Shown: in pieces, positions 1 through 64,000 of the stretch
Layout of the letters: every line of letters begins with the position of its first letter
How positions within the stretch are numbered: the stretch's first letter is position 1
DNA from: an uncultured archaeon
GTDB lineage: Archaea > Thermoproteota > Bathyarchaeia > 40CM-2-53-6 > CALIRQ01
Assembly (NCBI GenBank): GCA_938042195.1
Contig: CALIRQ010000007.1
Coordinates: 118,380-182,379, forward strand
Length of the DNA stretch: 64,000 bases
Reading direction: 5' to 3'
The notes under the pieces: model-generated
The model's database searches: none
Told to the model about the DNA's origin: nothing
The model's input: the letters and a program-made list of their open reading frames with translations, nothing else
Made by a program: the position numbers and the translations under genes

Positions 1-602
1 TATCGACGGAGGGCTTGGACATATCCCCGAGGGAGTATAGGGCTCATATCGAGGAAACGCACACCGATTACTCTTGGACCAAGCGGTCGATCGTGAGGGG
101 CCGCGACTCCTTCTTAGTAGGCCCATTGGCAAGGGTGAACTTGAACTTCGATAAGCTCTCCGACGACGCAAGGGAAGCGGCGAAGAGGGTCGGCTTTAAG
201 CCTCCTATCTTTAATCCATTCATGGCGATGCTCGCTAGGGCCATAGAGCTCGTTAATGCGATAGACGACAGCGTCTCCATAATTGAAAACCTAAGGCTCG
301 AAAATGGGCCGGTTACTGAGGAATCCTTCGAAGTCAGGGCCGGAGATGGGTTCGCGATCGTTGAGGCTCCCAGGGGCATCCTCTATCACAACTACGCCTT
401 CGATTCCAATGGGCTCATCCAAAAGGCCGATGTTGTGACGCCGACCGCCCACAACTCGAGGAACATAGAGAGGGATCTGGAGGCCCTGGCCCCGGAGCTT
501 TGCGGGATGTCACCGGAGGAGGCAACCCTCAAATGCGAGATGTTGTTGAGAGCTTACGACCCGTGCATATCATGCTCGGTCCATTTGGTCGAGGTGAAGT
601 GA
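1..602 (+). CDS. [NiFe] hydrogenase large (alpha) subunit, C-terminal part; 5' end outside window
   Basis: Open frame from the window edge; 'VEAPRGILYHNY' and C-terminal Ni-binding motif DPCISCSVH; ends HLVEVK*. Resembles group 3 (sulfhydrogenase-type) alpha subunits. Confidence 0.88.
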   Translation, partial: STEGLDISPREYRAHIEETHTDYSWTKRSIVRGRDSFLVGPLARVNLNFDKLSDDAREAAKRVGFKPPIFNPFMAMLARAIELVNAIDDSVSIIENLRLENGPVTEESFEVRAGDGFAIVEAPRGILYHNYAFDSNGLIQKADVVTPTAHNSRNIERDLEALAPELCGMSPEEATLKCEMLLRAYDPCISCSVHLVEVK

Positions 603-628
603 TCGGAGGCAACCCTTTAGGGCCGCTA

Positions 629-1084
629 ATGTTAAATTCTCCCTTGATGCCAATAAAAATGGGAGCGGACATGGTTAGCCCTAAGATCGTGAGACCGGGC
701 GACGTCCAGGAGATAACTTGGCCCGGCGGGGGAAGGGGGCGGAGGATGGTTCATCCCGATGTCGTGGGGTCCAAGAAGTTGGTCCTCGGCATAATCCGAG
801 CGGAGCCCGGGAAATCCCCCCATAGATGGCATACCCATACGCGCGATAAGGGAGAGGGGTTTGAGGTAGAATATCCGCCCGATTTTGAGGAGGCTTACGC
901 GGTGGTGAAGGGGAATGGGACCCTCTTCTGGCGCGAGGATGGGAAGGAGGTTAGCGCTCCAGTCCAAGAGGGCGACGTCATCTATTTCCCGATCGGCGTA
1001 GCCGAAAGCCAGTTGGTGAATACGGGGGATGAGGATATGATCATAGTGTTCGCTACTACGCCGCCCGTGAAGGTAATAAAATGA
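629..1084 (+). CDS. cupin-domain protein
   Basis: HRWHTHTRDKGEGFEVEYPPDFEEAYAVVKGNG...VQEGDVIYFPIG cupin pattern; start uncertain (629, 647, 659 or 671). Confidence 0.75.
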   Translation: MLNSPLMPIKMGADMVSPKIVRPGDVQEITWPGGGRGRRMVHPDVVGSKKLVLGIIRAEPGKSPHRWHTHTRDKGEGFEVEYPPDFEEAYAVVKGNGTLFWREDGKEVSAPVQEGDVIYFPIGVAESQLVNTGDEDMIIVFATTPPVKVIK

Positions 1085-1091
1085 TGGCGAC

Positions 1092-1790
1092 TTAGCTCCT
1101 CCAACCGTATTTTCCCCTCATCGGCACGAAGGCCACCCCCCCGAGGTTTTCCTTGAGGATCTTCCCGTCCCCCCTCTTAACAACCTTTATCAAATCCTGC
1201 CCAAGATAGAGCTCCCCGACCGGGATGAGCATGACGCCGTTGGGCTTCAGCTGTTCTATTAGGGGCTCTGGGATCTCCGGCGCGGCGCTCGTGACTATGA
1301 TGACATCGAACCTCCGATCATCCAAGCCCCCCGAGGCATCCGCGTGCACAACCGTGACCCTGTCGGAATATCCGGCCCTTTCGACATTCCTCTTGGCGTA
1401 TTCCGCCAGCTCCTTTATTATCTCAGCCGTCCACACATGCCCCCAAGCCTCTTTTGGGCCTTCGGTCGGGGCCACGATCTCGGCGTAGACGCAGCTCATA
1501 TAGCCACAGCCCGCTCCAACCTCCAGGACCTCATCGCCCAATTTCATGCCGCTGCATTCGCAGAAGATCGCGGTCATGTGGAGGGCGCTCGTGGTCTGGC
1601 CATAGCCTATGGGCAATGGGGCATCGACGTAGGCATCATCCCGGACCTCCTCAGGGAGGAATAGCTCCCTTGGGACCCTACGGAAGGCCTCTATGACCTC
1701 CCGCCTCTTGAGAAGGCCCTCCCTAATGAGGGCCTCGATGGCCCGCTCCCTCTTCAGGGCCATCTCCTCCTCTGGCAAACCATCCGGCAC
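1092..1790 (-). CDS. pcm: protein-L-isoaspartate O-methyltransferase
   Basis: RVPRELFLPEE...GYGQTTSALHMTAIFCE...VLEVGAGCGYMSCVYAEI; typical PCMT. Confidence 0.93.
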   Translation of the reverse strand: MPDGLPEEEMALKRERAIEALIREGLLKRREVIEAFRRVPRELFLPEEVRDDAYVDAPLPIGYGQTTSALHMTAIFCECSGMKLGDEVLEVGAGCGYMSCVYAEIVAPTEGPKEAWGHVWTAEIIKELAEYAKRNVERAGYSDRVTVVHADASGGLDDRRFDVIIVTSAAPEIPEPLIEQLKPNGVMLIPVGELYLGQDLIKVVKRGDGKILKENLGGVAFVPMRGKYGWRS

Positions 1791-1857
1791 CGATATCGTT
1801 TTTGGACCCCCGCATTTAATAGTATTTTAAGGGGGGTGGGCGGATCTGCCAAGGGCA

Positions 1858-2274
1858 TTGGAGCTCATCGAGGCCTTCGGACATCCGAATATAAGGGCCG
1901 CCCACAGGACGACCTTTGCGATCACCAAGGATGAATGGCTCTCCATAAGCGGCGATTGCATAATAGGCGTGAGGGCCAATAAATCCGCATTGGGCTTCTC
2001 GGGAGCCTTCAAGGCGATCGCTAAATCGCCTGGGTCCAGGATCGAGATGGTCTTAGAGGCGCGTGGGATCAAGGAGGTCATCCATGGCTTTGGGGATCCC
2101 GGGCTGACCTTTGGGGATCCCAGGGATTTAGTGGTCAGGAGGAGCTCCTTCAAGTGTCCTAGGACGATAATGGTAAGGTCCGATAAGGCCGCTGCGGACC
2201 TCTCCAGGCAGCTCATTCGAGCGCTCCAAGACCCAAGCTCAAGGTTAAGGGCCCTATTGATCGTCGAGTCCTAG
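1858..2274 (+). CDS. DUF371-family archaeal protein
   Basis: EAFGHPNIRAAHRTTFAITKDEWLSISGDCIIGVRANKS matches the archaeal DUF371 pattern as I know it. Confidence 0.7.
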   Translation: MELIEAFGHPNIRAAHRTTFAITKDEWLSISGDCIIGVRANKSALGFSGAFKAIAKSPGSRIEMVLEARGIKEVIHGFGDPGLTFGDPRDLVVRRSSFKCPRTIMVRSDKAAADLSRQLIRALQDPSSRLRALLIVES

Positions 2275-2296
2275 CGGTCTGAGAAAAACCAATATA

Positions 2297-2659
2297 TTGG
2301 TATTGGGATTATATAATACGAATCAGGAGCCATTTTGGGGATCCGCCTTGGCCAAATGGCATAGGAGGGAGGAGTTGTCTGGAAAGGAAGTGATAGATCA
2401 TGAAGCTAAAAGGATCGGCACGGTGAAGGATCTGGCGTATTCAACGGATGGGAAGTTAGCGCTCTTGATCCAGAGGGAGGGAGGGGAGGAGGGCTTCCTC
2501 CCCTTCGGCAGCGTGGAGAGGATAGGCGACGTCATATTCGTGAAACCCCAAGCCAGCATAGAGCCGATCCCGATGAGGACATGTCCGAGCTGTAAGCTAA
2601 AGGTCCCTGAGGATGCTAAGTTCTGCCCTCGTTGCGGCAAGAGGTTTGAGGGGAAATGA
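2297..2659 (+). CDS. PRC-barrel domain protein with C-terminal zinc ribbon
   Basis: ELSGKEVIDHEAKRIGTVKDLAYSTDGKLALLIQ (PRC-barrel) and CPSCKLKVPEDAKFCPRCGKRF. Confidence 0.75.
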   Translation: MVLGLYNTNQEPFWGSALAKWHRREELSGKEVIDHEAKRIGTVKDLAYSTDGKLALLIQREGGEEGFLPFGSVERIGDVIFVKPQASIEPIPMRTCPSCKLKVPEDAKFCPRCGKRFEGK

Positions 2660-3111
2660 GCGGGGCGAACCGCGGGGAAGAGGCCAGCGGCCTCATGCGG
2701 GTGAACGTATTCATAACGAATATCTCGGGGGAGAGATTGTGGGACGTCGACAGGTTGCTCCCGTCCCAAGTCCAGATACTGGTGAACATAAACGTGCTGG
2801 AGATGGAGCGAAGGGAATCCTCAATAGAGGTGCCCTTCTTTTTATCCGTGAACTTCTCCCCGGCCATCGCCCTGATTAACATAAAAGGGAAGGCCAAGGT
2901 CATGGGGAATGCGGAATCCCTTGGGAAGGTCATGGAGGATTATTCCCAAAGAAGGCCCCCGCCGATCCAATTGATACAGGCCATATCGAACGCGGCCATT
3001 GCGGAGGCGGTATTGATAAGTAGGAGCTTGGGAATACCCCCGCCCCTGCCTCCCCTACCTCAGCCCTCAGGGGATCAAAGGCCGAGTTTGAACATGAAAT
3101 ATACATCTTGA
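2656..3111 (+). CDS. conserved archaeal hypothetical protein (possibly SecB-like)
   Basis: ORF overlaps the preceding stop by 4 nt; beta-rich N-terminus then IQAISNAAIAEAVLISRSLGIPPPLPPLP. Confidence 0.55.
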   Translation: MSGANRGEEASGLMRVNVFITNISGERLWDVDRLLPSQVQILVNINVLEMERRESSIEVPFFLSVNFSPAIALINIKGKAKVMGNAESLGKVMEDYSQRRPPPIQLIQAISNAAIAEAVLISRSLGIPPPLPPLPQPSGDQRPSLNMKYTS

Positions 3112-3195
3112 AGGGTCGCCCGTCCCCTCTTAAAATTTAAATCTTTCGGAAAGGTTTTAAGGGCCAACATCGCGATCTATTTCAGAGGGCTGGAT

Positions 3196-3738
3196 ATGGC
3201 GTCCCTGCTGGACGTTGCCCTAAGGTTGGGGATATATGTCCCACTGGAGGCGGAGGAGTACGTTAAATCCGAACTCGCCAAGATATTCGACGTTTCTGAT
3301 GAAAGGGAAATGGGCGAGGCGCTGGAGTATCATTGCGAGGAGAACCCCTCCGAGCTGAGGAGGATCCTGAGATCGATCCTTAGGGAGTGGAGAAGAACCC
3401 GGGCGGGGGACTTGGTCAGCCTTAGCGCCTCCCCTCCAGTGGCCCAAGTCTCGAGATCGCTGTCAAATGCCTCCAATTGGGAGGAGAGCTTCGCGGAATC
3501 CCTCCTCTTCGATGTGATAGAGCATGGACCGTACATATTGGTGGTAGCCGAGCTCCCCGGAGTGAAGCGCAATGAACTTGACATCCAACTATTGGAGAAC
3601 TCGCTTTACGTTAAGGTGAACTCGAAGAACTGTAAGCTGAGGAGGTATGTATCCCTGCCCGATAGGGTCGAGCGCGAACCGATGGAGATCTCCCTCAAGA
3701 ACGGCGTCCTCCTCATCCGCCTCAGGAAGAGGCCATAA
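3196..3738 (+). CDS. Hsp20/alpha-crystallin family protein with N-terminal extension
   Basis: C-terminal ACD-like 'YILVVAELPGVKRNELDIQLLENSLYVKV...ISLKNGVLLIRL'. Confidence 0.7.
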   Translation: MASLLDVALRLGIYVPLEAEEYVKSELAKIFDVSDEREMGEALEYHCEENPSELRRILRSILREWRRTRAGDLVSLSASPPVAQVSRSLSNASNWEESFAESLLFDVIEHGPYILVVAELPGVKRNELDIQLLENSLYVKVNSKNCKLRRYVSLPDRVEREPMEISLKNGVLLIRLRKRP

Positions 3739-3796
3739 ATCTCCCGGTTAAAATTTTCCGAAGGCCGCCCTAGCCGAGCGGGGGATGTCGCATTAA

Positions 3797-4861
3797 TTGA
3801 GCGGAACCAATGCCATAGTCTATAGCGATGGAATCGCGAATTACGATTTCGGCCCAGGCCATCCATTCAGGGGGGATCGCTTCGAGAGGTTCATGAAGGC
3901 CTTCCGCGCCGCTGGCCTAGGATCCAACCCTAGGTTCGAGGTGGTGGGCGCGGAGCCCGCCGATGAGGAGGACTTGTTGTTAGCCCATAGCGAGGAATTG
4001 ATAAGGAGGGTCGAAAGGGGTGAGTCGGTAGATCCGGATACCCCCCTGAGGCCCGGCATCTATGAGGCGGCGAAGTTGATAGTTGGGGCCTCCATGCGCG
4101 CCGGAGAGCTCGTCCTCCGGGGGGACCATCGGGTCGCCTTCGGCTTGGGCGGGGGTTTGCATCACGCGAAGCGCGATCGGGAGGCCGGGTTTTGCGTATT
4201 CAATGACGTCGCCATATGCGCTCTGAACCTCCTCGAAAGGCTCGGCGCTAGGCGGATCCTCGTATTGGATATGGATGCGCATGCGGGCGATGGGACGGCC
4301 GAGATCTTCTATGGGGATCCCAGGGTCCTGCTGGTGGATCTGCATCAGGATCCAATGACCCTTTATCCATTCAAGGGCTTTCCATGGGAGGTTGGCGAGG
4401 GGGATGGCGAGGGCTTCACCGTGAACGTCCCGCTCCCGCCCGGATCGGGCCTAATGGCCTATGAATGCGCTCTGCGGGAGATATTCGAGCCGCTCGCGGA
4501 GGAGTTCTCACCAGACCTAATCATTAGGAATGGCGGATCGGATCCCCACTTCGCGGATGGGTTGACGAACCTCGGCCTGACCGCGATGGACTTCAAAGCG
4601 CTTTGCAGGAGGGTCAAGGCCGTGGCCGATCGCCTTTGCCATGGGAAGATCGTCGATTTGATCGCCAGCGGTTATAACCCCGAGGCGCTCCCGAGCTGTT
4701 GGCTCGCGATATTGAGCGGGACATCCGGCGAGGACTTCCCAATAGAGGAGCCCTTGGAGCCACCGCCTTGGCTCGCGAAGGATTCCGGCTTGGATAAGGT
4801 GAACAAGGTGGTTGGGGAATTGAAGAGGATCCTGTCCAATTATTGGAGCGCGTTCAAATGA
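3797..4861 (+). CDS. histone deacetylase / AcuC-family deacetylase
   Basis: GGGLHHAKRDREAGFCVFNDVAI, LDMDAHAGDGTAEIFY, metal-ligand motifs of the HDAC superfamily. Confidence 0.9.
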   Translation: MSGTNAIVYSDGIANYDFGPGHPFRGDRFERFMKAFRAAGLGSNPRFEVVGAEPADEEDLLLAHSEELIRRVERGESVDPDTPLRPGIYEAAKLIVGASMRAGELVLRGDHRVAFGLGGGLHHAKRDREAGFCVFNDVAICALNLLERLGARRILVLDMDAHAGDGTAEIFYGDPRVLLVDLHQDPMTLYPFKGFPWEVGEGDGEGFTVNVPLPPGSGLMAYECALREIFEPLAEEFSPDLIIRNGGSDPHFADGLTNLGLTAMDFKALCRRVKAVADRLCHGKIVDLIASGYNPEALPSCWLAILSGTSGEDFPIEEPLEPPPWLAKDSGLDKVNKVVGELKRILSNYWSAFK

Positions 4862-5220
4862 GAGATCATCGATCCCGGGAAGCCCCTTCCCCACCGCGAC
4901 TCGAGGTTCTCCTTAGCTATCATGAGACCGACTTTGCGCAACCTCTCCGCGGCTTGGCTTAAGCGACCCCGGAAACCCAATACGGCCTTAACCATCGAAC
5001 TCGCCGCCAAATATCCAATCGGCGATGATCGCCCTCTCGCATCCGATGATCCTCCCCCCGATCCCATGTTCCCCGAGCGGGGCTCCCTCAGCTCCGCCTT
5101 CGCGCCGTTCGAATTGGAGGAAACCGGCCCCAAACCGATCCCCAATGATCATCTCGATGGCCGCTGGCCGGCCCCGCCATCGCCCGGGGCCTCCCTATCG
5201 CGGGCCCTCCCGGGCGAGCT

Positions 5221-6687
5221 TCAGGGCCTCGATATCTCCTTGAGGAGCGACCCTCTACTGTCGAATATCTCGATCTTCAGGGGCAACTGCCCAGGCGCGG
5301 TATGCGTCGCGCATGCGAGGCATGGGTCGTAGGCCCTGAAGGCCATCTCCACCTCATTGAGCAGCCCCTCCTCGACCGAGCCGGCCCTTATCAGGCTTCG
5401 GGCGGCGTTCCTCACGCTCATGCATATAACCGAGTTGTTATGGGTCGTCGGGACGATAAGATTCAACTCCCTGATCCTGCCCTCCCCATCCGATGTATAG
5501 TCGTGTATCAGGACGCCTCTGGGGGCCTCTACCACGCCAACCCCCCTCCCCCGCGGGCCCGCCGGTATGTTCCTGATGTCGCCGTTAGTTATGCTCGGAT
5601 CCTCCACCAACTCCATAAACCTTTCAGCCGCGTACAGCGTTTCGATCACCCTGGCCCAATGGTATGCAAAGGTTGAATGGCACGGCTTCTCGAGGACCTC
5701 GAACATCTCCTCGAAGGCCCCTTGGGCCCTGGGGGTCGGTATCCTATCGATCACATTGAACCTGGCCAATGGGCCAACCCTATAGATCCCGCTCCCCTCT
5801 CCATCAACGAGGCCCCTCCAGCCCAAGGGCTTCAGGAACGTGAACTTCGAATAGGTCCAGGGCTCGACGTGCTCCGATATATGGTCTAGGTAGTCCTTCG
5901 GTTCGAAGATATCGATGGCCCTTCCATCCGGATCTACCGCCTTGAGCTTCCCTCGGAGCAAGGAGAGGGAATCGCCCTCCCCAACCATGGCGAGGGAGTT
6001 GACCCGGTTGACGTTCTTGTCCTCCAAGATCATTTTGGAGTATTTCTCATCCTTCAATACCGTCTTTTTGAATAAACCCAAGGTGGATTCGGAGAACTCG
6101 AGCAGGTACTTGGCCATCCCCTCGATCCTCGCCCTCTCCTCCTCCGTAATCGGCCTGGAGATGCCACCCGGCAGGCAGAATACGGGATGGGTCGATCTGC
6201 CGCCCACGATCTCTTGTATCTCATGGGCGTATCCAAAGGCCCTCAGGAGCCTCCCCCCAAGCTCTTGGCCAACCTTGTTCAGGAGGCCGACGACGTTCCT
6301 CTCGGCTGGCGGGGCGCTCGGGCCCGGGACGAAATCGGGGAGCGCCAAGAGATAGAAGTGGAGGAGGTGGTCGTGGACGAAGAACGCGGAATAGCCCATC
6401 TCCCTGACCTTCTCGGCCGTCTCGGTCGGCTCCACCCCATATACGGCATCGGCCGCCTTCGCCGAGGCCAGATGGTGGGCCCAAGGGCAGACCCCGCAAA
6501 TCCTAGGAGTTATCCTCGGCATCTCCTCAACCAGCCTCCCCTTGCAGAACTCCTCGAAGCCCCTGAGCTCGAGGATTTGGAAGAACGCATCCCTTACGCC
6601 CCCCTCCTCGTCCAGGAATATGCTTATCTTTGCGTGGCCCTCGAGCCTGCTCGCCGGGTATATCTCGATCTCCCTTCCCGGTCCCAT
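5221..6687 (-). CDS. mvhA: F420-non-reducing hydrogenase large subunit (MvhA type)
   Basis: RLEGHAKISIFLDEEG, RICGVCPWAHHLAS and C-terminal DPCLACATH; start at MGPGREIEIYPASRLEGH; upstream of mvhG/D and hdrABC. Confidence 0.93.
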   Translation of the reverse strand: MGPGREIEIYPASRLEGHAKISIFLDEEGGVRDAFFQILELRGFEEFCKGRLVEEMPRITPRICGVCPWAHHLASAKAADAVYGVEPTETAEKVREMGYSAFFVHDHLLHFYLLALPDFVPGPSAPPAERNVVGLLNKVGQELGGRLLRAFGYAHEIQEIVGGRSTHPVFCLPGGISRPITEEERARIEGMAKYLLEFSESTLGLFKKTVLKDEKYSKMILEDKNVNRVNSLAMVGEGDSLSLLRGKLKAVDPDGRAIDIFEPKDYLDHISEHVEPWTYSKFTFLKPLGWRGLVDGEGSGIYRVGPLARFNVIDRIPTPRAQGAFEEMFEVLEKPCHSTFAYHWARVIETLYAAERFMELVEDPSITNGDIRNIPAGPRGRGVGVVEAPRGVLIHDYTSDGEGRIRELNLIVPTTHNNSVICMSVRNAARSLIRAGSVEEGLLNEVEMAFRAYDPCLACATHTAPGQLPLKIEIFDSRGSLLKEISRP

Positions 6688-6692
6688 CGCCC

Positions 6693-7670
6693 TCAAACCT
6701 CCCATAGCCTCCTGCGCAGGATCGAGGAGGGCAGGCTGAATAGGTAGAAGAGGCCCACGGGATCCACGATGCCATCCATGAGCCTCGCGACATCCTCCTC
6801 GGACATCTTGTCCTCGCCCTCCAGCCCAAGGATCGAAGCTATGGCGCCGAGCATCTTGGCCCCCTGATCCCCGACGCCATCGGGGGGCCCCATGCAACCC
6901 TCGCACCTCATATTGGCCTTGATGCACTTGGCGTCGCAACCCGCCCTAGTGGCCGGGCCCATGCAAAGGATGCCTTGGTCGAGGAGGCACCTTTCTTGAT
7001 CCGCGATCGTTTCATGGGCCCTTACTATCTTGGATATGGATTTCCCCTCCCTCTTCCTCGGGCATTCATCGCAAAGGTTCTTGGCCGGGCCGATGACCGA
7101 TCCCCTGGGCGGAAGGTCGCTCGATAATATGGCTTCGAATGCGTCCTTCACTTGGGAGGTCTGCGGGGGGCACCCCGGTATCGAGTAATCGACCTCCACC
7201 ACTCCGCTCAAGGGCAGGACGGCATCGAGCCTCTTCGGCACCGCCATCCTATACTCGCCCACGAGAGCCTCACCCTGCGGCTTTAATCCCTTTGGATTAT
7301 CGGTACTTGGCGTTCCGTAAACCGTTTCGAGCAATGAGTCCTTGGTTGCGAGGTTCGCCAAGCCCGGCACCCCGCCGAAGCAGGCGCAGGATCCGAAGGC
7401 CACCATCAGCTTGGATTTTCGCCTGAGCAACCTCGCCATCTCCGCGTTCTCCTCGTTCACTATCGCCCCGTGGTAGAGGCAAAGGTCTATCGACCCATTC
7501 GCCATGGCCTCCAAATCCTTGAGCTTCAGATCGGCGGCGGTGGGCCAGAACGCTATGTTCACGGAGCTCAGGACCTTTGGGAGGTATTCCGCCAAATCCA
7601 CTATGGTGATATCGCATCCCGAGCAGGTGGCCCCCAATCCGATCGCCAAATTCAATCTATTCCGCCCCAA
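6693..7670 (-). CDS. mvhG: F420-non-reducing hydrogenase small subunit (MvhG type)
   Basis: GATCSGCDITIVDL, FGSCACFGGVPG, IPGCPP, Cys-rich C-terminus. Confidence 0.93.
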   Translation of the reverse strand: MGRNRLNLAIGLGATCSGCDITIVDLAEYLPKVLSSVNIAFWPTAADLKLKDLEAMANGSIDLCLYHGAIVNEENAEMARLLRRKSKLMVAFGSCACFGGVPGLANLATKDSLLETVYGTPSTDNPKGLKPQGEALVGEYRMAVPKRLDAVLPLSGVVEVDYSIPGCPPQTSQVKDAFEAILSSDLPPRGSVIGPAKNLCDECPRKREGKSISKIVRAHETIADQERCLLDQGILCMGPATRAGCDAKCIKANMRCEGCMGPPDGVGDQGAKMLGAIASILGLEGEDKMSEEDVARLMDGIVDPVGLFYLFSLPSSILRRRLWEV

Positions 7671-8106
7671 CGCGCTTCACCTTTAGTGGGCTTGGCCCCA
7701 GCCTCCTTAGGCGCTCAGTGAAGTCCTTCACTATCTCGGCGAACCTCTGGCCCTCAGATGCCGATGCCCATTCCAATCTGACCCTATCTGGATTGATGCC
7801 CAGTTCCCTCAGGAGCTTCCGAAGCAGGTAATAGCGCCTCCTAGCTTTCAGGTTCCCGCTTTGGTAATGGCAATCGGAGGGGGGGTGGCAGCCGGCTATT
7901 AGGACGCCATCGTAGCCCTCCCTGAGGGCCTCCAGCACGAAGCTCGGCTCGACCCTCCCCGAGCACATGACCCTCACGCATCTTATGTTCGGTGGATACT
8001 CCATCCTGCTCATCCCGGCTAGGTCCGCCGCCGCGTAGGAGCACCAATTGCATAGGAATCCCAAGATCCTCGGCTCGAACCAATCCCCCTTTCGGTTTTC
8101 AATCAA
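7657..8106 (-). CDS. mvhD: MvhD-type iron-sulfur subunit
   Basis: FLCNWCSYAAADLAG, VRVMCSGRVEP, GCHPPSDCHYQ; overlaps mvhG by 14 nt. Confidence 0.93.
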   Translation of the reverse strand: MIENRKGDWFEPRILGFLCNWCSYAAADLAGMSRMEYPPNIRCVRVMCSGRVEPSFVLEALREGYDGVLIAGCHPPSDCHYQSGNLKARRRYYLLRKLLRELGINPDRVRLEWASASEGQRFAEIVKDFTERLRRLGPSPLKVKRVGAE

Positions 8107-8116
8107 TTTCGCTCAC

Positions 8117-10114
8117 CTACCCAGCGGCCGAGCTTATCATCGAGAGGATCTGCTCCTCCGTGAACATCCTAGATCTCACCGCGCCGGATGGGCAGGCGGC
8201 CGAGCAGGTGCCGCAGCCCTTGCAGAGGACCTCGTCCACCTTGGCCACCCTCTTATCTTCCCTCTCCTCCAGCTTCAGGGCCCCATATGGGCAAAGCTTG
8301 ACGCAAACCCCGCAGCCACCGCATCGATCCTCCTCTATCAGGGGGCTTATGGGCTCCACATACACTTGGCCCATGCTGAGCGGTATCAAGGCCCTAGCCG
8401 CGGCGCCGCTGGCTTGGGCGACGGCATCGGGGATGTCCTTCGGGTACTGGGCCGATCCGGCGAGATAGATGCCGTCGACCACCGCATCGTTGGGCCTCAG
8501 CTTCGGGTGGGCCTCCATGAGGAACCCATCCGCGCTGCGGGGTATGCCCAGGATCTTGCTGATGGCATCCGTATCCGCCCTCGGGACCTGCCCGACCGAG
8601 AGTACGACCAAGTCGAAGGAATCCTCCAGCGCGGTGCCCAATAGGGTATCCTCATACCTGAGCACGAGCTCATGGGTCCTCGGATCCTCGCGTATGCTTG
8701 AGACCTTGCCCCTTATGAACTTCACCCCCGCCTCTTGGCTCCTAAGGTAAAATTCCTCATATCCCTTCCCGAAGGCCCTTATATCCATATAGAATATGTA
8801 TACATCGGACTCGGGATTTTGCTCCTTTATTATCAACGAATCCTTTATGGCGTACATGCAACAAACCCTGGAGCAATATAGGTTGAACCTCGCGTCCCTG
8901 GATCCAACGCATTGTATGAAAGCCACCTTCCTCGGCGGTTTGCCGGTCGACGGCCTTAATATGGCGCCGCCGGTCGGGCCCATCGGATCGGTCATGCGCT
9001 CCAACATCGGTCCCGTCACAACGTCTTTGTATCTTCCGAACCCATACTCCTCCAACGGAGTGGGATCGAAGGGATCGTACCCGATGGCCACTATGATGCT
9101 GCCCACCCTCAGCTCCAAGACTTCCTCCTTTTGATCGAAATCTATCGCTTTGGCCTCGCAGACCCTCTCGCAAACCCTACAGATCCCCCTCTTGAGATAG
9201 AGGCAATTCTCTCCATCTATGGAATAGGCCAATGGAACGGCGTTTGGGGACGTTATGTAAATTGCCTTCCTTGAGCTCATCCCGAAATCGACCTCGTTCG
9301 GGATCCTGACCGGGCATTTTTGAGCGCAAAGCCCGCAGGCCGTGCATTTCTCCTCATCGACATATCTTGGCCTCTTCCTTATCTTGACCTTGAAATTCCC
9401 CAGGGATCCCGAGGCCTCAATGAGTTCCGAATTGGTCAACAACTTGATCTTTGGATGTTGCGCCGCGCTGACCATCTTCGGAGTCAATATGCAGGCCGCG
9501 CAATCCATCGTCGGGAATACCTTGGACCATTGCCCCATCCTCCCACCAAGGCTCGGGCCCTTCTCCACTAGGTATACTTGATAGCCGTTATCCGCTACAT
9601 CCAGCGCGGCCTGTATGCCCGCGATCCCCCCGCCTATCACCAGCGCGCTCCTCGTCACCTCCACGGCCTTCGTTTCGAGCGGGATCAACCACCTCGCCTT
9701 GGCAACGGCCATCTTTACTAGGTCGATCGCCTTCTCCGTCGCTCTATCCGGATCGGAGCGATGGACCCAAGAGCATTGCTCCCTTATGTTGGCCATCTCC
9801 AACAGATATGGGTTCAGCCCCGCCTTCCTCAGGGTATCCCTGAAGGTGAGCTCGTGTACCTTCGGGGAGCAAGCCGCAACGACGACCCTATTTATGCCCA
9901 GCTCCATTATATCTTTTGATATCATTTCTTGGCCCACGTCATCGCACATGTGGAGGTACTCCCTCGCCACTTCAACTCCGGGTAGCTTCGAGGCGAAATC
10001 GGCGACCCTCTTGACATCGACCACATCGGCTATATTCTTGCCGCAATGGCATACATATACGCCTATCTTCAAATTTTTCAAATCCGCTCGAACATCATTC
10101 ATCAAAATCACCAA
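8117..10114 (-). CDS. hdrA: CoB-CoM heterodisulfide reductase subunit A (HdrA family)
   Basis: VYVCHCGKNIADVVDV, Rossmann GGGIAGIQAALDVAD, several CxxCxxCxxxCP motifs. Confidence 0.95.
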   Translation of the reverse strand: MVILMNDVRADLKNLKIGVYVCHCGKNIADVVDVKRVADFASKLPGVEVAREYLHMCDDVGQEMISKDIMELGINRVVVAACSPKVHELTFRDTLRKAGLNPYLLEMANIREQCSWVHRSDPDRATEKAIDLVKMAVAKARWLIPLETKAVEVTRSALVIGGGIAGIQAALDVADNGYQVYLVEKGPSLGGRMGQWSKVFPTMDCAACILTPKMVSAAQHPKIKLLTNSELIEASGSLGNFKVKIRKRPRYVDEEKCTACGLCAQKCPVRIPNEVDFGMSSRKAIYITSPNAVPLAYSIDGENCLYLKRGICRVCERVCEAKAIDFDQKEEVLELRVGSIIVAIGYDPFDPTPLEEYGFGRYKDVVTGPMLERMTDPMGPTGGAILRPSTGKPPRKVAFIQCVGSRDARFNLYCSRVCCMYAIKDSLIIKEQNPESDVYIFYMDIRAFGKGYEEFYLRSQEAGVKFIRGKVSSIREDPRTHELVLRYEDTLLGTALEDSFDLVVLSVGQVPRADTDAISKILGIPRSADGFLMEAHPKLRPNDAVVDGIYLAGSAQYPKDIPDAVAQASGAAARALIPLSMGQVYVEPISPLIEEDRCGGCGVCVKLCPYGALKLEEREDKRVAKVDEVLCKGCGTCSAACPSGAVRSRMFTEEQILSMISSAAG

Positions 10115-10118
10115 CCGT

Positions 10119-11009
10119 TCAAGGGAGCTTGCTCAATATTCGATCCATCCCAACGAAATTCATATCCACGCCCAGCTCATGGGGCCCATATCCCATGGCC
10201 AGGCCAAGGGCTTGGACGTAATGGAGGACCGGCATGTCGTAGGGTTGCAAGCCGTATAGCCTTTGCAACTCGATCTGGCCCCTATCGAATTGGAGGTGGC
10301 AGAAGGGGCAGACGTTTAGGATGAAGTCGGCGCCCGCCTCCTTGGCGCTCAGGAGCTTCCGATTCAACATCCTCAATGAAACGTCCAAGACCGCGGAGCG
10401 GACGCCGCCGCCGGCCCCGCAACATGCCATCTTGTCCTCCCATTCCACGCTCTCGGCGCCGAGAGCCTCCGTCAGCTCATCCAAGAAGGTCGGCCTCTCG
10501 GCGCTGCCGACCCATTCCCTCAGGACCTTGGGCTTTATCAAATGGCAACCGTAATGGACCGCGGCCCTCAGGCCCAATGGCTTCGTGACGGCCCTCCTTA
10601 TCCCCTCGGGCGTTACCTCCTTCATCAGGACCTCGGCCAGATGCCTTACGCCAACCGATCCCTTGAAGACCATCCCCACCTCCTTCAATTTCGAATTAAC
10701 GGAATCCCTGAGCGCCCTATCGGCCTTGAGGCTATGGTTGGCATCGGCGAGGGTTCCATAGCAACCGTTGCAGAAGGTCAGCACATCCAAGGCCATATCC
10801 TCGGCGATGCAAAGGTTCCTGGCCGCCACGGCCAACCAAGCCGGGCGGCTGAAGGATTTCACGACCCCAGGGGCCGGACAGCAGGAGGCCCCGTTCATAT
10901 CCGCCAGCTCTATGCCGATCCTCGGCAGGACCTTCCTGGCGGCGGCCTCTATTCCGGGGTACCTATTCGGGATCAAGCACCCGAGGAACAGGGCGTATTT
11001 CCTCCCCAA
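10119..11009 (-). CDS. hdrB: heterodisulfide reductase subunit B (HdrB family)
   Basis: KYALFLGCLIPNRYPGIE, two CCG-type motifs (GCHLIKP...MACCGAGGGVR); start tentatively TTG at 11009 because the longer ORF has a non-coding-like N-terminus. Confidence 0.92.
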   Translation of the reverse strand: MGRKYALFLGCLIPNRYPGIEAAARKVLPRIGIELADMNGASCCPAPGVVKSFSRPAWLAVAARNLCIAEDMALDVLTFCNGCYGTLADANHSLKADRALRDSVNSKLKEVGMVFKGSVGVRHLAEVLMKEVTPEGIRRAVTKPLGLRAAVHYGCHLIKPKVLREWVGSAERPTFLDELTEALGAESVEWEDKMACCGAGGGVRSAVLDVSLRMLNRKLLSAKEAGADFILNVCPFCHLQFDRGQIELQRLYGLQPYDMPVLHYVQALGLAMGYGPHELGVDMNFVGMDRILSKLP

Positions 11010-11023
11010 CTTGAACGCCTCGA

Positions 11024-11746
11024 TTAGGCCGATCCCGCCTTCTGCGGCTGGGCCTTTTCCACCAATTCGAAGAACCCCGTTTCCTTGAGGATATGCTGGA
11101 CGTCGAGGAGGGCCCTCTCGTATTGATGAACGGTCGGCGGCAGCTCGCTGAGGCCCAGCTCCTTGCGCCTCTCCCTCGTCGCCTGATCTATGGGCACCGC
11201 GTGGCCCGTCTTCATCAGGTTCATCGAAACAACTTTGTGGGGATCCAACATCCACCCATTCTCAACGGCCATGTTCCGCATGGTTAGTATAGCGTTCACG
11301 ACGTCTATCTTTCGGGGACACCTCTCGACGCACGTATAGCAAGTTGTACAGAGCCACAGTTCGATGCTCCTCAGGACCTCCTCCTTATACCCCATGGAGG
11401 CCTTCCTGATTATTCTCCTCGAATTGTAGGCAGTGATCCTGCCGGAGGGGCATGAGGCGACGCAGTTCCCGCATTGGATGCACTTATTGATGTTCTCCCC
11501 GCTCGCCCTTATTATCTCCTCGGCGAACTCGGGGGAAGGAGGTGGGGCCTCCTCCACGTGCTCCAAGGGGATTTCGACCTTTGCCTCCTTGACCCCCTTC
11601 GCTTCCTCCTCGGATCTCATCCATTCGCGTATCGCCTCCTCTATGGCCAAGCTCATGCTGCCCTTCTTCATGCCGAACCTCTTGGCCACCCTCTCCCTGA
11701 AGGCCCTTTCCAATGCGTCATCCATCATGACATCAATTCGACCCAT
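11024..11746 (-). CDS. hdrC: heterodisulfide reductase subunit C (HdrC family) with N-terminal ribbon-helix-helix-like extension
   Basis: CIQCGNCVASCPSGR and CTTCYTCVERCPRKI; about 50-residue N-terminal MGRIDVMMDDALERAFRERVAKRFGMKKGSMSLAIEEAIREWM. Confidence 0.92.
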   Translation of the reverse strand: MGRIDVMMDDALERAFRERVAKRFGMKKGSMSLAIEEAIREWMRSEEEAKGVKEAKVEIPLEHVEEAPPPSPEFAEEIIRASGENINKCIQCGNCVASCPSGRITAYNSRRIIRKASMGYKEEVLRSIELWLCTTCYTCVERCPRKIDVVNAILTMRNMAVENGWMLDPHKVVSMNLMKTGHAVPIDQATRERRKELGLSELPPTVHQYERALLDVQHILKETGFFELVEKAQPQKAGSA

Positions 11747-11785
11747 GGGCGATAATTATCTCCACATATGCACATATAAACTTTT
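11747..11785 (-). promoter_or_regulatory. putative hdrC promoter/operator: TATA-like GTTTATATG, tandem CACATAT repeats, palindrome GATAATTATC
   Basis: Palindrome at 11751-11760, 4 nt upstream of the hdrC ATG; CACATAT at 11763-11769 and 11771-11777; TATA-like element about 30 nt from the start codon. Confidence 0.5.
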
Positions 11786-11812
11786 GTGTAGCAAAAATTG
11801 TAGAAGAGAAGC

Positions 11813-11920
11813 TCATAAATTCAACAATTTCCTTACCGAGGCCTCGCATCGCAGCAGATCCTTCCTCAAGCGCTCAAGATCCGCCTCAGAAACCTCCTTC
11901 CCCGAGGAAACCTTGCCCAC
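11813..11920 (-). CDS. possible small protein (35 aa), GTG start
   Basis: Reads MGKVSSGKEVSEADLERLRKDLLRCEASVRKLLNL*; overlaps the 3' end of the upstream ORF. Weak: length only. Confidence 0.25.
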   Translation of the reverse strand: MGKVSSGKEVSEADLERLRKDLLRCEASVRKLLNL

Positions 11921-12110
11921 TATTAAACTCCAAAGCCTCCTCTAGGATCCCGATCAAGCTCGGGTCATCCATCCTTAGGGCCTCGAGGCAACCCTTGATC
12001 GCGTTTATGTCCATTGCGATCTCATATGGGCTCGAATCCCGATATATGGCCTGAGCGAAGCTCCAGCCGAGAAGGAAGGCGCACCTAAGGGACTCCATTC
12101 CGATCGGCAC
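11886..12110 (-). CDS. hypothetical protein
   Basis: 74-aa ORF directly downstream of 12112-12378, plausible archaeal codon usage and composition. Confidence 0.4.
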   Translation of the reverse strand: MPIGMESLRCAFLLGWSFAQAIYRDSSPYEIAMDINAIKGCLEALRMDDPSLIGILEEALEFNSGQGFLGEGGF

Positions 12111-12111
12111 C

Positions 12112-12378
12112 TCATAGATTGAGGATATCGAGCCTTCTGCCCCTCCAATCGGTAATTTCGCAACATACGATCGCGGACTCCGACGCCCCCTTGAGGCCGC
12201 TCACCAATACCTCCTCCCTCTCCCTTATGAGCGCTAGGCCATCGTATACTACGGAAAATTCCCCGGAATCCGCGATCAAGGTGAACAAGGTCCTGAGGCC
12301 GGATGGGGTCCTATAGGTTATGATGGGGCCCTTAACCCCCCCTGAGCCTAATCCCCTCGCTCCCGCGTCCAGGATCAT
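12112..12378 (-). CDS. hypothetical protein
   Basis: 88-aa ORF overlapping the phoU-like stop codon (operon-like). Confidence 0.5.
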   Translation of the reverse strand: MILDAGARGLGSGGVKGPIITYRTPSGLRTLFTLIADSGEFSVVYDGLALIREREEVLVSGLKGASESAIVCCEITDWRGRRLDILNL

Positions 12379-13454
12379 TCAATCCCATCCGCGCCCCTGG
12401 AATCCGGCCCTCGGACCTCTACCTTGCACAACCCATCCCTCTCCACGGCGTTTTCTATGGCCGCCTCGGCCATCGAAATGGATATCTCCCCAATCCTGCG
12501 CAGGGCCAAGACCACCTCCCTCAATTCCCCGAATCCATGGCAAATGTTCTCAAGCGGCAGGTCATCGATTATATCATACGCCTCCCTCGAGCATTCCTCG
12601 AATAGGTTTATGGCCATATTTGCCATCTTGCTATCGTAATTGAACGCGCTCTTCATGACCATATCGCAAATGCCCTTTATCTTATTGTTATATTCCCATA
12701 TCCGAGCCTTGAGCCTCTCGCTAACCCATCCCCCCGAAGTCCCCATCCTCACCACGCCCTCGGCCACCTTATTGGCCCAATCCGCCATCCTCTCCAGGGC
12801 ATTTGAGATGAGGGCCATCGAGAGGATGCTCCCGGAGTCGTATATACCGATCCTTTGGGATATCGCCGGATTCGCTTGGGCTTGATTCAAAAGCCTCAGG
12901 ATCAGGGCATAGATCCTATTGGCCTCCCGCTCCCGCCTCTGGGCCTCCTTGGCCAGCGCGACATCCGAGTCCATCAGGGCCTTGATCGCATCGCTCAGCA
13001 TCGTGGAGAAGAGGGAATATAGGCGATGGATCGCGACGTCCATTGGAAATAGGGCGGGGTTTATGGAGCATTGAAGCACAACGCTCGAGGGCGTTTCCTC
13101 TATGATGCTCAGCCCGATCAATTTGAGCTCGGCCTCGCGGATCGCCTCGAGGCTCCCTCCGTCTATCCTGCTCGACGAACTCACCCTTATGACATCGAAT
13201 CCCTTGACGTAGCCCGCGGTTATCAGCCTCCCGAGGAGGCCCCTATCTCGAAAAAGATCGAGGTTTATGACGAGGGTGCTCGAAACCTCTTTGGTGGCCG
13301 ACTCCGCGCTTTGGAATATCCTGAGGGAGCCATCCCTTTCGGTGGAGAGGAGCACGAGGTCCCCCTTCTTCAGCCCAACCCTTTTGACCCAACTGGCTGG
13401 CAAAGAAACGGTCAGCGTGGAACGCCCAACCAGCTGTATCCTGCGCCTCTCCAT
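12375..13454 (-). CDS. archaeal PhoU-like regulator with N-terminal AbrB/SpoVT domain
   Basis: RRIQLVGRSTLTVSLPASWVKRVGLKKGDLVLL (AbrB-like) followed by helical PhoU-like repeats. Confidence 0.85.
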   Translation of the reverse strand: MERRRIQLVGRSTLTVSLPASWVKRVGLKKGDLVLLSTERDGSLRIFQSAESATKEVSSTLVINLDLFRDRGLLGRLITAGYVKGFDVIRVSSSSRIDGGSLEAIREAELKLIGLSIIEETPSSVVLQCSINPALFPMDVAIHRLYSLFSTMLSDAIKALMDSDVALAKEAQRREREANRIYALILRLLNQAQANPAISQRIGIYDSGSILSMALISNALERMADWANKVAEGVVRMGTSGGWVSERLKARIWEYNNKIKGICDMVMKSAFNYDSKMANMAINLFEECSREAYDIIDDLPLENICHGFGELREVVLALRRIGEISISMAEAAIENAVERDGLCKVEVRGPDSRGADGIE

Positions 13455-13573
13455 TGGCTCAACCTCGCAATCGTTTATTTATTCTATTTACCAGAATATA
13501 TTCTAAACTGAACAAATATAAGATTTGCTGGAGGATATTTACCAACCCGAGCGCATATGGGTGAGGGGGAATA

Positions 13574-13870
13574 GTTTACGAGCATGTTTGCGATTGGAAG
13601 TCTTGCGAGAGGGATTGCCCAAAGGCCAAGATACGGGGCGAGCTGCTAAGGGCCGGGAATGAAATACATTCGCTCCACAGGAGGGGCCTCGATTCCGCCG
13701 CGAGCTGCCTTGAAGAAATCATCAGGCCTCGGGGACGCCGTCCTAAGGGCCAAGCCATTCGCGGGGGATGGGAGGTTCCTGGTCCACGCCGGGGATACCT
13801 ACATCTTATCCAAGGGCCATGGGCATTTGGAGCGGATGATCGAGGCGCAAGCGAAGGCTTGCGGAGCGGC
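13574..13870 (+). pseudogene. decayed region: possible translin-like fragment followed, in another frame, by a sugar-phosphate nucleotidyltransferase fragment
   Basis: Frame of 13574: YEHVCDWKSCERDCPKAKIRGELLRAGNEIHSLHRRGLDSAASCLEEI without a good start; frame of 13659: GLGDAVLRAKPFAGDGRFLVHAGDTYILSKGHGHLERMI, the core of NDP-sugar pyrophosphorylases, with no N- or C-terminal domain. Confidence 0.5.
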
Positions 13871-13901
13871 CCTTGGATGCCGGGCGGATCTCGCGGCCCG
13901 A

Positions 13902-14054
13902 TCAACGGATCCCCATCCGCCCCTCGAGCCCCTCAATCCTCGCCTCGATGGACCTCAATTGGCCCGAGATCTCCTCCTTGATTATGGACCTTATCTCGGG
14001 CAAGAGGATCCTTGAGATCCAGCCCGGGGCCTTCTCGGCGGCCTTCTTCGCCAA
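13902..14054 (-). CDS. small helical/coiled-coil protein, 50 aa, TTG start
   Basis: MAKKAAEKAPGWISRILLPEIRSIIKEEISGQLRSIEARIEGLEGRMGIR*; coding-like composition; absent from the supplied ORF track. Confidence 0.4.
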   Translation of the reverse strand: MAKKAAEKAPGWISRILLPEIRSIIKEEISGQLRSIEARIEGLEGRMGIR

Positions 14055-14378
14055 TCGGATCGCCGGGATCGCATCGGGCCCAATTCATTTAAGCCTTGTG
14101 GGGCCCGCCCCCGCCTTTGGGGCCCATGGCGGGCCCGATCCCTCGGGATCCGCTGGGGATCCGATGTCGATGCGCCCGCGCGATTCCCAACGGCCTCCAC
14201 GAACGCTCCCCAAAGCCTTTCCGATGCTTGGGGATCCCCTTCGGCAGAGCCCCTCCGTCCCCCGGCTGGGGCCATAAACCCGTAAGCCGCTGGCGTTGTT
14301 AATGGGCGAGCGGCGGGACCTAGCGAGGCCCAATGAAGCATCGCTCCCGGCGATGGGCAATGAAAGGGCACGGAGCCC

Positions 14379-14930
14379 CTAGCCCAAGAAGGCCTTCAGC
14401 GCCGTCGCCAGGACGGCTATCAGTATGGGTATGTTGAAGCCCACGAGGAGCCTCTCGACGATCCCGAGGCGCTTATCCACGTAGTACCTAAGGTCCTCGA
14501 ACCTCTTATCGATCGCCTCGAACCTCCTGTCGCTATAGGCCCTAAGGTCCTCGAAGCGCTTGTTCATATCCTCGAAGCGCTTGTTCATATCCTCAAATCG
14601 CTTATTCATATCCTCGAACCGCCTATCGCTATGGGCCATCACTTCCTCGAACCGCCTATCGCTATATGCCCTAAGGTCCTCGAGGCGCTTGTTCATATCC
14701 TCGAGGCGCTTATTCATATCCTCGAACCGCCTATCCATATCCTCGAAGCGCTTCCCCAAGAAGCCCAATAGCATCTCGAACCGCTTATCGATATCCTCCC
14801 TCGTGGGGAACCTATCCCATGGGGCGAGCCTCATGACCAGGGCCATTAGGGCCTCGGGCTTGCGCTCCAGCGCCTCTATTATGGCATCGGGCCTCCGCCT
14901 TATTATGGCCACGATGTCCTCCTCGCTCAT
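14379..14930 (-). CDS. coiled-coil heptad-repeat protein with C-terminal transmembrane helix (DUF3782-like organisation)
   Basis: MSEEDIVAIIRRRPDAIIEALERKPEALMALV... then repeated KRFEDMN/DRRFEDM units, then LLVGFNIPILIAVLATALKAFLG. Confidence 0.75.
   Translation of the reverse strand: MSEEDIVAIIRRRPDAIIEALERKPEALMALVMRLAPWDRFPTREDIDKRFEMLLGFLGKRFEDMDRRFEDMNKRLEDMNKRLEDLRAYSDRRFEEVMAHSDRRFEDMNKRFEDMNKRFEDMNKRFEDLRAYSDRRFEAIDKRFEDLRYYVDKRLGIVERLLVGFNIPILIAVLATALKAFLG
14480..14760. repeat. in-gene 21-bp-register repeats encoding (K/R)R(F/L)EDMN heptads
   Basis: Multiple near-identical copies of 'ctcgaagcgcttgttcatatc'. Confidence 0.8.
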
Positions 14931-15230
14931 CGGGATCGACCGATCATGGGCATCGGGCGCCCCCGGCCTTAAAAATCCTTTCGACCCTCGGCATAAGCGC
15001 CCATGAGCCCGAAGCCGATGAGGATCCCGTCGGCGGGCGCTGATAACCTTGCATTTCCGCATTACCTCCTCACGATGGAGAGGCATTGTATGCGGCCCCG
15101 GGCCCCTCCCTTTGGAATGCTTCGCCCATATTTCATGGAGGGAGATGCGGGCCCCAGAAGGCTGAAGGTTATAGCGCCGCCCGGGATACGACAAGCCTTA
15201 ATTCGATGTCCCGCCGCATGGGCGATTGGG

Positions 15231-16229
15231 ATGCGCATCCTGATAACGGGCGGGATGGGGTTCATAGGCTCGAACCTGATAAGGCATATGCTCGAGGCGC
15301 ACGAGGACATCGAGATCCTCAACCTCGATAAGCTCTCCTATGGTTCCAACCCGTTCAATCTTAAATCGATCGAGGCGGATGGAAGATATGGATTCCTGAG
15401 GGGCGACATATGCGATTTCGAAACCGTCAAGGGGGCCGCTAAGGATATGGAGGCTGTGATCAACTTGGCCGCCGAGACGCATGTCGATAGGAGCATATCC
15501 AACCCCAGACCGTTCCTCGAGACCAACGTCCTCGGGGTCCTTAACCTCTTGGAGGCTTGTAGGCTCCACGACCTCGCTTATCAGCAGGTCTCCACCGATG
15601 AGGTCTACGGGCCCGCGCCGAAGGGGCGCTCGTTCAAGGAGGGGGATCCGCTGAACCCCTCCTCCCCCTACGCGGCCTCGAAGGCATCGGCCGACCTCCT
15701 TGTTAATGCCTACCACGAGACCTATGGCCTGAGGGCCACGATCACGAGGTCGACCAACAACTTCGGGCCGAACCAATTCCCGGAGAAGCTCATACCGAAG
15801 GCCATAATCAGGGCCCTTCTGGGCCTATCGGTGCCGATCTACGGATCCGGGAGGCAGATCAGGGATTGGATCTACGTGGCCGACCATTGCGAGGCGATCG
15901 ATTTGGTCCTCCGCAGGGGCAAGCCGGGCGAGATCTACAACGTAAGCGCTGGCAATGAGCTGGAGAACTCGGAGGTCGTCGAGGCGATCCTGGAGGCCCT
16001 CGGGAAGCCCAAATCCATGATCGAGTACGTGGAGGATAGGCCCGGGCACGATTTTAGATACAGCTTGGATAGCTCCAAGATCCGGGGCGAGCTCGGCTGG
16101 AGGCCGAGGCATGCCTTCGGGGAGGCGTTGAGGAAGACCGTCGAATGGTATATTGAGAACGAGTGGTGGTGGCGCCCCTTGGCCGATGAGAGGATCCTCC
16201 ATCCCACGCCATGGAGGCTCGAATGGTGA
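15231..16229 (+). CDS. rfbB: dTDP-glucose 4,6-dehydratase
   Basis: MRILITGGMGFIGSNLIRHML, HVDRSI, STDEVYG, SPYAASKASAD; ATG at 15231 chosen over the upstream ORF start. Confidence 0.93.
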   Translation: MRILITGGMGFIGSNLIRHMLEAHEDIEILNLDKLSYGSNPFNLKSIEADGRYGFLRGDICDFETVKGAAKDMEAVINLAAETHVDRSISNPRPFLETNVLGVLNLLEACRLHDLAYQQVSTDEVYGPAPKGRSFKEGDPLNPSSPYAASKASADLLVNAYHETYGLRATITRSTNNFGPNQFPEKLIPKAIIRALLGLSVPIYGSGRQIRDWIYVADHCEAIDLVLRRGKPGEIYNVSAGNELENSEVVEAILEALGKPKSMIEYVEDRPGHDFRYSLDSSKIRGELGWRPRHAFGEALRKTVEWYIENEWWWRPLADERILHPTPWRLEW

Positions 16230-16244
16230 GCTGGGGCGGGGCCA

Positions 16245-17141
16245 TTGAGGATCTTGGTCACGGGCTCGAGCGGATTGCTCGGATCGGCCGCTATCCGCTT
16301 GGCCATAAGAGGGGGCCATGAGGTCTATTCGGCGTATGGCAACAATCGGCCCGAGGCCGGGATCCCCTTAAGGTTGGATCTAACGGCCCTCCAAGATATC
16401 GGCCGAGCGGTCGGGAGGGTCGATCCCGATGCCATAATCCACGCCGCGGCCCTAACGGATGTGGATAGATGCGAGCGGGAGAGGGACCTGGCCATGAGGG
16501 TCAACGCCGAGGCCACCGCCGCGATCGCCTCCGCGGCCCGGGAGGCCGGGGCCTTCTTGGTCTACATATCGACCGACTATGTCTTCAATGGCGAGAGGGG
16601 CCTATATTCGGAGGAGGATGAGCCGGACCCCGTGAACTTCTACGGCTACACGAAGCTCAAGGGCGAGGAGTTCGTAAGGGAGCGCGCCGGGGGCTATTGC
16701 ATAGCCAGGGCGAGCGTCATATACGGCGCCGTCCCGGCGAGCGGCAAGGCGAACTTCGCCCTATGGCTCATCGATAAGCTGGGGCGGGGGGAGGAGGCGA
16801 GCGTCCTGGTGGATCAATACATTTCGCCCACCTTGAACTCGAGCTTGGCCCGGATGGTCTTGGAGGCCGCCGAGAGGGGGCTCGAGGGCATCTATCATAT
16901 GGCCGGGGCCGATAGGGTTAGCAGATACGATTTCGCCGCGAAGCTATGCGAAGTCTTCGGGCTCGATGCCTCGCTCCTCAAGCCCGCGCGCATGGGCGAT
17001 ATGGGCTGGGTGGCCCGGAGGCCAAGGGACTCCTCCTTGGATGTCTCGAAGGCCGCTGGGGCGTTGAGGGGTAAACCGTTAAAGTTAATCGAAGCCCTGA
17101 GGACCCTCAGGGGGGAGTTTGGGGAATGCTCCCGGGCGTGA
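16245..17141 (+). CDS. rfbD: dTDP-4-dehydrorhamnose reductase
   Basis: MRILVTGSSGLLGSAAI, AALTDVDRCE, ISTDYVFNG, NFYGYTKLKGEE. Confidence 0.92.
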   Translation: MRILVTGSSGLLGSAAIRLAIRGGHEVYSAYGNNRPEAGIPLRLDLTALQDIGRAVGRVDPDAIIHAAALTDVDRCERERDLAMRVNAEATAAIASAAREAGAFLVYISTDYVFNGERGLYSEEDEPDPVNFYGYTKLKGEEFVRERAGGYCIARASVIYGAVPASGKANFALWLIDKLGRGEEASVLVDQYISPTLNSSLARMVLEAAERGLEGIYHMAGADRVSRYDFAAKLCEVFGLDASLLKPARMGDMGWVARRPRDSSLDVSKAAGALRGKPLKLIEALRTLRGEFGECSRA

Positions 17142-17618
17142 TGATCAAGCCCCTGAGGAGGTTCTTCGATGAGAGGGGCTTCATGGAGGCCATCAGGGCC
17201 GATTGGGGAGATTTGATGGGCGAGGATCGAATCCTCCAAGCCAACCTATCCACGACCTACCCGGGCGTGGTAAGGGCTTGGCATAGGCACGAGCGGGGCC
17301 AAGTGGACTACGTGGCGGTGAAGGGGGCCTTGAAGATATGCGCCTATGACGAGGCCTCTGGGGAGCTCGACGAGATCGTGGCGGCGGCGCAGGATCCGAG
17401 CGCGATAAGGGTGCCGGGGCGCTACTGGCATGGGTTCAAAGCGATCGGGGACGAGCCGGCCATCCTGCTATATTTCGTCACTATACGATTACGAAAAGCC
17501 CGATGAGGTGAGGAGGCCTTGGAACGACCCGACCATAATCCCGAAGTCCCTCAACGGCAACGTTGAGGATCCGCGCGTTGGGAAGCCCTGGGACTGGCTC
17601 GCTCCGCCGCATCGTTAG
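17126..17618 (+). pseudogene. rfbC: dTDP-4-dehydrorhamnose 3,5-epimerase-like gene split by a frameshift near 17480
   Basis: Frame 1 (17126-17506) FFDERGFMEAIRADW...VPGRYWHGFKAIGDEPAILLYFVT; the expected C-terminus LYDYEKPDEVRRPWNDPTIIPKS...DPRVGKPWDW continues in another frame (from 17481). Confidence 0.85.
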
Positions 17619-17627
17619 GGAGTTCCG

Positions 17628-18698
17628 ATGAAGGGCCTCCTCTTGGCCGGCGGCCATGGGACGAGGCTGAGGCCGCTGACCTTAACTGGCAACAAGCATA
17701 TGTTGCCCATAGCCAACAAGCCCATGATCCTCTACGGCCTGGAGCATTTGATGAACGCCGGCGTGAGGGATATAGGCGTCGTCCTCGGGCCGATAAAGGA
17801 GGGCGTCAAGGAGCTCCTCGGCGACGGCTCCAAATTCGGCGTCAGGATCTCCTACATCGATCAGCCTGAGCCCAAGGGCCTCGCCCACGCCATCCTCATC
17901 TCCAAGGGCTTCCTAGGCGATGAGCCCTTCGTCATGTACTTGGGCGACAACCTCCTGAAGCAGGGGGCCAAGCCCTTCCTGGAGGCGTTCGAGGGTGGAT
18001 CGAGCGATTGCGTCGTCGGAGCCGCGAGGGTCCGGGATCCAAGCCGCTACGGAGTAGTCGTCTTCGACGAGCGCGGCCGGGTTAAGCGATTCGTCGAAAA
18101 GCCCAAGGAGCCGATCAGCGATTGGGCTTTGATAGGCGTCTACGTCTTCAACCATAGGATATTCGATGCCATAGGGAGGATAAGGCCCTCTTGGCGAGGG
18201 GAGCTGGAGATCACCGATGCGATCCAAACGCTCCTCAAGAGCGGCGCCAAGGTTGATTGCAGGTTCGTTGAAGGGTGGTGGAAGGATACGGGCAGGCCGG
18301 AGGACCTCTTGGAGGCGAACCAATTGGTCCTGGGGGAGATGGACCTCCGGATCGAGGGCGAGGTTGAGCCGGGCGCAAGGATAACGGGCAACGTGGGCAT
18401 AGGGGAGGGGACCAAGGTTCGCGAAGGGGCGGCGATCAGGGGCCCGGCCATAATAGGGCGCGGTTGCGAGATAGGCCCCAACGCCTACATAGGGCCCTAT
18501 ACATCCATAGGGGATGGGGCGATCGTGAGGAACAGCGAGATAGAGAACTCGATAGTGATGGGCGGGGCCGAGATAGATTGCGGGAGGCGCATCGTCGACA
18601 GCCTCATAGGATCTAGGGCCAAGGTCCTGAGCCAAGAGCGCAATTTGCCCAAGGGGCTAAAGCTGATATTGGGCGATATGACCTACGTGGGCGTTTGA
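17628..18698 (+). CDS. rfbA: glucose-1-phosphate thymidylyltransferase (long form with beta-helix C-terminus)
   Basis: MKGLLLAGGHGTRLRPLTLTGNKHMLPIANKPM, YLGDNLL, left-handed beta-helix hexapeptides. Confidence 0.93.
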   Translation: MKGLLLAGGHGTRLRPLTLTGNKHMLPIANKPMILYGLEHLMNAGVRDIGVVLGPIKEGVKELLGDGSKFGVRISYIDQPEPKGLAHAILISKGFLGDEPFVMYLGDNLLKQGAKPFLEAFEGGSSDCVVGAARVRDPSRYGVVVFDERGRVKRFVEKPKEPISDWALIGVYVFNHRIFDAIGRIRPSWRGELEITDAIQTLLKSGAKVDCRFVEGWWKDTGRPEDLLEANQLVLGEMDLRIEGEVEPGARITGNVGIGEGTKVREGAAIRGPAIIGRGCEIGPNAYIGPYTSIGDGAIVRNSEIENSIVMGGAEIDCGRRIVDSLIGSRAKVLSQERNLPKGLKLILGDMTYVGV

Positions 18699-18771
18699 GC
18701 CTGCCGAGCTAAGGGTGATGCGAGTATGGCGCCGAATTGCCCCGTGCCCCTAGCGCCCTTTTGCTATGGCT

Positions 18772-19497
18772 TCAATTCATCAGGTTCCCGGCCCCGGTCG
18801 GATGAGCGCGGCCCTTCAGGATCGCGAGCATCCCCCTTGCGTTCTCGAGCATCGCGTGGTCGTTGTTGAAGAATACGTAGGCCCTCCTCGGCTTCGCCTC
18901 CAAGATCCCCCTCGCGACCTCCCCCAGCTCCCCATCCGTATAATAATGGGAATACCAGGCCGATCGGCCGTGCATCCTATGATAAACGAGGCCGTTTATG
19001 TTGAAGACATCGCGCGGGAGATCCGGGGAATCGATGCCCACCCATGTTATCCCTAGCCCGGAGGCCCATTCCAAATGCTCCCCCTTGAACCATTCCGCGT
19101 TCCTGACCTCCAACGCGAACCTTTCCTCCAAGCCCGTCGCTTTAGCGAAGGCCTCGATGGCGCCGGCCGAGGCTGGGGTCAGGGAAGGGGGGAGCTGGAA
19201 TAGGTAGAAGTCTATGCTCGGCTCGAGCGGGGCGAAGAGGCCATGGAACCTTTCCCAAAGCCCCAGGGCCCTCCCCTTGAGCTTGCATGAGTGGGTTATC
19301 AGCCTATTGGCCTTGATGGCCCATCGCAGGCCCTTGCCCCTCGAGGCCCAGGACTCGATCGCCCTCGTGGTGGGGAAGCGATAAAAGCTCATGTTCAGCT
19401 CCACGGCGTTCAATCCCGATTCCTTCACGAACCAATCCAGGCTGCCTTCCGGGTTCCAAGAATATAGCCAACCCGAGGTCCCGACGAATGCTTCCAT
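18772..19497 (-). CDS. DUF72-family protein
   Basis: FVGTSGWLYSWNPEG, SFYRFPTTRAIESW, YVFFNNDHA. Confidence 0.9.
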   Translation of the reverse strand: MEAFVGTSGWLYSWNPEGSLDWFVKESGLNAVELNMSFYRFPTTRAIESWASRGKGLRWAIKANRLITHSCKLKGRALGLWERFHGLFAPLEPSIDFYLFQLPPSLTPASAGAIEAFAKATGLEERFALEVRNAEWFKGEHLEWASGLGITWVGIDSPDLPRDVFNINGLVYHRMHGRSAWYSHYYTDGELGEVARGILEAKPRRAYVFFNNDHAMLENARGMLAILKGRAHPTGAGNLMN

Positions 19498-19807
19498 GCC
19501 CGATCCATCGCTCGGGCGCTTGCTTGGTTAAAAAGCATGAGGGCGCCCCGATGCCCGTGATCGGCCGATCCTGGATAAGCGCCTCGGGATCGTCGAGAGG
19601 CCCTGGTGGGCTTTGGGCTCGACATACCATGCCGGGCAGCCGTCCTGGCGAAGGCGCTCGCCGCCATCTTTGAGCGGGTCAAGGCAGAGGAAGCTAGTCC
19701 CCGACCTATCCCGCGTTCGGTCATCGCGCGGTCCGAGGCTTACCGATGGCGAAGGCGAGGAAGCCGCGGGGATGGGCAAAAGCCCGCGTGGCGCCATGCG
19801 ATCCCGC

Positions 19808-21098
19808 TCACGGGAACAGGCCCAGCTGCGATTGGGCCTCCGCCACCTTCCCCACGGCAAGCATGTAGGCCGAAGTTCTCATGCTCACCCCTTCCCTCTC
19901 GGCCAGATCGCTCACGGCCTTGAAGGCGGAGACCATCTTCCCCTCCAGCCTGGCGTTGACCGTTTCCAAGGGCCACCGATCCCTGTTGAGGTTCTGAACC
20001 CACTCGAAGTAGCTAACCGTGACGCCCCCCGCGTTGGCCAATATATCCGGTATCACGACCACGCCCTTCTCGTAGAGAATCTTATCGGCCCCAGGCGTGG
20101 TGGGGCCGTTAGCGCCCTCCGATATTATCTTGGCGTTCACGTTGGATGCGACCTCTTCGGAGATCTGGTTCTCGAGGGCGGCGGGCACGAGGATGTCGCA
20201 CTCCAGCTGGAACAGCTCCTCGTTCGATATCCCCTCGGCCCCCTCGTATCCGGAGACAGACCCGGAGCGCCTCTCGTGCTCCTTAAGGCCCCTCGGATCG
20301 AGGCCCTTGGGATTGTATGCCCCGCCTCCCGCATCGGTGACCGCGATCAGCTTGCAGCCCATCTCGACGAGCGCCTCCGCGCTCCAGTAGCCCACCTTGC
20401 CATAGCCCTGCACGGCCAGGGTCGCGCCCTTCAGCCTCAACCCGATCTTCTTGGCGGCCTCCCTAGCGCATACGGCGACGCCCTTCCCGGTGGCCTCCTC
20501 CCTGCCATACGACCCGCCCAGGGCGATCGGCTTCCCGGTCACAACCTCCGGGACGCTGTAGCCCTTCAGGCTGCTATAGGTATCCATCATCCAAGCCATG
20601 ACTTGGGCATCGGTGCCCACATCCGGGGCCGGGACATCCTTGAATGGGCCTATCTCATCCATTATCATCGCTGTATAGCGCCTGGTCAGGCGCTCGACCT
20701 CTCCCGAGCTGAGCCGCTTGGGATCGCAAACGACGCCGCCCTTCGCCCCTCCATATGGGATATCGACCACGGCCGTCTTGAAGGTCATCCAAGCGGCCAG
20801 GGCCTTCACCTCGTCCAGGTCGACGCTGGGATGATACCTGACCCCGCCCTTATAGGGCCCCCTCGCCTTGTTGTGCTGAACCCGATACCCGGTGAAGACC
20901 CACGCTCCCATCGTCCATGCGGATGGGCACGGATACGATCAGGATCCGCCTGGGGTGCTTGAGTATCTCCAATATGTCTTTCCCAACCCCTATCCTCTCA
21001 GCGGTTTCGTCCAGTTGCTTCAATACCACATCGTAAGGATTGATCGCCCTCCCCGGTCGCTGCAAACTCCCCCCTCCTCCGATCCGCACCACAATCAT
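19808..21098 (-). pseudogene. gdhA: NAD(P)-glutamate dehydrogenase, frameshifted near 20900
   Basis: N-terminus NPYDVVLKQLDETAERIGVGKDILEILKHPRRILIVSVPIRMDDGSV lies in one frame and VFTGYRVQHNKARGPYKGGVRYHPSVDLDEV... in another; joined they give a complete GDH. Confidence 0.9.
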
Positions 21099-21186
21099 CC
21101 AGTGGAAACCCTTTAAAACCCTTGGGACGGGGAAAAGGTATTGAGCCCGAAGCCCCATCGGAGGAGGGCGCTCGCTTTTGCATACA

Positions 21187-22075
21187 ATGGACGAATTGAC
21201 AAGGAAGATCCTGTTGGCGTCCCAGAGGAACGAGATCTCGGAATACCTCGTCTATGAGAAGTTGTCCACTCGTCTATGAGAAGTTGTCCAGATCGGCGAA
21301 GGATCCTAAGAATAGGGAAATCTTGAGGGGGATCGCGGAGGACGAGATGGAGCATTACCGCTTCTGGAGGGAATATACCCGGGAGGAGGTAAAGCCGGAT
21401 AGATTGAAGGTATGGGGATACTACCTGATCTCGAGGTTATTCGGGATGACCTTCGGGTTGAAGCTCATGGAGCTGGGCGAGGAGCGGGCCAAGGCGGTTT
21501 ATGAGAGGATATCCAAATCCCTGCCACCCGCCAAGGATATCTCCGAGGACGAGGACCGCCATGAGGCGCAGCTCTTGGACCTAATCGATGAGGAACGCCT
21601 CCGCTACGTCGGCTCAGTGGTCCTCGGCCTGAACGATGCCCTCGTGGAGCTCACCGGGGCGATAGCGGGGTTGACCCTCGCCCTCCGCGATGCGCGCTTG
21701 GTCGCGATGGTGGGATTGATCACGGGGATCGCCGCCTCCCTCTCCATGGCTTCATCGGAGTACCTCTCTACGAAGTCCGAGGGGGACGGCAGGAGCCCGG
21801 TCAGGGCATCGATCTATACGGGGATCGCCTACGTCCTCACGGTCTCATTGCTCATCTCCCCTTTCCTCCTATTGGAGGAGCCATACCTCTGCTTGGGCCT
21901 CGCGATCCTGAACTCCGTCATCGTGATTTTGGTGTTCACGTTTTACGTATCGGTTGCGAAGGGCCTCCCTTTCAGGAGGAGGTTCCTTGAGATGGTCTCT
22001 ATAAGCCTTGGGATAGCGGGCCTCTCTTTCGCCGTGGGGTTCCTCGTCAGGATCTTCTTTAACGTCGAAATATGA
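21187..22075 (+). pseudogene. VIT1/CCC1-like protein with N-terminal rubrerythrin-like domain, disrupted by a 22-bp tandem duplication
   Basis: MDELTRKILLASQRNEISEYLVYEKLS from ATG 21187; removing one 22-bp copy restores fusion to RSAKDPKNREILRGIAEDEMEHYRFWREYT...VVLGLNDALVELTGAIAGLT. Confidence 0.85.
21247..21290. repeat. perfect 22-bp tandem duplication (ctcgtctatgagaagttgtcca x2)
   Basis: Copies at 21247-21268 and 21269-21290 are identical. Confidence 0.98.
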
Positions 22076-22494
22076 GTTGGATCCCGGCTACCGCTCCTTA
22101 AACCCGCTCCTCCGCCCCGCCGCGGGCCTCCCGATGGTCCCCAGGAAGCGGGATCGATCAAGGAGGGCGCTTCGAGGACCATATTCTGGGTTTGCGCATA
22201 ACTTTTATATATGGCTGCGGCCCGCTCCAGCCGAGCGGAGGTCTGGCGATGGGAACCGGTCGCGAAGGGGATTTGGTTTATCCTCGCCGATGAGCTAGCC
22301 GATACCCAGCAGACCGTCCCGAAGGGGCTTTTCGGAAGGCCGTTGATGCGCTCTTTTCGGCAGTTCATTCGATCCCCCAGGGGCCCATCCGCAAGGCCTT
22401 CGAAAACCGTGGAAAGGAAAATGGATGGAGAGGTGATCGATTTGAGGAGGTCCATGCGAACCCATCCGATGGGATTGGCCAAAGGTGATCCGCG

Positions 22495-23856
22495 ATGACC
22501 CAAAGGAGAGCCGTTACGAAGCTGCAGGCCATAGCGCTCTTGGCCATAGTGGTCGTAATCGCCCTGGGCGGCCTCTACTATTATATGGCGCTTATGCCGA
22601 CCAAGGCCCCGCCCAGGGAGATCTTGGTCGGATCCCCGAACCCCCTCACGGGCCCCGCCTCCAAGCACGGCATAGAGATGAGGAACGCCATAGCGCTCGC
22701 GGCCGAGGAATGGAACGCCAAGGGCGGAGTCTACGTGAAGGAGTTCGGCAGGAGGCTGCCGATCAGGGTCATATTCAAGGATACCGAGTCCAGCAGGGAT
22801 ACGGCCGTGAAGGTCATGACGGAGCTCGTCACCGTGGACAAGGTCGATGTGGTGATAGGGAACTTCGGGAGCGCTATCGTCTTCGCCGATCAGGTAGTGG
22901 CGATGGAGCACAAGGTCCCATATATAACGAGCGGGGCATCCTCCGTTCTGCTGACCCGCAGGACCGACATCGATGTCAGCTACTACTTCAACACGGCGAC
23001 CCATACGGAGCTATATCCGTTCTACACGATGCCATTCTTGGACGAGGCCTTCAGGCCGGCGATCAATAAGAAATTCGGGTTCCCGGAGACCAGGAACTTG
23101 AGGCTGGCGATACTATATCAGGACAGCCCATACGGCAAGGGCGTCTTGGAGGGCTGCAAGCTCTACATATCCAAGTTCAAGCCCAAGATCGAGATAGTCG
23201 AGGCGATCCCGTTCAAGCTCGGCGAAACGGACTTCAGGCCGCATCTGCTGAGGATAAAGGAATCCAAGCCCGACTTCGTCTATATGGCGGCCTTCATCCC
23301 GGAGCAGACGGCGGCCCTTACGCAGGCCAGGAGGGACGTCGGGCTGAATACCCTCTTCCAATCGGTGATATGCAACGACGATGAGGACTTCTACAAGGGA
23401 GTTGGGCAATGGGGCGATTACCAATTCCAGGAGACCACCGGGACCACATCGGTGCCCGTCCTGAAGGGCCCGACGAGGGAGAACGGGGAGAGATTCGTGA
23501 AGGCCTATAGGGCGAAGTACGGCAAGCTGCCCGCGCAGATGGCCACCCATATATACCAAACCTTCAACGTCGTCATGAAGGCCATAGAGCGGGCGGGCAC
23601 CTTGGACAAGAGGGCCATCAGGGATGCCCTGGAGGGGATCGAGCTCAGGGGCGAGGAATACGCCAACGCCTTGGTTTGCCCATTCGAGGGCGACGTCTTC
23701 CGATTCACTAAGGACCATTTGGTCAACATGAGGATAGCGGTAATCCAGATGAGGTGGAACGAGGCCAAGGGGGAGAACGAGCTCGGGATCGTTTGGCCGG
23801 ATGAGTACAAGACCGCTGAGCTGGAGATACCGCCTTGGTACGCCCCCGGCGCTTGA
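22495..23856 (+). CDS. branched-chain amino-acid-type ABC transporter substrate-binding protein
   Basis: N-terminal hydrophobic anchor; ILVGSPNPLTGPASKHGIEMRNAIALAAEEWNAKGGV; LivK fold. Confidence 0.9.
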   Translation: MTQRRAVTKLQAIALLAIVVVIALGGLYYYMALMPTKAPPREILVGSPNPLTGPASKHGIEMRNAIALAAEEWNAKGGVYVKEFGRRLPIRVIFKDTESSRDTAVKVMTELVTVDKVDVVIGNFGSAIVFADQVVAMEHKVPYITSGASSVLLTRRTDIDVSYYFNTATHTELYPFYTMPFLDEAFRPAINKKFGFPETRNLRLAILYQDSPYGKGVLEGCKLYISKFKPKIEIVEAIPFKLGETDFRPHLLRIKESKPDFVYMAAFIPEQTAALTQARRDVGLNTLFQSVICNDDEDFYKGVGQWGDYQFQETTGTTSVPVLKGPTRENGERFVKAYRAKYGKLPAQMATHIYQTFNVVMKAIERAGTLDKRAIRDALEGIELRGEEYANALVCPFEGDVFRFTKDHLVNMRIAVIQMRWNEAKGENELGIVWPDEYKTAELEIPPWYAPGA

Positions 23857-23927
23857 GGCTCGGGGACATAATCTCCCCTCAAAACCCCCCGCTATATTTA
23901 TTTACGCGATCCCCAGCCTGAGGAGCC

Positions 23928-24794
23928 ATGATCCACGAGGTCCTCCTCTGGGGTCTCTACGCAGCCAGCGTTTACATGCTCCTCAGCGTAGGCTTGAACA
24001 TGATATTTGGCGTTATGAAGATAGTGAACTTCGCCCACGGCGAGCTCATGATCCTCGGCGCCTACATAACCTTCTCCATCGCCACCTCCTTATCCCTAAA
24101 CCCCTACTTGGCCATCCCAATATCGGCCCTATTCACGGCGATCCTCGGCGTGGCCGTGGAGAGGCTCTGCTTCAGGCCCATCTTGGGCACCGGCAAATTG
24201 AACGAGATATTGGTGGGCTTGGCGCTGACGTATGTCTTTCAAAACTTTGCCATCACGGCGTGGGGCCCGAACCTGAGGTCACTCGGGAGCCCCTACGCAG
24301 CCCTCTCGATACTCATCGGCCCGGTGAGCCTCCCCTTCGATTATTTGATGGGGATCGGGATCACCGCCGCCGCGCTCCTCGCGCTCTTCGCGTTCCTGAG
24401 GACCGAGTCCGGGCTGAGCTTTAGGGGGACGAGCCAGGACAGCGAGGCGGCGATGCTGATGGGGGTCAGGATCGGGAGGGTTTTCGCCCTCAGCTTTCTC
24501 ATCGGCTCGGCCCTGGCCGCCGTGGCGGGATCCCTCTGGGCCATTTCGGGCCAAATGTTCAATCCATTCACCGGGGCCCATCTCGGGGTGAGGGCCTTCG
24601 TCGTGGTAATCCTCGGGGGCTTGGGCAGCATACCGGGGGCCATGATCGCCTCGTTGATCCTCGGGCTGGTGGAAACATCGGTGGCGTTCGCCTTCGGCGG
24701 CGTTTGGAGGGAGGCCGCCGCGTTCCTCGCGCTCACCGCGGTCCTGATCCTGAGGCCGATGGGGGTTTTCGGGGGTGGGCCTCGATATGCCTGA
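23928..24794 (+). CDS. livH: branched-chain amino-acid-type ABC permease (LivH)
   Basis: LSVGLNMIFGVMKIVNFAHGELMILGAY; GLGSIPGAMIASLILGLVE. Confidence 0.92.
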   Translation: MIHEVLLWGLYAASVYMLLSVGLNMIFGVMKIVNFAHGELMILGAYITFSIATSLSLNPYLAIPISALFTAILGVAVERLCFRPILGTGKLNEILVGLALTYVFQNFAITAWGPNLRSLGSPYAALSILIGPVSLPFDYLMGIGITAAALLALFAFLRTESGLSFRGTSQDSEAAMLMGVRIGRVFALSFLIGSALAAVAGSLWAISGQMFNPFTGAHLGVRAFVVVILGGLGSIPGAMIASLILGLVETSVAFAFGGVWREAAAFLALTAVLILRPMGVFGGGPRYA

Positions 24795-25767
24795 TGGCAT
24801 ACCGCGGGTGGCCGCATCGATCGCGCCGCTCCTCCTCGCGGCCGCGATCCTGCCCCTCCCATTCGGGGGGAGCGCGCACCTCATAAGATACGCGACCCTG
24901 CTGTGGATATCGGTCCTCTACGCCGCCTCTTGGAACTTCTTGGCCCAAAGCGGGCAGGTTTCGTTCGGACACGCGGCCTTCTTCGGGACGGGCGCCTATA
25001 TATCGGCCCTCTTGGTCAGGGATGCGGCCCTATCCCCCTTCGTTAGCATGCCCTTGGCCTCCTCGGCCACCGCCCTGATCGGGCTGGGGATAGGGCTGAT
25101 ATGCCTTAGGTTGACCGCTTGGTTCTTGGCGATGGTCACCTTCGGCTTCCCGATAATAATCCAAACCCTGATGGCCTATCAGCTTAGCTGGCTCACTGGG
25201 GGCTGGGATGGAATGCCCTCCTTCCGATTATTCAGCCCCGCCATGCCCCTTTACCACATTTGGGAATACTACAGCGTATGCGCCATCGTAGGCCTCGCCC
25301 TCTTAACGCTCCATCTGCTGAGCAGATCGAGGTTGGGATTGGCGCTGAGGGGGATAGCCCAGAACGAGCTCGCCTCGAGGGTCTCCGGCATCGGCTCCTA
25401 TAGGTATAAGCTCTTGGCCTTCGCGGTTAGCACCTTCTTTGGGGGCTTGGCCGGATCGCTCCATGGGCATTACATGGGCTACATAAGCCCGGAGATATAT
25501 GAGGTCGGAACCTCCCTCAATCCGATAATCTTCTGCGTTATAGGCGGCCTCGGATCCGTCGGGGGCGCCGCCTTGGGTGCGATCGCCGTGACTTTGGCTT
25601 GGGACCTCCTGAGGTCCTTGGGCCTCATGTGGGAGCGCTTCATCCTCTTCGGGATCCTTTTGATCCTGACGATAAGGTTCGCCCCCGGGGGCCTCGCCTC
25701 CCTTTTGAGGGGATGGCCGCCCCTCCTCGGCTCGATAAGAGGCGGAAGAGGCGAGCGGATGGGCTAA
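24787..25767 (+). CDS. livM: branched-chain amino-acid-type ABC permease (LivM)
   Basis: SWNFLAQSGQVSFGHAAFFGTGAYISALL; GGLGSVGGAALGA; overlaps livH. Confidence 0.92.
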   Translation: MPDGIPRVAASIAPLLLAAAILPLPFGGSAHLIRYATLLWISVLYAASWNFLAQSGQVSFGHAAFFGTGAYISALLVRDAALSPFVSMPLASSATALIGLGIGLICLRLTAWFLAMVTFGFPIIIQTLMAYQLSWLTGGWDGMPSFRLFSPAMPLYHIWEYYSVCAIVGLALLTLHLLSRSRLGLALRGIAQNELASRVSGIGSYRYKLLAFAVSTFFGGLAGSLHGHYMGYISPEIYEVGTSLNPIIFCVIGGLGSVGGAALGAIAVTLAWDLLRSLGLMWERFILFGILLILTIRFAPGGLASLLRGWPPLLGSIRGGRGERMG

Positions 25768-26471
25768 ATCCCGAGGTACGCCTCCCTCACGAGCTCGCTC
25801 TCAATGAGCTCCCGGGATTCGCCCTCCAACACGACCCTACCCCCCTCCAAGATCACCCCCCTATCGGCCACCTCAAGCGCCAAGCCCACGTCCTGCTCAA
25901 CCAATAGTATCGTTATCCCCTCCTCCTCGTTGAGCCGCTGGATCGCCTCGAACAGCCTTTGGACCATCAAGGGGGACAATCCCGAGGAGGGCTCATCGAG
26001 CAAAAGGAGCTTGGGCCTCGACATGAGGCCCCTGGCTATGGCCAGCATCTGCTGCTCCCCGCCGCTCAGCGTGCAGGCCATCTGCCCCTCCCTATCCCTC
26101 AAAGCCGGAAAGATCCGATATACGGCCTCGATCCTCTCCTCAATTCCACCGCCGCCCTTGACCGCATGGGCCCCCATGAGGAGGTTCTCCCGAACCGAGA
26201 GATATGGGAATAGCCTCCTCCCCTCGGGCACTAAGCTGATCCCGAGCCTAACTATGTCGAACGTCCGCATCCCGCTCAAATCCCTGCCTAGGAACCTTAT
26301 GGTTCCCGAGAAGGGCCTCAATAGCCCGATTATGGATTTCAACGTGGTCGTCTTCCCGGCCCCGTTCGGGCCCAGGAGGGCGAGGATCTCCCCCTCCCTG
26401 ACGTCGAACGATTCGTCCCAGAGAACCTGTACGTTGCCGTATCGAACGCTTATCCCTTCCACTTCTAGCAT
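25764..26471 (-). CDS. livF: branched-chain amino-acid-type ABC ATPase (LivF)
   Basis: GPNGAGKTTTLKSIIGL, LSGGEQQMLAIARGLMSRPKLLLLDEPSSGLSP. Confidence 0.93.
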   Translation of the reverse strand: MLEVEGISVRYGNVQVLWDESFDVREGEILALLGPNGAGKTTTLKSIIGLLRPFSGTIRFLGRDLSGMRTFDIVRLGISLVPEGRRLFPYLSVRENLLMGAHAVKGGGGIEERIEAVYRIFPALRDREGQMACTLSGGEQQMLAIARGLMSRPKLLLLDEPSSGLSPLMVQRLFEAIQRLNEEEGITILLVEQDVGLALEVADRGVILEGGRVVLEGESRELIESELVREAYLGI

Positions 26472-27220
26472 CTCCTTCCCCCCTTGGCATATCTCTCCCC
26501 GAGGTACGCGCTGATCACCTGCCCGTGGTTCACGACCTCCGAGGGCGCGCCCTCCGCGATCTTCTCCCCATGGTTTAGGACCACGACCCTATCCGATAGG
26601 CCCATCACGACCTTCATGACGTGCTCAACCATGAGTATGGATGCGCCCATCTCTCGCACCCCCCTGAGGAGGTTCGAGATCTCGGACCTCTCCCTAGGGC
26701 TCAGCCCGGTGGCCACCTCATCCAGCAGTAGCAGCTTGGGCTCAGCCGCTAGCGCGCGGGCCAAATCCAAGCGCTTCAGCTCAGCCGTGGTTAGCCGCCC
26801 TGCCAACTCCCTCGCCCTATCCGAAAGCCCCACCGATTCCAAGGCCTCCATGGCTTTCCTGCGCGCATCCCTTGCGCTGATATGCCCCTTTGATCCGAAG
26901 AGCGCGCCGATCATGGCGTTCTCGAGAACGCTCATCCCCGGGAAGGCTTGGGCCATTTGGAAGGTCCTGCCGACCCCCATCCTGCATATCTCCTCGGGCC
27001 CCATCCCGGTTATATCCCTCCCGAACAGCCTGATCGAGCCCGAATCGCATCGGACGACCCCGTTTATGATGTTTACCAAGGTGGACTTCCCCGCGCCATT
27101 CGGGCCCACGAGACCCACTATCTCTTTTTCCCCAACCCCGAAGCTCACGGATTTCAGCGCCTCCAACCCGCCAAAGCGCTTCGTTACACCATCGCACTCG
27201 AGCAGCACGACCAGTCGCAC
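26465..27220 (-). CDS. livG: branched-chain amino-acid-type ABC ATPase (LivG)
   Basis: GPNGAGKSTLVNIINGV, GVGRTFQMAQAFPGMSVLENAM, LLLDEVATGLSP; start approximate (27220 or 27208). Confidence 0.92.
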   Translation of the reverse strand: MRLVVLLECDGVTKRFGGLEALKSVSFGVGEKEIVGLVGPNGAGKSTLVNIINGVVRCDSGSIRLFGRDITGMGPEEICRMGVGRTFQMAQAFPGMSVLENAMIGALFGSKGHISARDARRKAMEALESVGLSDRARELAGRLTTAELKRLDLARALAAEPKLLLLDEVATGLSPRERSEISNLLRGVREMGASILMVEHVMKVVMGLSDRVVVLNHGEKIAEGAPSEVVNHGQVISAYLGERYAKGGRRC

Positions 27221-27457
27221 CTCCTTACCCTTGGAAAGGCTCCGGGGTTTGGTCGGCATCTGATGGCTGGTGCGGGACCCCTCGCCACCCTAGAATTCAA
27301 AACCTCTATGCCGATCGGTTCGCTGGGATTATTTGAATCATTCTGGATGGGCGCCTTCGAAAAGTCGGCCACCCTCGTAAACCGGATCACCCATGCCTTC
27401 CTCACCCAGCCCTTGGATCGCGCTCTTCAAGAGGCCCGAAATATTAACCTTTCTCCC

Positions 27458-28204
27458 CTAAGCCCTTGGCGATGCACCAGCGGCCAGGATCCTCACATAA
27501 TCCGCCGTATCCGCGCAGACGTCGGCGGCGCCCTCCAAATGATCCGCGAAATCCTTCAGGATTATCAGCAGGGCCGGGTTCACCTCCTCGCCGTACTTTA
27601 TCAATAGGGACTTCGATTTGACATGGGCGTCGTCTATCAAATGCTCCAACTTGTCAACTCCCCTGGAGAGCTCGACCGCTTCCGAGACATCGGACCCGAG
27701 CTTCTCTATGCTATCCCTTAGGATGTTCGCGCACTCCTTCAGGTTCCCGACCATCTCGGCGCAGAGGGCTTGTATCTCCCGCGGGAGATCGGAATCCCTG
27801 AGGGTCGCCAGATCCCTAGCCGAATCCTTTACGCAATCCGCCAGGACATCGATCCTCTTAACCAAATGCATCAAATCCTCGCGATCCTTGGGCTGCAGCT
27901 CCCCTCTGCTCAGCTCCTCGAAGATCTCCCTCCTGACGTCGTCTATGCCCTCCTCCTCTGCGAAGAGCTTCTCTATGACCTTCATCGGATCCCCCTTGGA
28001 TCCGCCGAATATGATCCCGGAGGCCTCGTCCAAGAGCCTAACGGTCTCCATCGCCATGTCTATTTGGCGCTCGGCTAGGGTTAGGACCTTGGACTTCCGC
28101 CTCGATACCCACCATTCCAAGATCTTATGGCTCAACCCTAAAATGAACTCGATGCCAACTCCAATAAAGGTTTTGGATGGGCGGGCAGCGGCCGCCCCAG
28201 GCAT
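27458..28204 (-). CDS. DUF47/PhoU-like phosphate-transport regulator
   Basis: All-helical; HLVKRIDVLADCVKDSARDLATL...VDKLEHLIDDAHVKSKSLL; start uncertain. Confidence 0.75.
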   Translation of the reverse strand: MPGAAAARPSKTFIGVGIEFILGLSHKILEWWVSRRKSKVLTLAERQIDMAMETVRLLDEASGIIFGGSKGDPMKVIEKLFAEEEGIDDVRREIFEELSRGELQPKDREDLMHLVKRIDVLADCVKDSARDLATLRDSDLPREIQALCAEMVGNLKECANILRDSIEKLGSDVSEAVELSRGVDKLEHLIDDAHVKSKSLLIKYGEEVNPALLIILKDFADHLEGAADVCADTADYVRILAAGASPRA

Positions 28205-28264
28205 GCGGCGCCATTCGGCCGCCCATGCCCGTGAAAACTATTAAAGCCCGGTTGGGGCGATTGC

Positions 28265-29347
28265 TTGGGGGTCCCCTTGCTAAACGACCCCGTGAACCTC
28301 CGCCTGCTGGAGAAGCTCGTATCCGGGGAGGCCACAAGCCCGAACCTGAGCCTCCTCTCGAAGCGCTTCGGGAAGCATAGGAATACGGTGAAGGAGAGGG
28401 TGGATGAGCTGCTCGCTCATAAAGTCTTGGATAGGCCCGTGTTCCCCTTCATAGGGCTCTACAGGGAATACCCCCTCCTCATAGCCGTGAGGGCCGACAT
28501 CCCAAACGACGAGCAGTTCAGGAGGTGGATAAGCACGGATGAGCATATATTCGCCGCCTTCAGGTCGAGGCAGGGCGAATACAATACGCTCCTCTTCCTG
28601 TTCCATAAGGATGTCACGAGCTATCAGCTTTGGAGGGAATCCCTGGTCCCCGAGGGGAAGATACCCCCAAGGGAGTACCGATATCCCTCCAGCGCCTCAT
28701 ACTTCTCCACCCATATGATGGTCAAATACGAGCCGAGCTCGGCCATAAAGCTCATGGAGGAGGATTTGAGGAGAAACGGGGAGCTCGAGATAAGCGGATG
28801 CACCATCGACCGGCTTAGCTTCGATATAATGAAGGCATTGGTCCTCGGGGAGGGCATAAAGGTCAACGAGAACTTCCTATCGAAGGAGCTCGGGCTTCAT
28901 AGGAGGACCGTATCGAAGAGGATAGAGAGGCTCATCGAGGAGGGTTACGTTGGGAGGCCGGTTTGCCGATTCCCGAACTTCTTCGTCCCCCCCAATTACA
29001 TACTTGTCTTCTCGCTATACGAGATCAGGAGGTCCAAGGAGGCGATCTTGGAGGAGATAAGGAGGGATCCGCATGTGCCGATAGCGATGAACATCAGCCA
29101 CGGCAGGTACAACCTGCTCCTATTCGGGAATCACGACAGCATAACGGATCATTTGGAATGGGAGGAGCGATACGAGGCCAAATTCCAGAACTGCTTCGGG
29201 AGCGCCGATATAACGTATCTCTCCCCCAAGATGACGGTATCGATAGATCAGCAAAAGGTCTCCTTGGGGATCATAAGGAGGAAGTTGAGGGAGCTGGGGG
29301 TTGATGCCCAGCCGGAGCGGCCGTATCCAGCCCCGGACGGCGCATAG
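28265..29347 (+). CDS. winged-HTH transcriptional regulator with internally duplicated HTH module
   Basis: LSLLSKRFGKHRNTVKERVDELL and LSKELGLHRRTVSKRIERLIEEGYVGRPV. Confidence 0.75.
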   Translation: MGVPLLNDPVNLRLLEKLVSGEATSPNLSLLSKRFGKHRNTVKERVDELLAHKVLDRPVFPFIGLYREYPLLIAVRADIPNDEQFRRWISTDEHIFAAFRSRQGEYNTLLFLFHKDVTSYQLWRESLVPEGKIPPREYRYPSSASYFSTHMMVKYEPSSAIKLMEEDLRRNGELEISGCTIDRLSFDIMKALVLGEGIKVNENFLSKELGLHRRTVSKRIERLIEEGYVGRPVCRFPNFFVPPNYILVFSLYEIRRSKEAILEEIRRDPHVPIAMNISHGRYNLLLFGNHDSITDHLEWEERYEAKFQNCFGSADITYLSPKMTVSIDQQKVSLGIIRRKLRELGVDAQPERPYPAPDGA

Positions 29348-29377
29348 CCCTGAAGGTTTTATTCCAAAAAGAATAAA

Positions 29378-30961
29378 ATGCCCAATAATCTATTAAGATC
29401 GGAATATGGGGCGCTTGTTCAATGGTGGCGCCATTTGTCGGCGTTAAGGGGTAAGGAGGAGCTCAGGACCTATGAGGAGATAAACGAGAGGATCCGCGCA
29501 GGGGACGCTGTCGTGATGAGGGCCGATGAATTCGTCGAGTTTGCCAAGTCGGTCGGGATAGAGAAGGCCGCCAAGGAGGTGGACGTTGTGACGACCGGGA
29601 CGTTCGGCGCCATGTGCAGCTCCGGCGCCTTCTTGAACTTCGGGCATGCCGATCCTCCGATAAAGATGAGGCGATGCTGGCTCAACGAAGTTCCCGCCTA
29701 CGCGGGATTGGCCGCGGTGGACGTTTATCTGGGCGCCACATCGCCCAGCGAGGATAGGGGCATAGAATATGGAGGAGGGCACGTGATAGAGGATCTGGTG
29801 AAGGGGAAGGAGGTACATTTGCGGGCGGAGGGCTATGGGACCGATTGCTATCCGAGGAGATCGATCGATACCTACGTTGGCTTGGGCGACATAAACCAAG
29901 CGATCCTCGTGAACCCGAGGAACGCCTACGAAAGATACAACGCGGCCACCAACAGCACCGATGAAATCCTGTTCACGTATATGGGGACCCTTCTGCCCGA
30001 CTTCGGCAACGTCACCTATTCCGGATCCGGCCAGCTGAGCCCGCTTTATAAGGACTACGGCCTCGAAACGATCGGGATCGGCACCAGGATATTCTTGGGC
30101 GGAGGGGTCGGCTATGTCATCGGGGAGGGTACGCAGCATAACCCGGAGAGGAGGCTCGGGACGCTCATGGTGAGGGGGGATCTGAGGGGCATGAGCCCAA
30201 GGTACCTCAGGGGGGCGACCTATTATAGGTATGGGAGCACGCTGTACGTGGGCATCGGGATCCCCATCCCGATCATAAACGAGAAGGTCGCCAAATCCGC
30301 CTCCCTTTCCGACGATGAGATCTTAACGGATTTGGTTGATTACGGTGTGCCATCAAGGAATAGGCCGACCATTCGCAAGGTCTCCTATGCGGAGCTCAGG
30401 TCCGGGAAGGTTGAGGTAGGCGGGAAGGAGGCTCCGGCTTCATCGCTCTCGAGCTATGGATACGCCCTCGAAATAGCGGAGGAGCTGAAGCTAAGGATCG
30501 AGAAGGGGGGGTTTCTCCTATCCAGACCGATTGAGCCCATCCCCGAGGAGCGCCCCTTCAAGCCCATGAAGCAGATCGAGGCGATTCCAAGGGTCAGGGA
30601 TTTGATGCGGAGGGATTTCAAAACCGCCAAGGCGATCCAAAGCCTCGAGGAGGCCGCTAGGATGATGGTGGAGGGCGGCGTGGATCATCTCCCGATAGTG
30701 GACGGCTCAGGGAGGCTCGAGGGGATCGTAACCTCCTGGGACATAGCGAAGGCCTTGGCCAAGGGGGAACGCGACCTGGGGAAGGTGATGACGAGGGACG
30801 TGAAGACCGCGGTGGAGGATGAGCCCATCGAGGCAGTTGCGAAGAGGTTCTCCAAGTTCGGGATATCAGGCATGCCCGTCATCGATTCGAGAAGGGTTGT
30901 GGTGGGCTTGATAACCACCGACGATCTGGCCAAGCTCGTGAAGGGGGGCGATTCGAAATGA
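29378..30961 (+). CDS. COG1900/DUF39 homocysteine-biosynthesis-type protein with C-terminal CBS pair
   Basis: TYEEINERIRAGDAVVMRADEFVEF, TTGTFGAMCSSGAFLNFGHADPPIKM; C-terminal CBS repeats. Confidence 0.9.
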   Translation: MPNNLLRSEYGALVQWWRHLSALRGKEELRTYEEINERIRAGDAVVMRADEFVEFAKSVGIEKAAKEVDVVTTGTFGAMCSSGAFLNFGHADPPIKMRRCWLNEVPAYAGLAAVDVYLGATSPSEDRGIEYGGGHVIEDLVKGKEVHLRAEGYGTDCYPRRSIDTYVGLGDINQAILVNPRNAYERYNAATNSTDEILFTYMGTLLPDFGNVTYSGSGQLSPLYKDYGLETIGIGTRIFLGGGVGYVIGEGTQHNPERRLGTLMVRGDLRGMSPRYLRGATYYRYGSTLYVGIGIPIPIINEKVAKSASLSDDEILTDLVDYGVPSRNRPTIRKVSYAELRSGKVEVGGKEAPASSLSSYGYALEIAEELKLRIEKGGFLLSRPIEPIPEERPFKPMKQIEAIPRVRDLMRRDFKTAKAIQSLEEAARMMVEGGVDHLPIVDGSGRLEGIVTSWDIAKALAKGERDLGKVMTRDVKTAVEDEPIEAVAKRFSKFGISGMPVIDSRRVVVGLITTDDLAKLVKGGDSK

Positions 30962-31347
30962 AGCTAAGGCTGACCTATACGCCGGAGAACGTGGGGGAGC
31001 CAATACTCTCCAAGCTCATCTTGGCTAAGGGCTTGGAGATCAATATAATAGAGGCGAGGATCTCCGGGGATAGGGGAACGATGATCGTGGACGTTCCGCT
31101 TCGAAGGGATGAGCTGGAGGGCGTCTTGGGCTTCCTAAAGGATAGGGGCGTCGAAGTGGAGGAGATAGCCTTCGCCATCGAATTGGATGAGGGGAAATGC
31201 ATCTATTGCGGCGCCTGCGTTTCCCCATGCCCCGTCCAAGCCATAAGGATGGAGGGCCCGAGGGATATACGAATAGACCAGGATAGATGCGTCCGATGCC
31301 TAATATGTGTGAACGCCTGCCCGATGAGGGCCATAAGGGCCGTCTGA
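30958..31347 (+). CDS. NIL domain plus 2x[4Fe-4S] ferredoxin protein
   Basis: LRLTYTPENVGEPILSKLILAKGLEINIIEARI (NIL) then CIYCGACVSPCPVQAI and CVRCLICVNACPMRAI; 4-nt overlap with upstream gene. Confidence 0.92.
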   Translation: MKLRLTYTPENVGEPILSKLILAKGLEINIIEARISGDRGTMIVDVPLRRDELEGVLGFLKDRGVEVEEIAFAIELDEGKCIYCGACVSPCPVQAIRMEGPRDIRIDQDRCVRCLICVNACPMRAIRAV

Positions 31348-32225
31348 GTCCGGCCGGGCTACCCCGAAGCCCGCTCAGGGTTCGGAGGATCATAGGGGAA
31401 TCCAAGCTCCTCTTGATCAGCGATTCCCCGACCGCCATAGGAGCGGCGCTCGCATCGGTGCTTGAGAACAGAGACCTCCTGAGGGCATATTTGAGGTCGA
31501 ATCCGATCTTCTTGGAATCGCTCGACCCGCTCGATGTGGAGGACCATGCGCCTAGGGTGGCGAGGAGAGCGGCCCTCGCCGCCAAGGCGGCCGGCGTGGG
31601 GCCCATGGCCGCGATCCCAGGCGCCATCGCGGATTTGGCCCTTGAGGAGATGCTCAAACATGGTGGATCGATCAATGCTGTGGAGAACGGCGGGGAGGTG
31701 GCCGCGAGCTCCATAGCCCCATTGGTGGTCGGCATTTACGGGGGTTCGGGGCTGAGCCGCTCCGAGATGGGCTTTAGGTTCCACCCGGAGGAATCTCCGA
31801 TCGGCGTGGCCACAAGCTCCGCGACGATGAGCCACGCCCTCAGCTTTGGCCAAGCCGATGCCGTCGTGGTGGTTGCTGGCTCGGCCGCGATGGCGGACGC
31901 CGCCGCCACGGCCATATGCAACGAGGTAAGGGGGGAGGGCCCGGAGGAGGCTATCGAGAGGGGATTGGGATTCTCGCGATCGATCCGGGGTTTGAGATTC
32001 GTTGGCATATTCATGGGCGGTTGCGTGGGATTCCGCGGCGATCCCCCGGAGCTCGTTCGCATCAAAGGGGACCTTTTGGAGGTCTTGGGGTCTGGGCTCG
32101 ATGAAGGCCTCGGCATATATAAACCAATATTATCCGAATCGAACGAACTCTTAAATTTCCCACCCTCAAGTAAAAGCTCTATGGGTGGAAGCATATGGAG
32201 GAAGTCTATGGGGATGAGGAGATAG
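31344..32225 (+). CDS. UPF0280/COG2122 (ApbE-like) family protein
   Basis: ESKLLLISDSPTAIGAALASVLENRDLLRAYLRSNPIFLESLDPL, NGGEVAA; exact start unclear (ORF track gives 31287). Confidence 0.85.
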   Translation: MSPAGLPRSPLRVRRIIGESKLLLISDSPTAIGAALASVLENRDLLRAYLRSNPIFLESLDPLDVEDHAPRVARRAALAAKAAGVGPMAAIPGAIADLALEEMLKHGGSINAVENGGEVAASSIAPLVVGIYGGSGLSRSEMGFRFHPEESPIGVATSSATMSHALSFGQADAVVVVAGSAAMADAAATAICNEVRGEGPEEAIERGLGFSRSIRGLRFVGIFMGGCVGFRGDPPELVRIKGDLLEVLGSGLDEGLGIYKPILSESNELLNFPPSSKSSMGGSIWRKSMGMRR

Positions 32226-32368
32226 AGCGAATATTGCATCCGAGGCGAGGGGACCTTCGGACGCTTATCGATGAGCTGGAGGATGAGGCGGAATCGATGC
32301 CCCTCGTCACCATGGTCGCATTCTTCGCACTGGGCTTGAGCCTCGGCCTCGCGATATCCAGAAAATGA
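32195..32368 (+). CDS. small single-TM protein, 57 aa
   Basis: MEEVYGDEEIERILHPRRGDLRTLIDELEDEAESMPLVTMVAFFALGLSLGLAISRK*; acidic N-terminus plus C-terminal TM; absent from the supplied ORF track. Confidence 0.6.
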   Translation: MEEVYGDEEIERILHPRRGDLRTLIDELEDEAESMPLVTMVAFFALGLSLGLAISRK

Positions 32369-32381
32369 CCCAGGCCCCTCG

Positions 32382-33287
32382 GTGGGATCCGATGTGGTCA
32401 AAGGCAGCGGGTTCGCATCAAGCCTAATCGAGAGGCTGGACGCCAAGGCGAGGGCGCTCTTAATCTTTTGGCATAAGTTCGGGGAGCTTTTCTCGAGCGA
32501 GATAGAGTTCCTCAGGGGGTTCGTGATCCGCTATACCCTCCTGAGCGTTGGGATTTCGCTGCTCGCCGGCTTATTGATCGGGGCCACCTTGAGCGCTATG
32601 ATATCGCAGTTCATCCTCATATCCCTGATAGGGGGCTTTCCGCTGGCAATAGTTTACGGCAACTCGATCGGGATCCCGGCGGAGGCCTCATGCGCCTCGG
32701 TCGTTCTGCTACATTGCTTCATGCTCTACGCGGCCCTGAGGGTCCTCTCCTCTTTGGTCGGGTACCCTAGGCTGGCGCCCTATCTCTCGGCTATTGTGGA
32801 GAGATACAAATCCAACCTCGCCCCGTTCTCGAGGCGCGTCGATGGATTGCGAGCGATCGGGACGATGGCCCTAAGCTCCTTCCTCATAGGTTGGTGGGTT
32901 TCCGCCGTGTTGGCCCTCCTGTTGGGCATCGGCGTTCGGGTCGCCCTCAAAGGCTCGGCCATGGGGTTGATGGCGGCAGCTGCCGTTTCGCTGGCGCTCT
33001 ACAAGGGCCTCATCATGGCGATACCTGATGCTTGGGTTGTTGGCGCGATCTTCTTGGTCATATTCTTCGCCTCGACGGCAATCCTCCGGAGGATCGCCTC
33101 CCGAAGCAAGTTTTTTATTAAGCCATCGCCATCAAAGCTCGGGTGCCCAAATGTCGAAAGAGGTAGGAAAGGAGATATTGTCGGAGGAGTTGAAAAGGGA
33201 GATAAGGGACAGGGTGGAGAAGGGCCTCGAGGAGTTGAGGAAGAAATTCGAGGAGTTCAGGGAGAAGAGGAAGGAGCTAATCGATGA
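32382..33287 (+). CDS. polytopic membrane protein of unknown function
   Basis: Several hydrophobic segments (LLSVGISLLAGLLIGATLSAMI...); the C-terminus past about 33120 overlaps the next gene. Confidence 0.6.
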   Translation: MGSDVVKGSGFASSLIERLDAKARALLIFWHKFGELFSSEIEFLRGFVIRYTLLSVGISLLAGLLIGATLSAMISQFILISLIGGFPLAIVYGNSIGIPAEASCASVVLLHCFMLYAALRVLSSLVGYPRLAPYLSAIVERYKSNLAPFSRRVDGLRAIGTMALSSFLIGWWVSAVLALLLGIGVRVALKGSAMGLMAAAAVSLALYKGLIMAIPDAWVVGAIFLVIFFASTAILRRIASRSKFFIKPSPSKLGCPNVERGRKGDIVGGVEKGDKGQGGEGPRGVEEEIRGVQGEEEGANR

Positions 33288-33366
33288 TAAGGCGCTAATC
33301 GCCATCGGGATCGCCTTCTTGGTGGGATTTGCCCTAGGTGCCATATTATCGAGATCGAAGGAGTAA
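33151..33366 (+). CDS. small tail-anchored protein with charged helix and C-terminal TM (YqjD/ElaB-like layout)
   Basis: MSKEVGKEILSEELKREIRDRVEKGLEELRKKFEEFREKRKELIDDKALIAIGIAFLVGFALGAILSRSKE*. Confidence 0.7.
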   Translation: MSKEVGKEILSEELKREIRDRVEKGLEELRKKFEEFREKRKELIDDKALIAIGIAFLVGFALGAILSRSKE

Positions 33367-33374
33367 TGCCGTAG

Positions 33375-33674
33375 TTGGCCAAGGGATTCCTTTCAGCCCT
33401 AATCGATAGGCTCATCGAATCCGCCATAGATGAGGCTCAAAGGGCCGTGGGGAGATGGATCGGGAGGAGCCTCTCCGGGATACTGAAGGCTTTGGCCCTC
33501 GCGATCCTCGCCGCATTCCTTATATCGCTCGGGATCGCATTCATCTGCGTTGGGATAGCCAAGTACCTTGGGGCCTTCATCCCGGCGTGGTTTTCGTGGC
33601 TCTTAGTCGGCGTTTTGGCGGCCCTCCTCGGCCTCCTCTTCGCCCTTGCATCCCTTTTATTGCTAAAGGGATAG
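33375..33674 (+). CDS. small membrane protein with two TM helices (holin-X/YqjE-like layout)
   Basis: AKGFLSALIDRLIESAIDEAQRAVGRWIGRSLSGILKALALAILAAFLISLGIAFICVGIAKYL...; TTG start. Confidence 0.65.
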   Translation: MAKGFLSALIDRLIESAIDEAQRAVGRWIGRSLSGILKALALAILAAFLISLGIAFICVGIAKYLGAFIPAWFSWLLVGVLAALLGLLFALASLLLLKG

Positions 33675-33767
33675 CGGCCGCCCCGGTGGCCCAAGGGGCC
33701 TGGCCCCGGCTCTGGAGATTCGCCTAAATATAGCATCGTGAATTAAGACCCCAGAGGCCGATCCGGC

Positions 33768-34796
33768 TTGAGGGCCGTTGGGCTGATCTCCGGCGGCTTG
33801 GATAGCGCGCTGGCCGCGAAGATAATCATGGGCATGGGGATCGAAGTTATCGGCATCCATTTCTCAACGCCCTTCTCGAGCGCCAAGGTAGAAGCATCCG
33901 CCAAGAGGATCTCAGAGCTCCTGGGCTTCCCCTTGCGGATCATCAAGCTCGGCCGGGAATACTTCGAGGTCGTCGCGAGCCCAAGGTATGGCTATGGGGC
34001 GGCCATGAACCCCTGCATAGATTGCAAGATCCTCATGCTCAAGAGGGCCAAGGAGCTGATGGAGGAGGTTGGGGCCGGGTTCGTATTCACGGGCGAGGTC
34101 CTCGGCGAGAGGCCCATGTCCCAAAACCCATGGGCCTTGGGAGTCATCGAGAGGGAATCCGGCTTGGAGGGGTTGCTCCTGAGGCCGCTCTCCGCCAAGC
34201 TCTTGGGCGAAACTCTGGCCGAGAGGATGGGTTGGGTGAAGAGGGATGGGTTGTTGGCGCTCAGGGGCCGATCCAGAAGGGATCAGATCAGGATGGCCGA
34301 GGAGCTCGGCATAACCGGCTACCTGACCCCGGCCGGCGGTTGCATGTTGACCGATAGGGGCTTCTCAGCCAAGCTATTGGATTTTTTGGAGCACGGCGGC
34401 GAGCTCTCGGAGCCAGAACTCGAGAAGCTCAAGGTGGGAAGGCATTTCAGATATGGGGGGAGCAGGATAATCGTTGGGAGGGACGAGAGGGAGAACGAGG
34501 CCCTCAAGAGGCTTAAGGGGCCGGGCGAGGTCCTTCTTGAGGTCATCGGCTGGGGTAGCCCAACGGCCTTGCTATCCGGGGAGGTTTCGGAGGAGGCCAT
34601 AAGGATCGCCGCCTCCTTGACGGCCAGGTACTCGGATTGCAAGCTGGATGAGGTCCCCGTGGCCTACTGGAATGGGGAGCGCGGGGAGATATTGGTCGGC
34701 CGCGCGGGGGAGGACCTCATTGAGGAATTGAGGGTGAAGTGGAAGAGGAGGCGGGGAAGGTTTATATTCAAGGCCCGGGGAACTGGTGGGAAATAG
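33768..34796 (+). CDS. PP-loop ATPase, tRNA-thiolation-type (archaeal MnmA/ThiI-like)
   Basis: GLISGGLDSALAAKIIMGMGIEVIGIHFSTPF, MNPCIDCKILML, GGCMLTD. Confidence 0.8.
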   Translation: MRAVGLISGGLDSALAAKIIMGMGIEVIGIHFSTPFSSAKVEASAKRISELLGFPLRIIKLGREYFEVVASPRYGYGAAMNPCIDCKILMLKRAKELMEEVGAGFVFTGEVLGERPMSQNPWALGVIERESGLEGLLLRPLSAKLLGETLAERMGWVKRDGLLALRGRSRRDQIRMAEELGITGYLTPAGGCMLTDRGFSAKLLDFLEHGGELSEPELEKLKVGRHFRYGGSRIIVGRDERENEALKRLKGPGEVLLEVIGWGSPTALLSGEVSEEAIRIAASLTARYSDCKLDEVPVAYWNGERGEILVGRAGEDLIEELRVKWKRRRGRFIFKARGTGGK

Positions 34797-34803
34797 GTGG
34801 GGA

Positions 34804-35035
34804 ATGGGGTTGGCCAAACGGCGTCCGTGGTTCATCCCCAAGCGAGCCAAGGATAGGATAGCGATGCTCGCGTGGTTGATCGCGTTCGCGATGGTATGTT
34901 GGCCCGCCGCGGCTTGGGCCAACCGCCTCGAGCCGCACATCCTCGGCTATCCTTTCAACTTCTTCTGGCTTTGGTTCTGGTTCAATGCGATAATCGCCAT
35001 CGAGATACTCATAGCTTGGAAGGTATGGGGGGTAG
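34804..35035 (+). CDS. DUF3311-like small membrane protein; annotated end assumes a one-base correction in a G6 run
   Basis: NRLEPHILGYPFNFFWLWFWFNAIIAIEILIAW; as sequenced the frame stays open to 35265, overlapping the symporter by 224 nt. Confidence 0.7.
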
Positions 35036-35041
35036 GAAGCG

Positions 35042-36526
35042 ATGGAGTCTTGGATCGTCGTATTGAGCATAATATTGGGCTATCTGGTCCTTTGCCTCCT
35101 GCTGGGGTTCCAAGGTTGGAGGATCGGCAAAATCAACCTGGAGGATTTCATAGTTGGAGGGCGGCAGATGGGCTTCCTGGTCTTATACTTCACCTATACG
35201 GCCACCTTCATGAGCTCCTTCGCGTTCCTAGGGGCGCCGGGATGGATTTATTCGAGGGGCGTTAGCTTCTTCGCCACCTTCCTATCCTGCGTATTCAGCC
35301 CGCTATTCATGTATATCTTCGGCTATAGGTGCTGGTTGCTGGGCAAGAAGTACGGTTATCTAACCCCCTCCGATCTGCTGGCCGATTTCTATGGAAGCGA
35401 TCTCGTGAGGGCCCTGGTGGCCATCCTCAGCTTGATATTCCTCGTGCCCTACATCCAAACCCAGATGATGGCCTCGGGCTATCTCCTTGAGGCCGGCACG
35501 GGCGGGAGGATACCTTACATGTGGGGCGCGCTCTTCCTGCTGGCCGTCGTGGTCATCTATAGCCTCTTGGGCGGCATCAGGTCGGTCGCTTGGACGGATG
35601 TCTTCCAAGGCATATGGGGCTTCATCGCCATATGGGTCGCTGGGCTATATATCTCGCAGGTGGCCATGGGGACGATCGATCCCGCCCATATCGTGAGGAG
35701 GATTGAGGAGGCGAAGCCCAACCTCTTGCTATTCTCGGAGGCGGGATGGCCGGCCTATATGTCCCTCTTCCTCGGACTGGCCGGGATATCCCTCTACCCG
35801 CCAATGTGGATCAGGTACTACGTGGCCAAGAGCCCCAAGACCCTCAAATGGACGGCCGTGCTCTCGCCCATATACTACATATGGTGGTATCTGCCGTGCT
35901 TCATGATAGCTTGGGCTGGCTCCTTGCTCATGCCGGGCCTGAGGCAACCGGACAACATCCTGCCCGAGATGATGGTCAAATACGCGCCCCCATGGCTCGT
36001 GGGGCTGGTCTTCGCGGGCGGAATGGCCGCCGCCATGTCGACGGCCGATTCGCAGATCCATGCCTGCAGCGCCATATTCACGAGGGATATCTGCCAGAGG
36101 TTCCTGAGCCCTGGGGCTTCCGAGAGATCGATGGTGGCCCTCAGCAGGGCCCTGGTCGCGATCTTGGGCTTCTTATCGGTCGTCCTGGCGGTCCTATTCC
36201 CGAGCATGATAGTCATGATAGTGGCCATGAGCCTGAGCTCCTTCCTCATGCTGATCCCCCTCCTAGTCGGGGTCCTCCTCTGGCCCAGGGCCACGAAGTG
36301 GGGCGCCATAGCGGGCCTCTTGAGTGGGCTCGCGGTCTTGGCCCTGACCATGTTCGTCTACACGAGGCCGTTCGGCGTGGTTGGCGTCGTGCCGGGCGTT
36401 TGGGCCCTAATGGCCAGCGCGATCGCATTCACCGTAGTGAGCTATGCGACGAGGCCCCCGCCGCCCGAGATAATAAGCAGGTTCCATGGCTACTTGGAGT
36501 CGGAGATATACGGGGGCAGGTCATAG
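35042..36526 (+). CDS. sodium:solute symporter (SSS) family
   Basis: DFIVGGRQMGFLVLYFTYTATFMSSFAFLGAPGWIYSRG; about 13 TM segments. Confidence 0.9.
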   Translation: MESWIVVLSIILGYLVLCLLLGFQGWRIGKINLEDFIVGGRQMGFLVLYFTYTATFMSSFAFLGAPGWIYSRGVSFFATFLSCVFSPLFMYIFGYRCWLLGKKYGYLTPSDLLADFYGSDLVRALVAILSLIFLVPYIQTQMMASGYLLEAGTGGRIPYMWGALFLLAVVVIYSLLGGIRSVAWTDVFQGIWGFIAIWVAGLYISQVAMGTIDPAHIVRRIEEAKPNLLLFSEAGWPAYMSLFLGLAGISLYPPMWIRYYVAKSPKTLKWTAVLSPIYYIWWYLPCFMIAWAGSLLMPGLRQPDNILPEMMVKYAPPWLVGLVFAGGMAAAMSTADSQIHACSAIFTRDICQRFLSPGASERSMVALSRALVAILGFLSVVLAVLFPSMIVMIVAMSLSSFLMLIPLLVGVLLWPRATKWGAIAGLLSGLAVLALTMFVYTRPFGVVGVVPGVWALMASAIAFTVVSYATRPPPPEIISRFHGYLESEIYGGRS

Positions 36527-36604
36527 GCCGAAGGCTAGATTCGCCTCGCGTCGAATGGCCTCGGATGCTGGCGGTTGACCGATCCGGGAGCTCGGTGAGC
36601 GTGG

Positions 36605-37508
36605 TTGAGGATTGAGAGGCTTGTGAGATGCGCGATCGATATGCGCGTCCACGTGGGGCCGGAATGCATCGCTAGGAAGTACGATGCGATACAATTCGCG
36701 AAGGAAGCCCTGAGGCGCGGGATCGCCGGTGCGGTTCTGAAATCCCATTTCCAACCAACCAGCGATTGGGCCTATCTGGCGAGGAAGCATATTGGCGCCA
36801 AGTTCTTCGGGGCCATCGCCCTTAACAGGCATGTGGGCGGACTAAACCCATACGCGATCCGGGCCGCACTTGGGCCGAGGATCGGGGATGAGCCCCTCCT
36901 CAAGGTCGTATGGATGCCGACAATCCATTCCAAGAGCCACTTGGCCCTGAGGGTCGGGAAAGGGGGTGAATACGACATCCCGACCGAATGGGGGGGCGCG
37001 ATGCCCGGTTGCGGCCGCAGGGCCTCGGAGATCGATCCCGTTGAGGTCACGGCCGAGGGGGCGAGGCCGGCGCTGGAGGAGGTCTTGAGCATAATAAAGG
37101 AGTTCGACTTGGTTTTGGCGACGGGCCATTTGCACCGGGAGGAGGTCGAGTACCTATTCGAGAGGGCCAAGGGGAGGGGCTTGAGGAGGATATTGATAAC
37201 CCATCCGCTCTACGAGGCCGTCAACATGCCATTGGAGGGGGGTCGTCGCCATTTCCAAGAGGGGGGCATATATCGAACAATCCTATGCCCTGAACCTCAT
37301 GGATGGCATCCCGATCCGCAAGATGGTGGAATGCATAGAGGCCGTTGGGCCGGAGAGGACCATCCTCAGCTCCGACCTCGGCCAAGCGACCAACCCAAGC
37401 CCCCCCGCTGGTCTGCTCAGGTTCTCCAGGGCTCTCCAAAGGGAGGGGGTGGATCCGAAGGACATAAGGGAGATGGCCTGCGAGAACCCTAGGGCCCTAT
37501 TGGGCTGA
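36605..37508 (+). pseudogene. amidohydrolase-like protein (DUF6282-like), frameshifted at a G6 run near 37237-37242
   Basis: ORF 36605-37492 degenerates after 'HPLYEAVNMPLEG'; with one G fewer it reads VVAISKRGAYIEQSYALNLMDGIPIRKMVECIEAVGPERTILSSDLGQATNP...ENPRALLG*. Confidence 0.85.
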
Positions 37509-37533
37509 CCTCAAATCCTGATTGGAGGCCCCG

Positions 37534-39507
37534 TTAAAGGAGCGGGTATAGGATCCTGAACGCCAAGCCGCCCAAGAGCACGGCAAGCCCTATGTCGAAT
37601 AGGGCCGTCGCGAGCGCCTTCCCCCAGCCGAACTCCTTCGCTAGCGCCGCCACCGTGGCTATGCAGGGGAAGTATATCATGGCCACTAGGGAGAACACGA
37701 TCATCTGGACGGGCGCGAGGATCTCCGCGTAATTGGCTGTTCCGGCCAAGGTCGCCAATAATATCAGGGTGAGCTCCTTCCTGAGGATCCCGAAGAGCAA
37801 CGTAACGCCCGCCTCCTTCGGGAGGCCCAGCCACCAAACCACCAGCGGGACCATTGCTTCGGAGAGGGGATCCAGCCATCCCACGATCCTGAACGCCTCT
37901 AGGGCTATGCTCCCGCCCACTATATATGGGAAGGCGATGCAGGCGAAGCTCTTCGTCCTGGCCCAAGTCTTTTTGATTATGATCCTAAAAGAGGGCATCC
38001 TATAGGGCGGCATCTCCATTATCAATCCCATTGGCTCGCCCGGGAGCGCTTTATAGGCAATCCTTCCGACGAGGAGCACCAAGGCCAAATCGAATGCGTA
38101 AAGGCCAAGGGCTGGGAGCAGGCCCAAATAGGCGCCGACGAGCCCCATTATGACCACAGTCCTGGCCGCGCAGGGGATCAGGATCGCCACGAAGGCCGCG
38201 AGGAACCTCTCCCTATCCCTTTCCATTATCCTACACGCCAAGCAGGCAGGTACGCTACAGCCGAACCCTAACAAGAGGGGGATGAAGGCCTTCCCGTGGA
38301 GGCCCATCTTATGCATCAAATTATCCATCAGGAAGGCCGCCCTTGGCAAATAGCCGGAATCCTCCAATATGGCCAAGAGGGCGTAGAATGGGATTATGAA
38401 GGGGAGGGCTATGCTGACGCCGGCCCCTATGCCGGCCAGGACCCCATTCGCGATAAACTCTGCGATCCCCCCCTGGAGGATCGTCCCCATGATGCCTTCG
38501 CCAAGGGGTATCACGAGGTCCTCGAAGAGGGCATCGAAGATTTTGGAGAGATATCCCCCCACCACGAATACGATCCAAAATATGGAGGCGAATACGGCCA
38601 ACAGGATGGGGTAGCCAAGGATCCTATGGGCCGTTATATAACCAAGCCTATCTTCCATGGAAATCCTTGGGGCCGGGGCGAATCGAGTCACTTCCTTCGC
38701 GATCCTGTTCGCGAAACCATATCTCTCGTTCGCGATGACTACATGGGACGGCTCCCCATGGATGTTCTCCAGCTCTTCCCTCGCGACCTCGACCAACGCC
38801 ATTATCCTAGGGCCGTTTTCATGGGACCTCGCCCTTCCCTCTATGTCCTCATCGCCCTCGAGGAGCTTTATGGCTATCCACCTTGGAGGATAGAGCTTCG
38901 CCATCTCCGGCAGGTCGGAGGCGATGGCCTTGGAGAGCTTGCCCAGGACCCGCTCAACCTCCTTGCCCTTAAACGTCCTCCTAGAAACCTTGATCTTGCC
39001 ATCCAAGCAATCGATGACAGTCCTCAGGAGCTCCTCGATCCCCTCCCCGGTTATCGCCACCGTGGGGACCACTGGGACCCCCAAGAGCTCCGATAGCCTC
39101 TTGGCATCTATCCTTATGCCCTTCTTGGAGGCATAATCGACTAGGTTCAAGGCTATTATGATGGGGACCTCCATCTCCAATAGTTGTAGCGTGAAGTATA
39201 GGTTCCTCTCTAAGGATGACGCGTCCACCACGTTCACGATCACATCGGGGCGACCCGTGGCTATGTACTCCCTAGCGATGATCTCCTCCATGGAGAAGGT
39301 CGATAGGGAATATATCCCGGGCAGGTCTATGACCCTAAGGACCCTCCCCATGAAGAATAGGGTGCCCTCCGCCTTTTCGACCGTCTTGCCGGGCCAATTG
39401 CCTATGGTCTGGCTCGCCCCGGTCAATTGATTGAATATAACGCTCTTTCCGACGTTCGCATTCCCGGCTAGGGCGATCGTCGCCTCCTCCTTGGCCATGG
39501 CCTTCAA
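37534..39507 (-). CDS. feoB: ferrous iron transport protein B
   Basis: ALAGNANVGKSVIFNQLTGASQTIGNWPGKTVEKAEG; G-domain plus membrane core. Confidence 0.96.
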   Translation of the reverse strand: MKAMAKEEATIALAGNANVGKSVIFNQLTGASQTIGNWPGKTVEKAEGTLFFMGRVLRVIDLPGIYSLSTFSMEEIIAREYIATGRPDVIVNVVDASSLERNLYFTLQLLEMEVPIIIALNLVDYASKKGIRIDAKRLSELLGVPVVPTVAITGEGIEELLRTVIDCLDGKIKVSRRTFKGKEVERVLGKLSKAIASDLPEMAKLYPPRWIAIKLLEGDEDIEGRARSHENGPRIMALVEVAREELENIHGEPSHVVIANERYGFANRIAKEVTRFAPAPRISMEDRLGYITAHRILGYPILLAVFASIFWIVFVVGGYLSKIFDALFEDLVIPLGEGIMGTILQGGIAEFIANGVLAGIGAGVSIALPFIIPFYALLAILEDSGYLPRAAFLMDNLMHKMGLHGKAFIPLLLGFGCSVPACLACRIMERDRERFLAAFVAILIPCAARTVVIMGLVGAYLGLLPALGLYAFDLALVLLVGRIAYKALPGEPMGLIMEMPPYRMPSFRIIIKKTWARTKSFACIAFPYIVGGSIALEAFRIVGWLDPLSEAMVPLVVWWLGLPKEAGVTLLFGILRKELTLILLATLAGTANYAEILAPVQMIVFSLVAMIYFPCIATVAALAKEFGWGKALATALFDIGLAVLLGGLAFRILYPLL

Positions 39508-40139
39508 ACCCCCAAGCGCCTCACGATGACCTTGGAGGCCACGCCGAACCCAAGCGCGAGCGAGGTTCCGCGAACCCCAACCTCGATCGGGCCCCTGAAG
39601 GGCGCCCTCCTAAGGACCGTGATCTCGACCCCCGGGGTGAGGCCCATCTCGATGAGCCTCCTCCTGAGGCCGAACCCACCGAGGGGATATAGGACGATCG
39701 CGCTTTCCCCCTCCCTCAACTCCGACAGTGGTAGCGCATCCTCTATGGCCCCCCTCGTTGCGCTTATCTCCTCTATGGCCTTCCCATCGATCTCGTGCTT
39801 CGTTTGGAGATGGAATGGGAGGTCCCCCACATCGCCTTCCAAGAGCCTCCTCAAATACCCGAGAGGTCCCCTCCCGTGACCATAACTTTCATGGACGAAT
39901 CGTACCCGATGCTCCCTTACGGCTTCGATCCCTTTCTCGGTCAGCTTATACTGGCCCCCCTCCAGGAGGATGAGGCCATCTTCTTGGCCCTTCCTCAGCA
40001 GATCCTCTGCCTCCTCCAACGGCAACCCAATCCTCTTGGCCACGTCAACCGCGGAGGCCCCACTGCCCTCGAGATGCGCCGTCAGGATCGCCTCCATCGC
40101 CTCCGTTAATCCGTCCACCTTGGGGGCCCTTCTACCCAT
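39504..40139 (-). CDS. DtxR-like HTH plus FeoA-domain protein
   Basis: HTH N-terminus, C-terminal PLSELREGESAIVLYPLGGFGLRRRLIEMGLTPGVEITVLRRAPF (FeoA); overlaps feoB by 4 nt. Confidence 0.9.
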   Translation of the reverse strand: MGRRAPKVDGLTEAMEAILTAHLEGSGASAVDVAKRIGLPLEEAEDLLRKGQEDGLILLEGGQYKLTEKGIEAVREHRVRFVHESYGHGRGPLGYLRRLLEGDVGDLPFHLQTKHEIDGKAIEEISATRGAIEDALPLSELREGESAIVLYPLGGFGLRRRLIEMGLTPGVEITVLRRAPFRGPIEVGVRGTSLALGFGVASKVIVRRLGV

Positions 40140-40280
40140 CTCGGTTCCGCCGCCTCGAATGGCACAGCTGGGCCGTGGCCAATTTAAAACCTTTCTCAAT
40201 ACGATGAGGCATCAATCGGATGAGTCTGGGCCCTATTGATCCAAGGGGATCTCCATAACGCCATATTAACTCCCTCGGGG

Positions 40281-41015
40281 CTAATCTAGGCCATACAACC
40301 TCTTGGCATTCTCCCCCAAGACTCTTCGGAGGTTTTCTCCATCTAAACCGGAAGCCCGAACCTTCTCCAGCTCCCACGAGGGATGGCCACATGGCGCATC
40401 GTCCCCGTAAATCACCCTATCCCTGCCAACGCGTTCCATCGCCTCCTTGATCTTGGTGTGCATCGGCATGCCGCTGGTCTCCAAGTATACATTCGGGTTG
40501 CGCTCGGCCACCTCTATCGCGCCGTTTATGTAGACTATATGGCCATGGCCCATGTGGAGGAGGACGATCTTCACGCTCGGGAACTCCCTAGCCAGCGGCT
40601 CAAAGCTCCAAGGAAGGCTGAAGGGGGGATGGCCGCAATGGAATTGTATCGGCACCCCAGCTTCCTCGGCCGCGCTGATCACGGGGCGGACTATTGGGGA
40701 ATCGGGAGTATATCCATCGAAGAGCGGATGCATCTTTATGCCCACGAAGTTCTCCTCGCCCAAATACTTCTCCAGGTCTCGCATGTAGTCCTTCTCCCTA
40801 GGATTCACCCAGACGTTTGCGAATAGGTCCCTGGAGCCCCTGACCGCCTTCGATATCGCATAGTTATCCCTATCCATTATTATGGCCTTGCTATAATTGT
40901 ACTGGCGCATAAGCTCCCTAAGCTCCTCGAGCGTCAGGGCCACCCGGAAGTCCGGAGAAAGGGGATGTATGTGGGCGTGGGCATCGACTATTTCAAATTC
41001 CTTCCACCAACTCAT
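40281..41015 (-). CDS. amidohydrolase (COG2159-type TIM barrel)
   Basis: FEIVDAHAHIHPLS, GVPIQFHCGHPP, YGDDAPCGHPSW. Confidence 0.85.
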   Translation of the reverse strand: MSWWKEFEIVDAHAHIHPLSPDFRVALTLEELRELMRQYNYSKAIIMDRDNYAISKAVRGSRDLFANVWVNPREKDYMRDLEKYLGEENFVGIKMHPLFDGYTPDSPIVRPVISAAEEAGVPIQFHCGHPPFSLPWSFEPLAREFPSVKIVLLHMGHGHIVYINGAIEVAERNPNVYLETSGMPMHTKIKEAMERVGRDRVIYGDDAPCGHPSWELEKVRASGLDGENLRRVLGENAKRLYGLD

Positions 41016-41020
41016 TCCGG

Positions 41021-41617
41021 TCAACTCCCAACAGCCTTGATCCGGGCCATCCTCTCCTCTATTGCCCTCCTGTAAGCGATCACGCTCGGATAAGCCCTCA
41101 TCACGGATAGGGCTATGATCGGGGTGGCGAAATAGGTGACAAGCGCCGGGCCGGGGACGAAGAAGCCCATGAGCCATAATACCATAGCCCCATATCCGAA
41201 CAGGAAGAAATATACCGGGGCATAAGCTAAGCGGTTTGCGATCGCTCCCGCGATCACCGCGAGGGCGATCTTGACGATGGCTCGCTTATTAATCGATTCG
41301 ATCCCTCGGGAAACCAACCCACAAGCCAATCCGCTGGCGAGTTTGCAGAAGGGCGTGAAGGGCGCCCAAACGTGGGCCCCGAGGAAGAGGTCCGCCAGCA
41401 TCCCCCCAATCCCTCCGGCCAATCCCCCGATTAGCCCACCAAAGAGGATGGAGGCCGTCCACATGACCGTGTTCCCGAAGTGCGTAATACCCCCATAGGG
41501 GAGCGGTATGGCATATAGAGTAGTTATGGCCATCAAAGCGCTGAATATCGATACGAGGGAAACATCCCTAACATCAAATGCCCGAATCCGAAGCTTGGCC
41601 TCCTCCAACATTCCCAA
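41021..41617 (-). CDS. ECF-transporter S-component-like membrane protein
   Basis: Gly/Ala-rich TM segments LFGGLIGGLAGGIGGMLADLFLGAHVWAPFTPFCKLASGLACGL. Confidence 0.7.
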   Translation of the reverse strand: MGMLEEAKLRIRAFDVRDVSLVSIFSALMAITTLYAIPLPYGGITHFGNTVMWTASILFGGLIGGLAGGIGGMLADLFLGAHVWAPFTPFCKLASGLACGLVSRGIESINKRAIVKIALAVIAGAIANRLAYAPVYFFLFGYGAMVLWLMGFFVPGPALVTYFATPIIALSVMRAYPSVIAYRRAIEERMARIKAVGS

Positions 41618-41690
41618 GGATTATCATCACCTTTGCGGATGACCCGCCCATGCGCTTCATGACGGGCAAAAGCCCTTTTTTAAACCTTTC

Positions 41691-43049
41691 ATGGAAAACT
41701 TTTATTACAAAGCCGAGAATTGGCCTCGATGCCAATTGTTAGGCTATGGGGACGAATATTTCGAGATAGTCGAGATAAACGCCATGGAGGTCTTGGACTC
41801 TAGGGGCAACCCCACGCTCATGGTGGAGGTATTGACCCGCGGGGGAGGCCTCGGCAAGGCGCTCGTCCCCTCGGGGGCCTCGAAGGGGGCCCACGAGGCC
41901 TTGGAGCTAAGGGATGGCGACCCGGCCAGGTTCCGGGGCAAGGGCGTCCTGAGGGCGATTGAGAATATCAATAGGAAGATAGCCCCTGCTATAAGGGGGA
42001 TGAACTCCTCCTTCCAAAGGGCCATAGACCTGAAGATGATCGAGCTGGATGGGACCGAGGATAAGTCCAATTTGGGGGCCAATGCCATTTTGGGCGTTTC
42101 GCTAGCCGTCGCCAAGGCCGCGGCCGATACTAGGGGCATACCCCTATATGAGTACTTGGGCGGGATCTCGGCCAGGACAATGCCGGTGCCCCTGATGAAC
42201 CTGATAAACGGCGGCAAACACGCCGGCAACGAGCTCTCGTTCCAAGAATTCATGATAGCCCCCGTGGGGTTCGGGATGTTCTCCGATGCCCTCAGGGCCG
42301 GTTGCGAGATCTACATGGCCCTAAGGGACCTCCTGAGGAAGAAGTACGGCCCGAGCTCCATAAACGTGGGGGATGAGGGGGGATTTGCGCCGAACCTCAG
42401 GAGCGCTAGGGAGGCCTTGGATGCGCTCATCGAATCCATAGAGGCCGCCGGGATGAAGCCGGGTAGGGAGGTGGTCCTCGCCTTGGACGCTGCCGCCTCC
42501 TCGTTCTACGACCGGGCCTCCGGCATGTACGCGGTCGATGGCGAGCTCATGGATAGGGAGGAGCTCATATCCCTCTACGAGGATCTCGTTAGGGAATATC
42601 CGATCTTCTCGATCGAGGACCCCCTCCAAGAGGAGGATTTCGATGGGTTCTCCTCCTTGACCAAGAGGCTTAGATACGTCCAGATAGTCGGCGACGACCT
42701 TTTCGTCACGAATAGGGAGAGGCTTAGGAGGGGCGCCGAGATCGGCGCGGCCAATGCCATCCTGATAAAGGCGAACCAAATAGGGACCCTTTCGGAAACG
42801 ATCGACGTCATATCGGATGCGAGAGCGTTCGGATATAGATGCGTGATCAGCCATCGATCCGGGGAAACCGAGGATACGACCATAGCCGATCTGGCGGTTG
42901 GGCTGGGCGCTGGCCAGATAAAGGCGGGGGCGCCAGCCAGGGGCGAGAGGACGGCGAAGTATAACAGGTTGCTGGAGATAGAGCGATCTCTATCGGAATA
43001 CGATTCGCCGCAATACTACGGCGCTAGGCTCGTCCCCAGAAGGGCCTGA
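41691..43049 (+). CDS. eno: enolase (phosphopyruvate hydratase); start uncertain
   Basis: AMEVLDSRGNPTLMVEV, GANAILGVSLAVAKAAA, GDDLFVTN, SHRSGETEDTTIADLAVG. Confidence 0.96.
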   Translation: MENFYYKAENWPRCQLLGYGDEYFEIVEINAMEVLDSRGNPTLMVEVLTRGGGLGKALVPSGASKGAHEALELRDGDPARFRGKGVLRAIENINRKIAPAIRGMNSSFQRAIDLKMIELDGTEDKSNLGANAILGVSLAVAKAAADTRGIPLYEYLGGISARTMPVPLMNLINGGKHAGNELSFQEFMIAPVGFGMFSDALRAGCEIYMALRDLLRKKYGPSSINVGDEGGFAPNLRSAREALDALIESIEAAGMKPGREVVLALDAAASSFYDRASGMYAVDGELMDREELISLYEDLVREYPIFSIEDPLQEEDFDGFSSLTKRLRYVQIVGDDLFVTNRERLRRGAEIGAANAILIKANQIGTLSETIDVISDARAFGYRCVISHRSGETEDTTIADLAVGLGAGQIKAGAPARGERTAKYNRLLEIERSLSEYDSPQYYGARLVPRRA

Positions 43050-43110
43050 GATTTGCCGCCAAGGGGATCTCGATCCCCTCGGCCCGATCCATTCCCAACC
43101 AAATTGGGCC

Positions 43111-44367
43111 TTGGCCGTGGATCTCGGATCCGCAAATGGAAGGGGAGCCGCCATGGGGATATACGGGAGGTTGGATGCCGAGATGGGGGGGAGGGGCTTG
43201 GAGGCGGTGATCGCATATGGCGAATCCTGCTCCAATCCGAACTTCTGCTACTTGGCCAAGGTATCCGTGCCTAGAGGGGGCCTATTCTTCAAGGCCTTGA
43301 ACTCCGATCCGGTTTTGGTCGTTAGCCAGGTGGATTATGGCATGGCCTCGAGGGGGTTCCCGGGGGACGTTATGGCGTTCTCGGAACTGATCGGCCCGGA
43401 GCCGCCGCGGAGCGCAGCCGATGCGATCGCCCTATCTGCCGAGGAGCTCCTCAAGCGCCATGGGGTCTCCGGGGGGGTAGCGATCTACGCCAAGGAGGAT
43501 TTCTCGGCCTCTCTGAGGATCCGCGAAAGGTTGAGCGAGAAGGGCTTCAAGGTGGTCGTGGAGCAATACCCATCAATGCTGGATTCCATGAGGGAGCTGA
43601 AGTCGTGGGAGGAGCGCAGGAGGATCTCGGAGCTCGGGCGCTCCGTCAACGAGGCTTTCGAATCCATTTACGAGTTCCTCGGGGAATGCCGAATCAAGGG
43701 GGGATCGTTGCATCATAAGGGCAAGCCCCTCAGGGTCGGGGATTTGAAATCCTTCGCGATGGCCGAGTTGGCGAAGAGGGACTTGATCCCATCGGAGGGG
43801 CTAATAATCTCGGCCGGGAGGAAGGCCTCCGATCCGCATTACCCGGGATCCAGGGGGGACCCGATTAAAAGAGGATATCCCATAGTGATCGACCTCTTCC
43901 CTAGGGGCTGGGATTGCTATTTCTATGACATGACGAGGACCGCGCTCGTTGGCAGATCCGCGGCGATCGAAAGGATGCATTCGCTCGTCCTCGAGGCCCA
44001 AGGCTTGGCTAGGGACGTCGTGGGGGATGGCGGGAGGGCCAGCGAGGCGATGGACTCCGTGTGCGAGTTCTTCGAGAGGAACGGCTTCGAAACGATCGGG
44101 AGGCGCGCCGGTGGGATCGCGATCCCGAGGAGGGGCTTCATCCACTCCTTAGGGCATGGGGTGGGCCTCTCGATCGGGGAGAGACCATTCCTGCGCCACG
44201 GTGAGGATTACGCCCTTAGGGATGGGCATGTGTTCACGATAGAGCCGGGGTTATACGATCCGAAGCTCGGCGGGGTTAGGGTTGAGGACGTATTCCTCTT
44301 GGAGGAGGGAAGGGTCAAGGCCGCTACGGGGAGGATCTTCTCCCAAGAGCTCCTCCAGATCTCATAG
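43111..44367 (+). CDS. M24-family peptidase (Xaa-Pro aminopeptidase-like)
   Basis: IDLFPRGWDCYFYDMTRTALVG, FIHSLGHGVGLSIGERP, HVFTIEPGLY. Confidence 0.87.
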   Translation: MAVDLGSANGRGAAMGIYGRLDAEMGGRGLEAVIAYGESCSNPNFCYLAKVSVPRGGLFFKALNSDPVLVVSQVDYGMASRGFPGDVMAFSELIGPEPPRSAADAIALSAEELLKRHGVSGGVAIYAKEDFSASLRIRERLSEKGFKVVVEQYPSMLDSMRELKSWEERRRISELGRSVNEAFESIYEFLGECRIKGGSLHHKGKPLRVGDLKSFAMAELAKRDLIPSEGLIISAGRKASDPHYPGSRGDPIKRGYPIVIDLFPRGWDCYFYDMTRTALVGRSAAIERMHSLVLEAQGLARDVVGDGGRASEAMDSVCEFFERNGFETIGRRAGGIAIPRRGFIHSLGHGVGLSIGERPFLRHGEDYALRDGHVFTIEPGLYDPKLGGVRVEDVFLLEEGRVKAATGRIFSQELLQIS

Positions 44368-44485
44368 GCCCCATTCCCAAGCGATGGGATGGGCCGGAGC
44401 GGCGATTTAACCCGAAAGCCTCTTAAAACCGGCCGCGCTGGGCTCCTCAACGGGAGCGGAAAGGGTCTGCGGAGGGGAGGGAAGG

Positions 44486-44980
44486 GTGAACGGGGAGATA
44501 TCGATAAAGGTCCATAGGATAGAGCCGCCGGAGGGATGCAACATCATCCTTGGGCAATCCCATTTCATAAAGACCGTTGAGGACCTCTATGAGGCGCTCG
44601 CCAACTCAATGCCCGGCATAAGGTTCGGCATCGCCTTCTGCGAGAGCTCCGGGCCCTGCTTGGTCCGCCATGAGGGCACGGATGAGGAGCTGAGGTCCTT
44701 GGCCATAAGGATCGCATCGGAACTCGCGGCCGGCCATTGCTTCGTCATATTGCTGAGGGGGGCCTTCCCCATAAACGTCATGGATAAGGTAAAGGCGGTC
44801 CCGGAGGTTTGCTCGATCTACTGCGCCACCGCCAACCCATTGGAGGTGATCATAGCGGAGAGCGCCCAAGGGCGTGGCATACTCGGCGTGATAGACGGCC
44901 AGAGGACTAAGGGCGTGGAGGGGGAGAAGGAGATAGAGGAGAGGAAGGCGCTCCTGAGGAAGCTGAAGTATAAGCTATAG
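44486..44980 (+). CDS. adenosine-specific kinase family (DUF355/COG1839)
   Basis: GCNIILGQSHFIKTVEDLYEAL, GIAFCESSGPCLVRHEGTD, GRGILGVIDG. Confidence 0.9.
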   Translation: MNGEISIKVHRIEPPEGCNIILGQSHFIKTVEDLYEALANSMPGIRFGIAFCESSGPCLVRHEGTDEELRSLAIRIASELAAGHCFVILLRGAFPINVMDKVKAVPEVCSIYCATANPLEVIIAESAQGRGILGVIDGQRTKGVEGEKEIEERKALLRKLKYKL

Positions 44981-45000
44981 CCCTACCGGGGCGCGGCCTA

Positions 45001-46398
45001 TTGAGGATATACAATACCATGTCGCGGGAGAAGGAGGAATTCGTCCCGCTGAATGGGAATAGGGTCAAGATGTTCGTGTGCGGCCCCACCGTATACGATA
45101 TGGCGCACATAGGCCACGCTAGGACCTATGTCATGTACGACATAATTGCCAGGTATTTGAGGTTCAAGGGCTATAGCTTATTCTTCCTGATGAACATAAC
45201 GGACGTCGATGACAAGATAATCGCGAGGGCCAAGGAGGAGGGCGTTGATCCGCTCGAGCTCTCCAGGAGATACACGGAGGAGTTCTATAGGGATATGGCC
45301 GCGCTCAGGATAAATAGCGTGAACCTCTTCGCCAAGGCATCGGAACATATCGGGGAGATCGTGGAGCAGATCTCCGCCCTCTTGGAGAAGGGGTACGCAT
45401 ATGAGGTGGATGGGGAGGTATACTTCGACATTTCCAAATTCCCGGATTATGGGAAATTATCGAGGCAGAACCCGGAGGAGCTCAAGCGGCATAGGATAGA
45501 GCCGAGCCCCAAGAAGCGAAATCCAGCGGACTTCGCTCTCTGGAAGCCCGCCAAGCCCGGGGAGCCGTGCTGGGATAGCCCGTGGGGGAAGGGCAGGCCG
45601 GGATGGCATATCGAGGACACGGCCATTTCCCATACCTACTTCGGTCCCCAATACGATATACACGGCGGGGCGATAGAGCTGGCCTTCCCGCATCATGAGG
45701 CCGAGATAGCCCAAGCCGAGGCCTTCTCGGGGAAAAGGCCCTTCGTGAAGTATTGGGTCCACACGGGAATACTGATGATCAAGGGGGAGAAGATGGCGAA
45801 GTCCTTGAAGAATTACATAACGATCAGGGAGGCGATCGGGAGATGGGGCTGGGAGGCCCTGAGGATATTCTATGCGATGAGCCATTATAGGAGCCCCATA
45901 GACTTCGACGAAAGGGGGTTGGAGCAGGCGAAGGCGATCAGGGACAGGGTCCGCTCGCTCTTGGCCAAGATGAAATCGATGGAGCCAAGCCCGAGCGAGG
46001 CCGGCCCCGTGGATGAGTGGATGATCGAGAGGATAGAGGAGCACGAGAGGAGGTTCATGGAGGCGATGGACGACGATTTCAATACGCCCGAGGCCATCGC
46101 CGCGATGATATCGCTTTGCAAGGAGCTGGAGAAGTACATGGCCGGGAGGACCAATGAGGCCGTGATATCGAGGGCCAAGGCGGCGTTCGATAAGTTCTCG
46201 AGCATCCTCGGGGTCTTCGGGGATGAGGTCCCCGGAGCCTTGGTGGATGGGCTGATCCGCCTCATCTTGGAGATCAGGGACGAGGCTAGGGGGAGGGGGG
46301 ATTGGGATACGGCCGACAGAATAAGGGCCAAGCTGAAATCCCTCGGGATCGCCTTAGAGGATTCCCCAAGGGGGACCATATGGAGGATTGAAGCGTGA
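45001..46398 (+). CDS. cysS: cysteinyl-tRNA synthetase
   Basis: FVCGPTVYDMAHIGHARTYVMYD, GWHIEDTAIS, KMAKSLKN. Confidence 0.97.
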   Translation: MRIYNTMSREKEEFVPLNGNRVKMFVCGPTVYDMAHIGHARTYVMYDIIARYLRFKGYSLFFLMNITDVDDKIIARAKEEGVDPLELSRRYTEEFYRDMAALRINSVNLFAKASEHIGEIVEQISALLEKGYAYEVDGEVYFDISKFPDYGKLSRQNPEELKRHRIEPSPKKRNPADFALWKPAKPGEPCWDSPWGKGRPGWHIEDTAISHTYFGPQYDIHGGAIELAFPHHEAEIAQAEAFSGKRPFVKYWVHTGILMIKGEKMAKSLKNYITIREAIGRWGWEALRIFYAMSHYRSPIDFDERGLEQAKAIRDRVRSLLAKMKSMEPSPSEAGPVDEWMIERIEEHERRFMEAMDDDFNTPEAIAAMISLCKELEKYMAGRTNEAVISRAKAAFDKFSSILGVFGDEVPGALVDGLIRLILEIRDEARGRGDWDTADRIRAKLKSLGIALEDSPRGTIWRIEA

Positions 46399-46410
46399 GG
46401 CTTCGATCCA

Positions 46411-47091
46411 TCAACCCCTATTGAGGATATACCTTTCGTAAAACGGGCATCCCCGATCCCTTTCGGGGCAAATCCCCTTTGAGAGGCAATAGGGCCCGGC
46501 CCCCTCGAAGATCGTTGGCGCTACGCCCTTGACAAGCTTCAGCATGGCCTCTGCCAAGGCCCTTATCTCCCATTGGGCCTTCAGGCAGCATCTAAGGCCG
46601 AAGAAATGGATCAATTCCCTAGCGTTCATGGTAACGACGATGTTCGTGGCGGTGGCGTTGGGAAGGACGAACCTAGCGTCCTCCTGCGGTATTCCGAGCT
46701 CCAATAGCTTGGAATAGGCCTCCGCCGCGCTCCTCATCGCGGCATTGAAGACCTCAAAGGCCTCCCCGCTTTTTCGAACGCTCTCCGGGATAACGAACCC
46801 TGCTCCCCGAAGGTCCACATGCCTTTGGCTCTGTTGCGAGTAGGATGCGATCCTATGCCTAACGAGCTGATGGGTGCAAGCCCTGGAGATGCCCTTTATG
46901 CTGAAGGTGAAGTGGGCGTGCTCGATCACCGATTCATGGCCCGAATCCAAGACCTTTCTCAGGCTCTTCCTGAGGACCTCCTCGGGCTCCGAGGCGAGCT
47001 CATGGGCGCTCCGCTTCGATACGCAGGACCTGGCGGCCACCGCTATCAACCTCTCCGGGTCCGGCGTATGGCTCAGCAATTTAACTTCCAT
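46411..47091 (-). CDS. thyX: FAD-dependent thymidylate synthase ThyX
   Basis: HQLVRHRIASYSQQSQRHV (RHRxxSxNxxSxR-type motif), ESVIEHAHFTF. Confidence 0.95.
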   Translation of the reverse strand: MEVKLLSHTPDPERLIAVAARSCVSKRSAHELASEPEEVLRKSLRKVLDSGHESVIEHAHFTFSIKGISRACTHQLVRHRIASYSQQSQRHVDLRGAGFVIPESVRKSGEAFEVFNAAMRSAAEAYSKLLELGIPQEDARFVLPNATATNIVVTMNARELIHFFGLRCCLKAQWEIRALAEAMLKLVKGVAPTIFEGAGPYCLSKGICPERDRGCPFYERYILNRG

Positions 47092-47187
47092 TGACAAATC
47101 ACCACTCGTGGAACCCCCTGAGTTTAAGCCCTTCCAGCTCATAAAAAACTATAACCCCCTGGATCGATCCCCAAGCTGGGGAGGGGC

Positions 47188-47643
47188 ATGGGGGCGAGCT
47201 GGATCCACCATTCTCCAAGAATAAGGATCAATCGATCGGCCCTCGCGGCCATATTCGATCACGTTGGCGCTCCATTCGAGCGGATAGGCCTCTTGATTGG
47301 ATGGCTGCATGGAAATACGCTTTGGATAACGGACGCGATACGCGGGGACTCCGGGGATTGGAGACATTGTTCCATCCTCCCTCCCGAGTTCCTGGCCAGG
47401 GTTGCCGAGGGGATAATATCGGGCAACATCCAGGGGCGGATAATCGGTTGGTATCATTCCCACGTAGGCCAGGGCGTATTCATGTCAGATGTCGATCTCC
47501 AAACCCACCTCCGATTGGCGCAGTTCTCCCCCTACGTCGTTTCAATGGTCATCGATTCCAAGACCCTCGAGTATTCCCTCTTCTCCCTATTGCCCGATGG
47601 ATCGCTGATGGAGATCCGCCCGGAATCGATAGATATCGTATAG
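47188..47643 (+). CDS. JAMM/MPN-domain metalloprotease-like protein
   Basis: FERIGLLIGWL...GRIIGWYHSHVGQGVFMSDVDLQTHLRLAQ: HxH...S..D JAMM motif. Confidence 0.88.
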   Translation: MGASWIHHSPRIRINRSALAAIFDHVGAPFERIGLLIGWLHGNTLWITDAIRGDSGDWRHCSILPPEFLARVAEGIISGNIQGRIIGWYHSHVGQGVFMSDVDLQTHLRLAQFSPYVVSMVIDSKTLEYSLFSLLPDGSLMEIRPESIDIV

Positions 47644-47776
47644 GCCGCGCGGCCCCGGACCGCCGACCGATGGAGCGTGCTCTTGCGAACCCCTAAAAGC
47701 CATATTACGATTTTCAAATTAAAATTACGAAATATTTATATTAAAGTACGATTTCCGCATAAGAAGGCGCGGCGAT

Positions 47777-49231
47777 ATGGAGAAAAAAATAATGATACTG
47801 GACTCGACCTTGAGGGAGGGGGAGCAGACGCCCGGGGTTTCCTTCTCGGTCGAGCAGAAGCTGGAGATAGCCCAGAAGCTCGATGAGATAGGCGTCGATA
47901 TAATAGAATCCGGGAACCCGGTCGTATCGGGGGATGTGAAGGAGGCGATGATCAAAATAAGCAAGCTCGGCCTCGAGGCGGAGATCATGGGCCACGCGAG
48001 GGCCTCGATACCGGACATAAGAGAAGCGGTGGATTGCGGAGTGGATAGCGTGGGCATATTCCTGGGGGCCACCGATACGAGGCTGAAGCAACAATTGCGA
48101 ATCAGCAGGGAGCGCGCCTTGGAATTGGCCTATGAAACGGTCAAATACGCTAAGGACCATGGCCTTAAGGTCAGGTTCACGGCCGAGGATGGAACCAGGG
48201 CCGATCCCGACTTCCTGAAGGAGCTCTTCAAATCCGCTTTGGAGGCCGGGGCTGATAGGCTCAGCATAGCGGATACGGTGGGCATAATGACGCCGGGGAG
48301 GATCAGGGCCCTCTATGAGGATTTGGGCAAATCATTGGACGCGGTTTTCGAAACGCATTGCCACAACGACCTCGGGATGGCCGTCGCCAACTCCCTCGCG
48401 GCGGTGGAGGGCGGGGCCAGGATAATAGATGTAACCGTCAACGGCCTCGGCGAAAGGGCCGGCATAGCCTCCCTCCAGGAGGTGGCCGCCGCCCTCAAGG
48501 TCCATTATGGGATCGATACGGTGAAATTGAGCGCCCTTAAGCCCCTCTCGATGCTCGTCGAGCGCTACAGCGGCATCTTCCTGCCCCCACACGCCCCGCT
48601 GGTCGGAGATAACGCCTTCTCCCATAAGGCCGGGGTCCATACGGCCGCCGTGATAATCAATCCATCGATCTACGAGGGCTTCCCCCCGGAGCTGATCGCT
48701 AGGACCAGGGAGTTGGTCGTGGACAAATACGCGGGGAAGAGCGTCATAAGGGCTAGGCTCGAGAGGCTTGGGGTAAGGCTGAGCGAGGAGCAAATATCGA
48801 GGATCCTCGAATCCATAAAGAGCAGGCCGGCCGTCACTAGGTATAGGGATGCGGACCTATTGGAATTGGCGGAGAGGGTATCGGGGATGAGGCTCAAGCC
48901 CGTCATACCGGAGGCGATTGAGGCCCTGATCTCCGTGAAATGCGAATCGAATGTATACACCTCGAGCGTCGCGAGGAGGATCGGGGCGATCAAGGGAGTC
49001 CTCAGGGTCTACGAGGTGAGCGGGGATTACGATATAGAGGTGGAATTGATCGCGGGCTCGATGGCGGAGCTGAACGAATGCTTGGAATCCATAAGGGAGG
49101 TCAAGGGGATAATCGGCACCAATACGAAATTCGTATTGAAGAGGTTCGATGGCGCATCCGCGATGAACGAATCGGCCAATCGCTCCGCGCTTGAGCGCGA
49201 GGTGGAGAAAGAGGAGGATCGCAAAGCTTAA
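47777..49231 (+). CDS. 2-isopropylmalate/homocitrate synthase family with C-terminal RAM (Lrp-type) domain; homocitrate synthase-like
   Basis: [48 protein letters not shown]-terminus [48 protein letters not shown]. Confidence 0.88.
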
Positions 49232-49264
49232 AAATTGATGCCTAGCCTCTCAATTTAATTCCGG

Positions 49265-49753
49265 GTGGTGGCGTTGGGGATGCCGCTTTCCTCGAGGCAG
49301 CTGGCCTATTGCGCCGTTTTCGGAGGATTAGCCTTCCTCTTGAGGGCTATGCAGCTGGCGATACCGATAGGGGGCCCATTCGTGATAGACCTAAGGGGAT
49401 TGCCGGGCGTCGTGGGTGCGGCGCTCTCGGGGCCGATCGGGGGGATTATAATCGGCATCCTCGCGGGACTGCCGGCCAAGATCCCCTTGATAGACATCCC
49501 GGCTTTCTCCTCGGCCTATTTCTTGGTAGGGTTGTTGGCGAAGAGGCTTAAATGGCTGAGCGCGTTGGCCACGGTCGTTGGCTATGCGGTGGCCGCCGCC
49601 ATAGCGTGGCAAATGGGGCTCTTCCCTTCATTCGGATCGGCCTTCGCCACAGTATCGATTAGAGCCATTTTGATAATCCCGGTGCAGCTCGCCATCCTCT
49701 ACGCGATATATAGGAGGTGGCCCAGCGCATTCGCGAGCCCCGGGCCCTCTTAA
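49265..49753 (+). CDS. ECF-transporter S-component-like membrane protein
   Basis: FVIDLRGLPGVVGAALSGPIGGIIIGILAGLPAKIPLIDIPAFSSAYFLVGLL. Confidence 0.65.
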   Translation: MVALGMPLSSRQLAYCAVFGGLAFLLRAMQLAIPIGGPFVIDLRGLPGVVGAALSGPIGGIIIGILAGLPAKIPLIDIPAFSSAYFLVGLLAKRLKWLSALATVVGYAVAAAIAWQMGLFPSFGSAFATVSIRAILIIPVQLAILYAIYRRWPSAFASPGPS

Positions 49754-49801
49754 TTTTTCGAGCGAATGAGGGGCCTCACGGAGCCGAGCTACCTTGGGGC
49801 A

Positions 49802-50707
49802 TCAAACCCGATGGGCCAACCCGATGAGCTCCTCCACGCTTCGGTATCCGTTCTCCCGCATGAACCGCTCCATGCCCTCCAATATTTCCCGGAAGACCGA
49901 TAAGTCCCTATAATAGACGGCGGATCCCACGCCCAACGCATTTGCCCCGGCCATCAGGAACTCCACCGCATCGGTCCAATTGAGTATCCCGCCGCACCCT
50001 ATTATCGGCAGATCCACGGCCTTCCTGATCTCATAGACGCATCGCAGGGCTATCGGCTTTATGGCTGGCCCCGATAGCCCGCCCGCCCCCGCGGAAAGGA
50101 CTGGCCTCTTGGCGTATATGTCTATGGCCAATCCCTTGACGGTGTTTATGGCCGATATGGCATCCGCGCCAGCGTCCTCCGCGGCCCTTGCCATCGCGCC
50201 TATATCGGCGACGTTCGGCGATAGCTTAACTATGAGCGGGATCCTCAGCGCGCCCTTCGTCTCGGCCACGACGCTTCTCAAAGCGCCCGGGTCTTGGCCT
50301 ATCTCGGCCACGCCGCCGACGTGGGGACAGGAGACGTTCGCCTCTATCGCGTCCGCCCCCGCCTCCTCCGCCAGCCCAGCGGCTTCGGCATATTCCCTCG
50401 GGGATTCGCCCGCGATGCTGGCTATCACGACCCCCCCAAGGCTCTTCAGCCTCCTGATCTCGGAGGAGAACTCCTTGATGCCCGGGTTCGGTATCCCCAT
50501 GGCGTTGAGGAGCCCGCACCTAACCTCGACCAGCGTGGGATTCGGGAAGCCCCTCCTCGGGGCGAGCGTCAGCGATTTCGTAACGACGGCAGCGGCGCCG
50601 GAGTCGAGTGCCCTCTTCATAAGCCTCCAACACAACCCGAGGATGCCCGATGAGAGCAAAAGGGGGGATTTGAGCTTTATCCCAGCGATCTCCAAGGAGA
50701 GCTCCAT
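49802..50707 (-). CDS. pyrD: dihydroorotate dehydrogenase (catalytic subunit)
   Basis: GIKLKSPLLLSSGILG, NVSCPHVGG, VKLSPNVADI, GCGGILNWTDAVEFLMAGA. Confidence 0.92.
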   Translation of the reverse strand: MELSLEIAGIKLKSPLLLSSGILGLCWRLMKRALDSGAAAVVTKSLTLAPRRGFPNPTLVEVRCGLLNAMGIPNPGIKEFSSEIRRLKSLGGVVIASIAGESPREYAEAAGLAEEAGADAIEANVSCPHVGGVAEIGQDPGALRSVVAETKGALRIPLIVKLSPNVADIGAMARAAEDAGADAISAINTVKGLAIDIYAKRPVLSAGAGGLSGPAIKPIALRCVYEIRKAVDLPIIGCGGILNWTDAVEFLMAGANALGVGSAVYYRDLSVFREILEGMERFMRENGYRSVEELIGLAHRV

Positions 50708-50798
50708 GGCGCTGCGCCTCGATCGGCCTTGAGTCACTGGAATCGCCCCTTATATTTTAGATCTCGGGATAAATGGATTGGGCCTTTGGTGCTCGGGG

Positions 50799-52028
50799 AT
50801 GGAGTGCATAATCTCGCTGACCCCGATCGGGGTCTTCGCAATAGATGGGGATGGCAATGTCATAGCCCGGGAGGCATTCCCCAAGGATTCGAAGGCGGTA
50901 TCGGAGATCCTGCGATGGGCTGGGGAGGGGAGGTTGGAGGGGCCGCTGCGGGGGTTCCTGGAGGGGCTGAGGAAAAGCGGCTTCGAGGCGATGATATTCG
51001 AGAGCGAGCCCTTGGCCGAGGCAGCTAAGAGGGCCCTGGGCGTGGCGGCTAGGGTCGATGTCAAATCGAAGGCCCTTGAGGCCTTCAAGGCGAGGCTACC
51101 GAGCATGGCCTCGGAGCTGGGGCTATTCCCGGATGAGGCTGGTTACTCCAATTTCGCGCGGGAGGTCATGCTGGAGATGGCCAAGGCATCGCTCGCCTTG
51201 GTGGGCATGAGGCGCGATGCCTACGCAATCCAGCTCGTCAGGGCAATGGACGATCTAGACAAGACGATAAACCTCTTCTCCGGGAGATTGAGGGAATGGT
51301 TCGGGTTGCACTTCCCGGAGCTGGATAAGGAGATTGAGAAGCACGAAACCTATGCTAGGCTCGTCAACGATCTCGGGCGGAGGGAGAACTTTGAGTTCGA
51401 GAGGCTCGTCGAGATGGGCATACCCGAGGATAGGGCGAAGCGATTGGAAAAGCTGGCTAGGGATTCGGCTGGATCGGAGATAGGGGATGAGGATTTGGAG
51501 CGCATAAGGGATTTCGCCGCCGCGATATTGAGGGCGTTCAAGCTCAGGGATGGGATGGCTAGATATCTGGATGAGATCATGCCCGAGATCGCGCCGAACC
51601 TTTGCGCCATAGTTGGGCCATCTCTATCGGCTAGGCTGATATCGCTGGCGGGGGGGCTCGAGAGCTTGGCCAAGATGCCGGCGAGCACGATTCAAGTCCT
51701 CGGCGCCGAGAAGGCCCTCTTCAGATCCCTCCGGACCGGCTCCAAGCCGCCGAAACATGGGGTCATATTCCAATACGGCCCGATCCATGAATCCCCAAGG
51801 TGGCAAAGGGGGAAGATGGCCAGGGCCTTGGCCGGGAAGCTCTCCATAGCCGCTAGGCTGGACGCCTTCGGGGGGGAGCCCAGGGGGGAAGCCCTCAGGG
51901 AAGGATTGAATAGGAGGATCGAGGAGATAAGGCAGAAATACGCGTCCCCGCCCGCGAGGATCGGCCGTGCGAGAGATAGTGGTGCGCCCACACGAAAGGT
52001 TCGAAGGCGTCTACCTCGTAAGGCTTGA
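50799..52028 (+). CDS. Nop5/Nop56-family C/D sRNP core protein
   Basis: NOP domain: APNLCAIVGPSLSARLISLAGGLESLAKMPASTIQVLGAEKALFRSLRTGSKPPKHGVIFQYGPIH. Confidence 0.96.
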   Translation: MECIISLTPIGVFAIDGDGNVIAREAFPKDSKAVSEILRWAGEGRLEGPLRGFLEGLRKSGFEAMIFESEPLAEAAKRALGVAARVDVKSKALEAFKARLPSMASELGLFPDEAGYSNFAREVMLEMAKASLALVGMRRDAYAIQLVRAMDDLDKTINLFSGRLREWFGLHFPELDKEIEKHETYARLVNDLGRRENFEFERLVEMGIPEDRAKRLEKLARDSAGSEIGDEDLERIRDFAAAILRAFKLRDGMARYLDEIMPEIAPNLCAIVGPSLSARLISLAGGLESLAKMPASTIQVLGAEKALFRSLRTGSKPPKHGVIFQYGPIHESPRWQRGKMARALAGKLSIAARLDAFGGEPRGEALREGLNRRIEEIRQKYASPPARIGRARDSGAPTRKVRRRLPRKA

Positions 52029-52674
52029 GGATGGATCCGAGAGGCTGGCGACGAGGAACCTCTCCCCGGGCGTTTCGGTCTACGGGGAGAGGTTGATCCG
52101 CGTGGGCTCAGCGGAGTACAGATTATGGGATCCATTCAGGAGCAAGCTCGCAGCGGCGATATTGAACGGATTGCGCTCCATGCCCATAAGGCCCGGCTCC
52201 CGCGTCCTATACCTCGGCTCCGCGGCCGGGACGACGGCGAGCCATGTCAGCGATATAATAGGCTATGGGGGCTCGCTGTATTGCATAGAGTTCGCGCCAA
52301 GGGTCATGAAGGAGTTCATGGCCAAGGTTTGCGCGCATAGGAGCAACGTATATCCAATTTTGGCCGACGCTAGGTTCCCGGAGAACTACCCGGCGCTCCC
52401 TGGGATGACCTTCGATTCCATATACTGCGATATTGCGCAGGCCGATCAGGCGAGGATACTTTCCGATAACGCGGATCTATATCTGAGGAGGGATGGGGGG
52501 GTCTTGATCGCCATTAAATCCAGGAGCGTTGATGTCGCGAGGCCGCCATCGAGCGTATATAGGCAGGAGATCGAGGTCCTGGAGGGGAGGGGCTTTCGGA
52601 TCCTGGAACGCGTTAAGCTGGAGCCGTATGAGAGGGATCACATGATGATCTCCGCCACTTTCAATCCCCCTTAA
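51967..52674 (+). CDS. flpA: fibrillarin-like rRNA/tRNA 2'-O-methyltransferase; GTG start overlapping nop5
   Basis: RLWDPFRSKLAAAILNG, VLYLGSAAGTTASHVSDIIG, DSIYCDIAQADQ. Confidence 0.96.
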   Translation: MREIVVRPHERFEGVYLVRLEDGSERLATRNLSPGVSVYGERLIRVGSAEYRLWDPFRSKLAAAILNGLRSMPIRPGSRVLYLGSAAGTTASHVSDIIGYGGSLYCIEFAPRVMKEFMAKVCAHRSNVYPILADARFPENYPALPGMTFDSIYCDIAQADQARILSDNADLYLRRDGGVLIAIKSRSVDVARPPSSVYRQEIEVLEGRGFRILERVKLEPYERDHMMISATFNPP

Positions 52675-52690
52675 GGGGCGCCCCGGCGCC

Positions 52691-53320
52691 TCAGGGCTCA
52701 TTAAGCCTGCGCTGCCCAGCCTTCCATACGGTCCTCCAGGACCTCCTGGCTATTGGGGGGACTTCCCCGTGGGCCCTCAGCCAAGACCTCAGGAAGGATA
52801 TGGTCTTGGGATCCGAGGCGTATCCGGAGCCGAAATCGCCGTACTCCTCCTTCAACCTCCCGATCCATTCATCCCTCCTGACCTTTGCCAAGATGCTCGC
52901 CGCTGAAACCACCGGATACTTGCGATCCGCATAATGCTCGCAGATCAAATCGATCCCTCCCCCGAGCCCCACCTCCAGGTAGGCCTTGAACCTATGGGGA
53001 TCCGTGTCGGGGGCATCTACATAGGCCAAGTCGGCTTCAAGCTCCTCGATAACCTTCGCCATTAAGATGGCCTCCAATCGGTTCAGGCCGCCGGTTTTCC
53101 CCCTTCTCAGTACGTAGTCATCTATTAGCTCCGGCCAGGCCTCCGCATAACTGATCCTGATCTCCTCCCCCTCCATTAGCTTAGCTAGGGCCTCCCGAGA
53201 GCGCGGGGAGAGCGCCTTGGAATCCCTGACGCCCAATTCGGCGAGGCATAGGGCGCACTTGGAATGCGCGAACTCCACGCCGACGCCCGCGATCACGAGG
53301 GGACCTATCACGGGGCCCAT
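52691..53320 (-). CDS. rnhB: ribonuclease HII
   Basis: GPVIGPLVIAGVG, DSKALSPRSREALA, VSAASILAKVRRDEWI. Confidence 0.94.
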   Translation of the reverse strand: MGPVIGPLVIAGVGVEFAHSKCALCLAELGVRDSKALSPRSREALAKLMEGEEIRISYAEAWPELIDDYVLRRGKTGGLNRLEAILMAKVIEELEADLAYVDAPDTDPHRFKAYLEVGLGGGIDLICEHYADRKYPVVSAASILAKVRRDEWIGRLKEEYGDFGSGYASDPKTISFLRSWLRAHGEVPPIARRSWRTVWKAGQRRLNEP

Positions 53321-53470
53321 CGGGGGGCCTCCCGCCCTCTCCCGGAATCATCCGCCCCAGCCACGATCAGCCTTATGGCTAATCCCCTCGATCCGTTTCT
53401 ATCGAGATCGGTGTGGTCTTGCCCGCTGCGGATATTAAAGACTTGATCCGATCTCCATAGAGGATGCCCC

Positions 53471-54028
53471 TTGAATGGGAAAAGGGTGATCCTGCTCACC
53501 GGGCCGCCCAGGTCCGGCAAGAGCACGGTCGTGGCAAAGACCGCCGAGCTGTTAAAGGCCATGGGCTTCAAGGTGGGGGGCGTCTTAACGCTCGAGATGG
53601 CTGGGGAGAGGGGGCGGATCGGCTTCAAGCTATTGGACCTTTGGAGGGGAAGGGAGGGGGTCTTGGCCCTAGCCGGCCTCAAGGGCGGGCCGAGGATCGG
53701 GAGGTATTGGGTGAATTTGGGGGATCTGAGGGATATCGGCGCCGGCGCCATAGACATCGCGATCCGGGAATGCGATTTGATAATCATAGACGAGATAGGC
53801 CCGATGGAGCTCCTCTCGGAGGAGTTCAGGGGATCGATTGCTAGGGCGTTCGAATGCGGGAAGCCAGTGCTGGCCACCGTACATTATAGGATGGGGGATC
53901 GATTGGTGAGGGAGGCGAAAAATAGGGGCGACTCCATCCTGATCGAGGTTTCGCCCTTGGATAGGGGGGAGCTACCGGCGAAACTCTGCGAAGCGATCTC
54001 GGGCCTCTTGGGCGGCGGGCTCAGATGA
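53471..54028 (+). CDS. THEP1-type nucleoside triphosphatase
   Basis: ILLTGPPRSGKSTVVAKTAELLKAMGFKVGGVLT, LIIIDEIGPMELLS. Confidence 0.92.
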   Translation: MNGKRVILLTGPPRSGKSTVVAKTAELLKAMGFKVGGVLTLEMAGERGRIGFKLLDLWRGREGVLALAGLKGGPRIGRYWVNLGDLRDIGAGAIDIAIRECDLIIIDEIGPMELLSEEFRGSIARAFECGKPVLATVHYRMGDRLVREAKNRGDSILIEVSPLDRGELPAKLCEAISGLLGGGLR

Positions 54029-54377
54029 ACCTGAACCTAGTCTTGGATATCTTGCCGTGATACGGGCAGTACCAGTCGTTGGGCACCCAATATAGGACCG
54101 TGCGGCAATATGGGCATAGATAGGTAGTGGGCGGAGGGGGAACGTGGACGTACCTAGCCGGCGCTTGATAAAAGACCGGCTCGGGGGTGACGTAGGAGGG
54201 CTCCACATAATAATAGATCGGCTCCGGGGGAGGAGGCGGATACCAAGCCTGCGCAGCTGGTACCTGATAGGGCAAGTAGGCCCTCGGGAGCTTTGCCGCT
54301 GGCACCGGGACGAAATATGCCAAATTGGATTCACCGCCAATACGTGGATGCGCTTGAATAATTAAAGCTTTTGTCAT
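54021..54377 (-). CDS. Pro/Tyr-rich protein with C-terminal zinc ribbon-like motif
   Basis: VPAAQAWYPPPPPEPIYYYVEPSYVTPEPVFYQAPARYVHVPPPP then CPYCRTVLYWVPNDWYCPYHGK. Confidence 0.6.
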   Translation of the reverse strand: MTKALIIQAHPRIGGESNLAYFVPVPAAKLPRAYLPYQVPAAQAWYPPPPPEPIYYYVEPSYVTPEPVFYQAPARYVHVPPPPTTYLCPYCRTVLYWVPNDWYCPYHGKISKTRFRFI

Positions 54378-54382
54378 CGTAT

Positions 54383-54508
54383 TTATTCATTCTCCCCCCT
54401 ACCGAAGAGGAACCCGCCTAGGGAAAGGCCCAATACGAAACCGATCCCAACCCCCAATAGAAAGGATAGGGCATAATAGCCCAATTCCGCATCCGAGGCG
54501 AGCGGCAT
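54383..54508 (-). CDS. small single-TM protein, 41 aa
   Basis: MPLASDAELGYYALSFLLGVGIGFVLGLSLGGFLFGRGENE*; ends 5 nt before the downstream ATG at 54377; absent from the supplied ORF track. Confidence 0.5.
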   Translation of the reverse strand: MPLASDAELGYYALSFLLGVGIGFVLGLSLGGFLFGRGENE

Positions 54509-54625
54509 CCCCCGCCACTGGGATGGGGATATCGATTGATCCCCTATATTAGATCTCCTCCTTCGGCCACTTTCGCCGGCAAACGCCTCCTTTCCAGATC
54601 TCGTCCAAAGTTGATGGCTCAGCGT

Positions 54626-55249
54626 TTAAACCCCGTTCCGGGGCATGAAGCCCTTCGCGAGCAAATAAATCTCGGAGCTCTCGCTTCTGGAGGCCTTTGG
54701 CTTCAGGGTCTTGACCTCTGAGAAATAATCCCTAAGCTCGGCCCTCAGCCCATCGACCTCAGGCCCATCGAACGCCTTCGTCAGGAAATGCCCGCCCCTT
54801 TTCAGGACCGCTTTGGCGATCCTCAGGGACGCCATCGACAGCCCAAATTGCCTAGCCCGATCGAGGTCCTTAACGCCCGAGAGCTTCGGGGAGGCATCGC
54901 AGAGCACGGCATCGAACGGCCCCCTCTTGGAGGCCTCCCTCAAGGCCTCGTCGCTCTCTATGTCGGCGACGATCGTCTCCACGTTCCCCGAGGGCAACGG
55001 CTCGACTTCATTTATATCGATGCCTAGGACGCGGCCCCCCTCCCCAACGCATTCGGAGGCGACTTGGAGCCATCCCCCCGGGGCCGCTCCGAGGTCGAGG
55101 ACCCTATCCCCTGCCTTGATTATTCCCTCCCGGGAGTTGATCTCCAGCAATTTATAAGCCGCCCTGCTCCTATAGCCCTTCCTCTTGGCCATCTTGTAGT
55201 ATTGGTCCTTAAGCCTCCTCCTGATCCAGGGGCTTCTATGCTTCCTCAT
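54626..55249 (-). CDS. rlmE: FtsJ/RlmE-type rRNA 2'-O-methyltransferase
   Basis: KGYRSRAAYKLLEIN, VLDLGAAPGGWLQVASE, DAVLCDASPKLSG. Confidence 0.94.
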   Translation of the reverse strand: MRKHRSPWIRRRLKDQYYKMAKRKGYRSRAAYKLLEINSREGIIKAGDRVLDLGAAPGGWLQVASECVGEGGRVLGIDINEVEPLPSGNVETIVADIESDEALREASKRGPFDAVLCDASPKLSGVKDLDRARQFGLSMASLRIAKAVLKRGGHFLTKAFDGPEVDGLRAELRDYFSEVKTLKPKASRSESSEIYLLAKGFMPRNGV

Positions 55250-55628
55250 GGGGCCGTTGCTCGGTACCCTCGTTAAGCATCGAGGTTATCCAAGCCACCA
55301 TCCTTTCGCAATTCTCAGGGGAGAGCTCCGATTCCCCGCACCTAGGCTCCAAGTCGCAGAAGGTGCACGGTATATCCTTTATCTCATCTATGGTGACATA
55401 CTTCCTCTTCGAGAACAGCCTATAGGTCCAACGGCCGCTGTGGAGCTCCTTCCTGCGGGCTATCAATCCCCTCCTTTCCAGCCTCAATATGGCCCTCGAT
55501 CCCTCGCGGCTATCGACCCCCATGCTCTTCCATAGCTCCGATTGCAAGACCCCCTCGTCTCCCGCATCCATTACGAGCCTCAGGACGTCCTGCTCCACTG
55601 GACCCTTCCTCTTAGGCTTGGAGGACAT
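55236..55628 (-). CDS. archaeal RPC34/RPC6-like winged-helix protein with C-terminal Fe-S-type cysteines
   Basis: QDVLRLVMDAGDEGVLQSELWKSMGVDSREGSRAILRLERRGLI; CTFCDLEPRCGESELSPENCERM. Confidence 0.8.
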   Translation of the reverse strand: MSSKPKRKGPVEQDVLRLVMDAGDEGVLQSELWKSMGVDSREGSRAILRLERRGLIARRKELHSGRWTYRLFSKRKYVTIDEIKDIPCTFCDLEPRCGESELSPENCERMVAWITSMLNEGTEQRPHEEA

Positions 55629-55638
55629 GCGGATCGCC

Positions 55639-55980
55639 TCATTGGATCTTGGCCCCATTCGGGACCAACCTATCCACCGTCAATAGGGCCAATTCGCCGT
55701 CCTTGAGGGCGGCTAGGATCATTCCCTCGGATTCCTCCCCGGCTATCCTAGCCCCCTTGAGGTTTGCGAGGAATACGACCCTCTTCCCGATGAGCTCGCT
55801 TTGGCCGTAATACCCCACCAAGCCCGATATCGTCTGCCTAATCCCGAGCTCCCCGAGATCGACCTTTATCCTATACAGCTTCTTGGTCCCGGCCACCCTC
55901 TCGGCCTCCACTATCGTGCCCACCCTGAGGTCCAACTTGTTGAAATCGGATATATCGATGATTTGCCTCTCGTCCGACAT
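55639..55980 (-). CDS. tRNA-binding domain protein (MetRS beta/EMAP-like)
   Basis: DISDFNKLDLRVGTIVEAERV...VFLANLKGARIAGEESEGMILAA. Confidence 0.9.
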   Translation of the reverse strand: MSDERQIIDISDFNKLDLRVGTIVEAERVAGTKKLYRIKVDLGELGIRQTISGLVGYYGQSELIGKRVVFLANLKGARIAGEESEGMILAALKDGELALLTVDRLVPNGAKIQ

Positions 55981-56027
55981 CCTAGACCTCCCGTTATTTT
56001 AAAAAACGCCCTAATATAGTTTATAGT

Positions 56028-57089
56028 TTACATCTTCTCCAAGAACCCCTCCAAGAATGCCCTGAGGTCTCCGGCGCTCGCATGTCGCCCCTCCTCGTTC
56101 GAGATGTAATAGGATGCGGCGGCGTTTGACAGCGCCAGCCTCAGCTCCGGGTCGAGGCGCATCGAATGCCCGAGTATATCGGCTGCGTTCCAAGCATCGC
56201 CCGCGCCGGTCTTCCTCAATGGGCTCACGGGAAGGGAATCGACCATCCAATCCCCATCGGGGCCATGCGTCGAGCTGAAATCCGACGTATGCAGATCGAC
56301 GATGACCCCAAGCTCCTCGTGCATGAACTTCCCCATGTCGAAGCAGGAGGCATCATCTGCGCGGAATCCCATCGCCGAGGAATACCACTTGGCTTCGTTC
56401 TCGTTCATGCTCCAAATATCGACGAGGCCCCGGCCCACTGCGCCCTTCAAAAGGGCCTTTATCTCATCCCTCTTCGCGGAGGGGTCCCCGGTGTCCAAAA
56501 AGGTCTTGCCGACTCCCTCGCGCTTAACGAGCCCGAATACCTCTTGGATGAGCTCCGTTCCCCTGGAGTTCTGCGCCCAGTTTAGGACGCATACGAAATC
56601 GGCGCGCTTCATCGCCTCAACATCGCCCTCATCCAAATCGGATGGGCCGAAGTCTCGAACGGGTCCGGGGTCGTTTATCATCAGGTTGATCAGCCTCCCC
56701 CCGTAGCGTAGCTCTAGGGCCACGGTCATGGATTGAGCCTCCGTGGCCTTCACACCCCTGAGCTCCGGCCCCTCGAGTTCGGATCGCCTCTTCAAGAACC
56801 ATAAGCCGAGTTCGTTCGCCTTCGCCACCAGATACGGCCTACCGCCCAGCTTCAAGAGCGCTGCGGCCGTGTTGGCGGCGTTGCCGCCCCTCATGATCGC
56901 TTGCGCAGTCATCGGAAAATTCCCCCCTCCGCGCTCCGCCATCTCGCGAAGGGATCCCAAAAATACCTCCAGCTCGCCTTCGAACCTGACGAAGTGGTCC
57001 AAGTAGAAATCGGGCATCAGAACGACCTCCGGGGATTTGAGGGGCCCCCTCAAGAGGCCCCAAAGCCTCTCCAATAATTCCCCCCTCAT
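56028..57089 (-). CDS. PfkB-family sugar kinase
   Basis: RGGNAANTAAALLKLGGRPYLVAKAN; RKTGAGDAWNAADILG. Confidence 0.87.
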   Translation of the reverse strand: MRGELLERLWGLLRGPLKSPEVVLMPDFYLDHFVRFEGELEVFLGSLREMAERGGGNFPMTAQAIMRGGNAANTAAALLKLGGRPYLVAKANELGLWFLKRRSELEGPELRGVKATEAQSMTVALELRYGGRLINLMINDPGPVRDFGPSDLDEGDVEAMKRADFVCVLNWAQNSRGTELIQEVFGLVKREGVGKTFLDTGDPSAKRDEIKALLKGAVGRGLVDIWSMNENEAKWYSSAMGFRADDASCFDMGKFMHEELGVIVDLHTSDFSSTHGPDGDWMVDSLPVSPLRKTGAGDAWNAADILGHSMRLDPELRLALSNAAASYYISNEEGRHASAGDLRAFLEGFLEKM

Positions 57090-57769
57090 CTCCGATCCCC
57101 TCGGGCGGTTTTTCGAAACCGCTCCGCGCTTGGGCATAGCTCGGCGATCGGGCATTCATGGCAATAGGGCGCCCTCGCTTTACAAATGCTCCTCCCGAAT
57201 TTTATCAGGGCTATGTGGAACCGCCTCCTCTTGTGCGGTGGTATGAGCTCCTCCAACCTCGCCCTCACCCCCTCATAACCCCTCGCCCTCCCAGCTATCC
57301 CCAACCTTTTGGCCACCCGACTTATGTGCGTGTCAACCGGGAGTATATCGAACCCCCCGTAGAAGGCTAGGAATACGTCGGCGGTCTTCGGCCCAACCCC
57401 GGGCAGGCGGAGCAGCTCGCTCCGCGGATCATCGTTCAGGAGCAAATTTTCCACCCTCCCTCCGTAGCCCTCTAAGATCCTCCTCGCGATCGCCTTGATC
57501 CTCCTCGACTTCTGATTGAAGAGGCCCGCGGGCCTTATGCAATCCCTTATGGTCCGCAGATCGGATTTGGCTATTGAGGAGGGGGAGATCTCCAGCTTGG
57601 CCCTGAGGCGCTCCATGGCCATCCTGACGTTCTTGTAATTGGTGGATTGCGATAGGATGGTCGCTATGAGAAATTCGAAGCCATCGACCCCTTTGAACCA
57701 ATCCTCGACCTCGATGCTCTCCTCCAATATGGAGAGCGCCATCCTCGCCCTCTCCGATGTCCCCCACAT
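57086..57769 (-). CDS. nth: endonuclease III-family DNA glycosylase (HhH-GPD, Fe-S)
   Basis: LIATILSQSTNYKNV, LPGVGPKTADVFLAF, VDTHISRVAKRLG, CKARAPYCHECPIAELC. Confidence 0.93.
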   Translation of the reverse strand: MWGTSERARMALSILEESIEVEDWFKGVDGFEFLIATILSQSTNYKNVRMAMERLRAKLEISPSSIAKSDLRTIRDCIRPAGLFNQKSRRIKAIARRILEGYGGRVENLLLNDDPRSELLRLPGVGPKTADVFLAFYGGFDILPVDTHISRVAKRLGIAGRARGYEGVRARLEELIPPHKRRRFHIALIKFGRSICKARAPYCHECPIAELCPSAERFRKTARGDRR

Positions 57770-57923
57770 GGCGTAGATCCCGCCTCAGGATCCGATTCGA
57801 GTCTAATATGGCTACTGAGAAGGGGGACCTGGTAAACCTTTTTAATAATCGAACAAATCTCGTTCGACATCGGGATTCAGAAAAAGATCGGCCGATCATG
57901 GGGGGGAAAATTTGGGCAGCATC

Positions 57924-60900
57924 ATGGCGTTGGAGAAAGCATATGACCCGAGGAGGGTCGAGGAGGAGGTCTTCGAATATTGGAGCAGAAATGGTACTTA
58001 TGAGGAGGTGAAGGCGCGCCTCTCAAATGGCCCCAAGTTCTACTTCTTGGACGGCCCCCCCTTCCCATCCTCCGGGACCCCCCACCTGGGCACCTGCTGG
58101 AACAAGGTGCTCAAGGACATAGTCATACGCTATAGGAGGCATAGGGGATACAATGTGCGGGATCAACCCGGCTACGATTGCCACGGCCTTCCGATAGAGA
58201 TAGCGGTCGAGAAGAAATTCGGATTCCAGACGAAGAAGGACATAGAGGCGTTCGGGGTGGATAAGTTCGTCGAAGAATGCAAAAGGCTCGCCGAGGAGAA
58301 CTCGGCCCAGATGAGCGAGGAGTTCAAGAACCTCGGGGTTTGGATGGATTGGGAATCGCCTTACATGACCCACAGCAACCGGTACATCGAATCGTGCTGG
58401 TGGGCAATAAAGAGGGCGCAGGAGAGGGGGCTGCTGGAGAACGACAAAAAGGTCGTGCATTGGTGCCCCCGCTGCGAAACCGTGCTATCGGATTACGAGA
58501 TAACCGAGTATAGGGTGATGAGGGACCCGTCCATATACGTAAAATTTCCCTTGAAGAGCTCGAGGGGGGAATACATCCTGATATGGACCACGACGCCTTG
58601 GACGTTGCCATCCAACGTGGGCGTGATGGTACATCCCGGTTTCGAATACGCCAAGGTCAGGAGCGGGGATGAGGTCTTCATAATGGCGAAGGAGAGGGTT
58701 GAACCCGTCTTCTCATTGGCCGGGAGGGAGTACGAAATCATAGAGGTATTCAAGGGATCGTCGCTGGAGGGGTTGGAATATCGCACGCCGCTTTTGGAGG
58801 AGGTCCCCGCCCTCCAAGGGCTCCCCGGCGCCCATAGGGTCGTCCTCAGCGAGGAGTTCGTCACCCTCTCGGAGGGCACCGGATGCGTCCACATGGCCAC
58901 CGGACATGGGGAGGAGGATTTCATCGTTGGCGAAAGGGCGGGCCTGCCGATGGTCATGATGGTCGACGACGAAGGGAGGTTCTCGAAGGGGGCTGGCAAA
59001 TACGAGGGCTTGGAGGTTCGGGAGTCAAACGGGATCATAATGGAGGACCTGAGGAGCCGAGGACTCCTCTTCTTTGAGGAATGGGTGGAACATAAGTACC
59101 CTGTATGCTGGAGGTGCAAAACCCCGATAATCCTCAGGGCCACGAATCAATGGTTCATAAAGGTAAGCTCCCTCAGGGAGGAGATGCTCCGGGAGAGCTC
59201 GAAGGCCCTTTGGATCCCGGAGTGGGCCGGGATGAACGCGTTCGGGGATTGGCTCAGGGGCGCTAAGGATTGGGTCGTATCGAGGCAGAGGTATTGGGGG
59301 ACCCCCATGCCCATATGGACCTGCGATTCCTGCGGGAGGATGGAGGTCATAGGCTCGGCCGAGGAATTGTACAAGAAGGCCCCCGCGGCCGAACCCTTAA
59401 TCGATTACCACGTCCCATGGGTCGATGCCCTCAAATGGAGGTGCGAATGCGGGGGCGAGATGAGGAGGATTAGGGACGTCCTCGTTTGTTGGTTCGACTC
59501 CGGGATGGCCCCCTACGCCTCCCTTGGGCTATCGAAGGAGGAATCGGAGGGCGAATCTTGGTGGCCGGTCGATTTCATAGTGGAAGGAAGGGATCAAATA
59601 TCCGGATGGTTCTATTCTCTGCTCAGGGCCGGGGTCCTCCTCTCGGATAGGGCCCCCTTCAGGGCCGTCCTGATGCATGGCTTCATGCTCGACGAGCGCG
59701 GGAGGGAGATGCACAAATCCCTCGGCAACTACGTGACGCCTGGCGAGGCCATCGAAAGGGCCGGGAGGGATGCCCTGAGGCTATACGTGGCGCAGCATAC
59801 GATATGGGAGGACTTGAAGTTCTCTTGGAGGGGGCTGGAGGAGGTCCGAGGGGACTTGAACGTCATATGGAACGCGTTCGTCTTCGCGACGACTTACATG
59901 GCCCTGGACGGGTTCGCGCCGAAAGAATGGCCCCTCCAAAGGCTCCGGGCCCATATGAGGTTGGAGGATAGGTGGATATTGGGGAGGGAGCAGGAGCTGC
60001 TGAGGGAGGTAACGGAGGCGATGGAGGGGTACCGCCTCCATGAGGCCGCCAGGGCGATAAGGAGGTTCTTGGTGGAGGACCTGAGCAGGAATTACATCAG
60101 GATTGTTAGGAAGAGGGCGTGGAGGGAGGGCGACGACCCGGATAAGCTGGCCATGTACGCGGTCCTCTTCAAGGTCCTATCCGATTCGCTGGTCCTGATG
60201 GCCCCCTTCGTCCCCTTCCTCTCCGAGAGGATATTCGTATCCTCGTTTAGAGGGGTTTGGGGCGATGCCAAGAGCGTCCACATGCTCCCCTGGCCGACGC
60301 CCGATGAGGGCCTGAGGGATCCATTGGCGGAGAGGGCCATGAGGGCCGCACAGGGGGTATTGGCGGCGGCCGCGAGGGCTAGGATGAGGGAAGGGATCAA
60401 GCTCAGGCAACCGCTAAGGTCCATGGCCTTGGCCGTGGACTCGATGGAATTGAGGGATTCCCTGCGCCTCGCGGAGCGGATCCTATTGGAGCAGGGCAAC
60501 GTCCAAAGCCTCAAGTTTCTGGAACCCGGGGACGAGGTCGGGGAGGGATGGATCTCGGAGCCCTTCGAGGGCGGCACCGTTTTCCTGGACATCAGGCTAA
60601 CGGAGAAGGAGTTGGCCGAGGGGCTCGCCCGCGATCTGGTCCGAAGGCTTCAGCAGATGAGGAAGGAGATGGATCTGAGGGTAGACGATTACGTGGACGT
60701 TTGGATATCGGCCCCAAGCGATAGGGTCGATATGATAAGGGGGGAGGAGGAATATATACGCCAAGAGGTTAGGGCGAGGGCCCTCAGCATAACAGCGGGG
60801 GGAAAGATAGAGGCCGATTACGTGAAGGGCTGGGAGATAAACGGAGAGGATTACGCGATGGGGATCAGCCTCGCGGGCGGGCCGGATCGGAGTCAGGGCC

Positions 60901-60950
60901 GCTCCTCCCAGCGCATGGATGAATGCGCGGATAAGCCCTCATCTTTTTGA
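57924..60950 (+). CDS. ileS: isoleucyl-tRNA synthetase
   Basis: DGPPFPSSGTPHLGTCWNKVLKD, GYDCHGLPIE, MHKSLGNYVTPGEAI. Confidence 0.97.
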   Translation: MALEKAYDPRRVEEEVFEYWSRNGTYEEVKARLSNGPKFYFLDGPPFPSSGTPHLGTCWNKVLKDIVIRYRRHRGYNVRDQPGYDCHGLPIEIAVEKKFGFQTKKDIEAFGVDKFVEECKRLAEENSAQMSEEFKNLGVWMDWESPYMTHSNRYIESCWWAIKRAQERGLLENDKKVVHWCPRCETVLSDYEITEYRVMRDPSIYVKFPLKSSRGEYILIWTTTPWTLPSNVGVMVHPGFEYAKVRSGDEVFIMAKERVEPVFSLAGREYEIIEVFKGSSLEGLEYRTPLLEEVPALQGLPGAHRVVLSEEFVTLSEGTGCVHMATGHGEEDFIVGERAGLPMVMMVDDEGRFSKGAGKYEGLEVRESNGIIMEDLRSRGLLFFEEWVEHKYPVCWRCKTPIILRATNQWFIKVSSLREEMLRESSKALWIPEWAGMNAFGDWLRGAKDWVVSRQRYWGTPMPIWTCDSCGRMEVIGSAEELYKKAPAAEPLIDYHVPWVDALKWRCECGGEMRRIRDVLVCWFDSGMAPYASLGLSKEESEGESWWPVDFIVEGRDQISGWFYSLLRAGVLLSDRAPFRAVLMHGFMLDERGREMHKSLGNYVTPGEAIERAGRDALRLYVAQHTIWEDLKFSWRGLEEVRGDLNVIWNAFVFATTYMALDGFAPKEWPLQRLRAHMRLEDRWILGREQELLREVTEAMEGYRLHEAARAIRRFLVEDLSRNYIRIVRKRAWREGDDPDKLAMYAVLFKVLSDSLVLMAPFVPFLSERIFVSSFRGVWGDAKSVHMLPWPTPDEGLRDPLAERAMRAAQGVLAAAARARMREGIKLRQPLRSMALAVDSMELRDSLRLAERILLEQGNVQSLKFLEPGDEVGEGWISEPFEGGTVFLDIRLTEKELAEGLARDLVRRLQQMRKEMDLRVDDYVDVWISAPSDRVDMIRGEEEYIRQEVRARALSITAGGKIEADYVKGWEINGEDYAMGISLAGGPDRSQGRSSQRMDECADKPSSF

Positions 60951-61302
60951 GGAATCGTATCCTCCGCAACGGATCAAGGCCGATTCGCGCGATCCGCCCC
61001 CGCTTTGGGAAACGCCCTGAGGGATATCGCAAGCGCCGGGGCTGAAGGGGAAGAGGATCGATGAGCCCATTGAAAAGGCCTAGCGGAGAGCTCGATATGA
61101 AGGCCACAATGGGCGCAAATGCCTTGATCTGCGATGCATTCGAGGATAGCGCGCACCGCGGCGAGGCGAGGATCCTCTTGCCGAGCCTCACAGCCGGACC
61201 GCTCTCCCATAGCTCCTCTGGGCGGCCCTCATCCCCAATCCTTTGATGGCGGCCGAGGGAAACTATTTATGATCATACGATCCATGCGGCTCGGTCCGAC
61301 CA

Positions 61303-64000
61303 ATGCGGCGCGAGCGGATGGGCTGCGATCGCGGCGGATTGCCCGACGATCCCCCAGCGGCCCATCCCATCGATCCCGAATTGGCTCGGTTGGATATACG
61401 GGAGCTCCTGAAACTCCAGGCGGAGGAGCTCCTCGCTAGGTTGGGGACCTCCGGCTCCGGGCTATCCTCCCAGGAGGCTGAGAGGCGCCTCCAGATCTTC
61501 GGCCCCAACGAGCTCGCCAGGAGGAAGCGGAGGGCGGCCATCCTCGAGTTCCTCTCGCACTTCAGGAGCCCCCTGCTGATGATATTGATGCTCGCGGGCT
61601 TAGTCTCGGGCCTATTGGGCGAAACGAAGAACGCCGCCATAATATTCTCGATAATCCTCCTGAGCACGATCTTGGATTTCTACCAAGAGTCGATGGCGGA
61701 GAGGGCCGCGGAGGCGCTGAGGGAGAAGGTGGCCACGACGGCGACCGTGCTTAGGGATGGCGCCAAAAGGGAGGTGAGGCTGGCGGAGATAGTTCCCGGC
61801 GATATAATATACCTATCGGCTGGGGACATCGTCCCAGCCGATTCTAGGCTGATCGCCGCAAAGGATCTCTTCGTCAACCAATCCGCGCTGACCGGGGAGT
61901 CGTTCCCTGTTGAGAAGATCGCGGCGCCAATCGAGTCACCGGGCCCATCTATCGAGGAATGGAGAAACTACCTCTTCATGGGGACCTCGGTCGTCAGCGG
62001 GACCGCGATGGCCGTCGCCGTCAGGACCGGTGGCCGCACGGAATATGGGAAGATAGCCGAAAGGCTTGCCAAGAGGGCGCCGGAGACGGAGTTCGAGAGG
62101 GGGATGAAGGGCTTCGGCCTCATGATGATGCAGGTGACGTTCCTCTTAGTGATCTTCGTCTTCTTCGTGAACGCGCTATACAAGCGCGACGTCTTGGAAT
62201 CGCTCCTCTTCTCAGTGGCCCTAGCGGTCGGCTTGACGCCAGAACTCCTCCCGATGATAATCTCCGTGAACTTGGCCAAGGGGTCGATGGCGATGGCGAA
62301 GAGGGGCGTCATCGTCAAGCGCCTCATATCCATCGAGAACTTCGGCAGCATGGACATCCTATGCGCGGATAAAACCGGGACGCTCACGGAGAACAGGATA
62401 AGGCTCGTGCTCCACATCGATATGGAGGGGGATGACGACGAGAAGGTCCTCCTATATTCCTTCTTGAACAGCTATTATCAAACCGGGCTGAGGAGCCCTT
62501 TGGACGACGCCATATTGGCATATAGGGATGTGGATATCAGCGGTTATAGGAAGGTTGATGAGATACCGTTCGACTTCGTTAGGAAGCGCATATCCATAGT
62601 CGTGGAGCGCGGTGGAGAGCGCTCCTTGATATCGAAGGGAGCCCCGGAGGAGATACTCGGGATATGCTCCCGATATGAATTGAAGGATGCGGTGTTCGAT
62701 CTGACGGAAGATGCCCTAAGGGAGATCGAGCGGAAATACCGCGAACTGAGCGCTGAAGGCCTCAGGGTCTTGGCGATAGCGCATAAGGCGCTTAGGGATG
62801 GGAAGGCCGTTTACTCCGTGGAGGATGAGGAGGGCCTAACGTTCGTTGGCTTCGTGGCCTTCTTGGATCCCCCGAAGGAGACGGCTCGGGAAGCCATTCA
62901 GCTTTTGAGGAGGGCTGGGATCGAGCTCAAGATAGTCACCGGGGACAACGAGTTGGTAACGAAGAAGGTATGCGAACACTTGGGCTTTGAGATCAAGGGC
63001 ATAGTCCTCGGGAGCGAGATAGCCCAGATGCACGACGATGCCCTTTCGAGGGTCGTCGAGGAGGCGAATATATTCGCGAGGGTGACCCCGGCCCAGAAGG
63101 ACAGGATAATGAACGCGCTCAAGGCCAACGGGCACGTCGTCGGCTTCCTCGGGGATGGCATCAATGACGCGCCGCCCCTGAAGACGGCGGACGTGGGGAT
63201 CTCCGTCGATAACGCCGTTGATGTGGCAAGGGAGTCGGCCGATATAATATTGATGCATAAGGATCTAAGGGTTTTGCGGGAGGGCGTCTTGGAGGGGAGG
63301 AAGACCTTCGGGAACACGATGAAATACGTGATGATGGGGACGAGTTCCAACTTCGGGAACATGTTCAGCGTCGCAGGCGCATCGCTTTTCTTGCCCTTCC
63401 TGCCCATGCTGCCGATCCAAATACTCTTGAACAACCTTCTCTACGATTTCTCGCAATTCACCATACCGACGGATGAGGTCGATCCGGAGTACGTCGAGGG
63501 GCCGAAGAGATGGGATATAGCCTTCATAAGGAAGTTCATGGCCTTCCTCGGGCCTGTGAGCTCCCTATTCGACTTCCTGACCTTCTTCATAATGTTGCTG
63601 GTATTCCAAGCGACCGAGCCCCTGTTCCAAACGGCTTGGTTCTTGGAGTCCCTATGCACGCAAACCTTGGTGATATTCTCCATAAGGACCAAAAGGACCC
63701 CCTTCTATAGGAGCAGGCCCAGCGTGCCCTTGTTGTTGAGCACTCTTGCCATAGTCGGCTCCGCGCTCCTGATGCCCTTCACGCCCTTGGGCCCGATATT
63801 CGGGTTCGTGAAGCCGCCGCCCGCCTTCTTCGCGGTCCTGGCGGCCCTGATCGGGGCCTATATAGCGCTCACGGAAGCGGTCAAGAAATGGTTCTATGGT
63901 CGATACGCCAATCGCCTTGAGAGGATCCCAACCCGAGGGATCCAGTCCCAGATAGCCGTCGGGGAGGTCCGCGATCGCGCTGGCGATTTGCAAACGGGCC
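61303..64000 (+). CDS. P-type ATPase, Mg2+-transporting (MgtA-like); 3' end outside window
   Basis: Open frame to the window end: DIVPADSRLIAAKDLFVNQSALTGES, DILCADKTGTLTENRI, GFLGDGINDAPPLKTADVGISVDNAVDVARESADIIL. Start 61303 or 61318. Confidence 0.93.
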   Translation, partial: MRRERMGCDRGGLPDDPPAAHPIDPELARLDIRELLKLQAEELLARLGTSGSGLSSQEAERRLQIFGPNELARRKRRAAILEFLSHFRSPLLMILMLAGLVSGLLGETKNAAIIFSIILLSTILDFYQESMAERAAEALREKVATTATVLRDGAKREVRLAEIVPGDIIYLSAGDIVPADSRLIAAKDLFVNQSALTGESFPVEKIAAPIESPGPSIEEWRNYLFMGTSVVSGTAMAVAVRTGGRTEYGKIAERLAKRAPETEFERGMKGFGLMMMQVTFLLVIFVFFVNALYKRDVLESLLFSVALAVGLTPELLPMIISVNLAKGSMAMAKRGVIVKRLISIENFGSMDILCADKTGTLTENRIRLVLHIDMEGDDDEKVLLYSFLNSYYQTGLRSPLDDAILAYRDVDISGYRKVDEIPFDFVRKRISIVVERGGERSLISKGAPEEILGICSRYELKDAVFDLTEDALREIERKYRELSAEGLRVLAIAHKALRDGKAVYSVEDEEGLTFVGFVAFLDPPKETAREAIQLLRRAGIELKIVTGDNELVTKKVCEHLGFEIKGIVLGSEIAQMHDDALSRVVEEANIFARVTPAQKDRIMNALKANGHVVGFLGDGINDAPPLKTADVGISVDNAVDVARESADIILMHKDLRVLREGVLEGRKTFGNTMKYVMMGTSSNFGNMFSVAGASLFLPFLPMLPIQILLNNLLYDFSQFTIPTDEVDPEYVEGPKRWDIAFIRKFMAFLGPVSSLFDFLTFFIMLLVFQATEPLFQTAWFLESLCTQTLVIFSIRTKRTPFYRSRPSVPLLLSTLAIVGSALLMPFTPLGPIFGFVKPPPAFFAVLAALIGAYIALTEAVKKWFYGRYANRLERIPTRGIQSQIAVGEVRDRAGDLQTG

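Follow-up and report, generated by a model that had tools for sequence, protein, structure and literature searches.

An HdrC protein with a predicted N-terminal ribbon-helix-helix domain, encoded at the head of an hdrCBA-mvhDGA operon in Bathyarchaeia

The window comprised 64,000 nt of a contig from GenBank assembly GCA_938042195.1 (Bathyarchaeia). The HdrC loci of four genomes from this class and of one from the phylum were identical to named Bathyarchaeota and Nezhaarchaeota records, which places the window in Bathyarchaeia. It contains an hdrCBA-mvhDGA operon with all genes on the same strand and hdrC as the leading gene (Table 1). The hdrC ORF was read as quoted in the original prediction and was confirmed as HdrC using TIGR03290 (193 bits for residues 86-229; curated cut-off, 160). 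The [4Fe-4S] motifs are at residues 89-100 and 133-144, and by both the TIGR03290 score and the paired CxxCxxCxxxCP motifs the HdrC domain itself is ordinary. The AlphaFold model matched the HdrC chains of 5odc, 5odh, 7bkb, 8rvu, and 8rwn with E-values of 1e-9 to 1e-12 and 36-52% identity. Known HdrC chains of HdrABC-Mvh, -Fdh, and -Elp complexes (5odc, 7bkb, 8rvu) have approximately 175-190 residues and no ribbon-helix-helix (RHH) domain, whereas the protein described here has 240 aa and carries one at its N-terminus, as judged from sequence and models.

Table 1. Features of the hdrC locus, in window coordinates
Feature	Position	Strand	Description
mvhA/vhuA	5221..6939	-	Hydrogenase large subunit
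mvhG/vhuG	6693..7670	-	Hydrogenase small subunit
mvhD/vhuD	7657..8106	-	
hdrA	8117..10114	-	HdrA/HdrA2-like flavoprotein, 665 aa
hdrB	10119..11021	-	300 aa; TIGR03288, 414 bits
hdrC ORF	11024-11746	-	240 aa, ATG start
HdrC domain, residues 86-229	11060..11491	-	Two C-x2-C-x2-C-x3-C-P [4Fe-4S] motifs
Linker, HdrC residues 47-85	11492..11608	-	End of helix B, then Glu/Pro-rich
Predicted RHH domain, HdrC residues 1-46	11609..11746	-	Strand ~3-8, helix A 10-24, G-x-K-K-G turn 25-29, helix B 30-50
hdrC promoter region	11747..11789	-	TATA-like element, tandem repeat, palindrome; candidate operator

The fusion is the sole HdrC in the 1.27-Mb assembly, the remaining matches being weak ones to ferredoxin domains. 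Homology in the mvhA ORF begins near residue 90, so the true start of that gene is downstream. HdrABC-MvhADG is present, but a search of the genome for methyl-coenzyme M reductase found none. Upstream of hdrC, the ORF at 11886-12110 (minus strand) has an apparent one-base frameshift relative to a 98-aa orthologue in a congeneric genome (G023; L089 1138-1434); either a pseudogene or a sequencing error could explain this. A protein combining an N-terminal AbrB/MazE-type domain with a PhoU domain is encoded a short distance upstream of the operon (12375-13454, minus strand).

The first ferredoxin cysteine of HdrC is C89, preceded by 88 residues, which agrees with the original count of about 90. 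That all of these are extra did not hold. Other HdrC proteins have approximately 20-60 residues (mostly 20-50) before this cysteine, so the genuinely extra part is residues 1 to about 65. It consists of the RHH region (residues 1-46), the end of its second helix, and a Glu/Pro-rich linker, which overlaps the usual HdrC N-terminus from about residue 66.

Residues 1-52 were searched in 257 genomes of the class and gave matches in 80. Most of the matches examined were stand-alone proteins of 47-57 residues with the same start methionine, aligned gap-free over 46 positions, and the closest independent relative was 54% identical (E 6e-12). In an alignment of 21 members, M1, L12, R17, G29, A34, A38, and W42 were invariant, and the family pattern, which is archaeal, was MGRxxV...GxKKG...EEAxxxW. 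Pfam RHH_6 was matched by 17 of the 21 members, with E-values reaching 1.7e-7, and HdrC itself scored 24 bits, just below the cut-off of 27. A single-sequence search of the PDB gave a best RHH match of only E 0.8, so a profile was needed; the family profile had its best solved-structure match in the RHH protein 2k6l (E 5.4e-4), and its weak, non-significant matches included the RHH protein 56B and RelB. The 2k6l protein (XACb0070) is a bacterial stand-alone protein, whereas the RHH region of HdrC is fused.

The layout of residues 1-46 was in agreement with these matches. The strand pattern R-I-D-V-M-M has alternating hydrophobics (I4, V6, and M8 inward) and is followed by two helices, which were placed by AlphaFold at residues 10-24 and 30-50 with a G-M-K-K-G turn between them and a flexible linker after them. 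Residues 1-8 were disordered in the AlphaFold monomer; a missing strand is what would be expected if it forms only in the dimer. A separate model of residues 1-52 was of low confidence (pLDDT 65), and five of its six best structural matches were RHH or antitoxin proteins (CopASO, PutA, VapBC, MazE-mt9, and CopG), none with a significant E-value. The resemblance of residues 1-46 to RHH proteins is beyond chance, and from sequence comparison they are judged to be a real RHH domain. Sequence, profile, and model thus bear out the earlier suggestion of an RHH domain of the archaeal regulator or antitoxin type (strand, helix, GxKKG, helix), and the predicted structure shows this layout and not a plain helical linker.

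Among the matches listed for the 257 genomes of the class and for 398 genomes sampled from the phylum, the RHH-HdrC fusion was found only in this genome (G000) and in G023, which represents another species of the genus; any fused protein would rank among the highest matches in such a search. The third congener (G022) is without HdrC and without a true HdrB. No RHH extension was found on HdrC in 80 loci of named genomes. In 111 scanned loci, nearly all with HdrC homologues, no stand-alone RHH gene was found beside hdrC, and the G023 fusion gave the only clear RHH profile match; an unfused RHH gene adjoining hdrC was therefore rejected. Absence of the fusion from the other HdrC proteins examined argues for a lineage-specific event. 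A widespread HdrC feature was rejected since the listed matches place the fusion in one Bathyarchaeia genus only, and the extension is not broadly conserved with hdrAB-mvhADG, a possibility raised in the original prediction. A viral origin was also rejected, with no relative in three of four viral-contig scans and a single relative in the other.

The G023 fusion is 90% identical. For codons 1-45 of the two congeners, the Nei-Gojobori method gave dS 0.43, dN 0.047, and dN/dS 0.11, with two species compared and hence a small sample. Elsewhere in HdrC, dN/dS was 0.14 for both the linker and the C-terminus and 0.01 in the Fe-S part; the linker is the fastest-evolving part at the protein level (dN 0.09). 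All RHH replacements were conservative (I4M, M8I, R14K, R23K, and R44K). Judged from these codon comparisons, the extension is translated and under purifying selection in both species, which speaks against a near-neutral passenger, that is, a regulator gene fused by chance and tolerated without an important role. Such a passenger would fit the occurrence in one genus only, and we regard it as unlikely. An artefact, either a mis-called start or an assembly chimaera, is scarcely credible. GTG and TTG codons do lie in frame within the linker, but G023 has no start codon at the position of the GTG at codon 64, and a conserved promoter directly precedes the ATG at codon 1. Both kinds of artefact were ruled out by the second species and by the in-frame purifying selection across the junction; the extension is conserved in the congener, contrary to what a mis-called start would give.

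Other matches to the RHH domain of HdrC are VapB-like antitoxins with a PIN-type gene behind them (PIN assigned by eye). One such pair lies in the same genome (C1; L003 1489-2182) and is conserved in G023 (L108); its VapB-like RHH antitoxin is a paralogue of the HdrC extension. Archaeal VapB-type antitoxins share with HdrC a homologous RHH domain, the G-x-(K/G)-(K/R)-G turn, and the conserved A34, E37, A38, and W42. That the RHH domain of HdrC is an antitoxin-like module neutralising a VapC/PIN toxin was considered on the strength of these relatives and is highly improbable. The presumed toxin-binding C-terminal tail of the antitoxins (DPVxAIxGxL...ELQHE) is absent from HdrC, and no PIN ORF or other toxin gene adjoins hdrC. 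The antitoxin role was rejected for both reasons. The stand-alone RHH_6-like proteins of 47-57 aa in Bathyarchaeia are the closest relatives, with the same start and up to 54% identity, and differ in being unfused.

Roughly 31 nt ahead of the ATG, the hdrC promoter region contains the TATA-like element TTTATATG. It is overlapped by a tandem ATATGTG-N-ATATGTG repeat, with copies eight bases apart, that is kept in G023, and the palindrome GATAATTATC follows the two. The exact tandem has a single occurrence genome-wide, and a comparable direct repeat arose in approximately 2% of shuffled 60-mers; the tandem is a weak hint of a candidate operator. Identity to G023 in the promoter was 40/45, not above that of the neighbouring sequence, and exceptional promoter conservation was not found. 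On the protein side, position 28 is basic and followed by G29 in all 37 RHH family members, and most have R or K at position 3. In HdrC, the residues presumed to face DNA (positions 3, 5, and 7) are R3, D5, and M7. R3 fits the polar or basic pattern of DNA contacts; D5 and M7 do not. Position 7 is often D, E, or V in the small-RHH family, and D at position 5 occurs in 3 of the 37 members, namely both HdrC fusions and L094, which is their closest relative.

Because the RHH fold is obligately dimeric, dimerisation of HdrC via its N-terminus is what we most safely infer. Our preferred reading, held tentatively and at somewhat less than even confidence, is that the fusion both dimerises HdrC and binds DNA as an autoregulator of its own operon. 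A tiny, complete RHH regulator gene would have been fused in frame to hdrC in an ancestor shared by two or more species of Bathyarchaeia. The intertwined beta strand of the RHH domain would pair two HdrC chains, the flexible linker would let the Fe-S part take its place in HdrABC-Mvh, and the dimer would bind the promoter of its own operon. In a PutA-like manner, it would repress the operon whenever HdrC is overabundant or unassembled. This reading is favoured by the RHH homology and layout, K28/G29, the first-gene position, the ATATGTG tandem at the TATA box, and selection on the domain in the second species. The rarity of D5 in the family and the non-polar M7 count against DNA binding. Autoregulation is further weakened by a promoter no more conserved than its neighbours, by the frequency of such repeats in shuffled sequence, and by the lack of an unfused RHH gene adjoining hdrC in the other HdrC loci scanned; fusion to a large complex may also hinder promoter binding.

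Dimerisation alone is nearly as likely as autoregulation with dimerisation. The domain would then solely dimerise or tether, linking two HdrC chains within (HdrABC)2 or between complexes or stabilising unassembled HdrC, without binding DNA. Obligate dimerisation of the fold, the predicted flexible linker, and the residues D5 and M7 at presumed DNA-contact positions, which speak against base contacts, are all in keeping with this. The dimer-of-heterohexamers architecture of HdrABC complexes (PMC12350162) fits a dimerising role, but the known (HdrABC)2 dimerises without such a domain, and the phosphate-anchor-like K27/K28/G29 motif is kept.

The preferred autoregulatory reading is modelled on the trifunctional PutA of enterobacteria, which likewise has an N-terminal RHH domain on a redox enzyme. 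There the RHH domain is the dimerising module, and PutA is a self-repressing DNA-binding enzyme; grafting the E. coli PutA RHH domain onto a bifunctional PutA gave the latter the oligomeric state and the DNA-binding activity of the trifunctional enzyme (PMC5293562). The enzyme parts of PutA and HdrC are without homology, and PutA is a flavoenzyme acting alone, whereas HdrC is one Fe-S subunit within a large complex. For PutA, both DNA binding and redox switching were demonstrated; for RHH-HdrC they are proposed by analogy. RHH-HdrC is not a member of the PutA family and would work like PutA if it is regulatory at all. By the same analogy, the link between redox state and regulation or assembly suggested in the original prediction is plausible, despite the atypical D5 and M7. 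That an electron-bifurcating Hdr subunit serves as a redox- or assembly-sensing repressor of its own hydrogenase operon, a PutA-type archaeal trigger enzyme, is less likely than not.

A full-text search of the open-access literature found no paper naming HdrC and ribbon-helix-helix together. Both halves are of known kinds, and their combination is undescribed in the literature searched. Should the domain bind DNA, it would directly couple expression of the genes for an electron-bifurcating complex to the state of that complex, in a mostly uncultured archaeal class of whose regulation little is known. A domain that only dimerises HdrC would likewise be novel, as a way of arranging HdrABC complexes.

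The stand-alone RHH proteins of 47-57 aa form a large uncharacterised family across Bathyarchaeia (L094, L098, L100, and L144-L171), in which GGKKGDLS and GMKKGNIS mark at least two subgroups. Some of their genes adjoin a ParB-like gene or transposase-like genes. In four loci (L099 1892-2691, L186 46-830, L115, and L167), an RHH domain is fused to or lies beside a small domain with a GEIVASGESL motif, near an ORF for a retropepsin-like aspartic protease (families assigned by eye), and these loci are a possible archaeal toxin-antitoxin-like module.
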